Source: Myxococcus sp. RHSTA-1-4 (lineage in GTDB: Bacteria > Myxococcota > Myxococcia > Myxococcales > Myxococcaceae). From it: DNA of 64,000 nucleotides. The DNA lies in contig NZ_JAIQDG010000048.1 in assembly GCF_020037125.1 (NCBI RefSeq), forward strand, positions 1 through 64,000. The letters run 5' to 3'. The position numbers and the translations under genes are program-made. Below, piece by piece: positions 1-64,000 of the stretch. The notes beneath the pieces were generated by a model. It saw only the letters and a program-made list of their open reading frames with translations. It had not been told where the DNA came from and did not search any database. The number at the start of each line of letters is the position of its first letter. Within the stretch, counting starts at the first letter, position 1.

Positions 1-58
1 TTTTTCCGCGTCCGGCGTCGCGGGCGCCTGGGCCCGGGTCGGGCCTGGCGCCGCGGTG

Positions 59-1027
59 CTACGGCACGCGGAGGACGACCTTGCCGACGGTGTTCCGCCC
101 TTCCAGTTGGCGGTGCGCCTCGGCGGCCTGGGCCAGGTCCAACACCAGTCCCACCTGCATCCGCAGCCGGCCTTCGACGAGCTCCGCTCGCAAGGCCTCA
201 CGCGCCTGGCGCTGCAGCTCCGGCGGGTGGATGGTGTGCAGCCAGTAGGCACTCACCTTCAGGGATTTTTCAAACAGGGACTCCACGTCCACCGGTGGGG
301 GCTGGCCGCTCGCATTGCCGTAGCTCACCAGGTGTCCAAAGGGAGCCAGTGACTCCAGGCTGCTCTTCCAGGTGCTCGCGCCCACCGAGTCCAGGACGAG
401 CTCCACGCCCCGGCCTCCCGTCAGCGCGCGGACCCGCTCCGCCACGTCGCCTTCGCTGTAGAGGAGGACCTCGTCGGCGCCGTGCTCTCGCGCGAGCCGC
501 GCCTTGCTTTCAGTCGACACCGTCCCCAGCACCCGCGCGCCCGCCGCTTTCGCGAGTTGAATCGCCAGCAGGCCCACTCCGCCAGCGGCGGCATGGATGA
601 GCACCGACTGGCCCGCGGAGAGCCGGCCCATGGTGTGGACGAGGTGCCAGGCCGTCAGCCCCTGCACGAGCAGCCCGGCGCCTTCCTCGAAGGACACGCG
701 CTCGGGGAGAACGAGCAGTGCCTCCTCCCGTGCGGTCGCGAGCTCAGCGTAGCTCCGCACCGTCAGGGCCACCACGCGGCGGCCCAGCCAGCTCGCGTCC
801 ACTCCGGGGCCCACGGATTCCACCACTCCCGCCGCCTCACTCCCGAGGATTCGCGGCAGCGGGGCCTGGGCGTCGTAGAGGCCTCGCCGGCGCTCGGTGT
901 CCGCGAAGTTCACTCCCGCCGCCCGGACCCGGATGCGCACCTCGCCCGGACCCGGCACCGGGTCCGGAACCTCCTCGAGACGCAGCACCTCCGGCCCACC
1001 CACCTCGTGATAGCGAATGGCTTTCAT
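59..1027 (-). CDS. NADPH:quinone oxidoreductase (zinc-free MDR family)
   Basis: A 322-residue cytosolic medium-chain reductase of the quinone oxidoreductase/zeta-crystallin type, expected to reduce quinones or enones with NADPH. The N-terminal GroES-like barrel starts at MKAIRYHEVGGPEVL. The Rossmann nucleotide-binding motif HAAAGGVG is at residues 145-152, and the paired cysteines that hold zinc in alcohol dehydrogenases are absent, as in the zinc-free branch. The reading frame stays open a further 77 codons upstream, but that stretch is Arg/Pro-rich and unlike the family, so the ATG at 1027 is preferred. Length matches the usual 320-330. It stands alone, leftward, with nothing co-transcribed in view. 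The physiological substrate cannot be read from sequence. Confidence 0.88.
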   Translation of the reverse strand: MKAIRYHEVGGPEVLRLEEVPDPVPGPGEVRIRVRAAGVNFADTERRRGLYDAQAPLPRILGSEAAGVVESVGPGVDASWLGRRVVALTVRSYAELATAREEALLVLPERVSFEEGAGLLVQGLTAWHLVHTMGRLSAGQSVLIHAAAGGVGLLAIQLAKAAGARVLGTVSTESKARLAREHGADEVLLYSEGDVAERVRALTGGRGVELVLDSVGASTWKSSLESLAPFGHLVSYGNASGQPPPVDVESLFEKSLKVSAYWLHTIHPPELQRQAREALRAELVEGRLRMQVGLVLDLAQAAEAHRQLEGRNTVGKVVLRVP

Positions 1028-1341
1028 GCGCTGTCTCCATAACGCCCGGCTGCAATCGCTGCCCGTGCCGCGGGGCTTTGTTCTCCGCCGCTCCTGAGGC
1101 AAGGCCTGGGCTTCCTCTCGCCTTGAAACATGCGCCGGCGCGTGGGCACGTCTCACGCGGCGGAACGTGATTCGCGGCGCTCGGGGGCTCCCGGGTCCGC
1201 TGGGAGTGTCTGCCTTCCGCTGCGACTGGCGCGAAACGCCGGAACCCCGCGTTTCCACACGGGAAAACCCTCGTGTGACTGGCCTCGCACGTCCTGGCTT
1301 GATTGAGTGTTGCTCCCCACCGTTACCGAGGAGCCTCTCGT
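1028..1341. other. Intergenic region between divergent genes, nothing recognised
   Basis: About 310 bases separate the leftward quinone reductase from the rightward outer-membrane protein. It must hold both promoters, but no convincing sigma-70 or sigma-54 promoter, operator or RNA structure stands out. Open frames here are extensions of the neighbours or GC-rich shadows. Confidence 0.5.
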
Positions 1342-1785
1342 ATGAAGTTGCTTCGTTCCTGTCTCGGCGGTCTGCTCGCGCTGGGTCTCTTCTTCGTCCC
1401 CACGGCCTCCGAGGCCGCCGCCGTCCGAGCCGGGCTCGGGGCCGACTACTGGATGGACCAGAGCGCCGCCTTCAGCTTCACGCTCGGCGTGGAGGGAAGA
1501 ATCGCGGGGCCCCTGTCCGTCGGAGCTCGCTTCGGAGCGGCGCTCATCACCGATGGGAATGACGTCGGCATCCCGCTCGACCTCTACCTGCGCGCCAACG
1601 TCGCGCGCAGCGTCTACATCGAGGGCATGGCCGGGCCGTGGATTGTCTTCGGCCGGGGCGATGAGTTCCGTGCCCACGCCGCCTTCGGCTTCGGCCTCCA
1701 GGGCAAGGCGGCCAGCATCGGTCTCGAGGTGGGCTACCTCGACCCGGAGCCCATCATCGGCCTTCGCCTGGGCTACAAGTTCTGA
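1342..1785 (+). CDS. Small exported outer-membrane beta-barrel-like protein
   Basis: A 147-residue exported protein. A clear Sec signal peptide (MKLLRSC, then a Leu/Gly-rich core, then ASEAAA) is followed by alternating short hydrophobic stretches and glycines and a C-terminal aromatic, ending GLRLGYKF, the pattern of small outer-membrane beta-barrels. The ATG at 1342 is chosen because GAGGAG lies 6-11 bases upstream and the signal peptide begins there; an upstream in-frame start at 1303 adds only non-signal residues. No named family is recognised. It faces slyX, with a gap of 3 bases, so the two are convergent. Function unknown; a structural or sensory barrel is inference. Confidence 0.75.
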   Translation: MKLLRSCLGGLLALGLFFVPTASEAAAVRAGLGADYWMDQSAAFSFTLGVEGRIAGPLSVGARFGAALITDGNDVGIPLDLYLRANVARSVYIEGMAGPWIVFGRGDEFRAHAAFGFGLQGKAASIGLEVGYLDPEPIIGLRLGYKF

Positions 1786-1788
1786 GCC

Positions 1789-1989
1789 TCAGTAGTGCGG
1801 TGGACGCTCCTGCTGCCGGGCGTCCACCAGCCCGGGGTCCCCCGCCAGCTTCTGCTTGAGCACCTCCACCTCCGCCTTCAGCGCGGCGATGGTCTTCTGC
1901 TGCTCGTAGAGCACGTCGCTCAGTTCCTGCAGCATCTCCTGCTGCTGCATGTAGCGGACTTCCAGCTCGGCAATGCGCATTTCGTCCAT
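1789..1989 (-). CDS. slyX: SlyX family protein
   Basis: A 66-residue, almost wholly helical coiled-coil protein. The order RIAELE, then a heptad region with LQELSDVL and EQQKTIAALKAEV, and the terminal PPHY are hallmarks of SlyX, a widespread small protein of unknown biochemical role first seen beside the slyD peptidyl-prolyl isomerase in enterobacteria. Length fits the family (about 70). The ATG at 1989 is used; a second Met three codons later is possible. No slyD is nearby. It diverges from the small TPR gene at 2054 with 64 bases between them. Confidence 0.9.
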   Translation of the reverse strand: MDEMRIAELEVRYMQQQEMLQELSDVLYEQQKTIAALKAEVEVLKQKLAGDPGLVDARQQERPPHY

Positions 1990-2053
1990 GCGGGGCTACC
2001 CTTAACCCGGAGCGGCCTCTCGCGTCCCCCTCCGGCCGCCGGTTCTGCCCGCC

Positions 2054-2353
2054 ATGAACGTCCAGGAACACATCCAGCGCTCCCGCGAGCTCCTCGCCCG
2101 TGGCCAGCCCGAGCTGGCGGAGTCCGCCCTGAGCGATGCCATCGACGCCGCCGTCGCCACCGAGGACATCGTCCTTCTCACACAGGCCCGCTTCGCCCTC
2201 GGCGAGCTGCTCTTCCAGCAGGGGCGCGACGACGAGGCGCTCCCCTACCTCCAGGCCGTCGTCCGGACCGAGCGCGTGGACGGCTCCGTCGACGCCGAGG
2301 TGAAGGCTTCCGCGCGCATGTTGCGGCAGATTCGCGGAATCGAGCCTCGCTGA
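2054..2353 (+). CDS. Small TPR-like helical protein
   Basis: A 99-residue soluble protein made of about two and a half helix-turn-helix units of tetratricopeptide type: one near residues 5-35 (RSRELLARGQPELAESAL) and one near 42-70 (ARFALGELLFQQGRDDEALPYL). Such proteins are adaptors; the partner is unknown. The ATG at 2054 gives a clean N-terminus but has no strong Shine-Dalgarno sequence. It converges on another, much longer TPR gene (2378-3409) with a gap of only 24 bases, which may be coincidence. Confidence 0.7.
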   Translation: MNVQEHIQRSRELLARGQPELAESALSDAIDAAVATEDIVLLTQARFALGELLFQQGRDDEALPYLQAVVRTERVDGSVDAEVKASARMLRQIRGIEPR

Positions 2354-2377
2354 ACGTCCCGGCCGCCGCCGTGTGGG

Positions 2378-3409
2378 TCAGGGAATGCTGCACGACTGCC
2401 GGATGAGCTCCTCCCGCCCGGAGAAGCGGCGCTCCAGGTCCATCCGCGTCAGCCGCGCATCGCTGATGCGCCCTTCTTCGAGCTGCATCGCGCACATCGC
2501 CGCCAGCGCCTTCGGGCTCTCGAGGTCCAGCTTGTCCGCCTGCCGCAGGGCCTCCTCCGCCACCTCCGCGTTCCCCAGCCGGTGCCACGCCAGCCCCAGC
2601 TCGAAGAAGGCGATGGCCAGCTTCGGGTCCTCCTCCGTCGCCTTCTGGAAGAGCTTCGCCGCCTCCGCGTCCCGTCCCTCGGCTGTCCACACCCGGCCCT
2701 GTTCCACCAGCAGCCTGGCTCGCGGTACCTGGCCTTCGAGCGAGTGCAGCACGCGCCGTGCCTCATCCCCGCGCTTCGCGGCGCTCAGCAGCCGCGCGTA
2801 GCGCAGGCCCACCAGCGGGTCGGCGGGCGTCTTGCCGTGGGCTCGTCCCAGTGACTTGGCCGCTCCCGCGACGTCCCCGTCCTTCTCCTGAAGCTCCGCC
2901 CGCAGCAGGTCCGGCCGGGCGTCCGCCGGGGCCAGCCGTGCCGCCCGCTCCAGCGCGGAGCTCACACACCGGTCCATCCGCTCCACGTCGCAGATGCGCG
3001 CGAGCAGCAGCTGCGTCTCCACCGCGTTCGGGTCCCTGCGCTCCGCCTCCTGGGCCAGCTCTCGCGCCTCGGCGGGGGCACCCTCCAGCAGCAGCTCCGC
3101 GGCCTCGCGCAGCTCCGCGGGCGTCGCCTTCGGGTGCTCCCGCAGTGGCAGCAGGAAGGGCGCCCGTTGCTCCGCGTTGGGCAACACGCGGGCGATGGCC
3201 AGCTCCTGCTCGGGCATGTTCCTGGGGAGGAAGAGCGGAATCAGGTGGATGAGCAGGGCGACGCCGGACACCACCAGTGCTCCCCGCAGTCCATGGTCGA
3301 GCCCACGCCGGCGCCGGCCCTCGGAGGGCGCCTCCGGGGCGGCCCCTGTCGTCAGCGACGGATTGTCCACGCGCTTCTCTCGCTCCCTCTCAGCCAGCCG
3401 TCCTTCCAT
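2378..3409 (-). CDS. Membrane-anchored TPR protein
   Basis: 343 residues. A charged cytoplasmic N-terminus (about 45 residues) is followed by one transmembrane helix, GALVVSGVALLIHLIPLFL, and then a long TPR solenoid from about residue 90 to 330, with repeats such as LLLEGAPAEARELAQEAERRDPNAVETQLLLARI in pieces of 34 residues. Repeats show the usual small-residue spacing (A-x(3)-A, final Pro). It resembles membrane-tethered TPR scaffolds common in myxobacteria, so a role in assembling a periplasmic complex is inferred. The start at 3409 has a strong GGGAGGGGAG-type ribosome site. The adjacent upstream gene (3455-3799) is on the same strand, 45 bases away, so they may share a transcript. Confidence 0.8.
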   Translation of the reverse strand: MEGRLAEREREKRVDNPSLTTGAAPEAPSEGRRRRGLDHGLRGALVVSGVALLIHLIPLFLPRNMPEQELAIARVLPNAEQRAPFLLPLREHPKATPAELREAAELLLEGAPAEARELAQEAERRDPNAVETQLLLARICDVERMDRCVSSALERAARLAPADARPDLLRAELQEKDGDVAGAAKSLGRAHGKTPADPLVGLRYARLLSAAKRGDEARRVLHSLEGQVPRARLLVEQGRVWTAEGRDAEAAKLFQKATEEDPKLAIAFFELGLAWHRLGNAEVAEEALRQADKLDLESPKALAAMCAMQLEEGRISDARLTRMDLERRFSGREELIRQSCSIP

Positions 3410-3454
3410 GCCTCCCCTCCCGGCGTGCCGCCAGCACTTCGTGCCCGGGGTGCC

Positions 3455-3799
3455 CTACACCGCACGGAGCCGGGGCCGCAGCCCCGAGGGCAGCTCCAGG
3501 CCGCAGCTCCAGCACAGCTCGAAGTTGCCCGGGTTCTCCTCCCGGCAGCGCGGGCACTCCACCGAGCGCTCCGCGGCTTCCTGGTTCTCCCGCAGCTCCG
3601 CCAGCAGCTCGCGCGCGTGCTCCACCTCGTGAGGCCAGAGCCAGAGCTCCACCCACGTCTCGCCGCTGGGAATCTCCCCGCTGAGCGGAGCCAGCGCCTC
3701 GCCGCGCACCTCGACGGCCAGCCCAGCGGCCTCCAGCGCACCCGCCAGCAACCGCGCCTCTCCTACCGTGCGATGCACGGAGAACTGCACCCGCTTCAT
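3455..3799 (-). CDS. DUF2007-type protein with C-terminal zinc ribbon
   Basis: 114 residues in two parts. Residues 1-75 (MKRVQFSVHRTVGEARLLAGALEAAGLAVEV, read in pieces) have the small ferredoxin-like layout of the DUF2007 'putative signal transducing protein' family, where a gene-internal helix is followed by a receiver-like beta strand. Residues 80-105 form a zinc ribbon: CPRCREEN followed by CWSCGLEL, four cysteines in CxxC-x(n)-CxxC spacing. The open frame extends 35 codons further upstream with composition unlike the family, so the ATG at 3799 is chosen. Partner and function are unknown; zinc binding is a confident inference from the cysteines. Confidence 0.75.
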   Translation of the reverse strand: MKRVQFSVHRTVGEARLLAGALEAAGLAVEVRGEALAPLSGEIPSGETWVELWLWPHEVEHARELLAELRENQEAAERSVECPRCREENPGNFELCWSCGLELPSGLRPRLRAV

Positions 3800-3979
3800 C
3801 TCTCTGTCTTCACAGAACACCGCGCCCCCGGCAACCCCACCTGCTCCTACGTTCGCGCTCGTTCCCTGACCTGCCAGCTCACCCGATGAGACGGAGCGGC
3901 TCATCCGCCGGCCGCAGCGATTCGAAAGCGGGGCGCATCGCGGGGTGAAGGACCACTGGATGGAGCCCGGGCCGGCGCG

Positions 3980-4396
3980 CTACTCCTCGTCACGCAACTC
4001 GTGGGGGAGCACGACGTGCGCCCGGCGTGGGGCTCTCGCGTGCAGCTCGGCCGTCAGCAGCGCATCCAGCTCCGCGAGGAGCGCGTCGTAGGCGGCGCCT
4101 GCTCCCCGTGCGGGCAGCCGCTTCGCCGCGAGCCGGACCCGCGGTGTCTCCTCGTCCTCGAAGGCCAGCGTCACGGCCATCCCGTCCGGGCCGCCCGCCT
4201 GCGGCACCATCATGACGGGCACCGGGCCACGGCCGGCCTCGTCAATCAGCGGGCCCAGCCGGCGGCTCTCGTCCGCTGTCAGGGCGCGTTCGGCCACCAC
4301 CTCGCCCTGCTCGAGCACCTTGAGGTGCTCCAGTCCTTCCAGCCGCAGCGCCTGCGCTCCCGTGTTCGTCCGGCCGCTGCGCTCGTAGGTCACCAT
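3980..4396 (-). CDS. Small protein with emfourin-like layout
   Basis: 138 residues, cytosolic by lack of signal. The opening VTYERSGRTNTGAQALRL, a central LTADESRRLGPLIDEAG and a later PDGMAVTLAFEDEE followed by a terminal helix (ALLAELDALL) follow the order seen in emfourin-type inhibitors of thermolysin-like proteases (beta strand with RSGG, helix with LxxLxxxAG, then a PDxxxY-like strand). Here the Tyr of the last motif is Met and the GG is GR, so the assignment is tentative. The ATG at 4396 is used; the frame is open upstream to 4525. No thermolysin-type protease is next to it, which weakens the inhibitor reading. Confidence 0.55.
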   Translation of the reverse strand: MVTYERSGRTNTGAQALRLEGLEHLKVLEQGEVVAERALTADESRRLGPLIDEAGRGPVPVMMVPQAGGPDGMAVTLAFEDEETPRVRLAAKRLPARGAGAAYDALLAELDALLTAELHARAPRRAHVVLPHELRDEE

Positions 4397-4618
4397 CCTC
4401 ACGCGTCCATCACCCCCTCGGGCAGAGGAGTAGGCACCCCGGCTCGCGGCGGCATCCCGGTCCGCCCACGTCCCCTCACGCCACGTCGCGCGAGCCCCGG
4501 CCGGGCGTGCGCTTCCCGACACCACGCGGGCCCCCCGGCCGAGTGTCCCGCCCGGGCGTTCTCCCTACTTTCCGCTCCGCTCCCGGGCATTCCCGCCCGG
4601 GACACCCGAGGTAGGTCC

Positions 4619-4846
4619 ATGAGCAAGGACAGCGGCAGGACGCCCACTCCCAACGATCAGCGCTCGAACACGAAGAACCCGAACAACCCCGCGCAGAAGT
4701 CCGCGCAGGAGAACCGTTCCAACCAGATGAACCCCAACAACCCCCGCCACTCGTCCAACAACCCGGGCGGCGGTGGCGGCAACTCGGGTGGCTCCACGCC
4801 GGGCTCGGGCTCCGGCGGCGGCTTCGGCTCCTCGAACAAGAGCTGA
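4619..4846 (+). CDS. Small Asn/Pro/Gly-rich low-complexity protein
   Basis: 75 residues with no recognised family. The first half is unusually rich in Asn, Lys, Gln and Pro (NTKNPNNPAQ, NQMNPNNPRH) and the second is almost pure Gly/Ser (NNPGGGGGN to GGGFGSSNKS). There are no hydrophobic cores, signal peptide or cysteines, so it is expected to be disordered. The ATG at 4619 has GAGGTAG just upstream. Asn codons are rare in this GC-rich genome, so the composition is selected rather than drift. The repeated Asn-Pro-Asn-Asn-Pro unit occurs twice with variation. It might be a stress, matrix or spore protein, but nothing in the sequence proves that. Confidence 0.7.
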   Translation: MSKDSGRTPTPNDQRSNTKNPNNPAQKSAQENRSNQMNPNNPRHSSNNPGGGGGNSGGSTPGSGSGGGFGSSNKS

Positions 4847-4903
4847 GTCCGAGCGACGCTTCGCACCTCCAGGGCCGGGGAGGGTCGGCCTGGGGCCCTG
4901 GGG

Positions 4904-4957
4904 CGGTGGCGCGGTGCGGACTCGCGGAGCTTCCTGCCCGCGCCCACCGCGCCACCG
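4904..4957. terminator. Long inverted repeat between convergent genes
   Basis: A 12-base arm at 4905-4916 (GGTGGCGCGGTG) is matched perfectly by its complement at 4945-4956 and extended by a C-G pair outside, with a 28-base loop. It lies between the stops of two convergent genes. No T-run follows, so it would be a GC-rich stem terminator for either strand at best. Confidence 0.45.
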
Positions 4958-5007
4958 TGTCTACTCCGGGGGCACGCCGCGTCCGCGCGTCTTCGCAGGG
5001 GGCCTCG

Positions 5008-5832
5008 TCAGCGGGACTTCGGAGCGCACTCGCCTTCGCCGCGGAAGTGGCCCACCGTGCGCACCAGCGCCGTGACGAAGTCGCGCAGGTTGCGCACGTT
5101 GCCCACGCCGCCCGTGCCGTACTGGCCCTGCGGCAGCTCCGTGAGGTCCACCGCCTGGAGTTCCTCCAGCGTCACCTCGCCGTCAGGCCCCGCGATGCCC
5201 AGCTTGTCCGCGGCGGCCAGCGCGTCGAAGCGCATCTTCGCGGCCGGAGACTGCAGGTCGTCGAAGAAGAGGTGGTCGCCGTGCAGCGTGAGCTCCACCG
5301 TCTCCTCTCCCTCCTTCGGTACCGTCACGCCCTTGCCCAGGTCCGGGCTCTCGCAGTGCTCATAGAGCGTGTCCGTGGGGAAGCCCCACGCGAAGCGCTT
5401 CGTCACCGAGCCCTTCGTGGCCGTGCCCTCCACGTAGATGGAGTAGCCCTCCGCCTTCATCCGCTCCACGTCCCGCGCGTCCGCGTTGCCCGCCACCGCC
5501 TCCGGCCAGGGCGCAATCGCGTAGCTGACGTGCTCCCACTCCTTCGCCGGCAGGTCCTTGAAGGTCTCCACCACCACCGGTCCGGACTTGTGCACGTCGA
5601 ACACCTTCGACGGGCCCTGCTCCGCGGCCGTCTCGTCGCTCGAGGCCACCTTCACCTCGCCCAGCATCACCAGGAACTTGCCGTACTTCACCGTCCAGCC
5701 GTCCGCGAAGGCGGCCGCGGGGATTTCCTTCTCGATGAAGTCCTCGCCGTAGGTGGTGAAGGTGACGGTGCCCGTGCCCTCACTGCACGCGGCCAGCCCG
5801 AGGAACGACAGCCCCAGCATCCACTTCTTCAT
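5008..5832 (-). CDS. Lipoprotein downstream of TonB receptor, copy 2
   Basis: 274 residues. MKKWMLGLSFLGLAACSEG is a lipoprotein signal with lipobox LAAC. The mature part has an acidic beta-rich domain with GWTVKYGKFLVMLGEVKV near residues 45-65, matched by a similar segment in the next gene upstream (GWTVTLESAHASVGPVRF), so the two lipoproteins are probably related. Near the C-terminus AGPDGEVTLEEL resembles a single EF-hand-like loop. There are two histidine-containing patches (FDVHKS, LHGDHLF). The start overlaps the stop of the upstream gene (ATGA), so it is translationally coupled as the last gene of a four-gene operon. A role in capturing the substrate of the TonB receptor at the outer membrane is inferred from position. 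Confidence 0.78.
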   Translation of the reverse strand: MKKWMLGLSFLGLAACSEGTGTVTFTTYGEDFIEKEIPAAAFADGWTVKYGKFLVMLGEVKVASSDETAAEQGPSKVFDVHKSGPVVVETFKDLPAKEWEHVSYAIAPWPEAVAGNADARDVERMKAEGYSIYVEGTATKGSVTKRFAWGFPTDTLYEHCESPDLGKGVTVPKEGEETVELTLHGDHLFFDDLQSPAAKMRFDALAAADKLGIAGPDGEVTLEELQAVDLTELPQGQYGTGGVGNVRNLRDFVTALVRTVGHFRGEGECAPKSR

Positions 5833-6581
5833 TGCGCGGCTCCTTCTACCCACGTCACGACGTAGGTGGTGGTGTCCTCCACGCCGCGCACCAGCGCGTT
5901 CTGCGCCTGGCTCCCGGCGGGGAACGTATAGACGCCATCCGCGTCCGGGTCGGCCGCGGTGGCGAAGTCGATGCGGCCCAGCCACTTCCCCAGGTCCACC
6001 GCGATGCGCACCCGCCCGGCCTCCATGCCCAGGGACTTTTCGAAGCGTACGCCGGCCACGGGCGAGGGGAGGTCCACCACCGCGTCGAAGCGCACCGTGC
6101 CTCCATCCGTGTTGCGCGCCGTACCCTTCAATCGCACCGCGTGGCCGCTCAGTACACCCTGGGCATCCGTTGCCGCCGTGGGTGCCGCCAGCGTCAGCTC
6201 CATGGAGCCGTACTCGCCCGTCACCGCGCTGGCGTCTCCCAGCGTGGCTCCCGTGAGCAGGTCCACCGTGCTCGTGGTCAGCACCTCACCCAGCGCGTCG
6301 CCCGGGACGTAGTGCCCCGGGTGCGCGTGTGCCGTGCCTCCGATGAGCGAGTACCAGTCGAAGCGGGACAGCAACACGCGGCCCTCGAAGAAGCGCACCG
6401 GGCCCACGGACGCGTGTGCGGACTCCAGCGTCACCGTCCAGCCTCGCTCGTTGGCTCCGGTGGGGAGGGTGGCCGAGACTTCGACGGGGAAGACGCGGCG
6501 CTCCGCCTCGCTGCCACAGCCGCTGAGGACCGTGGACGCGGCCAATGCCAGCGCGCCCGTCAGGATGTGTCTGCGAATCAC
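5829..6581 (-). CDS. Lipoprotein downstream of TonB receptor, copy 1
   Basis: 250 residues beginning with GTG at 6581, chosen because GGAGG sits 8 bases upstream and because the GTG overlaps the TonB-receptor stop as GTGA. The N-terminus is a lipoprotein signal ending in LSGCGSE. The body contains ERGWTVTLESAHASVG, then a His-rich patch GTAHAHPGHYVPGD that could bind a metal, then beta strands. It resembles the following lipoprotein (5008-5832) in the GWTV segment and overall order, suggesting duplication. Coupled translation to both neighbours indicates a fixed stoichiometric role with the receptor. No named domain is recognised. Confidence 0.78.
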   Translation of the reverse strand: MIRRHILTGALALAASTVLSGCGSEAERRVFPVEVSATLPTGANERGWTVTLESAHASVGPVRFFEGRVLLSRFDWYSLIGGTAHAHPGHYVPGDALGEVLTTSTVDLLTGATLGDASAVTGEYGSMELTLAAPTAATDAQGVLSGHAVRLKGTARNTDGGTVRFDAVVDLPSPVAGVRFEKSLGMEAGRVRIAVDLGKWLGRIDFATAADPDADGVYTFPAGSQAQNALVRGVEDTTTYVVTWVEGAAQ

Positions 6582-8770
6582 AGGTGGACCTCCAGGGTGA
6601 GCGAGGCCAGCCGAGGCGACCCCGCGGTGAAATGTCTTGCCGGCACGAGGCTGGCCGCGGCCTCCGGGTCGAAGCGCGAGCTGTAGACGAACTCGCCGTC
6701 GCGCCAGCGCGCGTCGAGCACGTTCTTCACCTCCAGCCGCACGCCCACCTCGCCCCGCCGCATGCCCAGGTGCGCGTCCGCGAGGAACACGGAGTTGCTT
6801 CGCTCGTCGAAGGGCAGGGGACGCGGGCCGAGGAACGTCAGCCCCGTGCCGATGGAGAACGTCGTGCCCGGGCCGCCCAGCCACGCCCACTCCAGCGGGC
6901 GCTCCCAGCCCACGTCCGCCCTCGACACGAGCGGCGCGAAGTAGGGCAGCAGCGTGTCCGTCTCCGTCACGTACGCGTGCGCCACCGTGGCGCTCAGCGC
7001 CGCGACGAGCCCGGGCAGCGGCCGGGCCTGAATCGCCGCGGAGACTCCCGAGCGCAGCGTCTCGCCCGTGTACACGGTGGAGCCCACCGCGTGGTCGAAG
7101 AAGAAGTCGTTGTCCACCTGCGAGCCGAAGAGGCTGAGCTGCACCGCCCAGCGCTCACCGTCACGCCGCGCGCCCAGCTCGGCGCCTCGCACGGAGACGA
7201 AGGGGGCTCGCTCTCCCTCCGACAGGCTGCGCGCCTGCGGCGAGCGGAAGCCGTCTCCGTAGCTGGCGAAGAGGCGCCAGGCCTCCGCGCCGTCCGACAG
7301 CGCGTACTCCACGCCCGCCTTCGCGCCCAGGTGCATGCCGAAGGCGCTGCGGGCGTAGCCTCGCCCGTCGTAGAAGCGCGGGTCACTGAAGGCGAGCGCG
7401 TCGAAGACCTCCACGCCCAGCGCGTCCGCCCTCCCGCCCAGGCGCAGGGCCCAGCGGCCGAGTGATACACGGGCCTCCGCCCAGCCCCACACGTCCGTCT
7501 GGGTGATGCGCGCGTCGATGTCCTCCGAGTAGAAGGTGCCGTCCGACTCGCGGTAGTGCCGCTGGGTCTGCTCCACGCCGTCACGCCGGGCGCCGAGGCC
7601 CAGCTCCAGCGCCACGGGGCGGCCGAAGGCCATCACCGTCCGGCGGTGCTCGGCGCGCGCGCCCACGGTGGTGGAGTCGTTCGTCTGCTCCAGCCCGTCT
7701 CCGCGCGCGTCCACGCGGTAGCCGGTGAAGTTGTTGCGCAGCCGCAGGTCCGAGCGGATGCCGAAGACCTCCAGCTTCGTGCGGCCCTTTCCAGTGCGCG
7801 GCAGCTCCACGCCCAGGAGGAGCTGGTGCCGCGACACCGTGCCTCCCTGCCGCCCGGTGGAGGGCGAGAAGAAGGTGCTCCGGCCCGCGAGCAGGTCGTC
7901 CTCGCGCACCACGCCCGGTGAGTCGAAGCGTGTGACGTAGCTGCCCCCGAGTGCGCGCACCGTGAGCCCGTCGCTGACCTTCGTCGTGGCCTGTGCGAGG
8001 AGGGCCGCGCGGCCGTAGCCTCGCTGCGCGCCGTAGCCCCTGCCCTCGCCCAGTTCCACCGCGGCGAAGGTGCTCTCGTCGTCACCGGGACGCACCGTGG
8101 CCACCAGCCGGCGCTGGCCGTACTGGCCCAGCGTGCCCGTAAGGTGCACTCCGGGCTCGGCCACGCCCAGGTTCATGCGCACCGTGCCGGCCACGGCGAA
8201 GTCTCCCTGGGACGCGCGGTAGGAGCCCTCCGTCACCTCGAGCGACTGCACCACTTCGGGGATGACGAAGTTGGTGTCCGCGTAGCCGAGCGCGTGGATG
8301 TGGCTCACCTCATTCACCGGCAGGCCGCCCACGTCCAGCTCCACGTCCTGCCCGTGGAGCGCGTCGAAGCCGCGCAGGAAGAGCTGGTGCGCCTTGCCTT
8401 CTCCGCTGTGCTGCGAGGCCACGAGGCCGGGCACCGCGCGGAGCAGGTCCACCGCGGACGTCCTCGGTGCCGCGTCGAGGATGTCCCGGCCCAGCGTCAC
8501 CTCGGAGGCGCTCTGCGTGGGCCTCGCGCCTCGCACCACGGTGTCGCCTGTGGATGGTGGCTCGGTGGTCGCGGTCTCGAGGTCCGGCGGTGTGGCCTGC
8601 TCCCCGGCGGGAGCTTCCGCGCTCGAGACTGGTGGATTCACCTGGGGCACTGCTTCAGAAGGCGGGCCTTCGGCCTGAGCCGGCACGGCCGGAGACACGG
8701 CGAGGACACACGCCGACAACGCGGTTGCGAAGAACACGGGCACGCAATGACAGACAGCGGCGCGGGACAC
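6578..8770 (-). CDS. TonB-dependent outer-membrane receptor
   Basis: 730 residues: an N-terminal hydrophobic signal segment (about residues 8-32), a Pro/Glu-rich linker, then the plug domain (about 75-185) with SAVDLLRAVPGL, FLRGFDALHGQD and a very characteristic EVSHIHALGYADTNF followed by EGSYRASQGDFAVAGTV, and a 22-strand-type barrel ending SLTLEVHL. This plug subtype is widespread beside small lipoproteins in Proteobacteria. It imports an unknown ligand across the outer membrane at the expense of TonB-ExbBD. The start used is GTG at 8770; no strong ribosome site is visible, and another GTG lies nine codons inside. The His-rich gene upstream and the lipoproteins downstream point to a metal or metal-chelate, by inference. 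Confidence 0.9.
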   Translation of the reverse strand: MSRAAVCHCVPVFFATALSACVLAVSPAVPAQAEGPPSEAVPQVNPPVSSAEAPAGEQATPPDLETATTEPPSTGDTVVRGARPTQSASEVTLGRDILDAAPRTSAVDLLRAVPGLVASQHSGEGKAHQLFLRGFDALHGQDVELDVGGLPVNEVSHIHALGYADTNFVIPEVVQSLEVTEGSYRASQGDFAVAGTVRMNLGVAEPGVHLTGTLGQYGQRRLVATVRPGDDESTFAAVELGEGRGYGAQRGYGRAALLAQATTKVSDGLTVRALGGSYVTRFDSPGVVREDDLLAGRSTFFSPSTGRQGGTVSRHQLLLGVELPRTGKGRTKLEVFGIRSDLRLRNNFTGYRVDARGDGLEQTNDSTTVGARAEHRRTVMAFGRPVALELGLGARRDGVEQTQRHYRESDGTFYSEDIDARITQTDVWGWAEARVSLGRWALRLGGRADALGVEVFDALAFSDPRFYDGRGYARSAFGMHLGAKAGVEYALSDGAEAWRLFASYGDGFRSPQARSLSEGERAPFVSVRGAELGARRDGERWAVQLSLFGSQVDNDFFFDHAVGSTVYTGETLRSGVSAAIQARPLPGLVAALSATVAHAYVTETDTLLPYFAPLVSRADVGWERPLEWAWLGGPGTTFSIGTGLTFLGPRPLPFDERSNSVFLADAHLGMRRGEVGVRLEVKNVLDARWRDGEFVYSSRFDPEAAASLVPARHFTAGSPRLASLTLEVHL

Positions 8771-8943
8771 CGGCCCCGGGACTCACGCACCCGTCAACGT
8801 CACGGCGCACGTGTCTCCCCGGGGGGACGGCCCCACCGGCAGACGGTTTTCAAACGCACGGATTCGCGAGCAGGCCGCGCGGGCTCCCCTTCGGCCGCGC
8901 GCAACCCCTACGCTCCTGGACACACCTCGGCTGTGCCGCCGCC

Positions 8944-9432
8944 CTACGGGCCCTGGGGCATCGCCGTCAGGCGCGGCGCGGCTCCCGGGGCGCGTGACGG
9001 CCCGCACAGCACGTCCGCCAGCCACGACACGGCGCGCACTCGCGGCGGCTTCACCACCGCCCATGCCGCCACCATCGCGTGCAGGTGCTCCACCGAGCCC
9101 GTCAGGTGCTGGTGCCCGTCCGGCCCGTGCCCGTCTTCCGGCGCGCGGGGACGGGAGTCCTCGCCATGGCCCGTGCCGTCATGCTGCTCCGCCCGTGCGT
9201 GAGCCTTCTTCGCGCCCCCGGACGCGTCGCCCGAAGCCCGCGCGCCAGGCCCGGCCCCGTGCGAATGCGCCTCGTCACCCGGTCCATGGGCGTGGGTGTG
9301 CTGGCGAGCCACACCGTGCCGGCCGCCCCCGTGTCCCACCACCGCGTGCACCACGGGTGCGACCGCGAGCCCGTACACCAGGACCATCAGTCCCAGGCAC
9401 GCCAGGTCTCGTCGGTCATGGCGGTTGAGCAA
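8944..9432 (-). CDS. Histidine-rich membrane-anchored protein, putative metal binding
   Basis: About 160 residues. A single hydrophobic helix, GLMVLVYGLAVAPVVHAVVG, is followed by a very His-rich region (HTHAHGPGDEAHSHG, then HDGTGHGED, then DGHGPDGHQH) and a C-terminal segment with SVEHLHAMVAAW and WLADVLCG. The His clusters are typical of proteins that bind zinc, nickel, cobalt or copper. The start is uncertain: a TTG at 9432 is given here, an ATG at 9387 begins inside the hydrophobic helix, and the frame is open to 9618. It lies 173 bases upstream of the TonB receptor on the same strand, so it is probably the first gene of that operon. Confidence 0.68.
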   Translation of the reverse strand: MLNRHDRRDLACLGLMVLVYGLAVAPVVHAVVGHGGGRHGVARQHTHAHGPGDEAHSHGAGPGARASGDASGGAKKAHARAEQHDGTGHGEDSRPRAPEDGHGPDGHQHLTGSVEHLHAMVAAWAVVKPPRVRAVSWLADVLCGPSRAPGAAPRLTAMPQGP

Positions 9433-9630
9433 GGCGGTGCGGACCGGGGAGGAGGGGAGGGGCGGCCGCCTCCTAGCCGTCTTCCCCAGGACACGCAAGG
9501 CGGCAGCCGCCACCGGATGACCCCTGCAAGACACCCCGCAGCCCTCACGGAGGGTGCGCCTTGTAGAGCCCTTGACGCGGCGCATTGAATTCCACTGCCG
9601 GGACGTCGCCCCAGTCATTAAACTCTCTGC

Positions 9631-11331
9631 GTGCGTTCCGAATCATCCGCCGCGCTCCGACAGCCGTCCTCCGAGGGCGACGTCCCACCACCTCCGCCCC
9701 GCGCGGACCGCCTGCGTGCCCTCGCCACCGAGGAGTTCGACCTCCTCGTCATCGGCGGAGGTGTCACCGGCTCCGGCTCCGCCCGCGACGCGGCCCTGCG
9801 CGGCCTCAAGGTGGCCCTCGTCGAGCGCGAGGACTTCGCCAGCGGCACTTCCAGCCGCTCCTCGCGCCTCATCCACGGTGGCCTGCGCTACCTGGAGCAC
9901 GGCCACCTGGGGCTCGTGTTCGAATCCAGCATCGAGCGCCGGCGCCTGCTGCAGCTCGCCCCGCACCTGGTGCGGCCCCTGGCCTTCATCTGGCCCGTCT
10001 ACGAAGGCGCCCGCGTCCCCCGGTGGAAGCTCAACGCGGGCCTCATGCTCTATGACGCCCTCTCGCTCTTCCGGAACGTGAAGGGCTACCAGCGGCTCAA
10101 CCTCAAGCAGGTGCAGGAGGCCGAGCCCGGCCTGCGCACCGACGGTCTCAAGGGCGGCGCGCGCTACTACGACGCCGCCACCGACGATGCGCGCCTCACC
10201 CTGGCCAATGCCGTGGGTGCCTCCGAGGCCGGCGCCATCGTCCTCAACCATGCTTCCGTGCGGCAGCTCGTCCTGCACGAGGGGCAGGCTCGCGGCGCCG
10301 TGGTGGTGGACCACCTCTCCGGCCAGGAAGTCACCGTGCGCGCCCGCGCCATCGTCAACGCCACCGGCCCGTGGAGTGACGAAATCCGCCGCCTCGACGC
10401 TCCCGATGGAACGAGCCCCGCGGTGCGCGGCAGCAAGGGCGTCCACATCGCCGTGCCGCGCGAGCGCCTGGGGCACCAGGACGCCCTCACGCTGCTGTCC
10501 CCCAAGGACGGCCGCGTCATGTTCGTGCTGCCCGCCGAGGGCTTCACCATCATCGGCACCACGGAGACGTCCACTCGCGCCCATCCGGCCGAGGTGCGCG
10601 CCAGCGAGGCGGACGTGGCCTACCTCCTCGAGTCCGCCAACGCCTTCTTCCCCGCCGCGAAGCTCACGCGTGACGACGTGGTGAGCGCCTGGGCCGGCAT
10701 CCGTCCCCTGGTCGCCAGCGGCTACCACGGACGGCAGGCCGACGCGGGCAGCGCCAGCCGCGAGCACGCCATCGACGTGAGTCCCTCCGGCGTGCTGGCC
10801 ATCAGCGGCGGCAAGCTCACCACCTACCGCGTCATGGCTCGCGACGTGGTGGACGCGGTGGAGCGCCACCTGGGCCAGGCCCGCCGCAAGTCCCCCACCG
10901 AGACGCTGCCCCTGCCCGGTGGCGCCATCCCCAACCTGGAGGCCGAGTTCTCAGCGGCCCGCGCCGAGGTGGGGGACGACGCCACCGCCGTCCATCTGGT
11001 GCGCGCCTACGGCAACCGCTGGCGCCGCGTGTGGGCCTTGACTCGTGAGGACTCCTCGCTGGCCCGGCCGCTCGCCGAGGGCCTGCCCTACCGCGCCGCC
11101 GAGGCCGCCTGGGGCGCCACCCACGAGTTCGCACTCACCTTGTCCGACCTGCTCATCCGGCGCCTCAAGGTGGCCTTCGAGACGCGGGATTTGGGCCGCG
11201 CCGCCGCCCGGGTGGCCGCCGGGGTGATGGCACCACGCCTGGGGTGGGACGCCGCCGAGACGCAGCGGCAGCTCGCCACGTACGAGGCCGACGCGCTGCG
11301 CATCTTCGGAGTCGACAGCGCGGATGCCTGA
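9631..11331 (+). CDS. glpD: Aerobic glycerol-3-phosphate dehydrogenase
   Basis: 566 residues. Oxidises sn-glycerol 3-phosphate to dihydroxyacetone phosphate, passing electrons to quinone at the cytoplasmic membrane. The FAD-binding GGGVTG is at residues 42-47, followed by the family signature FASGTSSRSSRLIHGGLRY read in pieces (FASGTSSRSS; RLIHGGLRYLEHG). Later IVNATGPWSD and ISGGKLTTYR match the FAD-binding and C-terminal cap regions. Length is slightly above the usual 500-550 because of a Pro-rich N-terminal extension. It starts with GTG at 9631. No glpK or glpF is adjacent, so it is encoded as a single gene between unrelated neighbours. Confidence 0.93.
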   Translation: MRSESSAALRQPSSEGDVPPPPPRADRLRALATEEFDLLVIGGGVTGSGSARDAALRGLKVALVEREDFASGTSSRSSRLIHGGLRYLEHGHLGLVFESSIERRRLLQLAPHLVRPLAFIWPVYEGARVPRWKLNAGLMLYDALSLFRNVKGYQRLNLKQVQEAEPGLRTDGLKGGARYYDAATDDARLTLANAVGASEAGAIVLNHASVRQLVLHEGQARGAVVVDHLSGQEVTVRARAIVNATGPWSDEIRRLDAPDGTSPAVRGSKGVHIAVPRERLGHQDALTLLSPKDGRVMFVLPAEGFTIIGTTETSTRAHPAEVRASEADVAYLLESANAFFPAAKLTRDDVVSAWAGIRPLVASGYHGRQADAGSASREHAIDVSPSGVLAISGGKLTTYRVMARDVVDAVERHLGQARRKSPTETLPLPGGAIPNLEAEFSAARAEVGDDATAVHLVRAYGNRWRRVWALTREDSSLARPLAEGLPYRAAEAAWGATHEFALTLSDLLIRRLKVAFETRDLGRAAARVAAGVMAPRLGWDAAETQRQLATYEADALRIFGVDSADA

Positions 11332-11558
11332 TACCGGAGGTTCCGGCCGCCGGAACGTCCGTCTCTCCACTTCTCCAACCTCAAGAGTCCCTCGAGCCCG
11401 TCGCGCGTCGGACAGGCGCGCGAGCAGCCGGCTGGCTGGCGTGCTTAACTTGCGTCTCGGGAACGGGACACGCTGTGCTCTCGTTCCCACCGGCCCTCCG
11501 TGCCGGAAAGGGCGCCGCACACCACCCGCTGGCCGGGGCGTTTTTGAGGAGAACGAAA

Positions 11559-13331
11559 ATGAAGCGTTGGGTCTGGCTCGGGCTGGTCGGAGGACTGGTG
11601 GCTTGTAAAGAGGACCCTGTCGAGCCCCAGGTCTGCCCGGGTACGGAGGTGGTGGGGCAGTCGCTGCCCAGGGCCCGCGCCCAGAAGCTGGCGGTGGATG
11701 ACGGCCTGGAGCCGGTGCTCATCATCTACAAGCCCCGGGTGTCCGGCAGTGCCCTGTCCAACGCGGATGCGTTCGCCGCCAGCGTCAAGCGCCTTGGCGG
11801 CCGGGTGAAGAGCACCTTCCCCAGCCTGAACGTGGTGGCCGCGCGGGTGTCGCCGGAGGTTCGTGAGGCCCTCTCCCGCGACCCGGACGTGGAGCGGGTG
11901 GAGCCCGACCGCGTGGTTCGCGCTTTCGGGATGCCTCGGCTGTCCCCCCTCGCCTTGCAGGGGGCCGCGCCCAACCGCACCGGCTCCGCGGGCGAGTACA
12001 CCGACGGCCTGAAGATGGTGCAGGCGCCCGCGGTCTGGGATGCCAACAACGACGGCGTGCTGGACGACGGCGCTCCCTCGGGCACCGGCATCAAGGTGTG
12101 CGTCATCGACAGCGGTTGGGACCCCCGTCACCCGGAGCTGGCGGCGGCGGTCGTCGGCCAGAAGGACTTCATCGACGGTGACGAGGAGGCGTACGACCAG
12201 AACAAGAGCGAGGATGGCACGGTGACGTGGGGCGGCGGACACGGCACGCACACCGCGGGCACCATCGGCGCGCAGCTCGGCGCGGGCGGGCGCGTGTTGC
12301 CGGGCTACGAGCCCAACGGCGTGGCGGGCGTGGCGCCCACGGTGTCGCTGCTGATTGCGCGCGTGCTGGACGTGGAAGGCAACGGCAGCACGTCCGACGT
12401 CATCAACGCCATGACCTGGTGCGTGGCGCAGGGGGCGAACATCGCCTCGCTGTCGCTGGGCTCGGCGCAACCCAGCGAGTCCGAGGAAAAGGCCTTCATC
12501 GCGGCGGTCCAGCAGAACGTGCTGTCCATCGCCGCCACCGGCAACTCTGGCGCGCCCAAGGTGTCCTATCCTGCGGGTTACGCCTCTGTCATCGCGGTGG
12601 GGGCTATCGACTCCAATAGCCAGTGGGCGAGCTTCTCGCAGTACGGCCCGGAGGTCTCGCTGGTGGCGCCGGGGGTGAACGTGCTGAGCACCACCATCGT
12701 GGGGGCCTCTCCGTTCGGGGCCGTCGACGCGGCGGGCACGCCCTTCACGTCCAATCCCCTGGAGTACTCGGCCATCGGCAAGTACTCGGGCAAGCTCATC
12801 CACTGTGGCCTGGGGGACAGCCTCGCCGCCTGTGGCGAGGAGGCCACCTGCTCCGGGTTCGTGGCGTACGTGGACCGCGGCGGCGGCATCTTCTTCGAGG
12901 AGAAGGCGCGCCACGCCATCCAGGCGGGGGCCAAGGCCGTCATCATCGGTAACAACGAGGCGGGTGAGGGGGCGGGCAACTTCACGCTCACCACCCCCAA
13001 CTTCCCCTGGGTGCCCACGACGTCCATCTCCCTCGAGGACGCGGCGAGCCTGAAGGGGTTCGTGGGACAGGACGTGACGGTGGACGTCTCCGGCGTGGAC
13101 TACCTCGTCCAGACGGGGACCTCCATGGCCACGCCCCACGTGGCCGGCGTGGCCGCGCTCGTGCGGAGCGCGCGCCCGGACCTCGACGTCGCCAAGGTGC
13201 GCGAGGCGCTGGAGAAGAGCGCCAGGAAGCTGAGCTCGGTGCCGCGGGACCCCCAGTACGGCTTCGGCCTGGTGCAGGCCAAGGCCGCCATTGATTACGC
13301 CAACGCGAACTTCCAACCCGCGCAGCCGTGA
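11559..13331 (+). CDS. S8 family serine protease (subtilase) lipoprotein with PA domain
   Basis: 590 residues. MKRWVWLGLVGGLVACKED is a lipoprotein signal (lipobox LVAC, Cys16). Residues about 50-120 form an I9-type inhibitory prodomain. The catalytic domain has Asp184 (VIDSGWD), His228 (GGGHGTHTAG), oxyanion Asn in AATGNSG and Ser522 (GTSMATPHVAG). Between about 380 and 510 a protease-associated (PA) domain is inserted, seen from CSGFVAYVDRGG and AVIIGNNEAGEG, usual in cucumisin-like subtilases where it helps bind substrate. The ATG at 11559 has GAGGAG upstream; the longer frame from 11244 overlaps glpD and is rejected. It is expected at the cell surface, degrading protein as prey or debris. 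Followed by a strong hairpin. Confidence 0.92.
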   Translation: MKRWVWLGLVGGLVACKEDPVEPQVCPGTEVVGQSLPRARAQKLAVDDGLEPVLIIYKPRVSGSALSNADAFAASVKRLGGRVKSTFPSLNVVAARVSPEVREALSRDPDVERVEPDRVVRAFGMPRLSPLALQGAAPNRTGSAGEYTDGLKMVQAPAVWDANNDGVLDDGAPSGTGIKVCVIDSGWDPRHPELAAAVVGQKDFIDGDEEAYDQNKSEDGTVTWGGGHGTHTAGTIGAQLGAGGRVLPGYEPNGVAGVAPTVSLLIARVLDVEGNGSTSDVINAMTWCVAQGANIASLSLGSAQPSESEEKAFIAAVQQNVLSIAATGNSGAPKVSYPAGYASVIAVGAIDSNSQWASFSQYGPEVSLVAPGVNVLSTTIVGASPFGAVDAAGTPFTSNPLEYSAIGKYSGKLIHCGLGDSLAACGEEATCSGFVAYVDRGGGIFFEEKARHAIQAGAKAVIIGNNEAGEGAGNFTLTTPNFPWVPTTSISLEDAASLKGFVGQDVTVDVSGVDYLVQTGTSMATPHVAGVAALVRSARPDLDVAKVREALEKSARKLSSVPRDPQYGFGLVQAKAAIDYANANFQPAQP

Positions 13332-13367
13332 GGCTGAGCTGGGCGCTTCAGGCGATTGAGGATGCAA

Positions 13368-13401
13368 GGGCCCCCGGCGCCGCGTCAGGCTCCGGGGGCT
13401 C
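13368..13401. terminator. Bidirectional terminator after subtilase and anti-sigma genes
   Basis: GGGCCCCCGG at 13368-13377 pairs with CCGGGGGCTC at 13392-13401 (one G-T wobble), 14-base loop, then CTTCGTTT on the plus strand. It lies between two convergent stops at 13331 and 13429. Confidence 0.7.
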
Positions 13402-13428
13402 TTCGTTTCCGGCGGATGATGCGAAGGG

Positions 13429-13923
13429 TCAGCGCAGGGGGAGCCGGGGCGAGGCCACGAGGCATGCGCCCACGGAGGCCTCCAGCGCGGCGACGGCCTC
13501 TCGCGAGGGGTCCTCGCAGGCCTCACCGGCCAGGGCGGTGGCGAGCACGTCGCGGCTCCAGGAGGGCTCCTCGCCGGTGGACGTGGTGGGCCCCGCCTGC
13601 ATCATGCTGAGGCCGACGAAGGCCACCGCGGCGGCGGCGCCCATCATCATCTTCCCCCAGTTCGTCCAGGTGCCCGGGAGGGGGACCCAGCGCTGCACGG
13701 GGGGCCGTGCCAGCCGGGCCTCCAGCGCGGAGAAGCTCAGAGTGGGGCGGGAGGGCGTGCGGCGCGCTCGCTGCGCCATCCACCCACGCTCCAGCCGGAG
13801 CCACGACAGCGCATGCCGGCACGCGGGGCACATGTCCGCGTGGGCGCTCACTCGGGCCGCGTCCTCGGGCGGCAGCTCGCCGGCCAGCAGTGCGTCCAGT
13901 TCATGCTCACGGCAGGCGCTCAT
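13429..13923 (-). CDS. Anti-sigma factor with zinc-finger (zf-HC2) and one membrane helix
   Basis: 164 residues. The N-terminus has H-x(3)-C-x(2)-C spacing typical of zinc-binding anti-sigma domains: EHELDALLAGELP, then VSAHADMCPACRHAL (H28, C32, C35). A single membrane segment, MMMGAAAAVAFVGLSMMQAG, lies near residues 93-112, followed by a short exported tail of about 50 residues with a Cys pair (GEACED, GACLV). Its ATG overlaps the sigma-factor stop (ATGA), so sigma and anti-sigma are made together. It should hold the ECF sigma factor at the membrane until a signal is received. Confidence 0.88.
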   Translation of the reverse strand: MSACREHELDALLAGELPPEDAARVSAHADMCPACRHALSWLRLERGWMAQRARRTPSRPTLSFSALEARLARPPVQRWVPLPGTWTNWGKMMMGAAAAVAFVGLSMMQAGPTTSTGEEPSWSRDVLATALAGEACEDPSREAVAALEASVGACLVASPRLPLR

Positions 13924-14510
13924 GGCCGACCTCCGACGTGGCCGGAGAGCTGCTCGCGGAGCTGCAACCTCGCCCGGTGGATTTCGTTCTTCACCTTCTG
14001 CAGCGGCCAGCCCATGACCGAGGCAATCTCCTCGTAGGGGAGCCCGTGGTCGATGCGCAGCAGCAGCGCCGCGCGCCGCTCCTCGCGCAGCATTCCCAGC
14101 GCGTCCGCCAGCAGGCCCTCCAGCTCCCGGTCCAGCAGCAGGTCCTCCGGTGTGGGCGTGGGGAGCACCGCCTCCACGCGGCTGGCGTGTTCCTCGTCGT
14201 CCACGTCCACGTGCAGGCCCCGGTGGCGCCGGGACTCCAGGTACACGTGACGGGCAATGCCCAGCAGCCACGCGCCGAGCCGGTCCTCGTCTCGCAACGC
14301 GCCGAGCCTCCCGTGGGCGCGGACGAAGGTCTCCTGCGTCGCCTCGTCCGCGGCGGCCTCGTCCCGCAGCAGGTCTTTGAGGAAACGCCAGACGCCGGGG
14401 GCGTGGCGCTCGAAGAGGGTGCGGAAGGCGGCGGGGTCTCCGGTGCGCGCACGGCGCAGCAGGGCTCGCTCCCTGTCCATGTCGGACGGGGGCACACCTG
14501 CTAGCACCAT
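13920..14510 (-). CDS. ECF RNA polymerase sigma factor (sigma-70 family)
   Basis: About 196 residues from the ATG at 14510; a GTG at 14534 would add eight residues and an ATG at 14480 would remove ten. Region 2 is seen as FRTLFERHAPGVWRFL and ADEATQETFVRAH (residues about 30-80), and region 4 as MLREERRAALLLRIDHGLPYEEIASVMGW and KVKNEIHRARLQLRE (about 140-185). There is a linker with DVDVDDEEH between. It directs polymerase to promoters of an envelope or stress regulon, controlled by the anti-sigma encoded immediately downstream with a 4-base overlap. No target promoter could be identified. Confidence 0.9.
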   Translation of the reverse strand: MVLAGVPPSDMDRERALLRRARTGDPAAFRTLFERHAPGVWRFLKDLLRDEAAADEATQETFVRAHGRLGALRDEDRLGAWLLGIARHVYLESRRHRGLHVDVDDEEHASRVEAVLPTPTPEDLLLDRELEGLLADALGMLREERRAALLLRIDHGLPYEEIASVMGWPLQKVKNEIHRARLQLREQLSGHVGGRP

Positions 14511-14711
14511 TTTCACCGCGGAAAGAAGAGCCACGGTTCCACCGTGTCACGAGCCGGCCCGGAGTTTCACCGGCCCGTGCTTTTTTCTCCAGGCCACCGG
14601 GGAGGGGCGGCCGCCCTTCGTACCTCGCGTGTCGGGCGCCCCGGCGAATCCACTGGAGAAGAGGCCGTACAATGACTTCTCTTCAATGCTGGACCCGGGG
14701 GAGGACTTCCC

Positions 14712-15182
14712 ATGCGCAGGTTGCTGGAAACACTTCTTGGCGTGGGGGCCCTGGGAGGATTCGTGGTCCTGGTGGCCGTTTTCCCCCCGACCCCATCCGT
14801 CACGGTCCAGGTTGACTCGGAGCTGGTGGTGCGTGGCGGCGTGGATGAGACCTGCCTGGCGCGTCACTTCGCAGACGCCTCTGTCCGCGGTTGGTATGTC
14901 ATGCCCGTGGACGACGTGTTCGGGCCTGACAGGAACTTCGGTGGGGAGATTGGAATCCAGGTCGCCGGCTCTGATCGTCAGACCACGACCCTCCGAGTCG
15001 TATCGGAGGCAAGGGCGAACGCCCGCTCGTTATCGCCCGAAGAGTGGCGTAACGCGGAGAAGAACAATGCGTTGGCCATCGAGAGGATTCTCAGCCAGTG
15101 CGTGCCAGCGGAGAACGTTGTTTCCAGGTCCTGCATCCGCAGGGGACATCCTTCATCCGCGGTATGTGGAGCGGGCGTATGA
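14712..15182 (+). CDS. Small exported or anchored protein, paralogue 1
   Basis: 156 residues with an N-terminal hydrophobic helix (LLGVGALGGFVVLVAVF) that is a signal anchor, and a mature domain containing VTVQVDSELVVRGG, SLSPEEWRNAEKNN and two Cys near the end (LSQCVPAENVVSRSC). The same order occurs in the next gene, with VTVDSEVAEAC, YTADELAAAED and ACVPSDKVLSSSC, so the two are a divergent tandem duplication. GGGGAGGAC precedes the ATG at 14712. The paired Cys are conserved between copies and probably form a disulfide. No family recognised; function unknown. Confidence 0.7.
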   Translation: MRRLLETLLGVGALGGFVVLVAVFPPTPSVTVQVDSELVVRGGVDETCLARHFADASVRGWYVMPVDDVFGPDRNFGGEIGIQVAGSDRQTTTLRVVSEARANARSLSPEEWRNAEKNNALAIERILSQCVPAENVVSRSCIRRGHPSSAVCGAGV

Positions 15183-15652
15183 CTCACCTCGGTTCTCGAC
15201 GCTGGAGCATCGCCGCGGCGGCTGGCTCATGCCTGCTGCTCATGGGCTGCGATGAGACGGAAGGTCTCTACCGCACCGTCACCGTCGATTCCGAAGTGGC
15301 GGAAGCCTGTATCCACACGGCACTGGAGGCGGTGCCTGGAGCTACCCTTTCGGGTGATGGCACACGGTGGTCCGTCCGGTTGCCGGGGAATGCCGATGCG
15401 ACGCTGGACCCTTCCGTCGTGCTGACCCGGAAGGGCTCGCTCATGAAGCTCGAGGTGTTCGTGGGGCGAATCGTTCCAGGCCGCGGGCGATACACCGCTG
15501 ACGAGCTTGCCGCCGCCGAGGACGCCACCGAGCGACTCATGCGGGCCGTGACCCTGGCCTGCGTGCCTTCGGACAAGGTGCTTTCTTCTTCCTGCGAGGT
15601 GAAGGCACGCGCTCGTCAGAGTGGGGAGTGTCAGCGCGAAGGGGCTCGCTGA
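15179..15652 (+). CDS. Small lipoprotein, paralogue 2
   Basis: 157 residues. The start at 15179 overlaps the stop of the previous gene (ATGA). The N-terminus is a lipoprotein signal ending LLLMGCDET. The mature domain repeats the order of its neighbour: VTVDSEV, Cys, then YTADELAAAEDATERLM, then ACVPSDKVLSSSCEV. Compared with copy 1 it has a proper lipobox, while copy 1 has only a hydrophobic anchor, so the products may sit in different membranes. Sequence identity is low outside the motifs, suggesting an old duplication. Function unknown. Confidence 0.72.
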   Translation: MTHLGSRRWSIAAAAGSCLLLMGCDETEGLYRTVTVDSEVAEACIHTALEAVPGATLSGDGTRWSVRLPGNADATLDPSVVLTRKGSLMKLEVFVGRIVPGRGRYTADELAAAEDATERLMRAVTLACVPSDKVLSSSCEVKARARQSGECQREGAR

Positions 15653-15709
15653 ACGCCCGCTCGCGCCGGTGACCGCTCGCGTGCGGCTCACCGGACGCGA
15701 GTGCCGTGC

Positions 15710-16003
15710 TCAATCCCTCAACAGCGAGACAGCCTCGGCGACGCGCAGGGCCCAGGCCTCGGCCGAGTCGAGCTCCGCCCGCGCGCTCGCGTAGCGGTCC
15801 TTGCCTTCCTCGGAGCCGTCGCGAGCGAAGACGGCGTCGTGAAACTCCTTCTGCGCGCGCGTGAGCCAGTGGCTCGCCTTCTGCCTCAGCCGGGCCGCGG
15901 ACTGCGGCGTCATCGCCAGTTGTTCAGGAGCCATCAGCTCATGCTCCTCGGGGTGCAGCGCCGTTACCTTGTGGAAACCCGCATGTTCGATCGTCGTAGC
16001 CAT
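15710..16003 (-). CDS. Small helical protein of unknown function
   Basis: 97 residues, mostly two long amphipathic helices (about 30-55: TPQSAARLRQKASHWLTRAQ; 70-95: ARAELDSAEAWALRVAEAV). No signal, no cysteines, no recognised domain. The ATG at 16003 gives the full open frame. Codon use matches its neighbours with high GC third positions, which supports that it is real. It is transcribed towards the lipoprotein pair and its own upstream region (16004-16272, 269 bases) holds no other gene that I can support. Confidence 0.6.
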   Translation of the reverse strand: MATTIEHAGFHKVTALHPEEHELMAPEQLAMTPQSAARLRQKASHWLTRAQKEFHDAVFARDGSEEGKDRYASARAELDSAEAWALRVAEAVSLLRD

Positions 16004-16272
16004 GCTCTGAGAATTCGCACCGACAGCCGGGCAGGCACCTGACCATCCGGGCGATGCCGTGTGCGGCTCACATCAGACCCATGTCCCGCGGTACGAGAAA
16101 AGTGTTCGGACTCGTGGGAAGCCACTACGCCACGGGGAGGCCGGGGTGACTCTTCCGCGGTGCGTCGAGCCAATCGCGTGTCCTGGCTTCCCGCAAGAGC
16201 TGTAAGGGATTGCGATTATATCCGGCGGTGCGTGTTTGTCATTGCTCCACCATCGCGGGCCTCCCACGCGCA

Positions 16273-18345
16273 CTACGCGCTGGGAATCCCCCGGGCCCGG
16301 GCCCTCACGCGCGCGGCCTCCTCGGAGTTGCCCGTCTCCTCCAGCAGCGCGGCGGCGCGGTGGTACAGCAGCGCGGCCTCCAGGTGACGCAGCGCCGCGG
16401 CCTCGGACTGGGCGGCGGCCACCAGGAAGGGCACGGCGCGCAGGGGCTCATGGCCCTCCACCCAGTGCTGCGCCACCACCGCCGGCGCCGCCTTGCGCAG
16501 CTCCAGCGCCACCGCCAGCCGGCGATGCAGCAGGGACGCCAGCGAGCGCGGCACGCCCTCGCGCACCACCTCGAAGAGCAGGTCGTGCGTGAAGCGCTCA
16601 TCCCGGAAAATCTGCGCCCCCTCCAGCTCCGCCAGGTGCGTGGCGAGCGCGAGCGCCGGCATCTCCAGCACCTCGCTGGCCAGCTCCAGCCCGAAGGACT
16701 GCCGGGCCAGCGCCGCCAGCCGGGCCACCTGCAAGGCCGCCGGAGTCAGCCGCTCCAGGCGCTGCTGGAGCAACTGCCGCCCACGCCCGGAAGGCGGGAC
16801 ATGCTCGGGCCAGCCGCGCTCCAGCCCGCCCGTCTCCAGCAGGTGCTTGAGCGTCTCGGTGATGAAGAGCGGATTGCCCCCGGTGTGCCGCGACACGTCC
16901 GGAGCCAGCCTCGCCGCGCCGGGAAGGTCCAGGGTGTTGAGCAGCGCGCCCACCGCGTCCGGCACCAGCGGCTCCAGCTCGATGACGACGGCCAGCCCCG
17001 CCACCACCAGCTGCTGCACGCAGGCGTGCGCCTGGGGCGACAGCTCGTCGCTGCGGTAGGTGTCGATGAAGCGCGGGAAGCGTCCCCCCGGCCCGGGCGC
17101 GTGGCGGCGCGACAGCATGAGCACCGCGAACTCCGCCGTCGCCGAGTCCATGAACTGCAGGTCGTCCGCGACGAGCGCGTCCACGCCGGCGCAGAGCTGG
17201 TACACGAGCTCGCAGTGCGCCTCGAGGAAGCGGCTGCGGTCCGCCTCGTCCGCCATGGGCGGGGGCGGCCCTTCCGGCCCGGCCATGTCGGGCAGGAGGC
17301 GCGCCAGCTCGCGCCGCACCCAGGGCTCCAGCTTCGGGTCCGGCACCTTCGCCAGCAGCTGCCGCACCAGCCGCACGTGCGAGGCGTACGGCACGTTCAG
17401 CTCCCCGGGCCGCGCCTCCAGGATGAGGTGCGTGCCGCGCGACGCGGCGAAGTCATGCGCCAGGCGCGTCTTGCCCACACCGGGCTCGCCCGCGAGGAAG
17501 ATGGTCTGCCCCGCCTCCCACGCCGCCTCCATCCGCGCCCACTCGCGCTCGCGCCCCACCAGCACCGGCGGACGGAGCACGGAGAGCGGCAGCTTCGGCT
17601 TCGGAGGCGCCGCGGGCGTCGACGCCTTCGGGCCGCGCTCGATTTCCCGCGCCAGCGCCAGCGTCTCCGGCAGCGGCGTGGTGTCCAGCTCCTCGCGCAG
17701 CATGCGGCGGCACCGCTCGAAGGTGTTGAGCGCGGCCATGCGGTCCCCGGCCACGTAGTGCAGCCGCATCAGCCGGCGCCACGACTCCTCCGAGTACGGG
17801 TCCATGCTCAGCAGCTGCTCCGCCAGCGCGAGCGCTCCGGGCAGGTCCCCCCGCCGCTCCCGCGCCTCCGACTCCAGCGCCGCGGCCCGGCGCCGCAGCT
17901 TGTCCAGCCGCTCGCGCGCGCCCTCCAGCCACCGCTGGAACTCGGTGCAGTCCTCGTACTCCAGCGCGCCCAGCAGCACGCCGTCCATCGCCAGGGCCTG
18001 GGTGTGGCGCCCCGCGAGCACGTGCGCCTGCAACTCGGTGGCATCGGTGGAGACGCGCTCACAGAGGGAGAGCACGTCCGTGCCCTGCACCAACTCCACT
18101 CCGCACGCGAGCCTCAGCCGCCGCAAGAGCTGTCGCATGTTGTTGCGCGCCGTCGCCTCGCTGGACTCCGCCCAGAGGAGTCCCGCGAGCCGGTACTTGG
18201 GGTGGGGCCCCTCCAGCGCGAGCCACGCGAGCACGCCGGCCGTGCGGCGCTCCAGCGGAATGAGCGCGTCACCGCTCCGGAGCCGCGCCTCACCCAGCAG
18301 CTCCAGGCGGACACCTCGCGTGTCTGCCACCTCGTTACCTGCCAT
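16273..18345 (-). CDS. BTAD-domain AAA ATPase transcriptional regulator (SARP/LAL-like)
   Basis: 690 residues. Residues about 10-95 form a winged-helix DNA-binding domain (VRLELLGEARLRSGDAL; LAGLLWAESSEATARNNMRQLLRRLR in pieces), and about 100-235 the bacterial transcriptional activation domain, an all-helical TPR-like BTAD. A STAND/AAA ATPase follows, with Walker A GEPGVGKT at 286-293 and Walker B-like DALVADDLQFMD around 410. The C-terminal 250 residues are helical repeats. Such proteins act as ATP-dependent switch activators, often of secondary metabolism or transport. GGGGAGGAC precedes the ATG at 18345. It diverges from the FAD monooxygenase (18575), with 229 bases between, so that gene is a candidate target. 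Confidence 0.85.
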   Translation of the reverse strand: MAGNEVADTRGVRLELLGEARLRSGDALIPLERRTAGVLAWLALEGPHPKYRLAGLLWAESSEATARNNMRQLLRRLRLACGVELVQGTDVLSLCERVSTDATELQAHVLAGRHTQALAMDGVLLGALEYEDCTEFQRWLEGARERLDKLRRRAAALESEARERRGDLPGALALAEQLLSMDPYSEESWRRLMRLHYVAGDRMAALNTFERCRRMLREELDTTPLPETLALAREIERGPKASTPAAPPKPKLPLSVLRPPVLVGREREWARMEAAWEAGQTIFLAGEPGVGKTRLAHDFAASRGTHLILEARPGELNVPYASHVRLVRQLLAKVPDPKLEPWVRRELARLLPDMAGPEGPPPPMADEADRSRFLEAHCELVYQLCAGVDALVADDLQFMDSATAEFAVLMLSRRHAPGPGGRFPRFIDTYRSDELSPQAHACVQQLVVAGLAVVIELEPLVPDAVGALLNTLDLPGAARLAPDVSRHTGGNPLFITETLKHLLETGGLERGWPEHVPPSGRGRQLLQQRLERLTPAALQVARLAALARQSFGLELASEVLEMPALALATHLAELEGAQIFRDERFTHDLLFEVVREGVPRSLASLLHRRLAVALELRKAAPAVVAQHWVEGHEPLRAVPFLVAAAQSEAAALRHLEAALLYHRAAALLEETGNSEEAARVRARARGIPSA

Positions 18346-18574
18346 GTCCTCCCCAGGCCCCCCTGGTTGGGAGGCAGGGGAACGTAGCACGTCTCACCGG
18401 GCCCTCCTCGCGGGTTGTGGTTGCCCCAGCGGTGACAATCCTTGTCATGTGGGTTTTCTGCCCTGCGGCAGCTCTCCACTCTGGGCGGATGTCGGAAAGA
18501 CCTGTGAACGCGGTCACAGCGTGGTCACACCCTTTGGTTAATCAATACGCGTGAGATTGCCCGAGGAGGCTCCC

Positions 18575-20167
18575 GTGGGTTGTGACAACCAGCAGGCCGA
18601 AATGCAGGTGGATGTCATCATCAGTGGCTGCGGGCCGGTGGGGGCGCTGACTGGGAATCTGCTCGGACAGATGGGGGTGCGGACGCTGTTGCTGGAGCGT
18701 GACATGGCGCCCCACGGCGAGCCGCGGGCCTTCTCGTGCGACGACGAGGGGCTCCGCATCTACCAGGCCACCGGGTTGCTGGAGCTACTCCAGAAGGACA
18801 TGAAGGAGACGCGCTTCGCGGAGTACGTGGGCGGCACCGGCAAGCGCTTCGCGGAGGTGCACACGGGCGACGCCGACTTCGGCTTCGGGCACACGCCGCT
18901 GTGGTTCTTCCACCAGCCCCTGGTGGAGGGGGCGCTGCGGGACGGCTTCAAGCGCTTCCCGCACGTGGAGCTGCGGCAGGGCATGGCCGTCGACAGCGTG
19001 GAGCAGGACGCGCGCGGGGTGACGGTGCGCTACCGCGAGGTGGCCACCGGCGAGCTGCACACCGTCCGCGGGCGGTACCTGCTGGCGTGTGACGGCGCGC
19101 GCAGCTCGGTGCGCAAGGCGCTGGGCATCCCGATGTCCGGCAAGTCCTACGGCGAGAGCTGGCTGGCGGTGTCGGGCACCATCGACGGCCCGGCCCCGGA
19201 CCTCTGCCGCTTCGTGTGCGACCCGAAGCGCCCCGCTTTCATCGCCACCGGCGCGAAGAACCAGCTCCGGTGGGAGTTCATGATGATGCCCGGCGAGACG
19301 CGCGAACACCTCGAGAAGCCTGAGACCATCGCCGGGCTCATCGCCCCCTATATCGACCCGGCGCGGGTGCGCATCGAGCGCGCCCAGGTGTACGTCTTCC
19401 ACTGCCTCAACGCGGCGCGCTGGCGGGATGGGAATGTCTTCCTGATGGGAGACGCGGCGCACACCATGCCGCCCTTCATGGGGCAGGGCCTCGTGTCCGG
19501 CATGCGCGACGCGGCGAACCTCGCCTGGAAGCTGAAGCGGGTGCTGCACGGGCAGGCGCCGGACTCGCTGCTGGACACCTACGAGCAGGAGCGCCGCCCG
19601 CACGTGGCGGAGATTCAGAAGCTGTGTGTGAGCGTGGGGCACCTCTTCATGGCGCGCAACCCGGTGGTGGCCACGGCCCGCGACGTGTTCATGCGCGCCC
19701 TCCAGCGCATCCCCCGCGTGCGCCGCTTCATCCAGGGCTTCGAGTTCAAGCGGCCGCCGCTCCACGCCGAGGGCTACTACTTCGGCGGTCCGAAGGTGGA
19801 CCCCAAGGCCCCGGAGGGCTCGTACTTCATCCAGCCCCGGGTGCGGCTGCAGTCGGGCGAGGAGGTGCTGCTCGACGACACCCTCGGCAACGACTTCACG
19901 GTGCTGTGCCGGTGGGACGCCCCGGCGGCGGAGCTGGCCGCGGCGCGCGAGCTGGCGGAGTCCCTGGGCGGCCGGTTGGTGACGTTCCGCTCCGCGCGGG
20001 AGGAGCCGAAGGCCGAGGCCCCCGCCCTGGTGGACGTCACCGGGAAGCTCACGGAGTGGTTCTCGCGCCACGCCGCCGACGTGGTGGTGCTGCGCCCGGA
20101 CCGCTTCGTCTTCGGCGCGGTGAAGGCTCAGCACCTCCCGGAGCTGCGCTCCGCGCTCGGGGTGTGA
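18575..20167 (+). CDS. FAD-dependent aromatic hydroxylase (MhpA/PheA-type monooxygenase)
   Basis: 530 residues. A class A flavoprotein monooxygenase, using NAD(P)H and O2 to hydroxylate an aromatic ring. FAD motif 1 GCGPVG is at residues 18-23, the DG motif is LLACDGARSSVRKAL (around 175), and the GD motif is VFLMGDAAHTMPPFMGQG (around 290-305), followed by RDAANLAWKL. A C-terminal thioredoxin-like extension (residues about 415-530) is as in the phenol/3-(3-hydroxyphenyl)propionate hydroxylase branch. The GTG at 18575 is chosen because GAGGAGG lies 5 bases upstream; a GTG at 18551 would include that site. It is divergent from the BTAD regulator, suggesting local control. Substrate unknown. 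Confidence 0.87.
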   Translation: MGCDNQQAEMQVDVIISGCGPVGALTGNLLGQMGVRTLLLERDMAPHGEPRAFSCDDEGLRIYQATGLLELLQKDMKETRFAEYVGGTGKRFAEVHTGDADFGFGHTPLWFFHQPLVEGALRDGFKRFPHVELRQGMAVDSVEQDARGVTVRYREVATGELHTVRGRYLLACDGARSSVRKALGIPMSGKSYGESWLAVSGTIDGPAPDLCRFVCDPKRPAFIATGAKNQLRWEFMMMPGETREHLEKPETIAGLIAPYIDPARVRIERAQVYVFHCLNAARWRDGNVFLMGDAAHTMPPFMGQGLVSGMRDAANLAWKLKRVLHGQAPDSLLDTYEQERRPHVAEIQKLCVSVGHLFMARNPVVATARDVFMRALQRIPRVRRFIQGFEFKRPPLHAEGYYFGGPKVDPKAPEGSYFIQPRVRLQSGEEVLLDDTLGNDFTVLCRWDAPAAELAAARELAESLGGRLVTFRSAREEPKAEAPALVDVTGKLTEWFSRHAADVVVLRPDRFVFGAVKAQHLPELRSALGV

Positions 20168-20194
20168 GCCGCGGGACAGTCCGCCGGAGAGAAT

Positions 20195-20237
20195 CAACTA
20201 AGGGCTTAGTTGACGAACAACTAAGGTCTTAGTAGTT
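20195..20237. promoter_or_regulatory. Twin BlaI/MecI-type palindromic operators
   Basis: CAACTAAG-GG-CTTAGTTG at 20195-20212 is a perfect 8-base palindrome with a 2-base centre. A second, CAACTAAG-GT-CTTAGTAG (20218-20235), matches in six bases of each arm. Centres are 23 bases apart, about two helical turns. Both lie just before the BlaI-family repressor gene; BlaI and MecI operators contain TACA/TGTA or CTAAG-like dyads, so autoregulation is strongly suggested. AT-rich composition here stands out from the GC-rich surroundings. Confidence 0.8.
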
Positions 20238-20259
20238 TGCTGGCCACGGAGGAACTCAC

Positions 20260-20658
20260 GTGGCCAGCAAACCCGAGCCCGAAGCGCCCCGGCCGTTGAC
20301 GCCGGTGGAGCTCGAGCTGATGCACATCGTGTGGAGACTCGGCGAGGTGAGCGTGGCGGACGTGCTCGCCGCGCTGCCGCCGGAGCGCGCGCTCGCGTAC
20401 ACCTCGGTGTCCACCGTTCTGCGGATTCTGGAGCAGAAGGGCGTGGTGCGCAGCCGCAAGCAGGGCCGCGGGCACCTGTACTCGGCGGAACTGCCTCGCG
20501 AGGCCTACGAGGCGCAGAGCGTGCGCCACCTGGTGGACACCCTCTTCGAGGGCACCCCGTCCGCGCTGGTGGCGCGGCTGGTGGAGGCCGTGCCGCTGGC
20601 GCCCGAGGAGGTGGAGCAGATTCGCAAGCTGCTCAAGGCGAAGGGGGGCAAGCCATGA
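20260..20658 (+). CDS. BlaI/MecI family transcriptional repressor
   Basis: 132 residues. Winged-helix DNA-binding domain in residues 10-85, recognisable from LTPVELELMHIVWRLGEVSVADV, read in pieces, then LAYTSVSTVLRILEQKGVV and GRGHLYSAEL. The C-terminal helices (about 90-130) make the dimer and normally carry the protease cleavage site. BlaI repressors are cut by a membrane-bound M56 protease, and exactly such a gene follows with an ATGA overlap. Two palindromes at 20195-20237 are the likely operator. Unlike classical bla/mec systems there is no beta-lactamase or penicillin-binding gene here, so the regulon is unknown. Confidence 0.92.
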   Translation: MASKPEPEAPRPLTPVELELMHIVWRLGEVSVADVLAALPPERALAYTSVSTVLRILEQKGVVRSRKQGRGHLYSAELPREAYEAQSVRHLVDTLFEGTPSALVARLVEAVPLAPEEVEQIRKLLKAKGGKP

Positions 20659-22271
20659 GCGCGGCCCTTCGAGAGCTCGCATCCTTCTATGTGGCGGTGG
20701 CGCTGCTGCTGCCGGTGGCGCTGCTGCTGGCGCGGCTCTCGCTGGCCCTGCTCGCGTGGCTGGGAAGGCCGCTGTCCGCGCGCCAGTCGCTGCGCGTGGG
20801 GCGGGGGGCGCTGCTGCTGGCGCTCGTGCTGCCGCTGCTGGCCACGGGCGCGCATGCGCTCGCTCCGGCCGGGCCGCTCTTCACCTTCGAGCGCTCGGTG
20901 GCGCGCCATGCGGGGCGTCTCCCCGCGCCCGCGTGGAATGCTCCCGCGGCTCGAGTCTCCCCCCAGCCTCGGGACACGGCGCCGTCATTGCCGCCGGTGC
21001 TGCCGCTGGTCGCCCTCGGGCTGGCCGTGGGCGCGGCCCTCTTCACCGCGCGTGCGCTGGTGCGTCACCGCCGGCTGCTGCGCGGCCTGGAGTCCCTGCC
21101 TCGCGTGCGAGGCGTGGGGCGCGTCGTGGTGGCGCTGGGGGAGGAGGGCACGCCGGCCTTCTCCGCGTGGTTCCCGCGCCGCCAGGGCCGGCGCTCCGCG
21201 TGGGTGGTGGTGCCTCCGTCGGTGCTGGGGGACGCGGAGTCCTTCCGCCTCACGGTGCTGCACGAGTTGCAGCACCACCGCCAGCGCGACACGCACCTGG
21301 CCTTCGCGCGGCTGCTGCTCACCGGCGCGTTCTTCTGGCACCCGGCGGCTCACCTGCTGTCTCGCTGGCTCGCGTCGCTCCAGGAGTTGGCGTGTGACGA
21401 GGCGCTGGTGGCCAGCGGCCGGGCCCAGGCGCACGCCTACGCGCGTTGCCTTCTTCAAGCAGCGCTCTCGCTTCCGGGCGCGCCGCCCCTTCCCGCCGGA
21501 GCCACCGGCATGTCCCACCCCACCACGAGGAGAATCCAGATGCTGTTCCAACCCCGTCCCTTCCGCGCCCACGGCGCCGCGGCGCTGCTGGCCGCGCTCT
21601 CCCTGGTCCTCCTTCCCCTGTCGACGCTGGCCCAGAACGCGGCGCGTGGCCGCACGGTGACGCTGGCGGAGGCGAAGGCGCTCGCCGAGTCCAGCCAGCC
21701 GTCCGGAGACGTGCCGGTGGTGGTGGACGCGCAGGTGGTGGCGCAGGTCAACCGGCTCATCGGTACGGAGAAGGGGCGCGCCTTCATGAAGCGCGCGCTG
21801 ACCAACCTGGGCGCGCAGCGGGAGGCGCTGCTGGCGGGCCTGCGCGCGAAGCGCCTTCCCGAGGGGCTGCTGGCCGTGGCGGTGGTGGAGTCGGCGGTGA
21901 CGAACATGCCGGAGACCTCCACGAATCCGTCCCTGGCCCCGGGCCTGCGCGGCGCGGGCGTGTGGATGTTCATCCCGGACACGGCGCGGCGCTACGGCCT
22001 GGAGGTGAGCGCCACGAAGGACGAGCGGCTGGACGTGACGCGCGAGACGCAGGCCGCCGCGGCGCTGCTGTCCGACCTGCACGCGCGCTACGGCGACTGG
22101 CGGCTGGCGTTCGCCGCGTACAACCAGGGCGAGAAGTGGGTGGACGGGGTGATTGCCCAGACGGGCAGCCGGGACGTGACGGCGCTCGCCGGCGCCGGCA
22201 AGCTCAACGACTACACCGCCACCGTGCAGGCGGGGCTGCTCATCCTGCGCAACCCGCACCTGCTGGACTGA
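20655..22271 (+). CDS. M56 (BlaR1-like) protease fused to a lytic transglycosylase domain
   Basis: 538 residues. Residues 1-330 are a BlaR1/MecR1-type M56 metalloprotease with membrane helices at about 10-35, 50-65, 113-132 and 306-327. The zinc motif HELQH is at 203-207, with a third ligand in LQELACDEA (242-250). After the last helix, residues about 355-538 form a lytic transglycosylase (SLT/MltD type) domain: catalytic Glu412 in VVESAV, GVWMFIPDTARRYGL and AFAAYNQGEKW. In classical BlaR1 this place holds a penicillin-binding sensor domain. The ATG overlaps the blaI stop. The inference is a sensor of peptidoglycan structure that cleaves BlaI. Similar fusions may be known from genome annotation, but I know of no functional study. 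Confidence 0.87.
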   Translation: MSAALRELASFYVAVALLLPVALLLARLSLALLAWLGRPLSARQSLRVGRGALLLALVLPLLATGAHALAPAGPLFTFERSVARHAGRLPAPAWNAPAARVSPQPRDTAPSLPPVLPLVALGLAVGAALFTARALVRHRRLLRGLESLPRVRGVGRVVVALGEEGTPAFSAWFPRRQGRRSAWVVVPPSVLGDAESFRLTVLHELQHHRQRDTHLAFARLLLTGAFFWHPAAHLLSRWLASLQELACDEALVASGRAQAHAYARCLLQAALSLPGAPPLPAGATGMSHPTTRRIQMLFQPRPFRAHGAAALLAALSLVLLPLSTLAQNAARGRTVTLAEAKALAESSQPSGDVPVVVDAQVVAQVNRLIGTEKGRAFMKRALTNLGAQREALLAGLRAKRLPEGLLAVAVVESAVTNMPETSTNPSLAPGLRGAGVWMFIPDTARRYGLEVSATKDERLDVTRETQAAAALLSDLHARYGDWRLAFAAYNQGEKWVDGVIAQTGSRDVTALAGAGKLNDYTATVQAGLLILRNPHLLD

Positions 22272-22291
22272 GCGGGCACCGCCGGGCGGAC

Positions 22292-23759
22292 TCAATCCCA
22301 GGCGCGCGTCACCCGCTCCACGAGCGCCATGAGTCCGAGAAGCACCGGGCCGTGCAGCACCAGCGCCACGGCCACCCTCCAGGTCCAGTCCCGAGGCCGC
22401 ACCCACCGCTCACGGGCCGCGTGGGGCAGCAGGTACACGGACAGGGGCACGTAGAGGAGCCGCGCCGTGACGACTCCTGGCGCGTACTCACCGAGCACCA
22501 CCGTCGAGCCCACGTGGGACAGGACGTTGAAGGTCATCGTCACCTGGTAGGTCAGCAGGGCGTACGTCGCCGGCCCTCGCTCCCGCTCCAGGTCCGCCCA
22601 CAGTGCGACGGCGTAGGGCAGCACCGTCACCAGTCCCAGGACGAGCAGGAACTGCGGCAGGGGGACGGTGGCGGCAGTCCGCGCACGGGAGCGGGGCTGC
22701 GCTGCGCTCGGGACTCATTCGTGGCGCGGTCGGGCTTCGCACGAGGCAGGGCGCCGCCTGGCGGTGCCTGGGCCATGGCGGTGCATCGGAGAAGTCGCGA
22801 ACGGGGGCGGCCCTCGATGAATGCCCTCGCGTTGCACGGACCATTGAGAGTGCGTCGCTTTCTCGGAGAGCATGACCCGGCACCACTCCGTCAGAGACGG
22901 GCACCTCTGGCGATGCAGCACCGATGGCCAACGCGGGGCCGCCAGTCCTCTCGGCCTCGACGTGCTCCGCGACAGGCGCAAGCGTGCCGGTGCCTCCAGG
23001 CTCGAAGTCTTCCGTCCTCACCGCCCCAGAAGGAGGCGTGCCCGCGGCCCGTGCCATCTCCTCGGCCCGCACGTTGCCGTAGCCCCGCAGCGCCATCACC
23101 GCCGCCGAGTCCCGCGCTCATGAGGTACAGCTGCTCCGCCGTCCACATACCCCTTCCCCTCTCCCTCGCCCCCAGGGCGATGCTCCGCTGAAAGGAGCGC
23201 TCCTCCCGCGGCATGGTGTCCACCTCAGGGGTCTGACATGGCGGGGAGGCTGGGGTCCGCCACCAGCGAGGACCCGGCGGGTCATGCGGAACGGAGGCTC
23301 CATTCCACGCTGGCGGCCCAGGGCGGGTGACAAGGCGGGAGAGGTCAGGTTGATGAAGCGGTGCGGGCTGCACGGGCCGTGCGGAACGGAGGCTCCATTC
23401 CGCGCATGGCGGCCCGGGCGGGGGGCTGACAAGGTAGAGAAGCGGGGCCCATGCGTGGTGAGCTCGTGGCGGGCCTCGCGGAACGGACGCTCCATGCCGC
23501 GCATGGTGGCCCGGGGAGGCTGACATGGCGAGAAGTCGTGGCATGGGAGACAGGGCCTGGGGCTTCGTGGGTCCTCGGTCTCCCGCACTCCGAACATGCC
23601 GAGTTACCGTTGTGGCTACCGCATGGTCGAGGCGGCTCCATGGCAGGACTCATCCGCGTCCTGGAGCAGTAGCAGCACCCGGTGCATCCCCAGCGCCTCC
23701 TCGACGTTGTGCACGGTCTGCACGAGCGGCACCAGCCAGAGGGCACGTGATTTCGTCAT
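22292..23759 (-). pseudogene. HXXEE-type membrane protein, interrupted by a repeat block
   Basis: Two pieces of one leftward gene. The N-terminal piece starts at ATG 23759 and reads MTKSRALWLVPLVQTVHNVEE, with the family motif H-N-V-E-E, continuing to about 23664. The C-terminal piece reads leftward from about 22680 to the stop at 22292, with LPQFLLVLGLVTVLPYAVALW and then NVLSHVGSTVVLGEYAPGVVTA, which are the late helices of HXXEE membrane proteins. Between them lies repeat block A (22717-23663). The two frames do not rejoin, and an in-frame stop falls at the left edge of the block. HXXEE proteins are small (about 160-170 residues) integral membrane proteins of unknown function. An ATG at 22630 makes the C-terminal piece look like an independent 112-residue gene, which I doubt. 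Confidence 0.72.
22717..23663. repeat. Repeat block A (non-coding, shared with 43547-44325)
   Basis: About 950 bases sharing long stretches with block B at 43547-44325, in the same orientation. The last 100 bases (CTCCGAACATGCCGAGTTACC through CTCATCCGCGTCCTG, in pieces) and the middle (CTCCGCTGAAAGGAGC; GGGGAGGCTGGGG) are nearly identical. It carries about 120 and 110 bases in two places that block B lacks. Three tandem units of about 96 bases begin at 23286, 23381 and 23478, each with the hairpin GGAACGGAGG-CTCCATTCC or a variant. Unit spacing (95 and 97) is not a multiple of three, so apparent frames here are not protein repeats. GGACTCAT occurs at both ends (22711 and 23646). No transposase is inside. 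Confidence 0.85.
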
Positions 23760-23956
23760 GGCGTGGGGAGGCGCACGCTACCTCGTGGCCACGGGCATGA
23801 GAACACCTTCGCTGCGTGCCGCAATCGGTGAGCGCTTGTTTCGCGTGAGACGTCCCGATGCAGTCGGACCCTCCGAAACAGGCTGCAGACAGCCTGTTCG
23901 AAGATTCACCGCCAACAGTTCTTGATAGCGCTGACGCCAGCCCGCCGCCCCTTGCG

Positions 23957-26900
23957 TCACAGGTCGAAGAGGTCCTTGAACCAGTCGAAGACGGTCTTCA
24001 TCGCCTTCTTGATTTCTTTGTCCGCATACCCGGCGGCATCGAGGGCTGCCTTGACGGTGTCGTCCCCGTACTTCAGCGTGTCCTTCATGAACCGGGCGGT
24101 GTGTGTCGCCGACCAGCCGTACGCGGTCCTCAGGCCGGTGGCGATCTGCTTGGAGCTGTAGCCCGCGGCCTTCATCGCCACGCCCGCCGCGTCGCCGCCG
24201 ATACCGTAGATGGTCTCCAGCGCCTGCGCGGCCTCGGCGCCAGTGTGGTTGAGCAGGCGAAGGCCCCGGGCCGCGGCCTCCGGAGTCTGGCGGAACTGGT
24301 TCATCAGCACATCCGCGACGGCCTCGGCGGTCTCGAACCCGAGGATGGCGCCCTGGCGCACCCACTCCAGCCACGCCGTCCCCTGCTCCAGGAACTTCCG
24401 GACGAGCGCCTCCGCCTTGTCCTGGAGGTCCTTCCCCAGCGCCAGCAGGGTGTCGTCCTTGATGGCGAGGTCGAACGTGGCGATGTTGAACCGCTGTCCC
24501 TGGAACCTGAACTCGCCGGTGCACCGGGCCCAGAGCTTGCCGCCCGAGTAGCCCAGGTCGAGCTTCCCGTCGACCCGGGTCTCCAGCCTGAGCGTGCCCA
24601 GCGCTCCCAGGTCCAGCGTCGTGTCGATGCCGGCCTCCGCGCGGCCCCCGCAGGTGAAGTCGCTCGGGTCCTTGAACCGGGCCTTCAGCTCGTAGCTCAG
24701 CGTCGTGCTCGGCCGCTCCGTCAGCCCGAAGGCGAAGCCCTGGTCCGAGATGGAGATGAGCAGGCCCGCCACCTCCAGGCCCAGCAGCTTGACGCCGGCG
24801 GAGAGGAAGGCGTGCGGCTCCCGGAAGTCCGCCTCGAGCTGTGGCTGCGTGAAGGTGGAGAGCGACAGGCGCGGGTGGCTCTTGCCCTTGTAGCCGGTGA
24901 TGGAGAGGAACTCGCGCTTGCCGATGATGAGCGGCTCCACGTCCACGTCCACCGCGATGCCCTTCATGGGATTGACGATGACGTCCGTCTCGGCGCGCAG
25001 TCCGAAGAACTCCAGGCCGCCGTGCACCTGGAAGCCCATGGGGAAGGAGAGCGCCCCAATCGTGGTGGCCTGCGGCGCGCAGTAGATTTGCGGCTGGAGC
25101 GAGACGCGGATGTTCGTCCCGTCACGCTTCAGCTCGTAGTGCGTCATCGTGGTCAGGTCCGTGAGGTGCCAGGCCCGGCCGCGCGCGTTCACCGTCAGCA
25201 GTACGGACTGGTGCCCGCTCGGGATGCGCACCTGGCCGTGCTGCTGGAAGGCGTCGGCCACGGTGGCCAGGTCCCGCGAGTCGAGCGCCGCCGCCACCGA
25301 GTCGGGAAGCTGGAAGGTGCGCGTTCCGTGCAGGCCGAAGCCCGTCAGGACCTTGCTCATCACCGAGGGCACCGGCGCGCCGGCGATGGTGGTGACGACG
25401 TCATGCAACGTCAGCTCGCTCACCGCGCCGGCGAACATGCTGCGGCCCGGGTTGACCGAGTCGAACAGCACCGCGATGGAGCTGTTGAAGCTGGCCACGT
25501 CGACCGTCGCGGCGATGCCCAGCGTGGGGATGGCCTGGGTGTTGATGCCCACCATGAGGGCCAGGTTCGTCAGCTTGACGGAGGAGAACGACAGCGTCCC
25601 CCTCATCGTGCCGGTGAGGTACACGCCCAGGGGCACCGCGGACATCTTCACGTCGAAGGTGAGCGGCTGGCCCTCCACCTTCGTCGTCACGAGCCCGTTG
25701 AGGAAGAGCCCGAAGACGCCGCCCTCCATCATGGCGCCGAAGCTGCCGGTGAGCCGCGTGTTCTTGTCGATGTCGCACGCCACGGCCGCGGACAGCCGCG
25801 AATTCTTCTTCGGGTCCCTCCCAATCTGGAGCGAGATGTCGAGCGTGCCGTCCACCGGCACGCCCAGGAACTTCCGGAGGATGTTCGCCGTCTCGTCACC
25901 GCCGAACCGCATCCGCGAGTAGAGGTTGAAGCCCTCCTGGAGCTGCCCGCCCGCCTGCGCCGGAAGAGTGACGGGGCTCGCCTGGAGCGTGGGGTTCGCC
26001 AGCGTCTTCGAGTCCGGGAAGGTGTACCCGGGCAACGTGTGCGTGGCGACCGCGAGGAGCAGCTTCTCGAACTGGAACACCTCGTCGAACGGCGCGAGCA
26101 CGTCCAGGCCCGGGATGTCCGACATCCGGAGCATGTCCAGGTTCAGCCCCGCCGCGAAGCCCCACTTCCCGTTGGTGCGCAACACCTGCAACGCGATGAC
26201 ACCCAGCGCCTCGGGACGCGCATACAGGCCGAAGCTGAAGGTGGAGGCGCCCGCGTCCGTGCGCTGCTCCACGAACAGCTCCGTCTGGGGGAGCGTGAAG
26301 GAGGGGAACCAGTCCGGCAGGTCGAAGCCGCTGCCCGCGAGGTCCGAGATGATGGCCGGCAGGTCCACCTCGAATCGGGGCAGGGACGCGGCGACGCGGA
26401 AGGAGCCCGGCACCGCGAGCTGGAAGGTCGTCTTCGCGCCCAGCACCTCCAGCGTGCCGCCGAACCGGCCCGTGAGCTGCCGCGTGGGCCCGCTGTCGAG
26501 CCCCACGGTGATGTTCCGCAGCTCCACCGGGGCTCCGCCGCCGAACCTCAGCTTCCACGAGGCGCCGAGGGTGCCCTGCACCCGGAGCTGGCTCTGAGCC
26601 GTGCCCTGAGGCGAGCCCGCCCCCGTGCCCGGAGTCGTGCTCGAGGCCGACGTATAGGTGAGCGACGCGGAGGTGAGCCCCACGTCCAGGTCGCCGGGAA
26701 GGGCGGGCGGCGTGAGGCCCAGCGCCCGGGCGAGGTCGTCCACGCCCAGTCGCTCCTTCGGGTCCTGGAGCATCCACGTGGCGTGGAGCGTCTTCGTCTG
26801 CGGGGTGTTGAGGTAGTCCAGCATGAAGGCGTTGCCAGCCAGCCAGAGGTAGCCCCGGAACGTCTTCGTCGATGCCCCCTCCACCGTGCGCGACATCCCC

Positions 26901-28657
26901 AGCTCGACGCCGAGGTCGAGCGTCGTGCCCAGCAGCTCCGTGGCGCTGAGCGCCCGGAGGCTGAAGCTCCTGCTCGCGGTGTTGAAGGACAGGTTGAGGT
27001 TGCGCAGCGTCATCTCCGGCGCGTTGGCCGGCAGCGAGAGGCCGAAGAGGTCGAGCGCCTCGCTCATCAGGGTCGTGAGGGAGATGTTCTGCTCGCCCAC
27101 CGTGCCGCCGGAGAACGTCCAGCCCAGGCCGGTGCCCTCGTACTCGGCGGCGACCATCAGCTCCGTGCCGGCGATGGAGAAGTTGCCGACGACCTCGCCC
27201 GCGCCGCCCCGGCCCGGCGCGTAGTCCAGGTCCAGGGAGATGCCGGTCAGCACCAGCGGCGTGCTGCCCAGAGAGAACGACCAGTCATCCGTGAGGGTGC
27301 CTTGCAGGCGGTACTCCCTGCTGCTCACGTTGCCGAAGAGCTTCAGCTCCGTGCACCGCATCTGCCCCATCGAGATGGAGTCACCCGCGATGCTCTTCAC
27401 GGCCTCGGCGATGTCGACCGTGCTCCCTGGCAGCAGCTCGCAGGCGAAGCCCAGCGAGGGCAGCTCGATGGAGGCATTCAGGAGGTCGCCGCCCAGCGTG
27501 GCCAGGCACTCCACCTCGGCGGTGACGCGGCTGGAGCCCGAGGGGAAATACGTGAAGGTGACGGCGAGCTGCTCGAAGGTGAGCAGCCCATCGAGCACCT
27601 CCCAGGGGTCGGGCTGGCTGTAGGCCACCGTCACGCCGAGCGAGACCAGCTTCTGGCTCCGGGGCGCCACCGACAGGCTGAGTCCCCGGAGCTGGAGGTC
27701 ATCGAGCGCCGGGAGGCTGTCCGGCACGAGCCCCGCCAGCGACTCTCCTCCGAGCAGGTGCGGAAGCTGTGAGAAGGAGAGGCCCTGTCCCGGAGACAGC
27801 TCGCTCTCGATGGTGAGCACGTCCAGCTCGCGCGAGTGGAGCCGCACGGCCAGGGGAATCCGCAGCGGCTGCGCGGCGCCGACGTCCTTCGACACCGCCG
27901 CTTCGAGCCGCACGCAGGAGGTGACGAAGCTCGGAGGCTTGCCATCCTTCGGCTCGACGGGCGCGCTGGCGAGGCTCAGGGCGAAGGGGATGTCGTAGCC
28001 CGCGAGGCGCAGCGGCGCCTGGGGGGCGGAGCGCAGGCAGAGGCTCGGCAGCTCTCCGTTGAGGACGATGGCGCCGGTGACGTCCCAGCGCGAGCCGCCT
28101 CCCATCAGCCAGGACAGGTCCTTCAGCGCGGGCAGCGGCGAGAGCGTGGCCTTCAGGCTCAGCCCCGGCACCTGCTTCTCCTGGAGCGTGAGCGAGGCCG
28201 GCACGAAGCCGAAGCGGGCCGCGAAGTCCGAGGGCAGCACCGGCGCGCCCGAGGAGGCGAGGCCCAGCTCGGGCGCGGCGTAGGAGAACAGGTCGAAGTG
28301 CGTGCCCTTGAGCGCGGAGAACGTGTCCGAGGGCTTCCAGCCGGAGGGCAGCCCCGTCAATCGAAGCGAGAGGTGCGCCACGCCGTCCGCGACGGTGAAG
28401 GTGGCCACCGCCTGGAGGCCGGACAGCCCGCGGTACGGCTTCGCGAGCTTGCCGCTCACGGTGATGGAGGTGTCCGTCTCGGCCGTCCTGCTCGCGCCGT
28501 CCAGCGCGAGGCTGTCCGCGCCGAGGTGGCTCACGAGCAGGCGGGTGAGGGGCTCCGACTGGAGCCCGGTGCCGCTGACCTGGAAGGGAGAGGACGCGAG
28601 CGCGGAGGAGATTCGCGCCTTGAGCGTTGGAACGTCGATGGGAGCCATGGCGAGCAT
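23957..28657 (-). CDS. Giant beta-rich protein of unknown function with C-terminal helical repeats
   Basis: 1566 residues with no signal peptide and no membrane helix. Most of it (residues 1 to about 1400) is a long succession of amphipathic beta strands with LxLxL and VxGxLxG patterns, reminiscent of the beta-groove walls of AsmA/TamB-like or bridge-type lipid-transfer proteins, though no diagnostic motif is seen. The last 150 residues switch to short helices in alternating units of 15-18 residues: AAQALETIYGIGG, AGVAMKAAGYSSK, ATGLRTAYGWSA, KAALDAAGYADK, KKAMKTVFDWF. CAGGAGCG precedes the ATG at 28657. It follows the EEP phosphoesterase by 43 bases, so they form an operon. I do not recognise a named family; function unknown. 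Confidence 0.85.
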   Translation of the reverse strand: MLAMAPIDVPTLKARISSALASSPFQVSGTGLQSEPLTRLLVSHLGADSLALDGASRTAETDTSITVSGKLAKPYRGLSGLQAVATFTVADGVAHLSLRLTGLPSGWKPSDTFSALKGTHFDLFSYAAPELGLASSGAPVLPSDFAARFGFVPASLTLQEKQVPGLSLKATLSPLPALKDLSWLMGGGSRWDVTGAIVLNGELPSLCLRSAPQAPLRLAGYDIPFALSLASAPVEPKDGKPPSFVTSCVRLEAAVSKDVGAAQPLRIPLAVRLHSRELDVLTIESELSPGQGLSFSQLPHLLGGESLAGLVPDSLPALDDLQLRGLSLSVAPRSQKLVSLGVTVAYSQPDPWEVLDGLLTFEQLAVTFTYFPSGSSRVTAEVECLATLGGDLLNASIELPSLGFACELLPGSTVDIAEAVKSIAGDSISMGQMRCTELKLFGNVSSREYRLQGTLTDDWSFSLGSTPLVLTGISLDLDYAPGRGGAGEVVGNFSIAGTELMVAAEYEGTGLGWTFSGGTVGEQNISLTTLMSEALDLFGLSLPANAPEMTLRNLNLSFNTASRSFSLRALSATELLGTTLDLGVELGMSRTVEGASTKTFRGYLWLAGNAFMLDYLNTPQTKTLHATWMLQDPKERLGVDDLARALGLTPPALPGDLDVGLTSASLTYTSASSTTPGTGAGSPQGTAQSQLRVQGTLGASWKLRFGGGAPVELRNITVGLDSGPTRQLTGRFGGTLEVLGAKTTFQLAVPGSFRVAASLPRFEVDLPAIISDLAGSGFDLPDWFPSFTLPQTELFVEQRTDAGASTFSFGLYARPEALGVIALQVLRTNGKWGFAAGLNLDMLRMSDIPGLDVLAPFDEVFQFEKLLLAVATHTLPGYTFPDSKTLANPTLQASPVTLPAQAGGQLQEGFNLYSRMRFGGDETANILRKFLGVPVDGTLDISLQIGRDPKKNSRLSAAVACDIDKNTRLTGSFGAMMEGGVFGLFLNGLVTTKVEGQPLTFDVKMSAVPLGVYLTGTMRGTLSFSSVKLTNLALMVGINTQAIPTLGIAATVDVASFNSSIAVLFDSVNPGRSMFAGAVSELTLHDVVTTIAGAPVPSVMSKVLTGFGLHGTRTFQLPDSVAAALDSRDLATVADAFQQHGQVRIPSGHQSVLLTVNARGRAWHLTDLTTMTHYELKRDGTNIRVSLQPQIYCAPQATTIGALSFPMGFQVHGGLEFFGLRAETDVIVNPMKGIAVDVDVEPLIIGKREFLSITGYKGKSHPRLSLSTFTQPQLEADFREPHAFLSAGVKLLGLEVAGLLISISDQGFAFGLTERPSTTLSYELKARFKDPSDFTCGGRAEAGIDTTLDLGALGTLRLETRVDGKLDLGYSGGKLWARCTGEFRFQGQRFNIATFDLAIKDDTLLALGKDLQDKAEALVRKFLEQGTAWLEWVRQGAILGFETAEAVADVLMNQFRQTPEAAARGLRLLNHTGAEAAQALETIYGIGGDAAGVAMKAAGYSSKQIATGLRTAYGWSATHTARFMKDTLKYGDDTVKAALDAAGYADKEIKKAMKTVFDWFKDLFDL

Positions 28658-28700
28658 GGGTCGCTCCTGTTCGAAAGGAAGGGGAAGACGGCCGCGCCGC

Positions 28701-30188
28701 TCAGGGGCAGGGGAACGCGAGCACGACGGGCAGGTGGTCGCTCACCAGGTTCGCGCCAATCCAGCGGTCGGTGACGCTCAGCGGATGGTTCGTGTTCGCC
28801 TGCCGCTGGAGGTTGAGGGCGAGGTCGGCGTCCTTCGTCCTGTCGGAGGTGGCGTAGTGGGTGGCGATGGCGGACACGTCAATCTGCCCCGCGTTGAGCG
28901 GCGCCCCCGTCTGGACGATGTTGGCCGCGATGTCGACGACCTTGCCCGAGTCCACGCCGTTGGTGCCGAAGGCTGGAGTCGCGTTGCGGACCTGCGCGCC
29001 GCCGTAGAAGAAGTTGTCGAAGGCGGCGCCCCGGATGGTGTGGGTACTCGACGTGTCGCCGGGGCTGTCGGACTTGTAGTCGCGGAGGATGGTGGCTTCC
29101 GTCGTCACGGCCGCTTTGAGCCGCTGGCTCAGGATGTCGCTGGTGAGGGGCGCCGGTGGGAGCGGGTTGAAGGGCACGCCGGGGGCGTTGCCCTGGGGCG
29201 CATTGCCGGCCTGGGCGGCGGGGTTCGCCGAGCCGCCCTGCTGCTGCGTCGGCGTGAGGGCGTCGTAGGCGTTGCGGTTCGTGCTCTGGAGGAAGCTCGC
29301 CTGCGGCGTGTTCGCGTTCTGCAGGAAGTCGATGTTGAAGTCCCCGGTGAAGAGGATGTTTCGCACCAGCACCGGCTGGCCATCGACATCCAGGTAGTCG
29401 GAGACGGGCGGGGGATTCTGCGCGCGGTTGACGTTGAGGTTCTGCTCCCAGGCGTAGAGCTGGGAGATGTGCAGGAAGGGGAGCTTGGCCACCTGCGCCT
29501 GCGCCAGGCCGTTGCGGGTCGTGCTGCCGCGCACCGCCGCGTAGTGGCAGCAGACGATGGGGAGGATGTAGTCCGTATTGCTAGTGGGCGAGTGCACCTT
29601 GAAGAGCGCCAGGCCGGGCATCCGGTAGCCCCGGCCCAGCGAGTAGCCCCCGTTGGCCAGGGGCAGACCTCCGAAGTTCTGCCGGGTGGCGGCGCGCTGC
29701 ATGGGGCGCTGGGCGAACGCGTTGCACAGGGGCAGCTGCGGCCGGGCGTTCGGCAGTTGAGGCATCTGGCCCCAGTTGTTGTTGTTGGGCCACGTGCTCC
29801 AGCGCACCGCCTTCAAGTTCGTCAGCGGGTGGGCCTGCGTCCCCATGGGGGGCGTCCCCGCGGCGGGCGCGGGCAGGGTCAGGGGCCGTATCAGCCCCAG
29901 GTCCCGCACGATGAAGCCATAGAACTCGCAGCCCGTCTCATGGGACAGGAACCATGTGTAGGTCGGTGCGTTCTGCGCGTTCTGTGCGGCCCTGGCCGCC
30001 GCGTTCAGCGCCGTCGTGAGCCGGTCCATCAGGTTCCGGACCTGGGTCTTCTTGACCTCGAGCAGCACCAGGATGTCGATGTCCTCGGCCACCACCGTGC
30101 GCGCGATGGCGGTGGCCATGCCGTCGATGCGAATCTTGTTCCAGCTCAGTTGCTCGATGTTCCAGTTCATCACCCGGATGGTCGGCAT
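28701..30188 (-). CDS. Endonuclease/exonuclease/phosphatase (EEP) family protein
   Basis: 495 residues. All core EEP (DNase I/Mg-dependent phosphoesterase) motifs are present: RVMNWNIEQ with Asn10, the metal-binding Glu44 in VLLEVK, the His in VCCHYAA, TGDFNIDF and the terminal SDHLPVV (Asp484, His485). It should hydrolyse phosphodiester or phosphomonoester bonds in nucleic acid, lipid or inositol phosphates with Mg2+. It is longer than typical (250-350) because of Asn/Gln/Ala-rich insertions (around NNNNWGQMPQ and TPTQQQGGSAN) between motifs. No signal peptide. The ATG at 30188 has GGGGAG upstream. It is the first gene of a probable two-gene operon with the giant protein. Confidence 0.88.
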   Translation of the reverse strand: MPTIRVMNWNIEQLSWNKIRIDGMATAIARTVVAEDIDILVLLEVKKTQVRNLMDRLTTALNAAARAAQNAQNAPTYTWFLSHETGCEFYGFIVRDLGLIRPLTLPAPAAGTPPMGTQAHPLTNLKAVRWSTWPNNNNWGQMPQLPNARPQLPLCNAFAQRPMQRAATRQNFGGLPLANGGYSLGRGYRMPGLALFKVHSPTSNTDYILPIVCCHYAAVRGSTTRNGLAQAQVAKLPFLHISQLYAWEQNLNVNRAQNPPPVSDYLDVDGQPVLVRNILFTGDFNIDFLQNANTPQASFLQSTNRNAYDALTPTQQQGGSANPAAQAGNAPQGNAPGVPFNPLPPAPLTSDILSQRLKAAVTTEATILRDYKSDSPGDTSSTHTIRGAAFDNFFYGGAQVRNATPAFGTNGVDSGKVVDIAANIVQTGAPLNAGQIDVSAIATHYATSDRTKDADLALNLQRQANTNHPLSVTDRWIGANLVSDHLPVVLAFPCP

Positions 30189-30319
30189 CGGCGCTCCCCT
30201 GGGGCGTGTGGCGGCGTCGCCCCGGGGAGGGAGACGCACGCCATTTCCGATGTGAATTTTCCGGGGGATTTTCCGGCGCGTTCAACGGCCCGGGTGGGGC
30301 GCGGCGCGAGCCGGTGGGC

Positions 30320-30570
30320 TCACGCCGGCCGCATGAACCGGTGGAGCGCGGCGAAGTCCGCCTGCCCGTCTCCGGCCTGGATGGCCTTCTGGAAGAGCTG
30401 GTCGAAGGCCTCCGGCACCGCGCGATGGATTCCGCGCTCCTGGCAGATGGCCAGCACGTGGTGCAGCGCTCCGGCGTGGATTTCCACCGTCGCGAGCGTC
30501 TGCTCGTCGGCGCCGAACCGTCTCCGCGATGCGGGCTCCCTTCGCCGCGAGCGGCTCGCACTTCGGAAGT
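30320..30570 (-). pseudogene. Remnant of an imine-reductase-like NAD(P)-dependent oxidoreductase
   Basis: Reading leftward, one frame gives TLATVEIHAGALHHVLAICQ, ERGIHRAVPEAFDQLF and FAALHRFMRPA then a stop at 30320. This is the C-terminal dimerisation helix bundle of the 6-phosphogluconate-dehydrogenase-like/imine-reductase family (pattern LExxxxAxxHhVxxxxERGI...LPxxFxxLxxxAxxxGxGxxDFaAl). The upstream part GARIAETVRR lies in a different frame, so there is a frameshift near 30515, and the N-terminal Rossmann domain is missing. It fills the 385-base gap between the EEP gene and the SDR gene. Confidence 0.6.
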
Positions 30571-30573
30571 GCT

Positions 30574-31335
30574 CTAGTGATTCGGGACGAGGACCTGCGT
30601 GAGGCCGCCATCGACGAGCAGCTCGACGCCGGTGGTGAAGGTCGCTTCGAAGCCGAGGAACAGCACCGCGCGGGCGACCTCCTCGACGGTGCCGATGCGC
30701 TTCATCGGGGTGACGGCGTTGCCCTCCTGCTCGAAGGCCGCCAGGTCCGCCGGGGAGACACCCGAGACACCCATGGTGGGCGTCTTGATGAAGCCGGGGC
30801 TCACGGCGTTCACCCGGATGCCTCGCGGCAGCAGCTCCGCGGCGAACCCCTGGGCGAACGACCGCAGCGCCGCCTTCGCCCCCGAGTAGACACTCAGGCC
30901 GGGGTAGCCCACGGCATCCGCGACGGAGGTGGTGAAGACGAACGAACCGCCCTTCCGGACGAGCGGCGCCAACCGCTGCACCGTGAAGAACGCGCCCTTC
31001 GTGTTGACGCCGAAGGTCTGGTCGTAGGCGGCCTCCGTCACCTGCTCGAGCGGCTCGATCCGCGAGAAACCGGCGTTGATGAACACGAAGTCCACCTCAC
31101 CGAGCTTCTCCTGGACGATGCGGCCCAGCGCGTCGATGTCGGCCATGTTTGTCGCGTCGGAGCCCACCACGTGCGCCCGGGACTCCAGCTCGCGCCGCAC
31201 CGCCTCCAGGTTCTTCCCATGGCGGCCGGTGAGGAGCACCTCGGCGCCTTCCTCCAGGAGCGCCTTCACCGTCGCGAGCCCCATGCCGAGCGTCCCACCG
31301 ATGACCACTGCCTTCTTCCCTGTGTACCTGCCCAT
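30574..31335 (-). CDS. SDR family oxidoreductase
   Basis: 253 residues. A classical short-chain dehydrogenase: NAD(P)-binding GGTLGMG (residues 13-19), NAG motif in FINAGFSR, catalytic Ser in TTSVADAVG, Tyr-x3-Lys in VYSGAKAAL and the PG motif [11 protein letters not shown]. Basic residues after the second strand (TGRHGKNL) suggest NADPH. The start at 31335 has AAGGAGGTG in front; the longer frame upstream runs into the promoter region. It is transcribed away from the AraC-type regulator at 31502, with 166 bases between, so that regulator probably controls it. Substrate unknown. Confidence 0.9.
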
Positions 31336-31501
31336 GAACACCTCCTTGTGACAGGCAGATGAATAGGAGCGGTGGGCCCGGCCGTCGCACACGTTCGGAC
31401 GCGCGAAGAGCACGAACGGATGCAAAGGAAGGGGCTCGTTGGCATAAGTCATGGACGGACGCCGCGAGGCCGGTGGAACCTCGTGGAGAGGAGTGGTCGT
31501 C

Positions 31502-32374
31502 ATGAGCAGGGAGAAGCAGGCGGCGCTCGCGCTGTACTCCGGCGGCGCCAGCGCACGTCCGGTGGCGGCACGGGAGGACGCGGCACGGGCCCGCACGGGG
31601 CTGCGTGTGGACCTCCATACGATTCCGCCCGGCGTGGTGGAGCTCGCTCCCCTGCCGGACCACCGGCTGAAGGTCCATGCGGGAGCGCCCACGCACGGCT
31701 CCTGCAGCTTCCATCGCTTCGTCTACACACGCGGCGACGTGGACCTCCTCCCCGCGGGGACCTCGGACGTCTGGGAGCACACCGATGCGAGCACCTCCGT
31801 CATGGTGCGGCTCTCACCGGCGCTCCTGCGGCGCGCCGCGGAGGACATGGGCATGGACCCGGACCGCGCCGGGTTGGAGCAGCGCCACCAGTTCAAGGAC
31901 CCGCAAATCGAGCACATTGCCTGGGCGCTCGATGCGGACCGGCAGGCGGGCCATCCGGGCGGGTTGCTCTACACGGAGAGCCTGGGTCTCGCGCTCTCCA
32001 TCCACCTGCTGGGCCGCTACCCGGCGCCCCTGAAGCACGTGCGCGGACTGTCGCAGGCGCAGCGGCGGCGCCTGACGGAATACATCGAGGAGCACCTGGA
32101 CAAGGACCTCGCCCTCGCCCGGCTGGCCAGTGTCGCGGGAGTCAGCGCGTCGCACCTGAAGACGCTGTTCAAACGCTCCATGGGCGTCCCGGTGCACGAG
32201 TACGTCATCCAGCGGCGCGTGGAGCGCGCGAGGACCCTGCTCCTGCGGGGCAAGCTGCCCGCGGGGCAGGTGGCGCTCGAAGCGGGCTTCTCGCACCAGA
32301 GTCACATGGCGCGATGCATGCGGCGCATCCTCGGCGTGACGCCCAGGGCCCTGGTGCGCGGCCCACGCGCGTAG
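31502..32374 (+). CDS. AraC family transcriptional regulator
   Basis: 290 residues. The C-terminal 100 residues contain two helix-turn-helix motifs, [22 protein letters not shown] read in pieces, and [19 protein letters not shown] followed by RRILGVTPR, the AraC/XylS signature. The N-terminal half is a ligand-sensing region with no recognised cupin motif, apart from [10 protein letters not shown]. The ATG at 31502 has GAGAGG upstream and is preferred over the ATG at 31451. It is divergent from the SDR gene, typical of local control of a detoxifying oxidoreductase. The region between them contains no clear palindrome that I could identify. Confidence 0.88.
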
Positions 32375-32381
32375 GTGGCAC

Positions 32382-33317
32382 CTACCGGAGGATGAAGTCC
32401 CGGGGGCGCAGCGGCTCGGGCTGGGGCTCGCCCAGCGCCTCCAGCAGGTTGATTTCCGCCGTGCGGGCGAGCGCGAACAGGGGCAGGTCGTTGGGGGCAT
32501 CCCCGAAGGGCTCCTCCAGCTCGTCGCCCAACCAGTCCAGCCCGAAGAAGGTGTAGGCAATCATCGCGGTGAGCACGGGCGTGAACCAGCCCAGGGACTC
32601 GGCGAGCCCGAAGGGGAGCAGCAGGCAGAAGAGGTACGCGGTGCGGTGGAGCAGCACCGTGTACGTGAAGGGCAGCGGGGTGAGGCGGATGCGCTCGCAG
32701 GCGCAGAGCACGCCCATCAGGGCATGCACCCGCGCGTTCAGCGCGTTCCAGGTGATGTCGGAGAGCCGGCCCTCCCGCCGCAGCGAGGCCAGCTCACCGG
32801 TGTGCTCCCGCAGCAGGGCGTTGGGGCGGTTCCCGCTGGCCAGCACGCGCGAGCACTCCGGCTCCGGGAGGAGGCGGGAGAGGTCCTCCCGGGCATCGTG
32901 CCCGCGCAGGTGCGCGGCGAGCGCGTGCGCGAAGGCGATGTTCCGGTGCACGAGCCGCCGCGCCGCCTGCCGCCCCGCGACGGGCGACTCGGCGCGGCCG
33001 TCATCCAGCAGGGCGATGACTTCGTGTGAGAACTCGCGGAGCTCGATGAGCAGCGCGCCCCACTGCTTCCGGGCCTCCCACCAGCGGTCGTAGCAGGCGT
33101 TGTTCCGGAACCCGAGGAAGATGGAGAGCGCGATGCCGAGCAGCGACAGGGGCGCGGGTGATGCGATGGGGAGCCGCGGCTCGCCCTGCCGGAACGCCCA
33201 GACGACGATGCAGGCGAGCACCGCGATGCCCAGCACGTGGGGCAGGACGCGCGGCAGGATGGTACCGCGCACGACGAACAACAGACGGAGGGGACTGGGG
33301 CGGGGACGGACAATCAC
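32382..33317 (-). CDS. Bestrophin-family chloride channel-like protein
   Basis: 311 residues. The family signature GFRNNACYDRWWEARKQWG (residues about 70-88) is intact, preceded by a hydrophobic helix (VLGIAVLACIVVWAF) and SLLGIALSIFLGF. Two more hydrophobic regions near 215-260 (TVLLHRTAYLFCLLLPFGLAES, in pieces; GWFTPVLTAMIAYTFFG) complete the fold, and DELEEPFG is the conserved acidic loop. Bacterial bestrophins (YneE) form pentameric ion channels in the inner membrane. The GTG at 33317 is chosen for GGAGGGG upstream. It faces the AraC gene with 7 bases between stops. Confidence 0.88.
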   Translation of the reverse strand: MIVRPRPSPLRLLFVVRGTILPRVLPHVLGIAVLACIVVWAFRQGEPRLPIASPAPLSLLGIALSIFLGFRNNACYDRWWEARKQWGALLIELREFSHEVIALLDDGRAESPVAGRQAARRLVHRNIAFAHALAAHLRGHDAREDLSRLLPEPECSRVLASGNRPNALLREHTGELASLRREGRLSDITWNALNARVHALMGVLCACERIRLTPLPFTYTVLLHRTAYLFCLLLPFGLAESLGWFTPVLTAMIAYTFFGLDWLGDELEEPFGDAPNDLPLFALARTAEINLLEALGEPQPEPLRPRDFILR

Positions 33318-33428
33318 GGCCGGCCCCTCCTGCTCCAAATCCCCGGGGGCCGCAAGGGCGCGGCGCGGCAGTGGGCCGGGCATGCTCGGCCTGTCGCACG
33401 GCCCGTCGCACGGACTGCACGGCGGGCA

Positions 33429-34370
33429 TCAGTGCTGGTGCCCCAGCCGCACGTCCACGTTGGGGTGGGCCGCGGCGAACGCGCGCAGCTTCTTGAAGCT
33501 CTCCACGCCCCGGGGGCCGTCGGCGGTGAAGGTGCCGGGCTCCACGTCGTGCTCCCAGCCCCAGCGCGTGTGGCAGGCGTCCCCCACCAGCAGCACCGGG
33601 CCCTTCGTCGAGCGCACCAGGTACGCGGTGCTGCCCGGCGTGTGGCCCGGCACCCAGAGCGCCCACACCGAGCCGTCGCCGAAGATGTCCACCGCGCCGT
33701 CGAACAGGCCGCCAGGCTCGTGGGAGTAGGTCCACTCGGACAGGGCGGGCTTGCCCGCGAGCGCGCGGTCCGTGCTGCCCTGCACGAAGAGGTAGAGGAA
33801 CTGCCGGGCGGAGGCCTCGCCGGGGCCGGTGTACACGGGCGTGCCAGCCGGCACGTCGGCCATGCCGGTGACGTGGTCCAGGTGCAGGTGCGTCAGGAAC
33901 ACGCCCTTCAGGGGCTGCGCCTGCCTGCCCAGCCACTCACCGAGCGGCGCGTTCACCTTCAGCTTCTCCATGTTCATGGCGCTCCGCACCATCCCGCTGA
34001 GGGCCGACTTCTCCGGCGCGTCCCGCAGCGCCGTCTCCACCCCGGTGTCCACGATGAACAGGCCCTGCTCCGGGTGGCGGAGGGCGTGGAAGAAGACCTG
34101 GATGGGCTCGTCCTCGTTCTTCAGTCCCGCCGCCTTCGCGGTGGGGTGGTCGAGGTTGATGACGCCGCCGCGCTCCACCACCCAGTCGGCGGAGTTGACG
34201 GTTTCGAGCTCCACCGGGCCGGGCTGGTCCAGCAGCGCGAGCAGGCCCGCGGTGGGGCGCGCCGCGCCGAGCGAGGACTTCCGGGCCTCGTGCGAGGTGG
34301 CGGCGCAGCCGACGGAACTGGCGACGGCGAGGGCGGCGGCGATGGAGAGGGCAATCATCCTGGGGCGCAT
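33429..34370 (-). CDS. MBL-fold metallo-hydrolase lipoprotein
   Basis: 313 residues. The signal MIALSIAAALAVASSVGCAA ends in a lipobox-like VGC, so it is an exported lipoprotein. The metallo-beta-lactamase zinc motif THLHLDHV lies near residue 165, with later ligands in VPGHTPGST and LLVGDACHTRWGW, and a terminal LGHQH. It is an N-acyl-homoserine-lactonase/quorum-quenching-like or general hydrolase type; substrate unknown. It is divergent from the LysR gene at 34465, 94 bases away, so that regulator is likely to control it. Start at 34370 is used; a second Met four codons later is possible. Confidence 0.85.
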   Translation of the reverse strand: MRPRMIALSIAAALAVASSVGCAATSHEARKSSLGAARPTAGLLALLDQPGPVELETVNSADWVVERGGVINLDHPTAKAAGLKNEDEPIQVFFHALRHPEQGLFIVDTGVETALRDAPEKSALSGMVRSAMNMEKLKVNAPLGEWLGRQAQPLKGVFLTHLHLDHVTGMADVPAGTPVYTGPGEASARQFLYLFVQGSTDRALAGKPALSEWTYSHEPGGLFDGAVDIFGDGSVWALWVPGHTPGSTAYLVRSTKGPVLLVGDACHTRWGWEHDVEPGTFTADGPRGVESFKKLRAFAAAHPNVDVRLGHQH

Positions 34371-34464
34371 GTGTGACGGGCTCCGTGAGTGCGTCGAGAC
34401 ATGCGGAAGGTAGCGATGCCAGAATGGATGGAAAACGGCGATTCCGTCATGGGGCCATACGAAA

Positions 34465-35349
34465 ATGGATATCTCCTGGGATGACGCGCGGCTGTTCCTG
34501 GCCATCGCGGAGACGGGCAGCTTCAGCGGGGCGGCGCGGCTGTTGCGCATCGGCCAGCCCACCGTGAGCCGCCGGCTGGCGGCGCTGGAGTACGCGGTGG
34601 GGGCCACGCTGTTCCGCCGGAGCGCTGACGGCGCGGCGCTGACGGCGGCGGGGGAGCGGCTGGTGCTGCCGGCGAAGAAGATGGCGGAGTGGGCGGGGGA
34701 GCTGCACCGCGCGGCGGAGTCGGCGGACAACTCACCCCGCGGCCTGGTGCGCGTGACGTCGAGCCCATATACGAGCTTCGACTTCCTCGCGCCCTTCGCG
34801 GGCTTCGTGGCGCAGAAGCATCCCGGGCTGCGGCTGGAGGTGCTGTCCACGATTCAGCACCTCGACCTGGCGCGCGGCGAGGCGGACCTCGCCCTGCGCA
34901 CCCGGCCGCCGACGAACGCGGACCTGAAGCTCGTGTACACGCTGGAGATGGAGAATGCCGTCTTCGTCTCGAAGGCGCTCAAGGCGAAGCTGCCCAGGAA
35001 GCCGACGCTCCAGCAGCTTCCCTGGGTGGCCTGGGCGCCACCGTTCGAGTCGGTGACGCCCAACCCCCAGCTCGAGTCCTTCATCCCGGACTTCACTCCC
35101 GTGTTCACCACGGACAACTACCTCGTGATGCTGGCGGCGGTGGAGGCGGGCGTGGGGGCGATGGTGCTGGCGAACCTCACGCACCGCTTCAGCCGGGACC
35201 GGGGGCTGGTGCCGCTGGACGTGGACCTGGGGCCATTCGCGACGGGCCGGGTGCACCTGGTGTGCGCGAGGTCGGCGCTCGACATCCCCCGTGTGCGGAA
35301 GGTGTCGGAGCTGCTGGTGGACGAGCTGGAGCGCGTGAAGCGGCGCTGA
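34465..35349 (+). CDS. LysR family transcriptional regulator
   Basis: 294 residues. N-terminal winged helix: WDDARLFLAIAETGSFSGAARLL then GQPTVSRRLAALE (residues about 5-60), then the effector domain with RVTSSPYTSFDFLAPF and LDLARGEADLALR. The C-terminal part MLAAVEAGVGAMVLA matches the common LysR fold. Divergent from the MBL-fold lipoprotein gene (34370) across 94 bases, so it probably regulates that gene and itself. The SDR gene at 35393 follows on the same strand 43 bases downstream and might be co-transcribed. Confidence 0.9.
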   Translation: MDISWDDARLFLAIAETGSFSGAARLLRIGQPTVSRRLAALEYAVGATLFRRSADGAALTAAGERLVLPAKKMAEWAGELHRAAESADNSPRGLVRVTSSPYTSFDFLAPFAGFVAQKHPGLRLEVLSTIQHLDLARGEADLALRTRPPTNADLKLVYTLEMENAVFVSKALKAKLPRKPTLQQLPWVAWAPPFESVTPNPQLESFIPDFTPVFTTDNYLVMLAAVEAGVGAMVLANLTHRFSRDRGLVPLDVDLGPFATGRVHLVCARSALDIPRVRKVSELLVDELERVKRR

Positions 35350-35392
35350 GCAGTGGTACGGTGCTCCGCCTTCAGCTCAGGAGAAGACCCTC

Positions 35393-36214
35393 ATGGCCGA
35401 CCTCAAGGGAAAGACGCTGTTCATCACGGGAGCCAGCCGCGGTATCGGCAAGGCCATCGCGCTGCGAGCCGCGCGGGACGGCGCGAACATCGTCATCGCC
35501 GCGAAGACGACGGAGCCCCACCCCAAGCTCCCCGGCACCATCTACACGGCCGCGGAGGAAATCGAGAAGGCCGGCGGGAAGGCGCTGCCCTGTGCCGTGG
35601 ACATCCGCGACGAGCAGCAGATTGCCGCCGCCGTGGCGAAGGCGGTGGAGACGTTCGGCGGCATCGACATCCTGGTGAACAACGCCAGCGCCATCAGCCT
35701 CACGGGCACGCTCGAGACGCCGATGAAGCGGTTCGACCTCATGCACGGCATCAACACGCGCGGCACGTTCGCGTGCTCGCAGGCGTGCATCCCGTACCTG
35801 AAGAAGTCCAGCAACCCGCACATCCTCAACAACTCGCCGCCGCTCAACATGGAGGCGCGCTGGTTCGGGCCCCACGTCGCGTACACCATGGCCAAGTTCG
35901 GGATGAGCATGTGCGTGCTCGGCATGGCCGAGGAGTTCCGGGACGAGGGCATCGCCGTCAACGCCATCTGGCCGCGCACCGTCATCGCCACCGCGGCCGT
36001 GCAGAACCTGCTGGGCGGCGATGAGACCATCCGCGGCAGCCGCTCGCCTGAAGTCATGGCGGACGCGGCCTACGCCATCCTCACGAAGCCGAGCCGCCAG
36101 TTCACCGGCAACTTCTGCATCGACGAGGACGTGCTGCGCGCCGAGGGCGTGACGGACTTCTCCAAGTACCAGATGGTGCCCGGGGCGGAGCTCCTCCCCG
36201 ACTACTTCATCTGA
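35393..36214 (+). CDS. SDR family NAD(P)-dependent oxidoreductase (HSDL2-like)
   Basis: 273 residues. Dinucleotide motif TGASRGIG (residues 11-18), the ILVNNAS motif, and catalytic Tyr-x3-Lys in VAYTMAKFGMSM. Ahead of the Tyr the stretch NNSPPLNMEARWF replaces the usual Ser-rich loop; this, with AAKTTEPHPKLPGTIY and a terminal GNFCIDEDVLR, is the pattern of the hydroxysteroid dehydrogenase-like 2 (HSDL2) group, whose substrate remains uncertain. CAGGAGAAG precedes the ATG. It may be part of a LysR-linked transcript. Confidence 0.9.
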   Translation: MADLKGKTLFITGASRGIGKAIALRAARDGANIVIAAKTTEPHPKLPGTIYTAAEEIEKAGGKALPCAVDIRDEQQIAAAVAKAVETFGGIDILVNNASAISLTGTLETPMKRFDLMHGINTRGTFACSQACIPYLKKSSNPHILNNSPPLNMEARWFGPHVAYTMAKFGMSMCVLGMAEEFRDEGIAVNAIWPRTVIATAAVQNLLGGDETIRGSRSPEVMADAAYAILTKPSRQFTGNFCIDEDVLRAEGVTDFSKYQMVPGAELLPDYFI

Positions 36215-36239
36215 GGCGCCCGGCTCGGGGGAGGGGCGC

Positions 36240-37457
36240 TCAGTCGATGGCGGGCGCGCCGAAGACGGACACCTCGCGCAGCGACGAGAAGTAGCCCCTG
36301 CCCCGCGGCCCGCCCGGGTATTCCGTCCAGGGCGCCGTCAGCCACAGCCGGATGCGGCTCACGGGAGGCGCATCCGGCGCGAGCGGCACGTCCAGGAAGC
36401 GCTCCACGGCGCGCTCGGTGTCCGGGTCGGCCACGTGCAGGTTCTGGGGGGCCTGGGAGAAGGGCGCACTGTCCCCCAGCGGAATCCACGTCTTGCCGTC
36501 CACGGAGCCCTCCACGTGGAGCACCTCGCCCGCGTGCGAGGAGGTGTCGAGCCCCCGGAGGAGCACCCGCCGGGGCCGCACGGGCTCGCGCAGCAGGATG
36601 AACAGGTCCTGGGCCAGCGAGCTGCCGGAGAAGGGCACCTGGACCGGCTCGAGCCGGCCATCGGTGAAGGGACACGGCGTGATGGGCCGGGTCTCCACCA
36701 CGGCGCAGGCCGCGCCCCGGCTGGCGGGCACCGGGCCCGCGAAGGGCAGCGGCAGCGGGGGCGCCTCGGAGACGGCGCTGTAATACAGCGTGCTCGTGAA
36801 CCAGACGCGGGCTCCCCGGGAGAAGGACTGCACGTGCGCGAACCCGTCCGTGAAGTCCTCCAGCATCTCCGGGCGCAGCCAGGGCTCGCCGCTGCTCGCG
36901 ACGACCCGCCACGCCAGGCCCGTCTCTCCCCGGAGCCGCACGAAGTACTCCGGCTCCGGGATGTCCGCCGTGGGCACCACCGGGTTCCAGGACAGCCGGA
37001 CGCCGCCCGCTTCCTCCTGGGCACGCACGTGGCTGTCCCACGCGCGCAGCGGTGGCACGTCCGCGTCTCGGATGAGCTCGAACTCGAGGAAGTCCCTCGC
37101 TCCCTCTTCCCTCGGGGGGAGGTGGAGCTGGAAGAGGTTGAGGCTCGCCCACGGGTGGGGACGGTCCAGCCTGTCCGCGCCCGTGTCGCGCGCGTTGAGC
37201 CGGTGGAGGAAGAGGCCGTCCTCGCCCGGAGTCACCTCGGCCCAGGGCTCGTAGCGGGTGTCCCAGACTTCACCGCCGTACTCGTTGACGCGGATGTTCA
37301 CCTTGCGCGGGCGCATCAACGAGAGGGGCCCGCCGCGCCACGGCGTGCCGTCCGCCTCCAGCGCGGTGCCGGAGAGGTAGATGGGGTCATCGGGCTCCAT
37401 CGCGCAGCCCCCCAGGGCCACGCAGAGCGGCAGGAGTCGCGAGAGGCGCACGCGCAT
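36240..37457 (-). CDS. Lipoprotein with discoidin-like C-terminus, partner of TonB receptor
   Basis: 405 residues. Lipoprotein signal MRVRLSRLLPLCVALGGCAM, lipobox LGGC. A beta-rich N-terminal region is followed from about residue 260 by a probable F5/8 type C (discoidin-like) domain, seen from LLRGLDTSSHAG, VEGSVDGKTWIPLGD and RIRLWLTAPW to LREVSVFG, which usually binds carbohydrate or surface ligands. The ATG lies 2 bases after the stop of the TonB-receptor gene, so the two are translated together. The pairing is analogous to receptor plus surface lipoprotein in glycan uptake, though no SusD fold is recognised. Ligand unknown. Confidence 0.75.
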   Translation of the reverse strand: MRVRLSRLLPLCVALGGCAMEPDDPIYLSGTALEADGTPWRGGPLSLMRPRKVNIRVNEYGGEVWDTRYEPWAEVTPGEDGLFLHRLNARDTGADRLDRPHPWASLNLFQLHLPPREEGARDFLEFELIRDADVPPLRAWDSHVRAQEEAGGVRLSWNPVVPTADIPEPEYFVRLRGETGLAWRVVASSGEPWLRPEMLEDFTDGFAHVQSFSRGARVWFTSTLYYSAVSEAPPLPLPFAGPVPASRGAACAVVETRPITPCPFTDGRLEPVQVPFSGSSLAQDLFILLREPVRPRRVLLRGLDTSSHAGEVLHVEGSVDGKTWIPLGDSAPFSQAPQNLHVADPDTERAVERFLDVPLAPDAPPVSRIRLWLTAPWTEYPGGPRGRGYFSSLREVSVFGAPAID

Positions 37458-37459
37458 GG

Positions 37460-40183
37460 TCAGAAGGTCCCCTTCACCCCGAGGGTGGGCAGAATCACCG
37501 GCACGCCGATGCGCGACTTCTTCAGCCCCGAGGGCGCGTCGGGAGGCGTCCCGTAGCCGTACTCGTGCGTCAGCACCTCGCTGCGCGCGGTGACGTTGAA
37601 GACATCCAGGTATGCGTCGAGCACGAAGCTGTCGAACACCCAGGAGCGCGAGGCGCGCACGTCGAGCCGGAAGAACGGTGGCAGCCGGTCCACGGCGTCG
37701 CGGCTCACGGGCATCCACTCCGCCTCGCCGTCCGCGGTGGTGCCCTCGCGCCGGGTGCGGTAGCCGAACTGCCCGGACTCCGGCCGGCCGGTGTTGAAGT
37801 GCGCCACCGCGCCCAGGGTGACGAAGTCGAAGCGGTAGCTGAGCGCGGCGTTCACCGAGTGCGCCTGCTCGAAGGCATAGGGGAGGTAGCCCTCCGCCTG
37901 CCCGAGCTCCTCTCCGTTGGGCCCCAGCTTCGAGTAGCGCTCGAAGCGCCTGCTCTGGTTGAAGCCGTAGGTGAGCCAGCCGAACCAGCGGCGCCCGAGC
38001 GGCCTGCGCGCCATCAGCCCCAGGCCGTAGGTGTAGCCGCGGCCCTGGACGTCCTCGGCCTCCAGCCCGCGGCGGCGCAGGTTGCTCACCACGTCCTCGA
38101 AGTTGAACTCCAGCGTGCGCAGCAGCGGGTTGAAGTAGGCCTCGGCGGACAGCTCCACCTCCGGGGCCGGCCGCCACTCCGCGCCCGCGGAGAGCTGCAC
38201 CGCGCGTTGCAGCCCGCGCTCCAGCGCGAGCATCTCCCCCGCGGGCACGGGCAGCAGCACGGTGGCCGGCTGGTGGTAGAGGCCCGCGCCGGCCTTGAGG
38301 GTGAGCGCGTCCGTGAGCGCATGGCGCACCGCGAGCCGGGGCTCCAGGGCCACGTGCGTGTCGAGGCCGAAGCCGTGGTAGCTGTCCAGCCGCACGCCCG
38401 GCACCAGCGTCCAGCGCGCGGAGGGCCTCAGCGTGAGCTGCGCGCCCACGCCCGCGAAGGTCGCCAGGATGCCCGGCCGGTGGTAGGCGTCCTTCCCGTC
38501 GACGGGGCCCACGGGGCGGAAGAGGCCCGTGGCGATGAGGTCCGCGCTGCGGCGCTCGAGCTGGCCGAAGACCTCCAGCGCCGCCGCCGGGGACAGCTCG
38601 CGGGTGTGGCTCGCGCGCAGCGCCAGGCTGCTCTGCCGCAGCTCGTAGCTGCCGGGCGCGTCCGCGCCCCGGGCGAAGTTGAGGCCCAGCCGGTCATACC
38701 CATACGTCAGTCCGGCCTCCGCCTCTCCACCGGCGAACGGGTGACGGCCGCGCAAATCCACGCGGTGGAACAGGAGCCCCACGCCACCGGCGTCCTGCTC
38801 GGGAGTGCGTGCCGTCAGGCCCACCGCGTCCGACGTGCCCAGCGCGAGCAGCCGCAGCCGTCCCTCGCCCACGCGCTGCTCCACCCGGGCCTGGTAGTCC
38901 CAGGAGTCGGCGTAGACCTTGGGCTCGCCCGGGTCCGTGTACGTCTGCCCATTCGGGGACGTGTACGAGGACGGACCGGTGATGCTGTTGGCGATGCGCG
39001 TGACGATGAGGCCGGTGTAGCTGACGCGGGCGGCGGCGGTGACGGTGGTGCCCGTCCCGGTGAAGGGGACTTCGAGGAAGACGCCGCTGTGGATGAGGTC
39101 GGCGTAGGCGCTGCCGCGCACGCCCTCCTCGCGCGGCCGGCTCACGTGCGCGTCCACCGCGCCTCCCAGCAGGCTGCCGTGGCGCGCGGAGGGCACGCCC
39201 ACCTGGAAGTCGAGCGTGTCGATGAAGTCCGGGTGGACCACCGCGCCGCCCACCATCAGGTGGTAGAGGAAGGGCACGCGCACGCCGTCCACGGAGAAGG
39301 CGCTCGCGGAGGGCTGCACGCCGCGCACCACGGGGTACGAGAGGCCCGAGGCGAGCGTCGTCACGCCCGGCATCAGCATGATGACGCGGAAGGGGTCGCC
39401 CATGGTGCCGGGCACCTCGCGCAGCTCCTGCTCGTGCAGGGTGACGCGGGAGACCTCGGTGCGGGGCCGGTCCGCGCGCACCACCGTCTCGTAGGGGTTT
39501 ATCGAGAGCGGCTCCAGCGCGTAGAGCACGTCCAGGTGCTGGCGCTCCTCCAGCGTCTCCTTCAGCACGAGCAGGCGGTGGCCGGGCGCGGTGATTTTCA
39601 GCTCGGAGGTTCCGGGGGGCGGTTCCAGCCGGAAGAGGCCCTGGGCGTCCGTCTCCGCCGAGGCCTCGCCCGCGCGCACCGTGGCGCCCGCGAGCGGCTT
39701 GCGCGTGCCCTTCTGCCGCACGCGGCCGGTGAGCAGCGTGCGGGGGCCCTGGGGGGCCTGGGGCTCGAAGCGGTAGGAGAAGGGCAGGCGCACCGCGACG
39801 GGCGCTCCGCCGGAGGTGGCGGGGTGGAAGCGCAGGCGTGGGGCGGCATGCAGCGCGGCGGCGGCGAGCTCGGGCGGGGCGTCACCCACGAGGCGCACGC
39901 CGGTGACGTCCCCGGCCTCGTCCACGGTCAGCTCCAGCTCCACGACCACGGGGGCGGTGAGGTGGAGTCCCTCGGGCAGCCGCGCCGGGGCGTCTTCCCG
40001 CAGGATGGGCGGGACGAGTGGCGCGGAGGATGGCGGCCCGGAGGTGCTCTCACCCGGGACGGGAGGAACGAGTGACCTGGTGGGGACCTTTGCTTCCCCG
40101 GCCTCGGAACGCGGGGTGGCGAGCGCCGGGGCGGAGGCTGTGCAGAGGACCAGGGGCAGGAAGAAGGAGCCGAGGCGCGTCAT
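37460..40183 (-). CDS. TonB-dependent receptor fused to a TonB C-terminal-like domain
   Basis: 907 residues. After a signal peptide (MTRLGSFFLPLVLCTASAPALA), residues about 55-145 match a TonB C-terminal (energy-transducer) fold: LPEGLHLTAPVVVELEL, VDEAGDVTGVRLVG, then FHPATSGGAPVAVRLPFSYR, read in pieces. Residues about 150-225 form a carboxypeptidase-regulatory-like domain, and from about 230 a plug (EVSRVTLHEQELREVPGT; PVVRGVQPSASAFSVDG) and a barrel ending in GTF. Such fusions are recurrent in myxobacteria and suggest that ligand uptake is linked to self-energising or signalling. The ATG at 40183 begins the signal peptide. The lipoprotein gene follows directly. Confidence 0.86.
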   Translation of the reverse strand: MTRLGSFFLPLVLCTASAPALATPRSEAGEAKVPTRSLVPPVPGESTSGPPSSAPLVPPILREDAPARLPEGLHLTAPVVVELELTVDEAGDVTGVRLVGDAPPELAAAALHAAPRLRFHPATSGGAPVAVRLPFSYRFEPQAPQGPRTLLTGRVRQKGTRKPLAGATVRAGEASAETDAQGLFRLEPPPGTSELKITAPGHRLLVLKETLEERQHLDVLYALEPLSINPYETVVRADRPRTEVSRVTLHEQELREVPGTMGDPFRVIMLMPGVTTLASGLSYPVVRGVQPSASAFSVDGVRVPFLYHLMVGGAVVHPDFIDTLDFQVGVPSARHGSLLGGAVDAHVSRPREEGVRGSAYADLIHSGVFLEVPFTGTGTTVTAAARVSYTGLIVTRIANSITGPSSYTSPNGQTYTDPGEPKVYADSWDYQARVEQRVGEGRLRLLALGTSDAVGLTARTPEQDAGGVGLLFHRVDLRGRHPFAGGEAEAGLTYGYDRLGLNFARGADAPGSYELRQSSLALRASHTRELSPAAALEVFGQLERRSADLIATGLFRPVGPVDGKDAYHRPGILATFAGVGAQLTLRPSARWTLVPGVRLDSYHGFGLDTHVALEPRLAVRHALTDALTLKAGAGLYHQPATVLLPVPAGEMLALERGLQRAVQLSAGAEWRPAPEVELSAEAYFNPLLRTLEFNFEDVVSNLRRRGLEAEDVQGRGYTYGLGLMARRPLGRRWFGWLTYGFNQSRRFERYSKLGPNGEELGQAEGYLPYAFEQAHSVNAALSYRFDFVTLGAVAHFNTGRPESGQFGYRTRREGTTADGEAEWMPVSRDAVDRLPPFFRLDVRASRSWVFDSFVLDAYLDVFNVTARSEVLTHEYGYGTPPDAPSGLKKSRIGVPVILPTLGVKGTF

Positions 40184-40347
40184 CGTCGGGGGCGGGGAGC
40201 CTGCGGGGTGCAGTCGTATAGACGTACGGCGCACATGCAAGGCTTTGGTCGCTCGGCGACGACGTTTTGATCAATTCTTCTTTCTGCCCAGGAGGGGTGT
40301 TCGGGAGGGCTTCGGCGGGCCCGGCAGGTGCGGTAGGTACGGGGCCC

Positions 40348-41571
40348 ATGCCCACGTCGCGCGCCCGAGTCCTCCTCCTGGCCATCTGCGCCCTCTTCGT
40401 CTCGGCCTGCCCGCGTCCCACCCGGGCTCCCGTCACGAAGCCCGAGGACGCGCTGGTCGAGTTCTCCCGCTCCCTGCCGCTGCGGGACGACGGCGAGCCC
40501 GCGGCGCTGCGGGCCGCCATCACCGAGAGCCTGGTGTGGCTGGGGAAGCGGCCCGTGGACGAGCGCTTCGTCTACGGGCCGCGCCAGGTCACCGCCTATG
40601 AGCTGCGCACCGCGCTGGAGCGCCTGCACTCGCGCATCCGCGACGGCATGTCTCCCGAGGAGCTGACGGCGCGGGTGCTGGAGGACTTCGAGCCCCTGGA
40701 GGCCGCGGGAGGCGAGGACGGCCAGGTGCTCTTCACCGGCTATTACGAGCCCACGCTCGAGGCGAGCCTCACGCGGACGGACGAGTACACGGTGCCCATC
40801 CTCGGGCTCCCGCAGGACCTCATCGAGGTGCCCCTGGAGCCGTTCGCGGAGCGCTTCAAGGCGGAGCGCGTCTTCGGGCGGCTCGACGGGCGGAAGGTGG
40901 TGCCCTACTGGACGCGGAGCGAGATTCGCGCCGGGAAGCTGGCGGGCCGGGGACTGGAGCTGGCATGGGCGAAGGACCCGGTGGCGCTCTTCTTCACGGA
41001 GGTGCAGGGGAGCGGCACGCTGAAGCTTTCCGATGGGAGCCAGCGCCGCATCGGCTATGCGGCCTCGAATGGGCGGCCCTACCGGAGCATCGGCTCGCTG
41101 CTCATCCAGGAGGGCGCCATTCCGCGCGAGGCGATGTCGATGCAGGCGCTGCGCTCCTGGCTGGCGGCGAACCCGGCGCAGCGCGGGCGGGTGCTCGACT
41201 ACAACGAGTCGTATGTGTTCTTCCGCTTCCTGAACGGCGCGTCGGAGGGCTCTCTCGGGAGGCCCGTGACGCCGGGACGCTCCATCGCCACGGACGCGCG
41301 GCTGTTCCCGAAGGGCGGGCTGGCCTTCATCCACACCGAGCGCCCCGTGAAGGGCGCGGACGGGACGGTGCGGTGGGTGCCGCTGTCGCGCTTCATGCTC
41401 AACCAGGACACGGGCGGGGCCATCCGTGGCGCGGGCCGGGTGGATGTCTACTGGGGCCCGGGCCCCGACGCGGAGCTGGCCGCGGGCATGATGAAGCAGA
41501 AGGGGCGGCTGCTGTTCCTCGTGCCGCGCGTCGTGCCCGAGAGGCCGGCGCCCCGCGCTTCAGCGCCGTAG
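40348..41571 (+). CDS. mltA: MltA-type lytic transglycosylase lipoprotein
   Basis: 407 residues. Lipoprotein signal with lipobox VSAC (FVSACPRP). The MltA core is FTGYYEPTLEASL near residues 130-145, then a substrate region with PVALFFTEVQGSGTL, followed by the 3D domain containing RSIATDARLFPKGGLAF and the catalytic Asp in QDTGGAIRGAGRVDVYWGPG. It cleaves peptidoglycan, forming 1,6-anhydroMurNAc at the outer membrane inner face. ATG at 40348. Its stop is 2 bases from that of the OsmC gene. Family assignment is secure; the symbol denotes the family rather than proven orthology. Confidence 0.92.
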   Translation: MPTSRARVLLLAICALFVSACPRPTRAPVTKPEDALVEFSRSLPLRDDGEPAALRAAITESLVWLGKRPVDERFVYGPRQVTAYELRTALERLHSRIRDGMSPEELTARVLEDFEPLEAAGGEDGQVLFTGYYEPTLEASLTRTDEYTVPILGLPQDLIEVPLEPFAERFKAERVFGRLDGRKVVPYWTRSEIRAGKLAGRGLELAWAKDPVALFFTEVQGSGTLKLSDGSQRRIGYAASNGRPYRSIGSLLIQEGAIPREAMSMQALRSWLAANPAQRGRVLDYNESYVFFRFLNGASEGSLGRPVTPGRSIATDARLFPKGGLAFIHTERPVKGADGTVRWVPLSRFMLNQDTGGAIRGAGRVDVYWGPGPDAELAAGMMKQKGRLLFLVPRVVPERPAPRASAP

Positions 41572-41573
41572 GC

Positions 41574-42023
41574 TCAAGCCACGGTCTTCATGGTGATGTG
41601 GATGGGCGTGGGGTTCGCGAGGTTGTCGCTGACGGGGCATCGCGCCTCGACCTCGCTCTTGAGCTTCGCAATCTGGTCGGCGTTGGCGGGGCTCTTGATG
41701 AGGAGGGTGACGTCGAGCGACTGGTAGCCGGCGCGCACGTTCCGGTCGGTGCCGGCGAACTTCGCGGGGTCGAGTGAGCCGCGCACGGTGATTTCGGTGC
41801 TGGTGACGGGGATGCCCAGCTCCTTCGCGATGAAGAAGGTCATGTAGTTCAGGCAGCCCGCATGCGCGGCGAGGATGAAGTCGAGCGGGCTGGGCGCGCC
41901 GTTGCGGCCGCCCAGCTCGGGGGGCTCATCCATGAATATCTTGAAGGCGTGGGCCTCCGTGGTGCTGCGAGCCATGCTCTCGCCCAGCGTGCGGACCTGT
42001 CCGGTGTAGAGCTGCTTTTCCAT
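41574..42023 (-). CDS. OsmC family peroxiredoxin-like protein
   Basis: 149 residues. Reduces organic hydroperoxides through paired cysteines: one in AAHAGCLNYM (residues about 55-62) and another in VEARCPVSDNL (about 127-132), with the spacing typical of the OsmC/YhfA group. SPLDFILAA and the preceding GGRNGAP are also conserved. GGGAGGACGCC precedes the ATG at 42023. It has no redox partner next to it; the 2OG-Fe oxygenase gene is on the other strand, 260 bases away across a shared upstream region. Confidence 0.9.
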   Translation of the reverse strand: MEKQLYTGQVRTLGESMARSTTEAHAFKIFMDEPPELGGRNGAPSPLDFILAAHAGCLNYMTFFIAKELGIPVTSTEITVRGSLDPAKFAGTDRNVRAGYQSLDVTLLIKSPANADQIAKLKSEVEARCPVSDNLANPTPIHITMKTVA

Positions 42024-42283
42024 GATGGCGTCCTCCCGTGTGAAAGGGATACGCGCCTGGAGGCATTCCCTGGCTGTCCACCGGGAGCCGCACGGGAGGT
42101 GGGGGCTCGGGGAAGGCAGGCGAGGAGGCAGGGACCTTCCGTCGCCTGGGCGGAAGAGTGGGTGGCGGGCGCACTCGGAAACCGGGCAGTATGGGCGCTG
42201 TCACCATCGTCACGGGGACTTGAGCCCACCCCGTGCGCGCCCACGCCTGTGTGGCGCCGTTGAGGAGACACGAGGCATTCGGG

Positions 42284-43375
42284 ATGAGCAGCGAAGCGGT
42301 CGAGACGAAGGACGGAGTGGTGGTGCTGGACTACGCGAAGCTCGCGGCGGGCGAGGACCTGTCGGCCGCCATCGAGCGCGCATATGGGGCCGACGGCATC
42401 GGCCTGCTGGTGGTCCGTGGAATCCCGGGGCTGGCGGAGCTGCGCAACGGCCTCTTGCCGCTCGGGTTCCGCTTCGCGGCGCTCCCCAACGAGGTGAAGG
42501 ACCGGTACGTCCACGCGCGGAGCAGCTACTCGTTCGGCTGGAGCCACGGGAAGGAGCTGCTGAAGCCCGGCCAGTTCGATGAGTTCAAGGGCTCGTACTA
42601 CAACAACCCGCAGTACGACGTGCCACAGGCGGACCCGGCGCTGGTGGAGAAGTACCCGGAGAACTACCACCCGAACGTGTGGCCGGACGCGGACTTCCCG
42701 GAGCTGCGGCCCGCGTTCATGAAGCTGGGGCAGCGGATGGTGGACGTGGGGGTGCTGGTCGCGGAGCAGTGTGACCGGTACGTGCGCTCGAAGCTGGGGG
42801 ACCGGCTGACGCCGGACGGGGAGCTGGCGAGGACGATTCGCGAGTCGCGCGCGTGCAAGGCGCGGCTGCTCTACTACTTCGCCATCAACGAGGACGCGAC
42901 GCCGCGCACGCGTGACTCGTGGTGTGGCTGGCACAGCGACCACGGCTCGCTGACGGCGCTGTGCCCGGCGATGTACTTCGAGGCGGAGCCCGGCGCGCCC
43001 GAGCCGGCGAGGTCGGACATCGCCCTGCCGGACCCGGAGGCGGGGCTGTATGTCCGCACCCGTGGCGGCCAGGAGCGGAAGGTGGTCATCCCGAAGGACT
43101 GCCTGGCGTTCCAGATTGGCGAGAGCTCGCAGATTGTGACGGGGGGGCTGCTGAGGTCGACGCCGCACGCGGTGCAGGCGCTGGCGTATCCGGCGAGCCG
43201 GAACATCTCGCGCTCCACGTTCGCGGTGTTCATGCAGCCGGACAACGACGCGACGATGCGGGCCCCGGAGGGGACGGACCCGAAGGAGCAGCGCGTGGGC
43301 GCGTTCCAGCCGGGGATGACCTTCGGCGACTTCGCCCGGGCGACGTTCGCGAAGTTCTACAACCCGTACGCGTGA
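42284..43375 (+). CDS. 2-oxoglutarate/Fe(II)-dependent oxygenase (isopenicillin-N-synthase-like)
   Basis: 363 residues. Double-stranded beta-helix dioxygenase with the iron facial triad His217 and Asp219 (GWHSDHGSL) and His295 (STPHAVQAL), and Arg near RNISRSTFAVF binding 2-oxoglutarate. The N-terminal half has the helices of the isopenicillin N synthase/flavonol synthase superfamily (PDADFPELRPAF). It probably hydroxylates a small molecule or amino acid; substrate unknown. ATG at 42284 is chosen; an upstream frame from 42233 lacks family sequence. It is the last intact gene before repeat block B. Confidence 0.87.
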   Translation: MSSEAVETKDGVVVLDYAKLAAGEDLSAAIERAYGADGIGLLVVRGIPGLAELRNGLLPLGFRFAALPNEVKDRYVHARSSYSFGWSHGKELLKPGQFDEFKGSYYNNPQYDVPQADPALVEKYPENYHPNVWPDADFPELRPAFMKLGQRMVDVGVLVAEQCDRYVRSKLGDRLTPDGELARTIRESRACKARLLYYFAINEDATPRTRDSWCGWHSDHGSLTALCPAMYFEAEPGAPEPARSDIALPDPEAGLYVRTRGGQERKVVIPKDCLAFQIGESSQIVTGGLLRSTPHAVQALAYPASRNISRSTFAVFMQPDNDATMRAPEGTDPKEQRVGAFQPGMTFGDFARATFAKFYNPYA

Positions 43376-43419
43376 CGTGGATGCTGGCCGGGGCGTTCGT
43401 GTCGGGGCTCGGACGGAGG

Positions 43420-43546
43420 AGCCTCGATGCGTGCTCCCTGGCGAAGCGGGTGGTGCCGAAGACGTTCGAGGTGTGGACGTACAACTTCGGGCCAGGCACC
43501 ACGCGTGGAGACCCTCGGCTTCAAGAGCCGGGACCTGCGCCGTCTG
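43420..43546 (+). pseudogene. Short remnant resembling a DUF2845-type protein
   Basis: Reading rightward, AKRVVPKTFEVWTYNFGPG is in one frame, then RVETLGFKSRDL continues one base out of frame. The motif E-x-WTYNFGP followed by a strand with LxFxxxxL is the usual end of DUF2845-type exported proteins. The remnant runs into repeat block B, where the rest of its coding region is missing. Identification is tentative because only about 35 residues remain. Confidence 0.35.
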
Positions 43547-44325
43547 ATTCGCGGCGCGGTAGGGATTCGCACGAGACAGGGCGCCGCCCCTGGCGGTGCC
43601 TGGGCCATGGCGGTGCATCGGAGAAGGCGCGAACGGGGCGGCCCTCGATGTCGGTCTCGACGTGCTCCGCTCCAGGCGCAAGCGTGCCGGAGCCCCGCGG
43701 CGCCAGCACCGCCGCCGACTCCCGCTCCCTTCCGCTCTGGGGTGAAGCTCCGCTGAAAGGAGCACTCGTCCCGCGGCATGGTGTCTACCCCAGGGGGCTG
43801 GCATGGCGGGGAGGCTGGGGCCCGCCACCGGCGAGGACCTGGCGGGTCCCGCGGAACGGAGGCTCCATTCCACGCATGGCGGCTCAGGGCAGCTGACACG
43901 GCGGGAGCGGTCAGGCTGATGAAGCGGTGAGGGCCTCGCGGGCCTCGCGGAACGGAGGCTCCATTCCACACAGGGCGGCCTGGGCAGCTGACACGGCGGG
44001 AGAGGTCAGGCGGATGAAGCGGTGAGGGCCGCGCGGGCCTCGCGGAACGGAGGCTCCATTCCACACAGGGCGGCCTGGGCGGGGGGGCTGACAAGGTGGA
44101 GAGGCGGGGCCCATGAGGAGTGAGCGCGTGGCGGGCCACGCGGAATGGAACTTCCATTCCGTGCATGGCGGCCCGGGGGGCTGACATGGCGAGAAGTCGG
44201 GGCATGGGAGACAGGACCTGGGGCTTCGCGGGTCCCCGGTCTCCGGGTACTCCGAACATGCCGAGTTACCGTTGCGGCTACCGCGTGGCCGCGGCGGCTC
44301 CATGGCAGGACTCATCCGCGTCCTG
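43547..44325. repeat. Repeat block B, second copy of block A
   Basis: About 780 bases in the same orientation as block A and shorter by internal deletions. It contains four tandem units of about 96 bases starting at 43851, 43947, 44042 and 44140, each beginning with GCGGAACGGAGGCTCCATTCC or variants. In the fourth unit the palindrome reads GGAATGGAA-C-TTCCATTCC, a perfect inverted repeat with changes in both arms. Followed by the same terminal segment as block A, ending GACTCATCCGCGTCCTG. No plausible coding frame spans it, and frames on the minus strand (up to 300 residues) are Arg/Pro/Ser-rich shadows. Confidence 0.85.
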
Positions 44326-44326
44326 A

Positions 44327-44575
44327 ATGAGTCCGGAGCTCTTGGAGGCACAGGTGCTGGCGGACGCGAGGGAGGCCCTGAGCTATTACGGCCAGGAGCT
44401 GAACATCCGCCGGCGCACGCTCAACCCCGAGGGTGACCTGGTGCAGGTCCAGGTCCAGCGCGTTCGCCTCGTCTACGAGGGGGGCGACCTCGGGCCTGGA
44501 AACCCGAAGGAATGGAAAAAGGCCGTGAATGAAGTCAAGAGCAAGGTCACGGGCGTGGAGGTGCTGCTCCAATGA
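44327..44575 (+). CDS. Possible C-terminal remnant of a polymorphic toxin
   Basis: 82 residues: SPELLEAQVLADAREAL, YYGQELNIRRRTLN and then a charged tail, KEWKKAVNEVKSKVTGVEVL. The start codon directly follows the right edge of repeat block B (stop TGA overlapping ATG), so a longer gene may have been cut. Its stop overlaps the start of the next gene (ATGA), the arrangement seen in myxobacterial toxin-immunity pairs. I do not recognise the domain itself. A toxin-tail identity is an inference from the overlap and from the neighbour's immunity-like sequence. Confidence 0.5.
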   Translation: MSPELLEAQVLADAREALSYYGQELNIRRRTLNPEGDLVQVQVQRVRLVYEGGDLGPGNPKEWKKAVNEVKSKVTGVEVLLQ

Positions 44576-45912
44576 AGGTGCTGGAGTTTTATGACTTGAG
44601 GCCGGAGGACCGTTTCTGCTTGTACTTCGAGGCCAGCTTCGACCCTCATTCCCCCCTGGATAGTGAGCTGGAGGCCTTCTTCCAAGCCCTCGAGGCGTAT
44701 GCGGGCGTCAGCATGCCGGAGGTCGTCCATGGCAAGCGGTGGCGCAAGTACTCCCGTGCCGCGGTCTTCAAGGCACTGGAGGAGAGGCGTGACAGTGACA
44801 TCGAGTCCATCGGGCTGTATCGGAAGCAGTGGCCCGCCCTGGACATGTCGCTCAGTCTCTGGTTCCCGCCGCATTTGCCCCGGCTGGACTTCAGTGCCTC
44901 CGTTCAGCCGCTCTCCGTCTTCGCGGACGCCGAGCGCTGCCAACACTTCGTGGACATGGTGCGCGCCTGGACCTCCCACTACCCGGTCACGCATGCCGAG
45001 GCCAGCAGCTTGGCGGAGATCCAGTTGTCGGGCGCTCCCGACTACGGTCGCGACGAGCAGACCTCGATTCGAGACGGCTTCGACAAAGTCTACGAGGTGT
45101 CCTGGCTCAACGTCTTCGGGCCGAAGCTGGTGGAGTCCATCGGCCGCGAGCGGGTGCTGTCCACGCCAGCCCACCGGGTGGAGGAACTACCCCACGGCGC
45201 TGTTCTGCTCGTGACGTGGCCCATCGCCGCGGACTTCGCCCGTGACGAGGCCCGGCAGGCCCAGGCCCGCGCGCACGCGCACCTGAGGCCGGACCTGGAC
45301 TACGCCACGCTGCTGCGCACCCTGCGCGAGCGAAGCGCCATCCTGGCCCCCGTGCAGCCGCGCTTCCCGCCGGAGTGGGAGCGGCTGCTGACGCGGGTGG
45401 TGGACCGGGTCCGCATCAGCGAGCGGCAGCGGAAAATCGCCGAGCTCAACGCCTGGCGCCCCCCGGAGCCGGACGAGTGGCTGCCGGCCCGCGCGGCCCT
45501 GCCTCCGGACGTGAAGGACGTGGACTTCGTGCGCCAGCAGTACGGCGACCTCGCCGAGGGATTGGTGGCATTGCTGCACACCGACGTGCCCTCCGTCTTC
45601 GAGGCGTCGCCGGAGTCGCTGACGGACGTGGACGCGCACCTGTGGTGCGAGGACTTCCTGAGGAACCGCCGGCCGGGAGTCATCGACGAGCACCTGATGC
45701 CGGCGGTGGGGGCGTACCTGGGAGAGGTGCTGGTGAAGCACCTCGGTGGGCAGTGGATTCCACGCAAGAAGCTGGAGGAGGCGCAGGTTCGCATCGGCGA
45801 CCGCGTGTGGCTGCCCTTCCTTCGGGCCCACCGGTACACGCGCTCGCGGCAGGCGCTGCTGGACTTCTCGCTCTCCGGGCTCTACCGCGCGGCCGAGCAA
45901 CACCGCGCCTGA
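44572..45912 (+). CDS. Putative immunity protein (DUF3396/type VI immunity-like), two-domain
   Basis: 446 residues. Residues about 60-255 resemble the DUF3396/type VI immunity fold: LSLWFPPHLPRL, VYEVSWLNVFGPKLVES, IGRERVLSTPA, VEELPHGAVLLVTWP. The C-terminal part (about 315-440) is another domain with EGLVALLHTDVPSVF, LGEVLVKHLGGQWIP and RVWLPFLRAHRY, seen in many myxobacterial orphans. Cytosolic, no signal peptide. The start overlaps the 82-residue gene, fitting an immunity protein encoded after its toxin. The wider family is expanded in Myxococcaceae. The target toxin here seems to be truncated, which would leave the immunity protein orphaned. Confidence 0.6.
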   Translation: MKVLEFYDLRPEDRFCLYFEASFDPHSPLDSELEAFFQALEAYAGVSMPEVVHGKRWRKYSRAAVFKALEERRDSDIESIGLYRKQWPALDMSLSLWFPPHLPRLDFSASVQPLSVFADAERCQHFVDMVRAWTSHYPVTHAEASSLAEIQLSGAPDYGRDEQTSIRDGFDKVYEVSWLNVFGPKLVESIGRERVLSTPAHRVEELPHGAVLLVTWPIAADFARDEARQAQARAHAHLRPDLDYATLLRTLRERSAILAPVQPRFPPEWERLLTRVVDRVRISERQRKIAELNAWRPPEPDEWLPARAALPPDVKDVDFVRQQYGDLAEGLVALLHTDVPSVFEASPESLTDVDAHLWCEDFLRNRRPGVIDEHLMPAVGAYLGEVLVKHLGGQWIPRKKLEEAQVRIGDRVWLPFLRAHRYTRSRQALLDFSLSGLYRAAEQHRA

Positions 45913-45942
45913 CAGCCCTTCGCGCCGCGCCGCGAAACACGA

Positions 45943-45974
45943 CCGCCGGGCCCCTCTCGCGAGGAACCCGGCGG
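45943..45974. terminator. Hairpin terminator between convergent genes
   Basis: CCGCCGGG at 45943-45950 pairs perfectly with CCCGGCGG at 45967-45974; the loop is 16 bases. It lies between the convergent stops at 45912 and 46006 and could serve both. Confidence 0.65.
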
Positions 45975-46005
45975 CGTGTGCTGCCTACCGCTGGAGGGAC
46001 TCAGT

Positions 46006-47505
46006 CTACTTCTTCGGGCCCCGGTGCTCGTGCTCGGTGATGCACTGCTCGGTCTTCTCGGGCGCCACGAGGAAGGGCTGCATCCGCATCAGGCTCTCGG
46101 TGTCCCCGAGGTACGGGTCACCGATGGTGCTGGCGCCATGGTAGACGAGGGCCGTCCAGTCGTTCTGCGACGCGTTGATGATGTCCGAGGTGTCGCCGTC
46201 GTTGTTGAGGTCCTGGGCGAGGGGGGCGGCCTGGATGACGCCGTTGCCGTTGAAGTCCAGGTTGGCGCTCGCGTTGCCGGAGCGCAGGGAACTACCGATG
46301 CGCACGCCGTAGTGGGCCAGGTCCGCCTCGGTCGTCGTGCCGGCGGGGGCGAAGGCGGAGATTTCACTGACGGCCGCCTCGCTCGCGGAGGCCACGCGCA
46401 CCCGCGAGTAGTCCAGCACGCCGGTCGTCCCGTCCACCGTCAGGCCGCGGAGCTGGTAGTTGTAGCTCATGAGGCTGAGGTAGTTGGCCTTGTAGTTCAT
46501 GTTCTCGTTGCCGCCATGCATCAGGCCGATGTTGTGCCCCAGCTCGTGCATGATGGTGCCGGCCTGCTGCTGCTCGGTGCCGCCGGGGGTGGACCAGTTG
46601 CCCAGGGTCACCATGAAGTCATGGCCGGGGATGCCGCGCGACAGGCCGCTGGAGCCGCCGCTGTTGTACTGGTTGGCGATGAGCGCGTAGTGGAAGAACG
46701 GCGCCCGGCGCGAGGCGAAGTACTTCGCCTTGATGACGTCGAAGTCCGTCCACGCGGGGCTCAGGTCCATGTCCGCGTCGGCGGCGGCGACCTGCTGGTC
46801 CACCACCAGGTGCAGCGCGATGCCCGTGGAGCCGTCCGGGTTGCTCACCGGCGCGTTGGCGAAGGCCGCCGTCACGCGGTCCAGCGCGGCCTGGATGGGC
46901 TGGAGGTTGGGGTAGTAGTCCATCTCCACGAAGACGTCCTTCTTCTTCGGGTTGGCGCCGTAGTAGCGCAGGTCGACGCCGCCGTAGCCGTACAGCTCGG
47001 CGAAGTCGCTGATGCTGTCGCCGTCCGTGTCGGAGTTGGTGGCGCTCGTGCCGTAGCGGCTCTCCGCGGCGTCGCAGATGCCGTCCCCGTCCGAGTCGGG
47101 AGCGAGCAGCGCGCAGAGGTAGACGGGCTGCACACCGGAGATGAGGTAGTCCTTGCCGTCCTGCGTCACCTCCTCGTACTTGGGCTTGTGGTAGACGTTG
47201 ACGGAGCGGTAGCCGGCGCGGCTGTAGAGGAGCCGGATGGCCTCCTCGCCGGACGCGGGCATGATGATCTTCACCTGGTCCGCGCCGTTGCGGTCACCGT
47301 ACGCGTCGAAGACGAAGAGGCCCGACGAATCCGTCTTCTCGCTGGGCGTGGCGCAGCCGGCGCCGGAGCAGGTGCCGGAGGCGACGGACACCGTCACGTC
47401 CTGGATGGCGCTGCCCGTCGAGGCGTCGTTGACGTAGCCGTAGACACAACCGTTCAATCCAACGGCGGCCACGGAGGCCACCAGGGTGTTGCGAAGCGTG
47501 GACAT
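46006..47505 (-). CDS. Metzincin-type zinc metalloprotease lipoprotein with calcium repeats
   Basis: 499 residues. Signal peptide with lipobox LNGC (Cys20). Residues about 25-130 are a carboxypeptidase-regulatory-like beta domain. Residues 137-175 carry thrombospondin type 3-like calcium repeats (DSDGDGICD, NSDTDGDSISDF). The zinc site is HELGHNIGLMH at 320-330 with the three His, followed by a Met-turn (SLMSYNY) near 344, the metzincin pattern. The tail has further Asp-rich loops (DFNGNG, DLNNDGD). It should be a surface or secreted protease; calcium dependence is inferred. GGGGACTC lies before the ATG at 47505. The family is close to matrixin/reprolysin-like proteases of predatory bacteria. 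Confidence 0.88.
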   Translation of the reverse strand: MSTLRNTLVASVAAVGLNGCVYGYVNDASTGSAIQDVTVSVASGTCSGAGCATPSEKTDSSGLFVFDAYGDRNGADQVKIIMPASGEEAIRLLYSRAGYRSVNVYHKPKYEEVTQDGKDYLISGVQPVYLCALLAPDSDGDGICDAAESRYGTSATNSDTDGDSISDFAELYGYGGVDLRYYGANPKKKDVFVEMDYYPNLQPIQAALDRVTAAFANAPVSNPDGSTGIALHLVVDQQVAAADADMDLSPAWTDFDVIKAKYFASRRAPFFHYALIANQYNSGGSSGLSRGIPGHDFMVTLGNWSTPGGTEQQQAGTIMHELGHNIGLMHGGNENMNYKANYLSLMSYNYQLRGLTVDGTTGVLDYSRVRVASASEAAVSEISAFAPAGTTTEADLAHYGVRIGSSLRSGNASANLDFNGNGVIQAAPLAQDLNNDGDTSDIINASQNDWTALVYHGASTIGDPYLGDTESLMRMQPFLVAPEKTEQCITEHEHRGPKK

Positions 47506-47622
47506 GAGTCCCCCTCATGCGATTCGAGTGTTGGCGGTGCGCGCGCGCTGTCACTTGAACGGGAGGGGGGGAAATTCTTCCCGGCGGGTGTGTCGATTTT
47601 TTTCCGGCGGGGGCGGGGCGCC

Positions 47623-48300
47623 CTACTTCGAGCGCGGCGCGGGGCGGCTCTTCGCCCGGCCGGCGGTGAGCCAGCGCCAGAGGCTCGCGGGGGTGGGGGA
47701 GAGCCGGAACTGCGCCGCCCGGACCTGCTTCAGCCCCGCGCCGCCGATGTGGCTCACCAGGTTCTCCAGCCGGGCCAGCCCGTCCTTCTTCCGGCCGGTC
47801 CTGCCGAGCACCCGGGCGAGTGAGATGGTGGCGCTCAGGTGGTACGGCTCGAGCTCCAGCGCCCGCTCCAGGAGCACCACGGCCTTCTGCCGGTACCCCC
47901 TCGAGCGGTCGAGGTGGTTGGCGCCCTGCACCAGGTACTTCACGGCATCTCCACGGCGTCCACGCTCGATGGAGATGCTCGCCGCCTGGCTCCACAGCTT
48001 CTCGTCCATCGGAAAGTGCGTCGCGGCCTGCACGTACACCGCGAGCGCCTTGTCCGCGAAGCCCTTCTCTTCGAGCACCCGGGCCGCCCGGGCGAAGGCC
48101 CGCGCCGCCTCGTCCGTCTTCCCCTTCTTGAAGAGCAGGGGGGCGATGCGTGCGTTCACGTGTGCGTCGTCGGGGTCGACCGCGAGAATCTTCTTGTACT
48201 CGGAGATGGCCTTGCCGGTGCGCTTGCGGCCGCGGGCCTTCTCCGCCGCCTCGAGCACCTTGGTCCGGTCGTAGGCCGCTTTTCGATTCCAGAACGCCAC
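47623..48300 (-). CDS. TPR repeat protein
   Basis: 225 residues, cytosolic. About five tetratricopeptide units between residues 15 and 190 (AISEYKKILAVDPDDAHVNARI, read in pieces; AARAFARAARVLEEKGFADKAL; AVVLLERALELEPYHL). The C-terminal 35 residues are basic (RAKSRPAPRSK), which may bind nucleic acid or membrane. It starts with GTG at 48300. The release-factor-like gene upstream is on the same strand with 36 bases between. Function unknown. Confidence 0.78.
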   Translation of the reverse strand: MAFWNRKAAYDRTKVLEAAEKARGRKRTGKAISEYKKILAVDPDDAHVNARIAPLLFKKGKTDEAARAFARAARVLEEKGFADKALAVYVQAATHFPMDEKLWSQAASISIERGRRGDAVKYLVQGANHLDRSRGYRQKAVVLLERALELEPYHLSATISLARVLGRTGRKKDGLARLENLVSHIGGAGLKQVRAAQFRLSPTPASLWRWLTAGRAKSRPAPRSK

Positions 48301-48336
48301 GGAGTGCGGGCGAGTCTACCCGAATCGCCGCGTGTT

Positions 48337-48729
48337 TCAGTCGAAGTGTTTCTCCCGGCGCTGGGCCTTCCTGGCACCGGTCAGCCGCTTGTCTTCCAGG
48401 CGCCGGCGCTGCGCGCCCCTGGGGGGCTTCGTGGCGCGGCGCACCTTGGGGACCACGGAGAGGGCCTCGAGCCCCGAGCGGAGGCGCTTGAGCGCCACGC
48501 TCCTGTTCTGAGCCTGGCTGCGCCGCTCGGTGGCGGTGACGGACAGCTCCGTGGGGGGATGGGTGAGGCGCACGCCGCTGGCGGTGGTGTTGCGGTGCTG
48601 CCCGCCGGGCCCGGAGGCAATGAAGAACTCCACCTCACAGGTGCGCAGGATGGACGCGTCATCAAGCGCGAGCGCGGCCCGCGCGGCCTGCCGGCGAAGA
48701 GGGGACACACTCGAGGAGGGGGTGAGCAT
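48337..48729 (-). CDS. arfB: GGQ-domain peptide-chain release factor-like protein (ArfB/PrfH type)
   Basis: 130 residues. The catalytic GGQ loop is in SGPGGQHRNTTASGV (residues about 40-55), followed by helix and a strongly basic C-terminal tail (RRATKPPRGAQRRRL and GARKAQRREKHF), as in ArfB, which hydrolyses peptidyl-tRNA on stalled ribosomes by inserting the basic tail into the mRNA channel. RHNTTASGVRL-like sequence fits the family. Length (ArfB is about 140) agrees. The ATG at 48729 is chosen; the frame continues upstream to 48819. The gene symbol is the nearest functional match, since other short GGQ proteins exist. Confidence 0.8.
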   Translation of the reverse strand: MLTPSSSVSPLRRQAARAALALDDASILRTCEVEFFIASGPGGQHRNTTASGVRLTHPPTELSVTATERRSQAQNRSVALKRLRSGLEALSVVPKVRRATKPPRGAQRRRLEDKRLTGARKAQRREKHFD

Positions 48730-48897
48730 CGCGCCGTCATCTACGGGCGAGGGCGCGGGCTGCTGACGGAGGGGCTCGACTTTCCGAGGCGTGTCGGAGG
48801 GCTGGCTGCAAACACCCATCCAGGCTCACTTTTCAGGAGCCTGGCTTCGTGCCCCTCCGAATCAATCCCAGGCCGGCGGCTCCCGTGAGGCCACGGA

Positions 48898-50229
48898 CTA
48901 CCGCGCCGCCACGCCTGCCTTCTTCAGCTCGTCGTCGATGACGCGGCGGAAGTGGTCGATGGGCATGGCCCCCACCACGGCGCGGCCGTTGATGAAGAAG
49001 GTGGGCGTCGCGGACGCGCCGATGCGCGCGCCCTCGCTCGAGTCCGCCGTCACCTGCGCGTCGAACTTCCCGGAGTCCAGCGCCGCCTTGAAGCGCGCCT
49101 CGTTCAGGCCGAGCTGCTTCGCGTAGCCCTCCAGTGACGCGCGGTCCAGCTGCCGCTGGTTCGCGAACATCACGTCATGGAACTCCCAGAACTTCCCCTG
49201 CTCGTGCGCGGCCAGCGACGCGGCGGCCGCCAGCTTCGCGTGGGGGTGGTTGGGCAGCGGCTGGTGCTTGAAGGCCACGCGCAGCTTGCCCTTGTACTCC
49301 TCCTCCAGCGCCTTCAGCGTCGGCACCGCGCGGGCGCAGAAGGGGCACTCGAAGTCGGAGAAGGCCACCAGCGTCACCGGCGCGTTCGCCGGGCCGCGCG
49401 CGGGCGCATTGCCCACCTCCACCTTCTGTACCGGCAGCTCCTGCTGAGGCGAAGGCTGCGAGGGCGGACGGTCCACGCCCTTCTCGATGACGCGGGCATA
49501 CACCTCCGCCGGACGCACGCCGCCCTTCACCAGCGCCTCCGCCTTGCCCAACTCCTCGTCCACCACGCCCGTGAAGACCTCCAGCGGCTGCGCCCCGCTG
49601 ATGAACCGCCCGTTGACGAAGAAGGCCGGCGTCCCGGTGGCGCCCACCTGCATCGCCAGCGACTCGTCCTTGCGGATGCGCTCCGCCAGCCGCGGGTCTC
49701 CGAGGTCCTTCTTCCACCGCTCCAGGTCCAGCCCCAGCTCGCGCGCGTAGCGCTCCAGGTCCCCGTCCTCCAGCGCCCTCGCGTTGGCGAAGAGCACGTC
49801 ATGCATCTCCCAGAACTTCCCCTGCTCCCCCGCGGCCAGCGCGGCCAGCGCGGCGGGACGGGCGCGCGGGTGGTTGCCCAGCGGGTGGTGCTTCATCACC
49901 ACGCGCAGCTTCTTCCCGTACTTCTGCTGGAGCTGCTTCACCGTGCCGTGCGCGCGCGAGCAGAAGGGGCACTGGTAGTCGGAGAACTCCACCAGCGTGA
50001 CGAGCGCGTCCTCCGGCCCGGCCGCCAGCGAGCCGTCCAGCGGCACCTTGTAGACGGTGGGCGCAATCGGCGGACGCTGCCGCGCGGACGGCGCCTTCGC
50101 GGCGGCGGAAGGTGTTCCCCGGGCCTCGACGGAACCGGCCGCCGCATCGGCGGGACGGCTCACCCGGCCTCCCACGAAACCCAGCACGAGCCCCACGGCG
50201 AGGCTCACCCACACGGACGGCTTGGACAC
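48898..50229 (-). CDS. Exported protein with two DsbA-like thioredoxin domains
   Basis: 443 residues. A signal/anchor helix (WVSLAVGLVLGFVGG) is followed by a linker, then two similar DsbA-family domains. The first spans about 60-250, with CPFC at Cys87-Cys90 (SDYQCPFCSR); the second about 265-440, with CPFC at Cys295-Cys298 (SDFECPFCAR). Both have the cis-Pro loop (TGTPAFFVNGR, SATPTFFINGR) and similar helical inserts (EQGKFWEMHDVLFANAR; EQGKFWEFHDVMFANQR). It should oxidise or isomerise disulfides in the periplasm. GAGGAG precedes the GTG at 50229. The two domains in one chain suggest internal duplication. Confidence 0.9.
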   Translation of the reverse strand: MSKPSVWVSLAVGLVLGFVGGRVSRPADAAAGSVEARGTPSAAAKAPSARQRPPIAPTVYKVPLDGSLAAGPEDALVTLVEFSDYQCPFCSRAHGTVKQLQQKYGKKLRVVMKHHPLGNHPRARPAALAALAAGEQGKFWEMHDVLFANARALEDGDLERYARELGLDLERWKKDLGDPRLAERIRKDESLAMQVGATGTPAFFVNGRFISGAQPLEVFTGVVDEELGKAEALVKGGVRPAEVYARVIEKGVDRPPSQPSPQQELPVQKVEVGNAPARGPANAPVTLVAFSDFECPFCARAVPTLKALEEEYKGKLRVAFKHQPLPNHPHAKLAAAASLAAHEQGKFWEFHDVMFANQRQLDRASLEGYAKQLGLNEARFKAALDSGKFDAQVTADSSEGARIGASATPTFFINGRAVVGAMPIDHFRRVIDDELKKAGVAAR

Positions 50230-50393
50230 GGCGCGACTCCTCGGGAAGAGACACCGGTGGCGTGCGGTGTGCCGCGAGCCACCACCGGGCCGGGCCTCCA
50301 CGGGCCGGCGTCCGCGTAGTGACGCGAGCCCGTCCGGAGTTTCAGCGCCTCGATTCTTCCCGAGCGGGCGCGCGTGCCTGCCTCGCGCGGGCG

Positions 50394-51746
50394 TCAGGCC
50401 AGGTCGAGCAGCGGGCTGTCCGCGGGGACGAGCGGCTGTGGCAGGGCCCACAGCGCGGTGGGGTCGCGGTAGCCCAGGGTGAAGGCGGTGAGGATGGCGG
50501 GCCAGCGGTCCTCGAAGCCGGCCCAGTTGTACTCGGTGGGCTTGGAGGTGAGCGGGTTGGAGTCGCGGTCGCGCTGGGTGGCGGCGTAGTCGGAGAAGTT
50601 CCACATCACCGAGCCCAGTTGCAGGCGCAGCAGCGGCGTCAGGGCCTGTGTCAGCTCGGGGCGGGACACCTCGTCCGGCAGGCGCCCGGGCGGAGTGAAG
50701 GCGGGCTGCACCGCGTCGTGCTGCTCGCGCCAGGCGAAGCAGTTGTTGGCGATGGCGATGAGCGCGTCGCGCGCGCCGCCGCCGGGGGCCTGACGGGCGG
50801 CCTCCGTGAGCGCGAAGCCCGCCACCACGAGGCTGGGGCCGGACACGTCCGGCAGCAGGCTGGCGAAGTCGGACGGTGCCGGCTGCTCGCGGGTGCGGGT
50901 GACGAGCACGTCATGGGCCCGCTTCGCCTGCTGGGGCGTGGCGCCGCGCAGGGTGAACTCGCGCAGCACGCGCTCCGGGGTGATGGCGCCCGCGCCCCGC
51001 CGCCACGCGAGGTACGCCTGCGCCGCGCCTCCGATGTCGGTGAAGATGGCGAGGTTGCCCTCGTTGAGCATGCGCTCCAGGGTGCGGGCCATCGCCTCGG
51101 CCTTGTTGAGCGGCAGCACGCCGGGCGCCTGGAAGAACAGGCGCGCGAAGCGGTGCGCGGTGGACCAGAGCGTGCGCGGGTCCGACAGCGGCTCCAGGTT
51201 CATGGCGCCCGCGAGCGCGCCAATCGCGGCGGAGGCGTCTCGCGGCAGCCCGTGCCAGCTCAGCGCGGTGGAGAGCTTCTCCGCGCCCTCGCGCATGGAG
51301 CCGGTGAGGCCCACGCGGTCATACGCGTGCGCCACGCTGGGCAGGGACTCTCCCTGGGCGAGGTCGATGATGCGCCGGGCGATGGCCGCGCCGAGCATTC
51401 CCTTGCCGGCCTCCTGCGAGGCATGCGGCGCGAAGGCGAACCAGCATGGGCGCACGCGGCTGGCGCCGCCCGGCTGGAAGTCCGGGTCCAGCAGCCCTTG
51501 CAGCGTCTGGGCGATGCCGACGTAGCCCTGGGTGATGAAGCGGTTCTGCCGCAGCGGCGTGCCGGCCGGGATTCCCGCGGGCGCCAGCAGGTCCGTGACG
51601 GGGGCGCGGAGCACGTTCAGGTCGCGCAGCACGTGCAGCTCCGCCGCGGGCAACGCGTCGGGCGCGTGGATGCGGAGCGCGGTGCGCGGAGGCTCCGCCG
51701 GAGGGGCGGTCGGCTTGGCCGTGGGCTGGGAACGTTTTGTCGCCAT
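50394..51746 (-). CDS. Conserved-looking protein of unknown function, 450 residues
   Basis: 450 residues, predominantly alpha-helical, with no signal peptide, membrane segment or recognisable motif. The N-terminus is Pro/Ala-rich (SQPTAKPTAPPAEPP), then LLAPAGIPAGTPLRQN, VRPCWFAFAPHAS, ARLFFQAPGVL and ANNCFAWREQHDA. A Trp/Tyr-rich C-terminal part (MWNFSDYAATQRD, NWAGFEDRWPAIL) suggests a compact domain. The ATG at 51746 is the first in frame. It stands alone. I do not recognise a family, and propose no function. Confidence 0.7.
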   Translation of the reverse strand: MATKRSQPTAKPTAPPAEPPRTALRIHAPDALPAAELHVLRDLNVLRAPVTDLLAPAGIPAGTPLRQNRFITQGYVGIAQTLQGLLDPDFQPGGASRVRPCWFAFAPHASQEAGKGMLGAAIARRIIDLAQGESLPSVAHAYDRVGLTGSMREGAEKLSTALSWHGLPRDASAAIGALAGAMNLEPLSDPRTLWSTAHRFARLFFQAPGVLPLNKAEAMARTLERMLNEGNLAIFTDIGGAAQAYLAWRRGAGAITPERVLREFTLRGATPQQAKRAHDVLVTRTREQPAPSDFASLLPDVSGPSLVVAGFALTEAARQAPGGGARDALIAIANNCFAWREQHDAVQPAFTPPGRLPDEVSRPELTQALTPLLRLQLGSVMWNFSDYAATQRDRDSNPLTSKPTEYNWAGFEDRWPAILTAFTLGYRDPTALWALPQPLVPADSPLLDLA

Positions 51747-51939
51747 GGGTCGGCTCCCGGGCAGTGCAGGAAGCCGCACTATCGCCGGGATGTCCGGGCG
51801 AATGCTTGTCAGCCCATCGACTTCACGGCCGGCCCAGGCCCTGGCCGGCTCTCCGCTGACCCGGGGCGTCCTGGACGGGCGGGTGGTTGTCCGGGACCCG
51901 GAAGTCCCCACCTTTGAAGCGGAAGGGAGGCCGGGCCAC

Positions 51940-52674
51940 ATGCTGCGGAAGGCTGGCTGGGCGGTGCTGGGCATCATGGGGCTTTCGCTGATGCTGTGCG
52001 GTGGATGCTCGGCGGAGGCGCAGTCCAGCGATGCGGGCGCGCGGGGAACCGGGCAGGTGTCCTCCGCTTCGGCACAGGAGACGGCCGGAGGACGGCAGGC
52101 GGGTGGCCAGGCGCTGTCTCCCGAAGAGGCCGCGAACCTCCGCGACACCGTGGCGGAGCTGAGCGCGGAGGTGGCGCGGCTCCGGCAGGAGGTGACGCGG
52201 CTGCGCACGCAGGTGGCCGAGGCGGGCGTGGGAGGCTCGGGTGCCACGACGGGAACCGGGGACACGCGGGCTGGCCCGGCGCGAGGCGAATCGGCACGGG
52301 GGACGGGCGGCGCCGCGCGTGCCGAGGCTCCGGGCACGGGCGGCAGTGGAACGGCGGGCACGGGAGCCCCGGTCGTGAGTGACGTGCCCCCCGCGGGCTC
52401 GGGTGTGCCTGCTCCGCAGGGCACCGAGGTGGTGGACGCCGTCTACACGGGCGTGGTGCGCTCTGTCTCAGCGAACCAGGTGGTCATCGACCTGGGGGAG
52501 GGTGCGCCGCTGGTCCTGGGCGTGGATGCGAGCACGCGGGTGCTTCGCGATGGACGAAGCATCGGCGTGCGCCAGCTCGAGAAGGGCGAGCAGGTGCGAG
52601 CCGTGGTGGACCTGGTGGGCCAGGACCAGACGCTGGAGATCGCCGTGTTGCCGGCGGCGGCTCCGGAGGGATGA
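51940..52674 (+). CDS. Lipoprotein with coiled coil and C-terminal beta domain
   Basis: 244 residues. Lipoprotein signal with GLSLMLCGGCSAE, lipobox CGGC. Residues about 65-95 form a coiled coil (ANLRDTVAELSAEVARLRQEV, in pieces; TRLRTQVAEAG). A Gly/Thr/Ala/Pro-rich linker follows, then a small beta domain (VYTGVVRSVSANQVVIDLGEG and TRVLRDGRSIGVRQL; KGEQVRAVVDLVGQD), of the type that binds nothing obvious. GGGAGG precedes the ATG at 51940. The frame is open far upstream but that part lies over the antisense neighbour. A structural or envelope-stress role is possible but unproven. Confidence 0.75.
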   Translation: MLRKAGWAVLGIMGLSLMLCGGCSAEAQSSDAGARGTGQVSSASAQETAGGRQAGGQALSPEEAANLRDTVAELSAEVARLRQEVTRLRTQVAEAGVGGSGATTGTGDTRAGPARGESARGTGGAARAEAPGTGGSGTAGTGAPVVSDVPPAGSGVPAPQGTEVVDAVYTGVVRSVSANQVVIDLGEGAPLVLGVDASTRVLRDGRSIGVRQLEKGEQVRAVVDLVGQDQTLEIAVLPAAAPEG

Positions 52675-52743
52675 GGCGGGGAGCCGGCCCACGCTCCGTC
52701 AGTCGCACGTCTCTTGCTCGTCCATGGGAGGGAGGTTCCCATC

Positions 52744-52971
52744 ATGACGGCCTATGACCGATATCGCGCGCTCCTGCGCAAGCTCCAGCTCGTGCGTGCG
52801 CGGCATCCGGAGGGCGGCTCTCCCGACGAGGACGCCCTGCTGGACGTCATGGACGAGGTCTGGGCGGAGATGACCGAGGGCGAGCGCGCCGCCATCTCCT
52901 CGGAGCGGGCCCGCGCGCTGGGCCTGCCGGAGTCCCACGGCACCGACTCCGCGCCGCCGCCCCAGGGCTGA
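52744..52971 (+). CDS. Small protein of unknown function
   Basis: 75 residues, helical, acidic: YRALLRKLQLVRARHPEGG, then DALLDVMDEVWAEMTEGERAAI and a Pro-rich tail. No signal or cysteines. GGGAGGGAGG upstream of the ATG at 52744 is a strong ribosome site, supporting that it is real. It lies 69 bases after the coiled-coil lipoprotein and 4 bases before the convergent stop of the phosphatidyltransferase gene. No known family recognised. Confidence 0.7.
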   Translation: MTAYDRYRALLRKLQLVRARHPEGGSPDEDALLDVMDEVWAEMTEGERAAISSERARALGLPESHGTDSAPPPQG

Positions 52972-52975
52972 CAGC

Positions 52976-53572
52976 CTACTTGCGCGCCGTGGGCATGGAC
53001 GACGGTGGGCGCTCCACCGTGCCATGTCCCTCGTCCGGGGGGACTCGCGGCCGCGCGCGCAGCACGGCTCGCGAGTAGTCCACCACCGAGGCGAGCGACA
53101 GCACGCCGATGAGCGCGACGAGCGGCGACACCACCGGCGGGAAGAGCAGCACGCACAGCAGCGTCATCAACTGCAGTGTGGTGACGATTTTTCCGAGCAG
53201 CCGCGCCTTGAGCTCCACCGGCCGCAGGCCCGGCACCACGCGGGCGACGACGAAGCCGACGGCGGTGCCGATGTCGCGCACCACCAGCAGCAGCACCTCC
53301 GGCAGCGCGATGAGCCCGTCCAGGTAGCAGACGAGGATGGCCGTCACCATGAAGCCGCGGTCGGCCACCGGGTCGATGAGCGCGCCGATGCGCGTCGCGA
53401 GCCCCTTGTGACGGGCAATCCACCCATCCAGGAAGTCCGTGAAGGCCGCCAGCACCACCAGGCCCGCGCGCACCACCACGTCGGGGATGATGATGAACAA
53501 CACCGCCAGGGGCAGGCGAGACAGCGACAAGATGTTGAGCAGTGCGAGGCGCGCCCGGCGGTGCATATGCAT
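52976..53572 (-). CDS. CDP-alcohol phosphatidyltransferase
   Basis: 198 residues with several hydrophobic helices. The CDP-alcohol phosphotransferase motif D-x2-DG-x2-AR-x8-G-x3-D-x3-D is present as DFLDGWIARHKGLATRIGALIDPVAD (read in pieces, residues about 45-70), so all five Asp are conserved. These enzymes join CDP-diacylglycerol to glycerol phosphate, inositol or another alcohol in the inner membrane. The phospholipid head group cannot be told from sequence; PgsA is possible. Start ATG at 53572 is used with no strong ribosome site; a GTG at 53602 would add ten residues. Confidence 0.88.
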   Translation of the reverse strand: MHMHRRARLALLNILSLSRLPLAVLFIIIPDVVVRAGLVVLAAFTDFLDGWIARHKGLATRIGALIDPVADRGFMVTAILVCYLDGLIALPEVLLLVVRDIGTAVGFVVARVVPGLRPVELKARLLGKIVTTLQLMTLLCVLLFPPVVSPLVALIGVLSLASVVDYSRAVLRARPRVPPDEGHGTVERPPSSMPTARK

Positions 53573-53779
53573 CAAGGTGCGTACTCGCCCGCCATGATGC
53601 ACGGGGAGCGGAGGAGGAGCGTTCAGCGGCGGACCCCGGTTCGGGGCAGGCGGGCATCCTCGACTCTCGGCTCAGGTGCGCGGCCGGGAGCCCGCGATGG
53701 AACTCCGGGGCCGTGAGAATGTTCCAAGCAGCGGACCGTCACATCCCGTGCAATCCTTCCCGACCGGAGCCTCCGCCCC

Positions 53780-54871
53780 GTGAAAGTGCCCCAGCGTTCC
53801 CTGTCCCGCGCTTCCCCTGGACCCTCGCCGGAAGGAGGGGGTGGCCATTCCAGGACGCGGAGGCCCGTGATACCGGGGCTCGTGGTGATGGCGCTGCTGC
53901 TTCCCGGCGCGGTCCAGGCCTCGGGAGCGCCGCCCGCGTCCGGGACGTCCGTGGCCGCGCCCGTCACCCCCTCCGAGCGAGAGGCGGCCCGTGAGTCCTT
54001 CCTCGGCATGAGGCGCTGGGTGCTCGGCCCGGACTCGGGCTCCACCGAGGCCACGCCCACGTCCGGCGGCTCCGCGCCCCGTGCGCCCACGCGCGACGAG
54101 CGGGCGCGCTACGCCTGGCTGTCCGCGGACGTGAAGGTGCGCCCGCTGGAGTCCACCTTCGCGCCACCGGAGGGGTACACGCGGCTTCCGGTGGAGCAGG
54201 GCTCGTTCGGAGCCTGGCTGCGAGGCCTGCCGCTGCGGCCGGAGGGCACGCCGGTGCTCCACTTCCGTGGCGGCGAGGTGCTGCCAGGCGGCGACTCGCG
54301 GCTGGCGGCGGTGGCGGAGCTGGACGTGGGCACGGCCAACCTCCAGCAGTGCGCGGACTCCGTCATCCGGCTCCATGCGGAGTGGCTCTGGTCCAGCAAC
54401 CAGCGGGAGCGCATCGCCTACCGCTTCACCAGCGGGCACCTGGCCTCCTGGCCGAAGTACGCGGCGGGAGACAGGGCGCGCGTCTCCGGCTCGAAGGTGG
54501 CCTGGGTGCGGAGCGCGGGCGCGGACTCCTCGCGCGCCGCCTTCCGCGCGTACCTGGACCTCGTCTTCAACTACGCGGGGACGCTGTCACTGGAGCCCCT
54601 GAAGGGACGTCCCTCTCGCGAGGACGTGCGGCCCGGGGACTTCTTCGTGCTGGGCGGCAGCCCGGGGCACGCGGTGCTGGTGCTGGACGTGGCGGCCAAC
54701 GCCGAGGGACGGCGGGTGGTGCTGCTGGGGCAGGGCTTCATGCCCGCGCAGGACTTCCACGTGCTCTCCCCGGGCGGAGACTCGGCGCCCTGGTTCCCGC
54801 TGGAAGGCGAGGCGGTGGCCACGCCGTTCTGGAAGCCCTTCCCGTGGTCCTCGCTGCGGCGTTTCCCGTGA
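53780..54871 (+). CDS. DUF4846 domain protein, exported
   Basis: 363 residues. A hydrophobic export signal (GLVVMALLLPGAVQA) is preceded by a basic N-terminus. The DUF4846 domain starts near residue 110: YAWLSADVKVRPLESTF, GYTRLPVEQGSFGAWLRGLPL (in pieces), VLHFRGGEV, AVAELDVGTANLQQCADSV, WLWSSNQRERIAYRFTSG. The typical DUF4846 Cys in LQQCADS and later PGDFFVLGGSPGHAVLVLD are present, the latter resembling the NlpC/P60-like catalytic His loop. The function of the family is unknown; a cell-wall hydrolase role has been guessed from fold. GTG at 53780 is the start used, with GGAG upstream; a later GTG at 53867 is possible. Confidence 0.85.
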   Translation: MKVPQRSLSRASPGPSPEGGGGHSRTRRPVIPGLVVMALLLPGAVQASGAPPASGTSVAAPVTPSEREAARESFLGMRRWVLGPDSGSTEATPTSGGSAPRAPTRDERARYAWLSADVKVRPLESTFAPPEGYTRLPVEQGSFGAWLRGLPLRPEGTPVLHFRGGEVLPGGDSRLAAVAELDVGTANLQQCADSVIRLHAEWLWSSNQRERIAYRFTSGHLASWPKYAAGDRARVSGSKVAWVRSAGADSSRAAFRAYLDLVFNYAGTLSLEPLKGRPSREDVRPGDFFVLGGSPGHAVLVLDVAANAEGRRVVLLGQGFMPAQDFHVLSPGGDSAPWFPLEGEAVATPFWKPFPWSSLRRFP

Positions 54872-54887
54872 GCACCGGGGCTGGCGC

Positions 54888-55943
54888 TCACGAGTGCAGC
54901 GGCTGCTGCCGCAGCGTCTCCGCCTGGGAGGCGGCGACCACGGCGGCGGACGCCCCCGGCGCGCGCGTGAGGTACTGGATGAGGCTGTTCTCCTTGCCCA
55001 GGTACGTGTCGAACTTGTTCACGCCGTCCTCCAGCAACCCGGCCTTCTCCAGCTCCAGGTGCATGGCGGGCAGGTTGTAGAAGGGCACGGACGGGAAGGC
55101 GTGGTGGGTGAGGTGGTAGTTCACGTTGAGCGGGGCCACGAAGAAGTTCTCCAGCGCGGTGCCCGTCACGTCGCGCGTCTCGCGCGTCTCGTCGCCCTGG
55201 GGCTCCTGGTCGATGGGGTGCTCACCCAGCGCCCGCATGCGGAAGAAGGCCATCATCACCGTCGCCGTGGGCATCACCCACAGCAGCAGCCAGTGCAGCC
55301 AGGCGCCCGTCGTCACCAGCACGGTGACGAGCGTGGCCACGTACAGCCAGTAGCGCGCGTGCTCGGCCGCGGAAATCCCCGGCTGGCCGCGGCGGGCCAG
55401 GCGGCCCCAGTACGTCCACGGCAGCACCACCTTCAGGTGGTTGGGCGCGTACAGGCCCACCGCGTCGCCCAGGAACACCAGCGTCGCGCGCAGCGGCGTG
55501 CGCGGGAAGTGCCACGACGTGTCCACCTGCTGCCCGGCCCAGTACGGGTCCTGCGGTGTATTCACATAGCGGTGGTGCAGCATGTGCTCGTAGCGGTAGC
55601 CCGCCGTCGTCATGTTCAGCGGGAAGGCGCAGAGCAGGTCGCTGACCCCTTCGTTCAGGGTCCGGTTGGACAGGAAGTGGTAGTGCGCGGCCTCGTGCAT
55701 CAGCGCCAGCAGCGCGTGCTGCCGCGAGGCGATGACGAGCGCGGCGATGGGCCACGCCCACCAGCGGTCCACCATGACGACGAACGCGAAGGACGCGGCG
55801 ATGACCAGCCACTGGGAGGCCAGCGCCCACAGCGCCCGGCCGTTGCTCACCTGGGACATCTCGCGCGTGACGGCGGCAAGGGCCTTCCGGTCGACCCGGC
55901 GCGCGAACTGGACATCCGCCTCGTCCACTACCTCGGCGTACAT
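54888..55943 (-). CDS. Membrane fatty-acid desaturase/hydroxylase
   Basis: 351 residues. All three iron-binding His boxes are present: HEAAH (residues 83-87), HMLHH (120-124) and HLTHH (277-281), with four or five hydrophobic helices between (ALASQWLVIAASFAFVVMV; WLYVATLVTVLVTTGAWL). These enzymes insert double bonds or hydroxyl groups in acyl chains or carotenoids using O2. NEGVSDLLCAF and YAPNHL also fit the family. GGAGCCCCC precedes the ATG at 55943. No ferredoxin or electron donor gene is adjacent. Exact regiospecificity is unknown. Confidence 0.9.
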   Translation of the reverse strand: MYAEVVDEADVQFARRVDRKALAAVTREMSQVSNGRALWALASQWLVIAASFAFVVMVDRWWAWPIAALVIASRQHALLALMHEAAHYHFLSNRTLNEGVSDLLCAFPLNMTTAGYRYEHMLHHRYVNTPQDPYWAGQQVDTSWHFPRTPLRATLVFLGDAVGLYAPNHLKVVLPWTYWGRLARRGQPGISAAEHARYWLYVATLVTVLVTTGAWLHWLLLWVMPTATVMMAFFRMRALGEHPIDQEPQGDETRETRDVTGTALENFFVAPLNVNYHLTHHAFPSVPFYNLPAMHLELEKAGLLEDGVNKFDTYLGKENSLIQYLTRAPGASAAVVAASQAETLRQQPLHS

Positions 55944-56247
55944 GGGGGGGCTCCTTCTGCTTCACTACAAAGCAGGGTGTACTCCGACTCTTTCGCCTGA
56001 AATGCGTCAGTCTGGCAAGAATTTTCTTTCAGGACCGGAAGGACTTCAGAGTGAAGTGGGCATATCGGGTCAATCCACACCCAATGGGAGTGTCGAAAGA
56101 CCCTGTGCTTCGCGGATTGTGTGGGTTGAATCGACCGGGGGGCGTGGGCTCCGGCCGCTCCGTCGCGCCGGAGGGCGGACATGAAAAGGGCCTGGAGGCC
56201 GAGAGGCTCGCCAGGCCCGGGTGTCCGCCGGGGGTGGAAGCGCTACG
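55944..56247. other. Intergenic region between desaturase and P450 genes
   Basis: About 300 bases between two leftward genes. It holds the promoter of the desaturase gene (right end of 55944-56000) and, near 56188-56218, the terminator of the P450 gene. Nothing else is recognised; frames here are short shadows. Confidence 0.5.
56188..56218 (-). terminator. Rho-independent terminator of the P450 gene
   Basis: On the minus strand GGGCCTGG (56218-56211) pairs with CCAGGCCC (56195-56188), 15-base loop, followed by CTTTTCATG. It lies 30 bases past the P450 stop, so it fits well as its terminator. Confidence 0.75.
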
Positions 56248-57537
56248 TCAGCGCGTCCACTCCACCTTCAGGTGCTTCATCTGGCGGAGGACGATGCTCT
56301 GCCAGGTGCCGTAGTCCTGGCCGGGAACGAGCTTCAGCTCCGGCAGCTTGTCCAGCAGGACGTTGGTGGTGAGCTGGACCTGGAGGCGGGCCAGCGGGGC
56401 GCCCAGGCAGAAGTGGATGCCGTGGCCGTAGGTGAGGTGCTGGGGCACCTTCTCGCGCGTCACGTCGAGCTTGTTGGAGAACGGGCAGCGCGACTCGTCC
56501 CGGCTGCCGGCGGCGTAGAGGAGCATCAGGCGCGAGCCCGCCGGAACCCTCACCCCGCCCACCACCACGTCCTCGCGGGCGGTGCGAATCATGGCGTGCT
56601 GCACGGAGTCGTACCGGCTGCCCTCCTCGATGAACTTCGGCACCAGCTCGCGGTCGGCGCGGAGCTGCTCCCACAGGCCGTGCTCCAGGGCCAGCTTCCA
56701 GGTGTTGGCCATCAGCGCGGTGGTGGACTCGTGGCCGGCGGACAGGAAGGACGCGCCAATGGCCATGATGAGCTCGTCCATCGTCAGGGCCTCGCCGTCG
56801 GCCTCCACCTCCACCAGGTAGCTGGTGAGGTCCTCGCGCGGGTTCTTCCGGCGGTCCTCGATGAGGCGGACGCAGTACTGCTGGAACTCGATGACGCCCT
56901 TCGCCATCTCCACCTGCTGCTCCGGGGGGACGTGCTCGAAGGTGAGCTGCTGCCAGTTCGCGCTCCAGCGCTTGATTCTCCACACGTCCTCGGCCGGCGC
57001 GCCCATGACGCCGAGGATGACGTAGGCCGGCAGGGGGTAGGCGAGCTGCTCCACCAGGTCCGCGCGGCCGTCGTTGGCGAACCCGGCCACCAGCTCCTCG
57101 GCCTTCTTCTGGATGAAGGGCGCCATGCCGTTGATGCGCTGGGCGGTGAAGCCGCGGTTCATCAACCGGCGCAGGCGGGTGTGCTCCGGCGGGTCCATGC
57201 CCAGCAGCACGTGCCGGGTGTCGAACCCCTGGGCGAGGATGGCCTTCGCCTCGTCCGTCAGGTGGGTGCCGCTGCCCAGCATGTCCCGGTTGGAGAAGCG
57301 CGCCGGGTCCTTCAGCACGGCCATGATGTCGTCGTAGCGGCTGACCAGCCACATGTTCAGCATGGGGCTGAAGGTGACGGGCTCGTCCCTGCGCAACTTC
57401 TCGAAGAAGTCATGCGGGTTGGAGACGTGGGGGCCGGCGAACGGGTTGTACTGCGCGCCCAGGTGGGGGCAGCGCACCGCCGCGGAAGCGTGGGCGGGGA
57501 CACCGGTCTCTTCCTGCTTCTGCACTGTCACGGGCAT
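56248..57537 (-). CDS. Cytochrome P450
   Basis: 429 residues. Class I/bacterial P450: I-helix AGHESTTAL (around 268-276), ExxR in EEGSRYDS (the K-helix, around 320), and the heme loop YGHGIHFCLGAPLA with the proximal Cys377. Upstream NRDMLGSG and DPPEHTRLRRLMN match the substrate-contact region of CYP107-type enzymes. It hydroxylates or epoxidises a lipophilic substrate using a ferredoxin, not encoded nearby. ATG at 57537 is chosen; the open frame continues upstream without family similarity. The desaturase gene downstream on the same strand is 300 bases away and separated by a terminator. Confidence 0.93.
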   Translation of the reverse strand: MPVTVQKQEETGVPAHASAAVRCPHLGAQYNPFAGPHVSNPHDFFEKLRRDEPVTFSPMLNMWLVSRYDDIMAVLKDPARFSNRDMLGSGTHLTDEAKAILAQGFDTRHVLLGMDPPEHTRLRRLMNRGFTAQRINGMAPFIQKKAEELVAGFANDGRADLVEQLAYPLPAYVILGVMGAPAEDVWRIKRWSANWQQLTFEHVPPEQQVEMAKGVIEFQQYCVRLIEDRRKNPREDLTSYLVEVEADGEALTMDELIMAIGASFLSAGHESTTALMANTWKLALEHGLWEQLRADRELVPKFIEEGSRYDSVQHAMIRTAREDVVVGGVRVPAGSRLMLLYAAGSRDESRCPFSNKLDVTREKVPQHLTYGHGIHFCLGAPLARLQVQLTTNVLLDKLPELKLVPGQDYGTWQSIVLRQMKHLKVEWTR

Positions 57538-57999
57538 GGCTTGACTCGTCGGGTCGAGCGAGCCCCCCCAGGTCGACGCTCGTTTAGGGGTGATTGGCAG
57601 TGGAGGGGTGCCGCGGGGCAGCCCCTGCACGGGATACGGCTGGAAAGACGAGGAGCCCGAGCGAAAGAGGACACCTGGGCGTGGAGATGGCTCCCCTGGA
57701 GGCCCGCCTATACAACAATTCCTGGCTTTTGAGCCAGTGGGGGCGAATTTTTTCACCGTCACGGGTTTTTGGTGACGCCTCAACAGTCCAGCAAGTCCCG
57801 GAATTGCTTCGCTTTTCGCGATAACGAGAAGGCTTCTCAACGGACGTTGCGACCTCGGGGCATGGGGGTGCCACCCCGCGCGAGGCGGTTGGGACTCATC
57901 CAGGCGAGGTGGGCGGGACGTCAGCGACCCGGGTCCCCCGGCCTCCAGGCCCCGGAATGGGCCTGGCGGGGAGCTGGGGAGAGGCGAGGCCTTCGGGCC
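57538..57999. other. Intergenic region upstream of the P450 gene
   Basis: About 460 bases between the leftward P450 gene and the leftward STAS-like gene. It contains the P450 promoter; no convincing hairpin, operator or small gene was found. A 96-residue frame on the minus strand (57584-57874) and two on the plus strand have Arg/Pro/Ser-rich compositions typical of shadows. Confidence 0.5.
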
Positions 58000-58410
58000 T
58001 CAGCCGTTCTTCTTCCGCTGCTTGATGCGGTTCTGCTCGACCCAGGCGCGAGCCTCGGGAATCGTCTTCACGAACGTGGTCTCGAAGCGCGTCTTGCCGG
58101 TGAAGAGCATGCCCAGCGAGATGACCTTGCCGAAGGTCTGCTGGACCATGTCCGCGCCCACGTAGACGGCGCCCTTGAACCAGTCAGCGCGGCCATTCTC
58201 CGAGAGGTACCGCCGGGGCTCCGCTCCGAGCTGGGACTGACCGATGTCGGCGATCATGTAGTACGGGCCGTGCCTGGCGACCTCGCCGTACACCTCCACC
58301 GCCCGCTTGATTTCATCCAGGTTGATGGGCCCGGAGAAGGTCGCCACCACGATGTCCGGTGGCTCGTAGCGCACCACGTGTGCGCCGAACTTCCACTCCT
58401 GTTGCTGCAT
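58000..58410 (-). CDS. STAS-like/SpoIIAA-like small protein, paralogue 1
   Basis: 136 residues, cytosolic, with the SpoIIAA/STAS-like layout: strand VVRYEPPDIVVATFSG, helix LDEIKRAVEVYGEV, strand YYMIADIGQSQL, then YVGADMVQQTFGKVISLGMLFTGK (in pieces) and a terminal helix EARAWVEQNR. The same order occurs in 58528-58947 with strong identity, especially GADMVQxTFGKxIxLxMLFTGK. Paired with it as a tandem duplicate, in the same direction, 117 bases apart. Such proteins are regulatory adaptors of unknown partner. ATG at 58410 with GGGAG-like site upstream. Confidence 0.78.
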   Translation of the reverse strand: MQQQEWKFGAHVVRYEPPDIVVATFSGPINLDEIKRAVEVYGEVARHGPYYMIADIGQSQLGAEPRRYLSENGRADWFKGAVYVGADMVQQTFGKVISLGMLFTGKTRFETTFVKTIPEARAWVEQNRIKQRKKNG

Positions 58411-58527
58411 GACGCTCCCTTCGGAATCCATCACAGCATAGCGCTCACGCCCGGCGGACGCGAGATCCTCGTTTTACCAAGGGAACGCGGGCTTCCGGGG
58501 TGTCTGCTTGCTGGACGGGGAGGGGAC

Positions 58528-58947
58528 TCAGCCCGTCTTCTTCTGCTGGCGGGCGGTGCGGTGCTGGGCCACCCAGGCGCGGGCCTCGTCGAGCGTGGCG
58601 ACGAACACGGTCTCGAAGCTCGACTTGCCGGTGAAGAGCATGGCCAGGGCAATGGCCTTGCCGAAGGTGCGCTGCACCATGTCCGCGCCCACGTAGATGA
58701 CGGCGTGGAACCACTCGGAGCGGCCGTTGTCGGAGAGGTACCGGCGGCCCGCGGTGTCAATCTGGGAGCGGCCGATGTCGGCGATGCAGTAGTACTGCCC
58801 GTGGCGCTCGAAGGTCTCCCGGTAGAGCTGGGACGTGCGCTTCACGTCGTCCAGGCTGATGAGTCCGTTGAAGGTCGCCACCAGGGTGTCCGGCGGCTCG
58901 AAATGGGCGTGGTGCTCGCCGTACTTCAGTTCATCCTGCTTCTGCAT
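58528..58947 (-). CDS. STAS-like/SpoIIAA-like small protein, paralogue 2
   Basis: 139 residues, similar throughout to its neighbour: FEPPDTLVATFNG, YYCIADIGRSQI, RRYLSDNGRSEWFHAVIYVGADMVQ (in pieces), RTFGKAIALAMLFTGK and EARAWVAQHR. GAGGGGGACG precedes the ATG at 58947. The shared block GADMVQ-TFGK suggests a conserved functional surface. A role in signalling is inferred only from the STAS-like fold; no kinase or phosphatase of the anti-sigma type is adjacent. Confidence 0.78.
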   Translation of the reverse strand: MQKQDELKYGEHHAHFEPPDTLVATFNGLISLDDVKRTSQLYRETFERHGQYYCIADIGRSQIDTAGRRYLSDNGRSEWFHAVIYVGADMVQRTFGKAIALAMLFTGKSSFETVFVATLDEARAWVAQHRTARQQKKTG

Positions 58948-59172
58948 GACGTCCCCCTCGATGAATGCGATTGAGTGCGAGGATAGCGCCCGCCTCCCAT
59001 CAAAACGCAACCTCCGCCAGTGTTCTCGGGTCGGGGCCTTCCATGCGTGCTGCTTTCCCAACATGCACAGGGATTGCGGGAGTCAGAACGCCGCGGCGGG
59101 ATGTTGGCGTGATGACCGTGGGGTGTACGCCACCTTGACCGGGTGGTGTGTGGCTGGAGTCATGCCCGCCTC

Positions 59173-60456
59173 ATGGGCCGACGTCTCACCCTCCTGCTCG
59201 CATCGGGCCTCATCGCACTGGCCGTGGGTGTGTCCGGTTGTCGTCGCTCGGAGGCGCCGCGCGAGGCGGCGGGCCGCACGCGGTTGGTCTTCAAGTATCA
59301 GCCGCTGTGGGGGCCGCCGGCGCCTTTCCACGAATTGCTGGCGCGCTTCGAGCGGGAGAATCCTGGGGTGGAGCTCGTCACCGAGGCGCTGCCCAACGCG
59401 TCCGACCTGGCGCACCAGTTCTTCCTCACGGCGCTGGAGGGCGGAGCGGACGACTTCGACGTGCTGGTGGCGGACGTCGTCTGGGTGCCCGAGTTCGCGC
59501 GCGCGGGGTGGATTGCGGACCTGTCCGAGCACTTCCCGCCCGAGCGCCTGCGCGCGGACTTCTTCCCCGGCCCGGTGGACGCGGTGGTGGTGGATGGGCG
59601 GACGTACGCGGTGCCGTGGTACCTGGACGTGGGCGTCCTGTACTACCGCACGGACCTGGTGCCGCGAGCGCCGCGCACGTACGAGGAGTTGCAGCGCTTC
59701 GCGCGCGAGGCGATGGCGGAGGCGCCCGGCCTCCAGGGCTACGTATGGCAGGGGCGGCAGTACGAGGGCCTGAGCTGCAACGTGTACGAGGCGCTGTGGG
59801 GGCACGGGGGCGAGGCGCTCGGGGAGGGCGGGCGCGTGCTGCTGGACTCGGAGCCGGCGCGCGAGGCGCTCGCGTACCTGCGCGGGTTGTTGGAGAGCGG
59901 CGTGTCGCCGAGGACGGTGACGGGCTTCTCCGAGGAGGAGGCGCGGCGCGTGTTCCAGGAGGGGCGCGCGGTGTTCATGCGCAACTGGCCGTATGCGTGG
60001 AGCGAGGCGCAGAAGCCGGACTCGCCCATTCGCGGGAAGGTGGGCATTGCTCCGCTGCCGACGAAGAGCGGTGAGCCGGGGTGGGGGACGCTGGGCGGGT
60101 GGCAGCTCGCGGTGAATGCGCACGTGTCGCCGGAGCGGAGGAGGCTGGCGGCGCGGCTGATTGCGCACCTGACGTCGCCGGAGGCGAACCTGGTGCTGGC
60201 GCTGCACTACGCGCGCAACCCGCCCAGGCCGGTGGTGTACGAGGACCCGAGGCTGCGTGAGGCGGAGCCGTTCATCGCCAACCTGAAGCAGATGGTGGAG
60301 CGCGCGAGGCCCCGGCCGGTGACGCCGTACTACAACCTCATCTCCGACGTGCTGCAGAGCGAGTTCTCCGCGGCGGTGGCGGGGCTGCGGACCCCGGAAG
60401 AGGCGCTGAAGCGGGCGCAGCGGCAGGTGGACCACCTGACGGGGGTGCGCGAGTGA
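59173..60456 (+). CDS. ABC transporter sugar-binding lipoprotein
   Basis: 427 residues. Lipoprotein signal with GVSGCRRSE (lipobox VSGC). The mature protein is a cluster B/D solute-binding protein of the carbohydrate-uptake (CUT1) type: RTRLVFKYQPLW, NPGVELVTEALP, DDFDVLVADVVWVPEFAR, RAVFMRNWPYAWSEA and WGTLGGWQLAVNA are typical of trehalose/maltose-type binding proteins. It delivers sugar to the two permeases encoded immediately downstream. ATG at 59173 is preferred; an earlier Met at 59143 precedes no signal. The likely ligand is an oligosaccharide, but which one is unknown. Confidence 0.9.
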   Translation: MGRRLTLLLASGLIALAVGVSGCRRSEAPREAAGRTRLVFKYQPLWGPPAPFHELLARFERENPGVELVTEALPNASDLAHQFFLTALEGGADDFDVLVADVVWVPEFARAGWIADLSEHFPPERLRADFFPGPVDAVVVDGRTYAVPWYLDVGVLYYRTDLVPRAPRTYEELQRFAREAMAEAPGLQGYVWQGRQYEGLSCNVYEALWGHGGEALGEGGRVLLDSEPAREALAYLRGLLESGVSPRTVTGFSEEEARRVFQEGRAVFMRNWPYAWSEAQKPDSPIRGKVGIAPLPTKSGEPGWGTLGGWQLAVNAHVSPERRRLAARLIAHLTSPEANLVLALHYARNPPRPVVYEDPRLREAEPFIANLKQMVERARPRPVTPYYNLISDVLQSEFSAAVAGLRTPEEALKRAQRQVDHLTGVRE

Positions 60457-60592
60457 GTGGCGGTGGTTCGCTGGATGCGGCGCTGGGGTGCGCGCCACGC
60501 GAGAGGGCTCGTCGGCCGCGGATGCGAGTGCACGGAGGCGTCTTGCTGGGACATGCGGTGGGACGGGTGTGCGGTCCGCCGGGAGGTGGCGC

Positions 60593-61471
60593 GTGAACGG
60601 CGGCGGCTCGCTGGAGCGGGAGCGCCGGCAGGCGTACCTGCTGGTGGCGCCGGCGGTGCTGGTGCTGGCGGGCGTGGCGCTGTACCCCATCCTCGCGGCG
60701 GTGTGGCTGAGCCTGCACCGCTTCATCCTCGTCTTCGGCGAGCGGCGGCTCACGGGGCTGGACAACTACGCGTTCCTGCTGAGCGACGCGCGCTTCTGGG
60801 CGGCGCTGGGGAACACGGCGTACTTCACGCTGGTGGCGGTGGCGGTGGAGCTGCTGCTGGCGGTGCCGCTGGCGCTGCTGCTCAACCGGGCCTTCCCGGG
60901 GCGCGGGCTGCTGCGGGCCTCGGTGCTGGTGCCGTGGGCGATTCCCACGGTGGTGAGCGCGAGGCTGTGGGCGTGGATGTTCAATCCCGAGTACGGCCTC
61001 ATCAACCGGATGCTGCCGGGGAGCGACATCAACTGGCTGGGCGCGCCGGGGTACGCGCTGCACGCGGCCATCCTGGTGGATGTGTGGAAGACGACGCCCT
61101 TCGTGGCGCTGCTGGTGCTCGCGGGTCTGCAAGGCATTCCCGAGGACCTCTACAAGGCGGCCCGGGTGGACGGCGCATCGGCGTGGCGGGCGTTCCGGTC
61201 GATTACCCTGCCGCTCTTGAAGCCCGCGCTGCTGCTGGCGCTGCTGTTCCGCTCGCTGGATGCGTTCCGCGTGTTCGACGCCATCTACGTGCTGACGGAG
61301 GGCGGGCCCGCGAACACCACGGAGACGCTGAGCATCTACGCGTACAAGACGCTGATGCGCTCGGGAGACTTCGGGTACGGGAGCACGCTGTCGGTGGCGA
61401 CGTTCCTGTGCGTGGTGTTGCTGGCGCTGGTGTGGCTGCGGCTGCTGGGACGAGAGGAGGGCGCGCGATGA
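60593..61471 (+). CDS. Sugar ABC transporter permease (MalF-type)
   Basis: 292 residues with six membrane helices (AYLLVAPAVLVLAGVALYPIL; YFTLVAVAVELLLAVPLALLL; and others to ALLLALLFRSLDAF). The EAA loop is at PEDLYKAARVDGASAWRAF, near residue 195. Forms a heterodimeric inner-membrane channel with the following permease. GTG at 60593 is used because GGAGGTGGC lies immediately upstream, and because the frame upstream (from 60488) is composed of Arg-rich, unrelated residues. The 136-base gap from the binding protein contains no other gene. Confidence 0.9.
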   Translation: MNGGGSLERERRQAYLLVAPAVLVLAGVALYPILAAVWLSLHRFILVFGERRLTGLDNYAFLLSDARFWAALGNTAYFTLVAVAVELLLAVPLALLLNRAFPGRGLLRASVLVPWAIPTVVSARLWAWMFNPEYGLINRMLPGSDINWLGAPGYALHAAILVDVWKTTPFVALLVLAGLQGIPEDLYKAARVDGASAWRAFRSITLPLLKPALLLALLFRSLDAFRVFDAIYVLTEGGPANTTETLSIYAYKTLMRSGDFGYGSTLSVATFLCVVLLALVWLRLLGREEGAR

Positions 61472-62277
61472 AGCAGCGGGGGCTGGGGACGGCGCTGGCG
61501 GTGGTGGCGTTCCTCACGTTCTTCCTGGGGCCGTTCTTCTGGCAGGTGCTGACGAGCCTGTGGCCGGATGGCGAGCTGACGCGGCCGTGGCCCTCGCACC
61601 TGACGGTGGAGAACTACGCGAGCGTGCTGTGGGGCCGGCCCTTCCTGCGGGTGGTGGCGAACTCGCTGCTGGTGGCGGCGCTGACGACGGCGTTCTGTCT
61701 GACGATGGGCGCGGCGGCGGCCTTCGCCCTGGCGAAGCTGGAGTTCCGAGGGCGGGGGCTGTTGCTGAGCGCGGCGCTGGCGGTGAGCATGTTCCCGCCG
61801 ATTGCGACGGTGAGCCCGCTGTATCTGATTCTCCGCGCGGTGGGGCTGCGGGACAGTTTGATTGGATTGGCATTGCCGTATGCGACGTTCGCGCTGCCGT
61901 TGACGCTGTGGGTGCTGACGTCGTTCTTCCGGCAGTTGCCGGACGAGCTGTACCGGGCGGCGAGGGTGGACGGGTGCACGCCGTTCCAGGCGTTCCGGAG
62001 GGTGCTGCTGCCATTGGCGGCGCCGGGGCTGGCGACGACGGCGATTCTGGTCTTCATCTTCGCGTGGAACGAGTTCCTCTACGCGCTGACGTTCCTGTCC
62101 ACGCCGGAGAAGCGCACGGTGCCGGTGGCCATCAGCCTGTTCGCCAGCGAGTACCGCGAGCCCTGGGGAGAGATTGCCGCCGCCTCCGTGGTCGCCACGC
62201 TGCCGCTGGTGGTGCTTACCGTGTTGTTCCAGCGGCGGATTGTGTCCGGGCTCACGGCGGGGGCGGTGAAGGAGTAG
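61468..62277 (+). CDS. Sugar ABC transporter permease (MalG-type)
   Basis: 269 residues with six membrane helices (LGTALAVVAFLTFFLGPFF; VANSLLVAALTTAFCLTMG; LLSAALAVSMFPPIATV and others). The EAA loop is PDELYRAARVDGCTPFQAF. The ATG overlaps the stop of the MalF-type gene (ATGA), so the pair is translationally coupled. The importer needs a MalK-type ATPase, which is not encoded in the window; a shared ATPase from elsewhere is common in myxobacteria and is inferred here. Confidence 0.92.
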   Translation: MKQRGLGTALAVVAFLTFFLGPFFWQVLTSLWPDGELTRPWPSHLTVENYASVLWGRPFLRVVANSLLVAALTTAFCLTMGAAAAFALAKLEFRGRGLLLSAALAVSMFPPIATVSPLYLILRAVGLRDSLIGLALPYATFALPLTLWVLTSFFRQLPDELYRAARVDGCTPFQAFRRVLLPLAAPGLATTAILVFIFAWNEFLYALTFLSTPEKRTVPVAISLFASEYREPWGEIAAASVVATLPLVVLTVLFQRRIVSGLTAGAVKE

Positions 62278-62294
62278 GGCTGGACGGTGGTTGC

Positions 62295-64000
62295 TTGGGT
62301 GGGGCAGGCTTCTCCCGCTCCCGGGGGGAGCCGGCCATCGCTACCATCCCGCGTCTTTCTTCACCCACCCATGTCGGCCCCTACCGGCTGCTGCACCTGC
62401 TCGGGAGCGGGGGCATGGGGCAGGTCTTTGCCGCGGTCCATGAGCAGACGGGGCAGCAGGTGGCCCTCAAGCTGCTCTCGCCCGAGGCGGCGGGAGACCC
62501 ACAGCTCGTCGCGCGCTTCTTCCAGGAAGCGCAAGCGCTGGCCCGGCTTCAACACCCAGGTGTCGTGCGTATCCTCCATTTCGACCGGGTGGAGGGCACG
62601 GTGTTCCTGGCCATGGAGCGTCTGGAGGGTGTCTCGCTACGCGAGTGGATGCAGGGCCAGCCCGTTCCCGCGCCGCTCCAGGCGGTGCTGGCCATCGCCC
62701 GGCAGGTGGCCGGCATCATGGTGGAGGTCCATGCCCGGGGCATCGTCCACCGCGACCTGAAGCCGGAGAACGTCTTCCTCTGTTCCGACGAGGCCGCTGC
62801 CTCTGGTCACCACGTCAAGCTGCTGGACTTCGGCATCGCGAAGCTGAAGCCGGAGGTGGGCGCGGCGCTCGCCACCACCCAGGTCCATACCCATGAGTCG
62901 GCGCTCATCGGGACGTACGCGTACATGGCCCCGGAGCAGTTCCGGAGCGCCTCCACCGTGGATGGCCGCGCGGATGTCTACTCGCTGGGGGTGTTGCTCT
63001 TCGAGATGCTCGCGGGCCGCACGCCCTTCGTCTCCGCCGACCCGGTCGATGTCATCTCGGCGCACCTGCGTGACGAGGCGCCACCCTTGAAGCAGCTCGT
63101 GCCCGCGCTCCCCTCGGCCCTCTCTGCGTTCATCGCCTCCATGCTCGCCAAGGACCCCGCGGAGCGGCCGGCGATGTCGGACTGCGGGGACGTTCTTGGC
63201 CGCTCGTGGACGCAGGAGCAGGAGGTCTGTCCCGCCCCCGGGCCGGCGCACTTCGAGGAGCCCGCGCGGCGGCGGGTGGACTCGGTGCGGGAGACGCTGC
63301 CCCACGAGGTGCAATCGCGCTCGGGTTGGCTCGCGGAGGAGCGGGCGTTGCTCGGGCGCCACGCGGACCTGGAGGCCGCCGCGCACGCCTGGGAGCAGGC
63401 GCGGTGTCCAGAGGAAGGGCTTCCCATGGGCGCGCTGCTCGCGCACTACCGTGAGGGGCTGGCCGCGTCGCTCCGGGAGGGTCCGCTGGCCCGGAAGGTG
63501 AGCCCGCTGGCGACACGCTTCCTCCAGACCGCGGAGCGGCTGGAGCGACGGCGCGTCTGGCGCCGGCGGGGACTCTGGGGGGCCTCGCTGGTGGCGGGCC
63601 TGGTCCTCTTCCTCGCCATGCTCATGGCATGGCAGGAGCGGCGGCGCGCGGATGAGGGCTTTCAGCAGGTCGTCGAGGATGCGAAGGACTTGACCCGCGA
63701 CCGTGACTGGAAGCTCAGCCGGCTTCCCGACACGCTCGATGCGCGCAGGAAGGAGCTTCAGCGGACCCTGGCCCGGCTGCTCGCTGGCACGCGGGAAGAG
63801 CCGGGGACGCGCGAGGCCCTCATTGATGTCCAGCATCGCCTGGGAGACCTTGCCTGGTACGATGGGACGCTCGCCGAGGCGGACGGCTTCCTTCGCGCCG
63901 CGCTGGAGGAACTGCACGCGGGTCTTGAGGCGCGGCCTGGGGATGGGCACTTCCTCCACCAATTGGCCTTGAACCACTCGAAGCGCGGGAAGGTGGCGCT
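62295..64000 (+). CDS. Serine/threonine protein kinase with membrane segment, 5' part
   Basis: The open frame continues to the window end (about 568 residues seen). Kinase domain: glycine loop LGSGGMGQV, VALKLLSPE, HRDLKPENVF, DFGIAKLK, TYAYMAPEQF and RADVYSLGVLLFEML, all of the Hanks type. A basic linker is followed by one membrane helix, GLWGASLVAGLVLFLAMLMAW (nt about 63570-63635), then an extracytoplasmic TPR-like region, LGDLAWYDGTLAEADGFLRAAL. No ATG or GTG lies in frame before the kinase domain; TTG at 62295 is given, though an ATC at 62337 has GGGGGGAG just upstream. It follows the sugar permease by 17 bases, which may be coincidental. Confidence 0.85.
   Translation, partial: MGGAGFSRSRGEPAIATIPRLSSPTHVGPYRLLHLLGSGGMGQVFAAVHEQTGQQVALKLLSPEAAGDPQLVARFFQEAQALARLQHPGVVRILHFDRVEGTVFLAMERLEGVSLREWMQGQPVPAPLQAVLAIARQVAGIMVEVHARGIVHRDLKPENVFLCSDEAAASGHHVKLLDFGIAKLKPEVGAALATTQVHTHESALIGTYAYMAPEQFRSASTVDGRADVYSLGVLLFEMLAGRTPFVSADPVDVISAHLRDEAPPLKQLVPALPSALSAFIASMLAKDPAERPAMSDCGDVLGRSWTQEQEVCPAPGPAHFEEPARRRVDSVRETLPHEVQSRSGWLAEERALLGRHADLEAAAHAWEQARCPEEGLPMGALLAHYREGLAASLREGPLARKVSPLATRFLQTAERLERRRVWRRRGLWGASLVAGLVLFLAMLMAWQERRRADEGFQQVVEDAKDLTRDRDWKLSRLPDTLDARRKELQRTLARLLAGTREEPGTREALIDVQHRLGDLAWYDGTLAEADGFLRAALEELHAGLEARPGDGHFLHQLALNHSKRGKVA

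Follow-up and report, generated by a model that had tools for sequence, protein, structure and literature searches.

The two repeat blocks described here, A and B, lie in one window (the whole stretch of 64,000 nucleotides of Myxococcus sp. RHSTA-1-4 that was analysed) and are very probably deletion derivatives of a family of non-autonomous transposons, in which the sole recognised gene encodes a TetR-family regulator and a tandemly repeated palindrome is the probable operator. Comparison of sequences across genomes indicated that the element has been mobile, that its TetR gene is under purifying selection with the palindrome upstream of it, and that copies which lack the gene often retain both the ends and the palindromes. 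The element is read as one of the MITE or mobile insertion cassette type, with a repressor and its probable operators as cargo.

Two internally deleted copies in the window

Blocks A and B, their common orientation and their tandem units had been described in a sequence-only reading of this DNA, and all were found to be real when the window was read again; the palindromes are spaced start to start by 95 and 97 bases in block A and by 96, 95 and 98 bases in block B. The borders given in that reading differ by at most 5 bases from those set by the inverted repeats and target triplets (22715-23668 and 43545-44330). The conserved hairpin it reported is a genuine palindrome, but the arms as quoted carry one mismatch (C against T), and the quoted sequence, GGAACGGAGGCTCCATTCC, is one form of the family pattern GGAAYGGANNNTCCRTTCC. 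A search for the palindrome at up to 3 mismatches on both strands returned 12 matches, compared to 0.03 expected. The features of the two blocks are as follows.

22715..23668, plus strand: block A, internally deleted element copy (ends common to full-length copies; target triplets counted in)
22715-22717 (left, TCA) and 23666-23668 (right, GCA): block A target triplets, non-identical
22714..22729, plus strand: block A left inverted repeat CTCATTCGTGGCGCGG (exact match to CTSATTCRKGRCGCGG; the first 4 bases are target)
23654..23669, minus strand: block A right inverted repeat, degenerate (inverted-repeat pattern scan)
23288..23306, no strand: block A palindrome 1, probable operator (exact copy)
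23383..23401, no strand: block A palindrome 2, probable operator (exact copy)
23480..23498, no strand: block A palindrome 3, probable operator (2 mismatches)
23034..23117, minus strand: TetR gene remnant in block A (residues 12-39, 82% identity)
23669..23759 (first part) and 22403-22651 (later part tested), minus strand: HXXEE-family gene split by block A
43545..44330, plus strand: block B, internally deleted copy (ends common to full-length copies; target triplets counted in)
43545-43547 and 44328-44330: block B target triplets, TGA, identical
43544..43559, plus strand: block B left inverted repeat (sequence and inverted-repeat pattern scan)
44316..44331, minus strand: block B right inverted repeat CTCATTCAGGACGCGG (exact inverted-repeat search)
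43853..43871, no strand: block B palindrome 1, probable operator (exact copy)
43949..43967, no strand: block B palindrome 2, probable operator (exact copy)
44044..44062, no strand: block B palindrome 3, probable operator (exact copy)
44142..44160, no strand: block B palindrome 4, GGAATGGAACTTCCATTCC, probable operator (perfect arms, diverged; matched at 3 mismatches on the minus strand only)
43428..43544 (first half) and 44331-44576 (second half), plus strand: reading frame split by block B (open across the joined flanks)

Relative to the full-length copy L036 (loci are labelled L and genomes G), block A has lost approximately 0.5 kb, including most of the TetR gene, at 23040/23043, and a further 0.18 kb or so of the element at 22843/22844. 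The HXXEE-family gene split by block A matched PF13787 over its later part (E 3.2e-9), while its first part fell below the cut-off (E 0.037); its frame is open over the homologous stretch of the sibling genome G098 (L174). The frame split by block B had no Pfam match; in both G098 and G120 it stays open over the homologous stretch. A second inverted-repeat pair in the window, 42913-44330, was rejected as spurious, as its left end falls outside block B.

A dispersed family with a duplicated target and empty sites

This genome (designated G000, 11.24 Mb) was searched with block A, and 27 genomes of the genus were compared. The search gave 97 matching pieces in about 40 places (grouped by eye), a count which was taken from 40 scored of 214 candidates, so that more places are possible; it may, on the other hand, include single copies counted twice because they were cut in two at the ends of contigs. 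The family is thus represented neither by the two copies of the window only nor by one local duplication. The earlier suggestion, an element that is dispersed, high in copy number, non-autonomous and moved in trans, finds support in these 97 pieces, in the inverted repeats with their 3-bp duplication and in empty sites in sibling genomes.

The ends of the element are imperfect inverted repeats sharing CTSATTCRKGRCGCGG. The target triplet, TSA, was equal at both ends in 15 of 17 elements (16 real pairs from an end-pattern scan, with L036 added by hand), compared to a mean of 8.9 when right ends were permuted (P 0.001); the two unequal pairs were L043 (TGA/TCA) and block A (TCA/GCA). Because the scan itself required a T[CG]A-like start, only the agreement between the two ends counts as evidence here. 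Among the 16 real pairs a C preceded the left triplet in every case and a G followed the right triplet in 15, giving CTSAG as the target.

The flanks of 10 elements were joined and searched for in the 27 genomes, and sibling DNA was found to cross the joined junction at at least five of the ten sites (block A, block B, L032, L044 and L045). The empty site of L044 is CTCAG, identical, in a sibling, and those of L045 are CTCAG or CTCAA, with small gaps close by; at the L045 site five siblings carry extra DNA in which no matching pair of inverted repeats and no TetR was found. The block B empty sites (L172 and L173) are colinear and read CTGAA in two siblings, that of block A in G098 is nearly colinear with the pentamer GCCAG, and that of L032 is colinear with a target which is not conserved.

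Exact matches to the 16-base inverted repeat numbered 65 in the 27 genomes (0 for the reversed control), with 58 in the 16 genomes that hold the TetR gene; the other 7 are in genomes without TetR, so that a match to these 16 bases can by itself also come from host DNA. Four of these 7 (G097, G102, contig C207 of G103 and G106) proved to be one conserved host locus and were set aside. At up to 3 mismatches the match in G110 had no partner end and that in G111 only a distant, weak one.

Full-length copies and the TetR gene

Five end-to-end copies with a complete gene (L034, L035, L036, L039 and L040) span 1.74-2.09 kb. Ten of the 13 open reading frames of at least 80 amino acids over L036 were scanned against Pfam and the only match was to TetR, so that the recognised gene content of L036, the copy whose frames were searched, is a single TetR-family regulator; a PADLOC search gave no match. 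In G000 and in G120 the gene was found to be flanked by the inverted repeats. The statement that the tandem units are not a protein repeat was borne out for the units themselves, as their length is not a multiple of three, and a protein repeat was ruled out; the full-length copies do encode a protein, TetR, which lies beside the array.

The gene that is mostly missing from block A lies on the minus strand, and the L036 protein matched TetR_N with an E value of 1.3e-7; this domain was present in all 13 aligned relatives. Matches in the PDB extended over nearly the whole length of the protein (e.g. 3he0, E 5.8e-11). The predicted model of the relative from P. fallax (pLDDT 82.9) matched 3pas in Foldseek (E 3.0e-7, TM 0.76), and the 50 rows listed comprised TetR regulators, namely entries so named and RamR, EthR2, RutR, FadR, HapR and RamR-like sensor proteins, all of which belong to the TetR family, apart from two rows for 3on2, an entry whose function is not given.

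This genome holds 6 whole-length TetR copies free of stops and 19 further matches that are partial or distant. Within-genome dN/dS among close copies was 0.26 in G000 (n=6), 0.24 in G120 (n=11), 0.14 in G109 (n=5), 0.17 in G105 (n=3) and 0.07 in G104 (n=3), where the sets were chosen close copies and the more divergent ones of G120, G109 and G105 were excluded. None of the copies used, in any of the five genomes, contained a stop, and with dN/dS of 0.07-0.26 the TetR protein therefore appears to be under purifying selection.

Relatives of the protein were found in 16 of the 27 genus genomes and, weakly, in 2 others of the 145 examined; among the matches listed, fragments counted, there were at least 9-22 in the six richest siblings and 1 in each of five genomes (G107 and G116-G119). 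A scan of named genomes returned 34 TetR loci, 33 of them titled Myxococcus or Pyxidicoccus. The remaining locus, L237, is titled Comamonas sp. KCTC 72670, a label which looks wrong. No relative was found in plasmids or phages at E 1e-5. It was also observed that in L131 (G109) the TetR domain is followed by in-frame tandem repeats of about 72 bp.

The palindrome as a probable operator

In the 11.24-Mb genome there are 199 occurrences of the family pattern GGAAYGGANNNTCCRTTCC and 0 of its reversed control. In sibling genomes the palindrome GGAAGGAACGTTCCTTCC (at up to 2 mismatches) was found upstream of TetR at 36 of 39 loci compared to 1 of 77 control stretches (40 loci were fetched and L156, which was too short, was left out); it lies 50-61 bp before the TetR start in 31 cases and 101-110 bp before it in 5, and 3 of the 39 sibling genes have no upstream palindrome. 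A second upstream motif, the box TGTCAG[ACT]CC (at up to 1 mismatch), was present at all 39 sibling loci and in 4 of 116 control stretches. The same box lies 25-32 bp from 18 of 42 operators in nine G000 elements, and the tandem unit therefore looks like a duplicated promoter-operator module.

The distribution of the palindrome follows that of the gene. GGAANGAANNTTCNTTCC was present in exactly the 16 TetR genomes, at 2-178 copies each, and had 0 copies in the other 11, with 0 copies of its reversed control in all 27; the G000-type palindrome, searched in 147 genomes, was found in the same 16 and once each in G044 and G074. The 16-versus-11 split could stem from just one event in the tree, a gain or a loss of the family, and hence does not amount to 27 independent events. 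Across the 13 aligned relatives the recognition helix carries Phe in three (SVGSF; L036 and L040 of G000 and L155 of G098) and Leu, Met or Val in the other ten, and the GGAAYGGA form of the palindrome is abundant in two genomes, G000 and G098. The match between the helix Phe and the GGAAYGGA-rich genomes is suggestive. The palindrome upstream of L155 itself (P. fallax; L155/L217) is of another type, TGGAGGAATGATTCCTCCA, though that genome is GGAAYGGA-rich. Taken from these sequence patterns, the palindrome is most likely an operator, probably that of the element's own TetR.

Gene-less copies and operator arrays

Gene-less copies were surveyed from exact inverted-repeat matches, in order to avoid operator-led selection, and 57 of 58 ends were read (L045 and L195 were each counted twice, as the two ends of one element). 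An operator was present inside 36 of the 57 ends and in 0 of 57 outside (1.2 kb of outward flank), while 21 of the 57 had none by the rule used. Among the 39 ends without TetR, an operator is retained at 26 (12 of 13 in G000 and 14 of 26 elsewhere). Chance partner ends (L034, L125 and L293) shorten the inside stretch and can therefore only lower the operator count.

Six miniature elements of sibling genomes, 127-635 bp in length, contain 1-8 operators each. Between those of G095, G109 and G105, parts of the spacers agree at 66-88%. At one and the same locus (L197, L207 and L209) there are 4 operators in G109, 8 in G095 and 2 in G105, and by this sequence comparison the arrays there appear to expand or shrink in place. 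A further miniature of 384 bp (L196:2966-3349, G109) has the inverted repeats of the family, no operator and a different palindrome, GAAATGTCGGGACATTTC, which is perhaps the site of another regulator.

It is possible, if doubtful, that TetR is a passenger which was captured once, and that the operators persist merely because they lie near one end and are spared by deletions. The deletions in blocks A and B did take out the middle of the element, and in sibling ends with a GGAANGAA-type operator and no TetR the first operator usually starts 49-67 bp from the inverted repeat. Against such passive survival, the operators have been multiplied into arrays in several species rather than just spared.

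Loci which were found through the operator were also examined (20 loci, 18 from the GGAAYGGANNNTCCRTTCC matches listed and 2 from block A matches). No recognisable inverted repeat was present at 13 of 19, a share which is probably overstated because the loci were mostly chosen outside the fetched block A relatives, and 6 of 19 had one (5 strong and 1 just above the null maximum). The 13, all in G000 and either single or tandem, are L076, L078-L081, L083, L084, L086-L088, L090, L092 and L093; given these loci, not every array is explained by the element. Repeat steps varied with the locus between 46 and 97 bp; two longer ones, of 114 and 179 bp, are probably double. In one case (L084:2584-2602) a perfect operator palindrome lies within a truB-like frame, judged by eye, where it reads RNGRSIP.

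The loci without inverted repeats would fit a second explanation, in which the palindromes mainly serve a TetR protein of the host, one that organises the chromosome or regulates globally; the arrays would then persist for the benefit of the host, and transposons with such sites would hitchhike. SlmA of E. coli is a chromosome-organising protein of the TetR family, and one of three TetR proteins scanned matched SlmA below the cut-off (E 1.3e-4; 21.6 bits against a cut-off of 120); in addition, six genomes hold 94-199 copies of one or other form of the palindrome. This explanation was considered unlikely, as gene and operator are both missing from 11 of the 27 genus genomes, the gene is multi-copy in many genomes, operator counts vary about 90-fold between species and the unit length of the arrays changes from locus to locus.

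That the tandem units make a structured RNA, as the sequence-only reading had proposed, was judged very improbable. The hairpin is conserved and one sibling unit (L198) folds better than its shuffles (z -3.2), but it was the only one of seven folds to do so: the window units gave z of +1.1, +0.2, +0.2 and +1.1 on the plus strand and -1.4 for one on the minus strand, and the five other plus-strand units (four from the window and one sibling) lay between -0.05 and +1.1. Rfam searches of the window and of four loci that carry full-length copies gave no match. In the G000 elements L191-L194, moreover, the spacers matched none of the sibling operator elements compared, and yet a related palindrome is present in both sets.

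The least credible alternative is a REP-like system, in which a REP-associated (Y1) transposase would move the palindromes as single-strand hairpins. It would account for high-copy palindromes in arrays, some of them solitary, but for copies with inverted repeats at their ends it is largely refuted, since the blocks show such repeats with a duplicated target and the palindrome tracks the TetR gene.

Search for a transposase

PF01609 (DDE_Tnp_1) matched 180 times in the genus and 6 times in this genome, and 35 of these loci were read. Weak single end matches occurred, while no convincing inward pair of element ends was found in the 35 loci; PF13340 (DUF4096) gave 0 matches in this genome, so neither route returned an insertion sequence with ends matching the element. 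One of the loci, L137 (G114:C8), is a DDE_Tnp_1 gene about 1 kb from a TetR copy, with no convincing end pair.

An IS1182 element of this genome (L160; NF033551, E 1e-85) is like the family in its CTCAG target with TCA at both ends, which indicates that CTNAG enzymes exist in this genome. It was rejected as the donor of the ends because only the target is in common, its own ends, GGGCGTGAGAA, being unlike those of the element.

Comparison with known systems

RMX is a dispersed repeat of Myxococcus xanthus, a member of the same genus as the host. REP sequences with their RAYT enzymes move by a single-strand mechanism and leave no target duplication, whereas the element described here has inverted repeats and a TSA duplication. 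The encoded protein resembles TetR-family members, SlmA included, in its fold, its HTH and a palindromic site near its own gene; it differs from them in being mobile, multi-copy in many genomes and accompanied by up to about 200 sites per genome.

Mobile insertion cassettes carry a non-transposase gene between transposon-like ends and are moved in trans. The present element shares this arrangement with cassettes of the MIC231 type (named in the reference list of PMC2266710, in its accessible text), but it carries a regulator together with the operator array of that regulator, and many of its gene-less derivatives keep the operators. MITEs such as BrickBuilt and Correia are likewise short, with inverted repeats and a target duplication. 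BrickBuilt, of Porphyromonas gingivalis, contains a tandem repeat (accessible text of PMC4596501) and Correia elements can contain an IHF site (accessible text of PMC10969869); here, in contrast, the tandem unit contains what is probably the operator of a regulator for which the full-length element itself has the gene.

The PATEs and SMRs of Haloquadratum are also transposase-free mobile repeats of high copy number. According to the accessible text of PMC3119063, the ends of SMRs are unrelated to known transposons, PATEs have no inverted repeats and neither group has a target duplication, so that the present element differs from both by its target duplication and from PATEs also by its inverted repeats. 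An element consisting of a repressor with an operator array was not found in the literature searched, which was mostly non-subscription and included the accessible text of a MITE review (PMC10969869).

Proposed mechanism and significance

With the blocks read as deletion derivatives of a TetR-carrying transposon, the following scheme can be proposed. By analogy with other TetR regulators, a TetR dimer would bind the palindrome and repress its own promoter, and the tandem units would be duplicated promoter-operator modules. An unlinked DDE transposase with a preference for CTNAG targets may cut the ends in trans. In the weakest step of the scheme, operator-bound TetR would serve the element itself, as an accessory to transposition, as a control on its activity or as a shield for its neighbours; gene-less copies might then keep and multiply operators because the bound protein matters for the element. 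A stronger version is put forward only tentatively. In it, TetR would act for the element as a factor of mobility or maintenance: it would bind operators close to the inverted repeats and drive or regulate transposition together with a CTNAG-type transposase borrowed from elsewhere, so that the operators would be cis-acting sites of the transposon.

The host group of the element consists of predatory soil bacteria. Seven Myxococcus and Pyxidicoccus genomes have more than 50 operator sites each, a single form reaching about 200, while the sites are missing from sister species without the TetR gene. Since many gene-less copies keep operator arrays, the element appears to scatter probable TetR sites through the genome, and would make a direct connection between mobile DNA and the way in which a bacterial regulatory network grows. 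If TetR does act as a mobility or maintenance factor, the repressor-operator pair would have become a selfish, self-spreading regulatory network that rewires its host. The uneven distribution of the sites amounts to a natural experiment, in which one could ask how regulons come about and whether a transposon can be served by a repressor.
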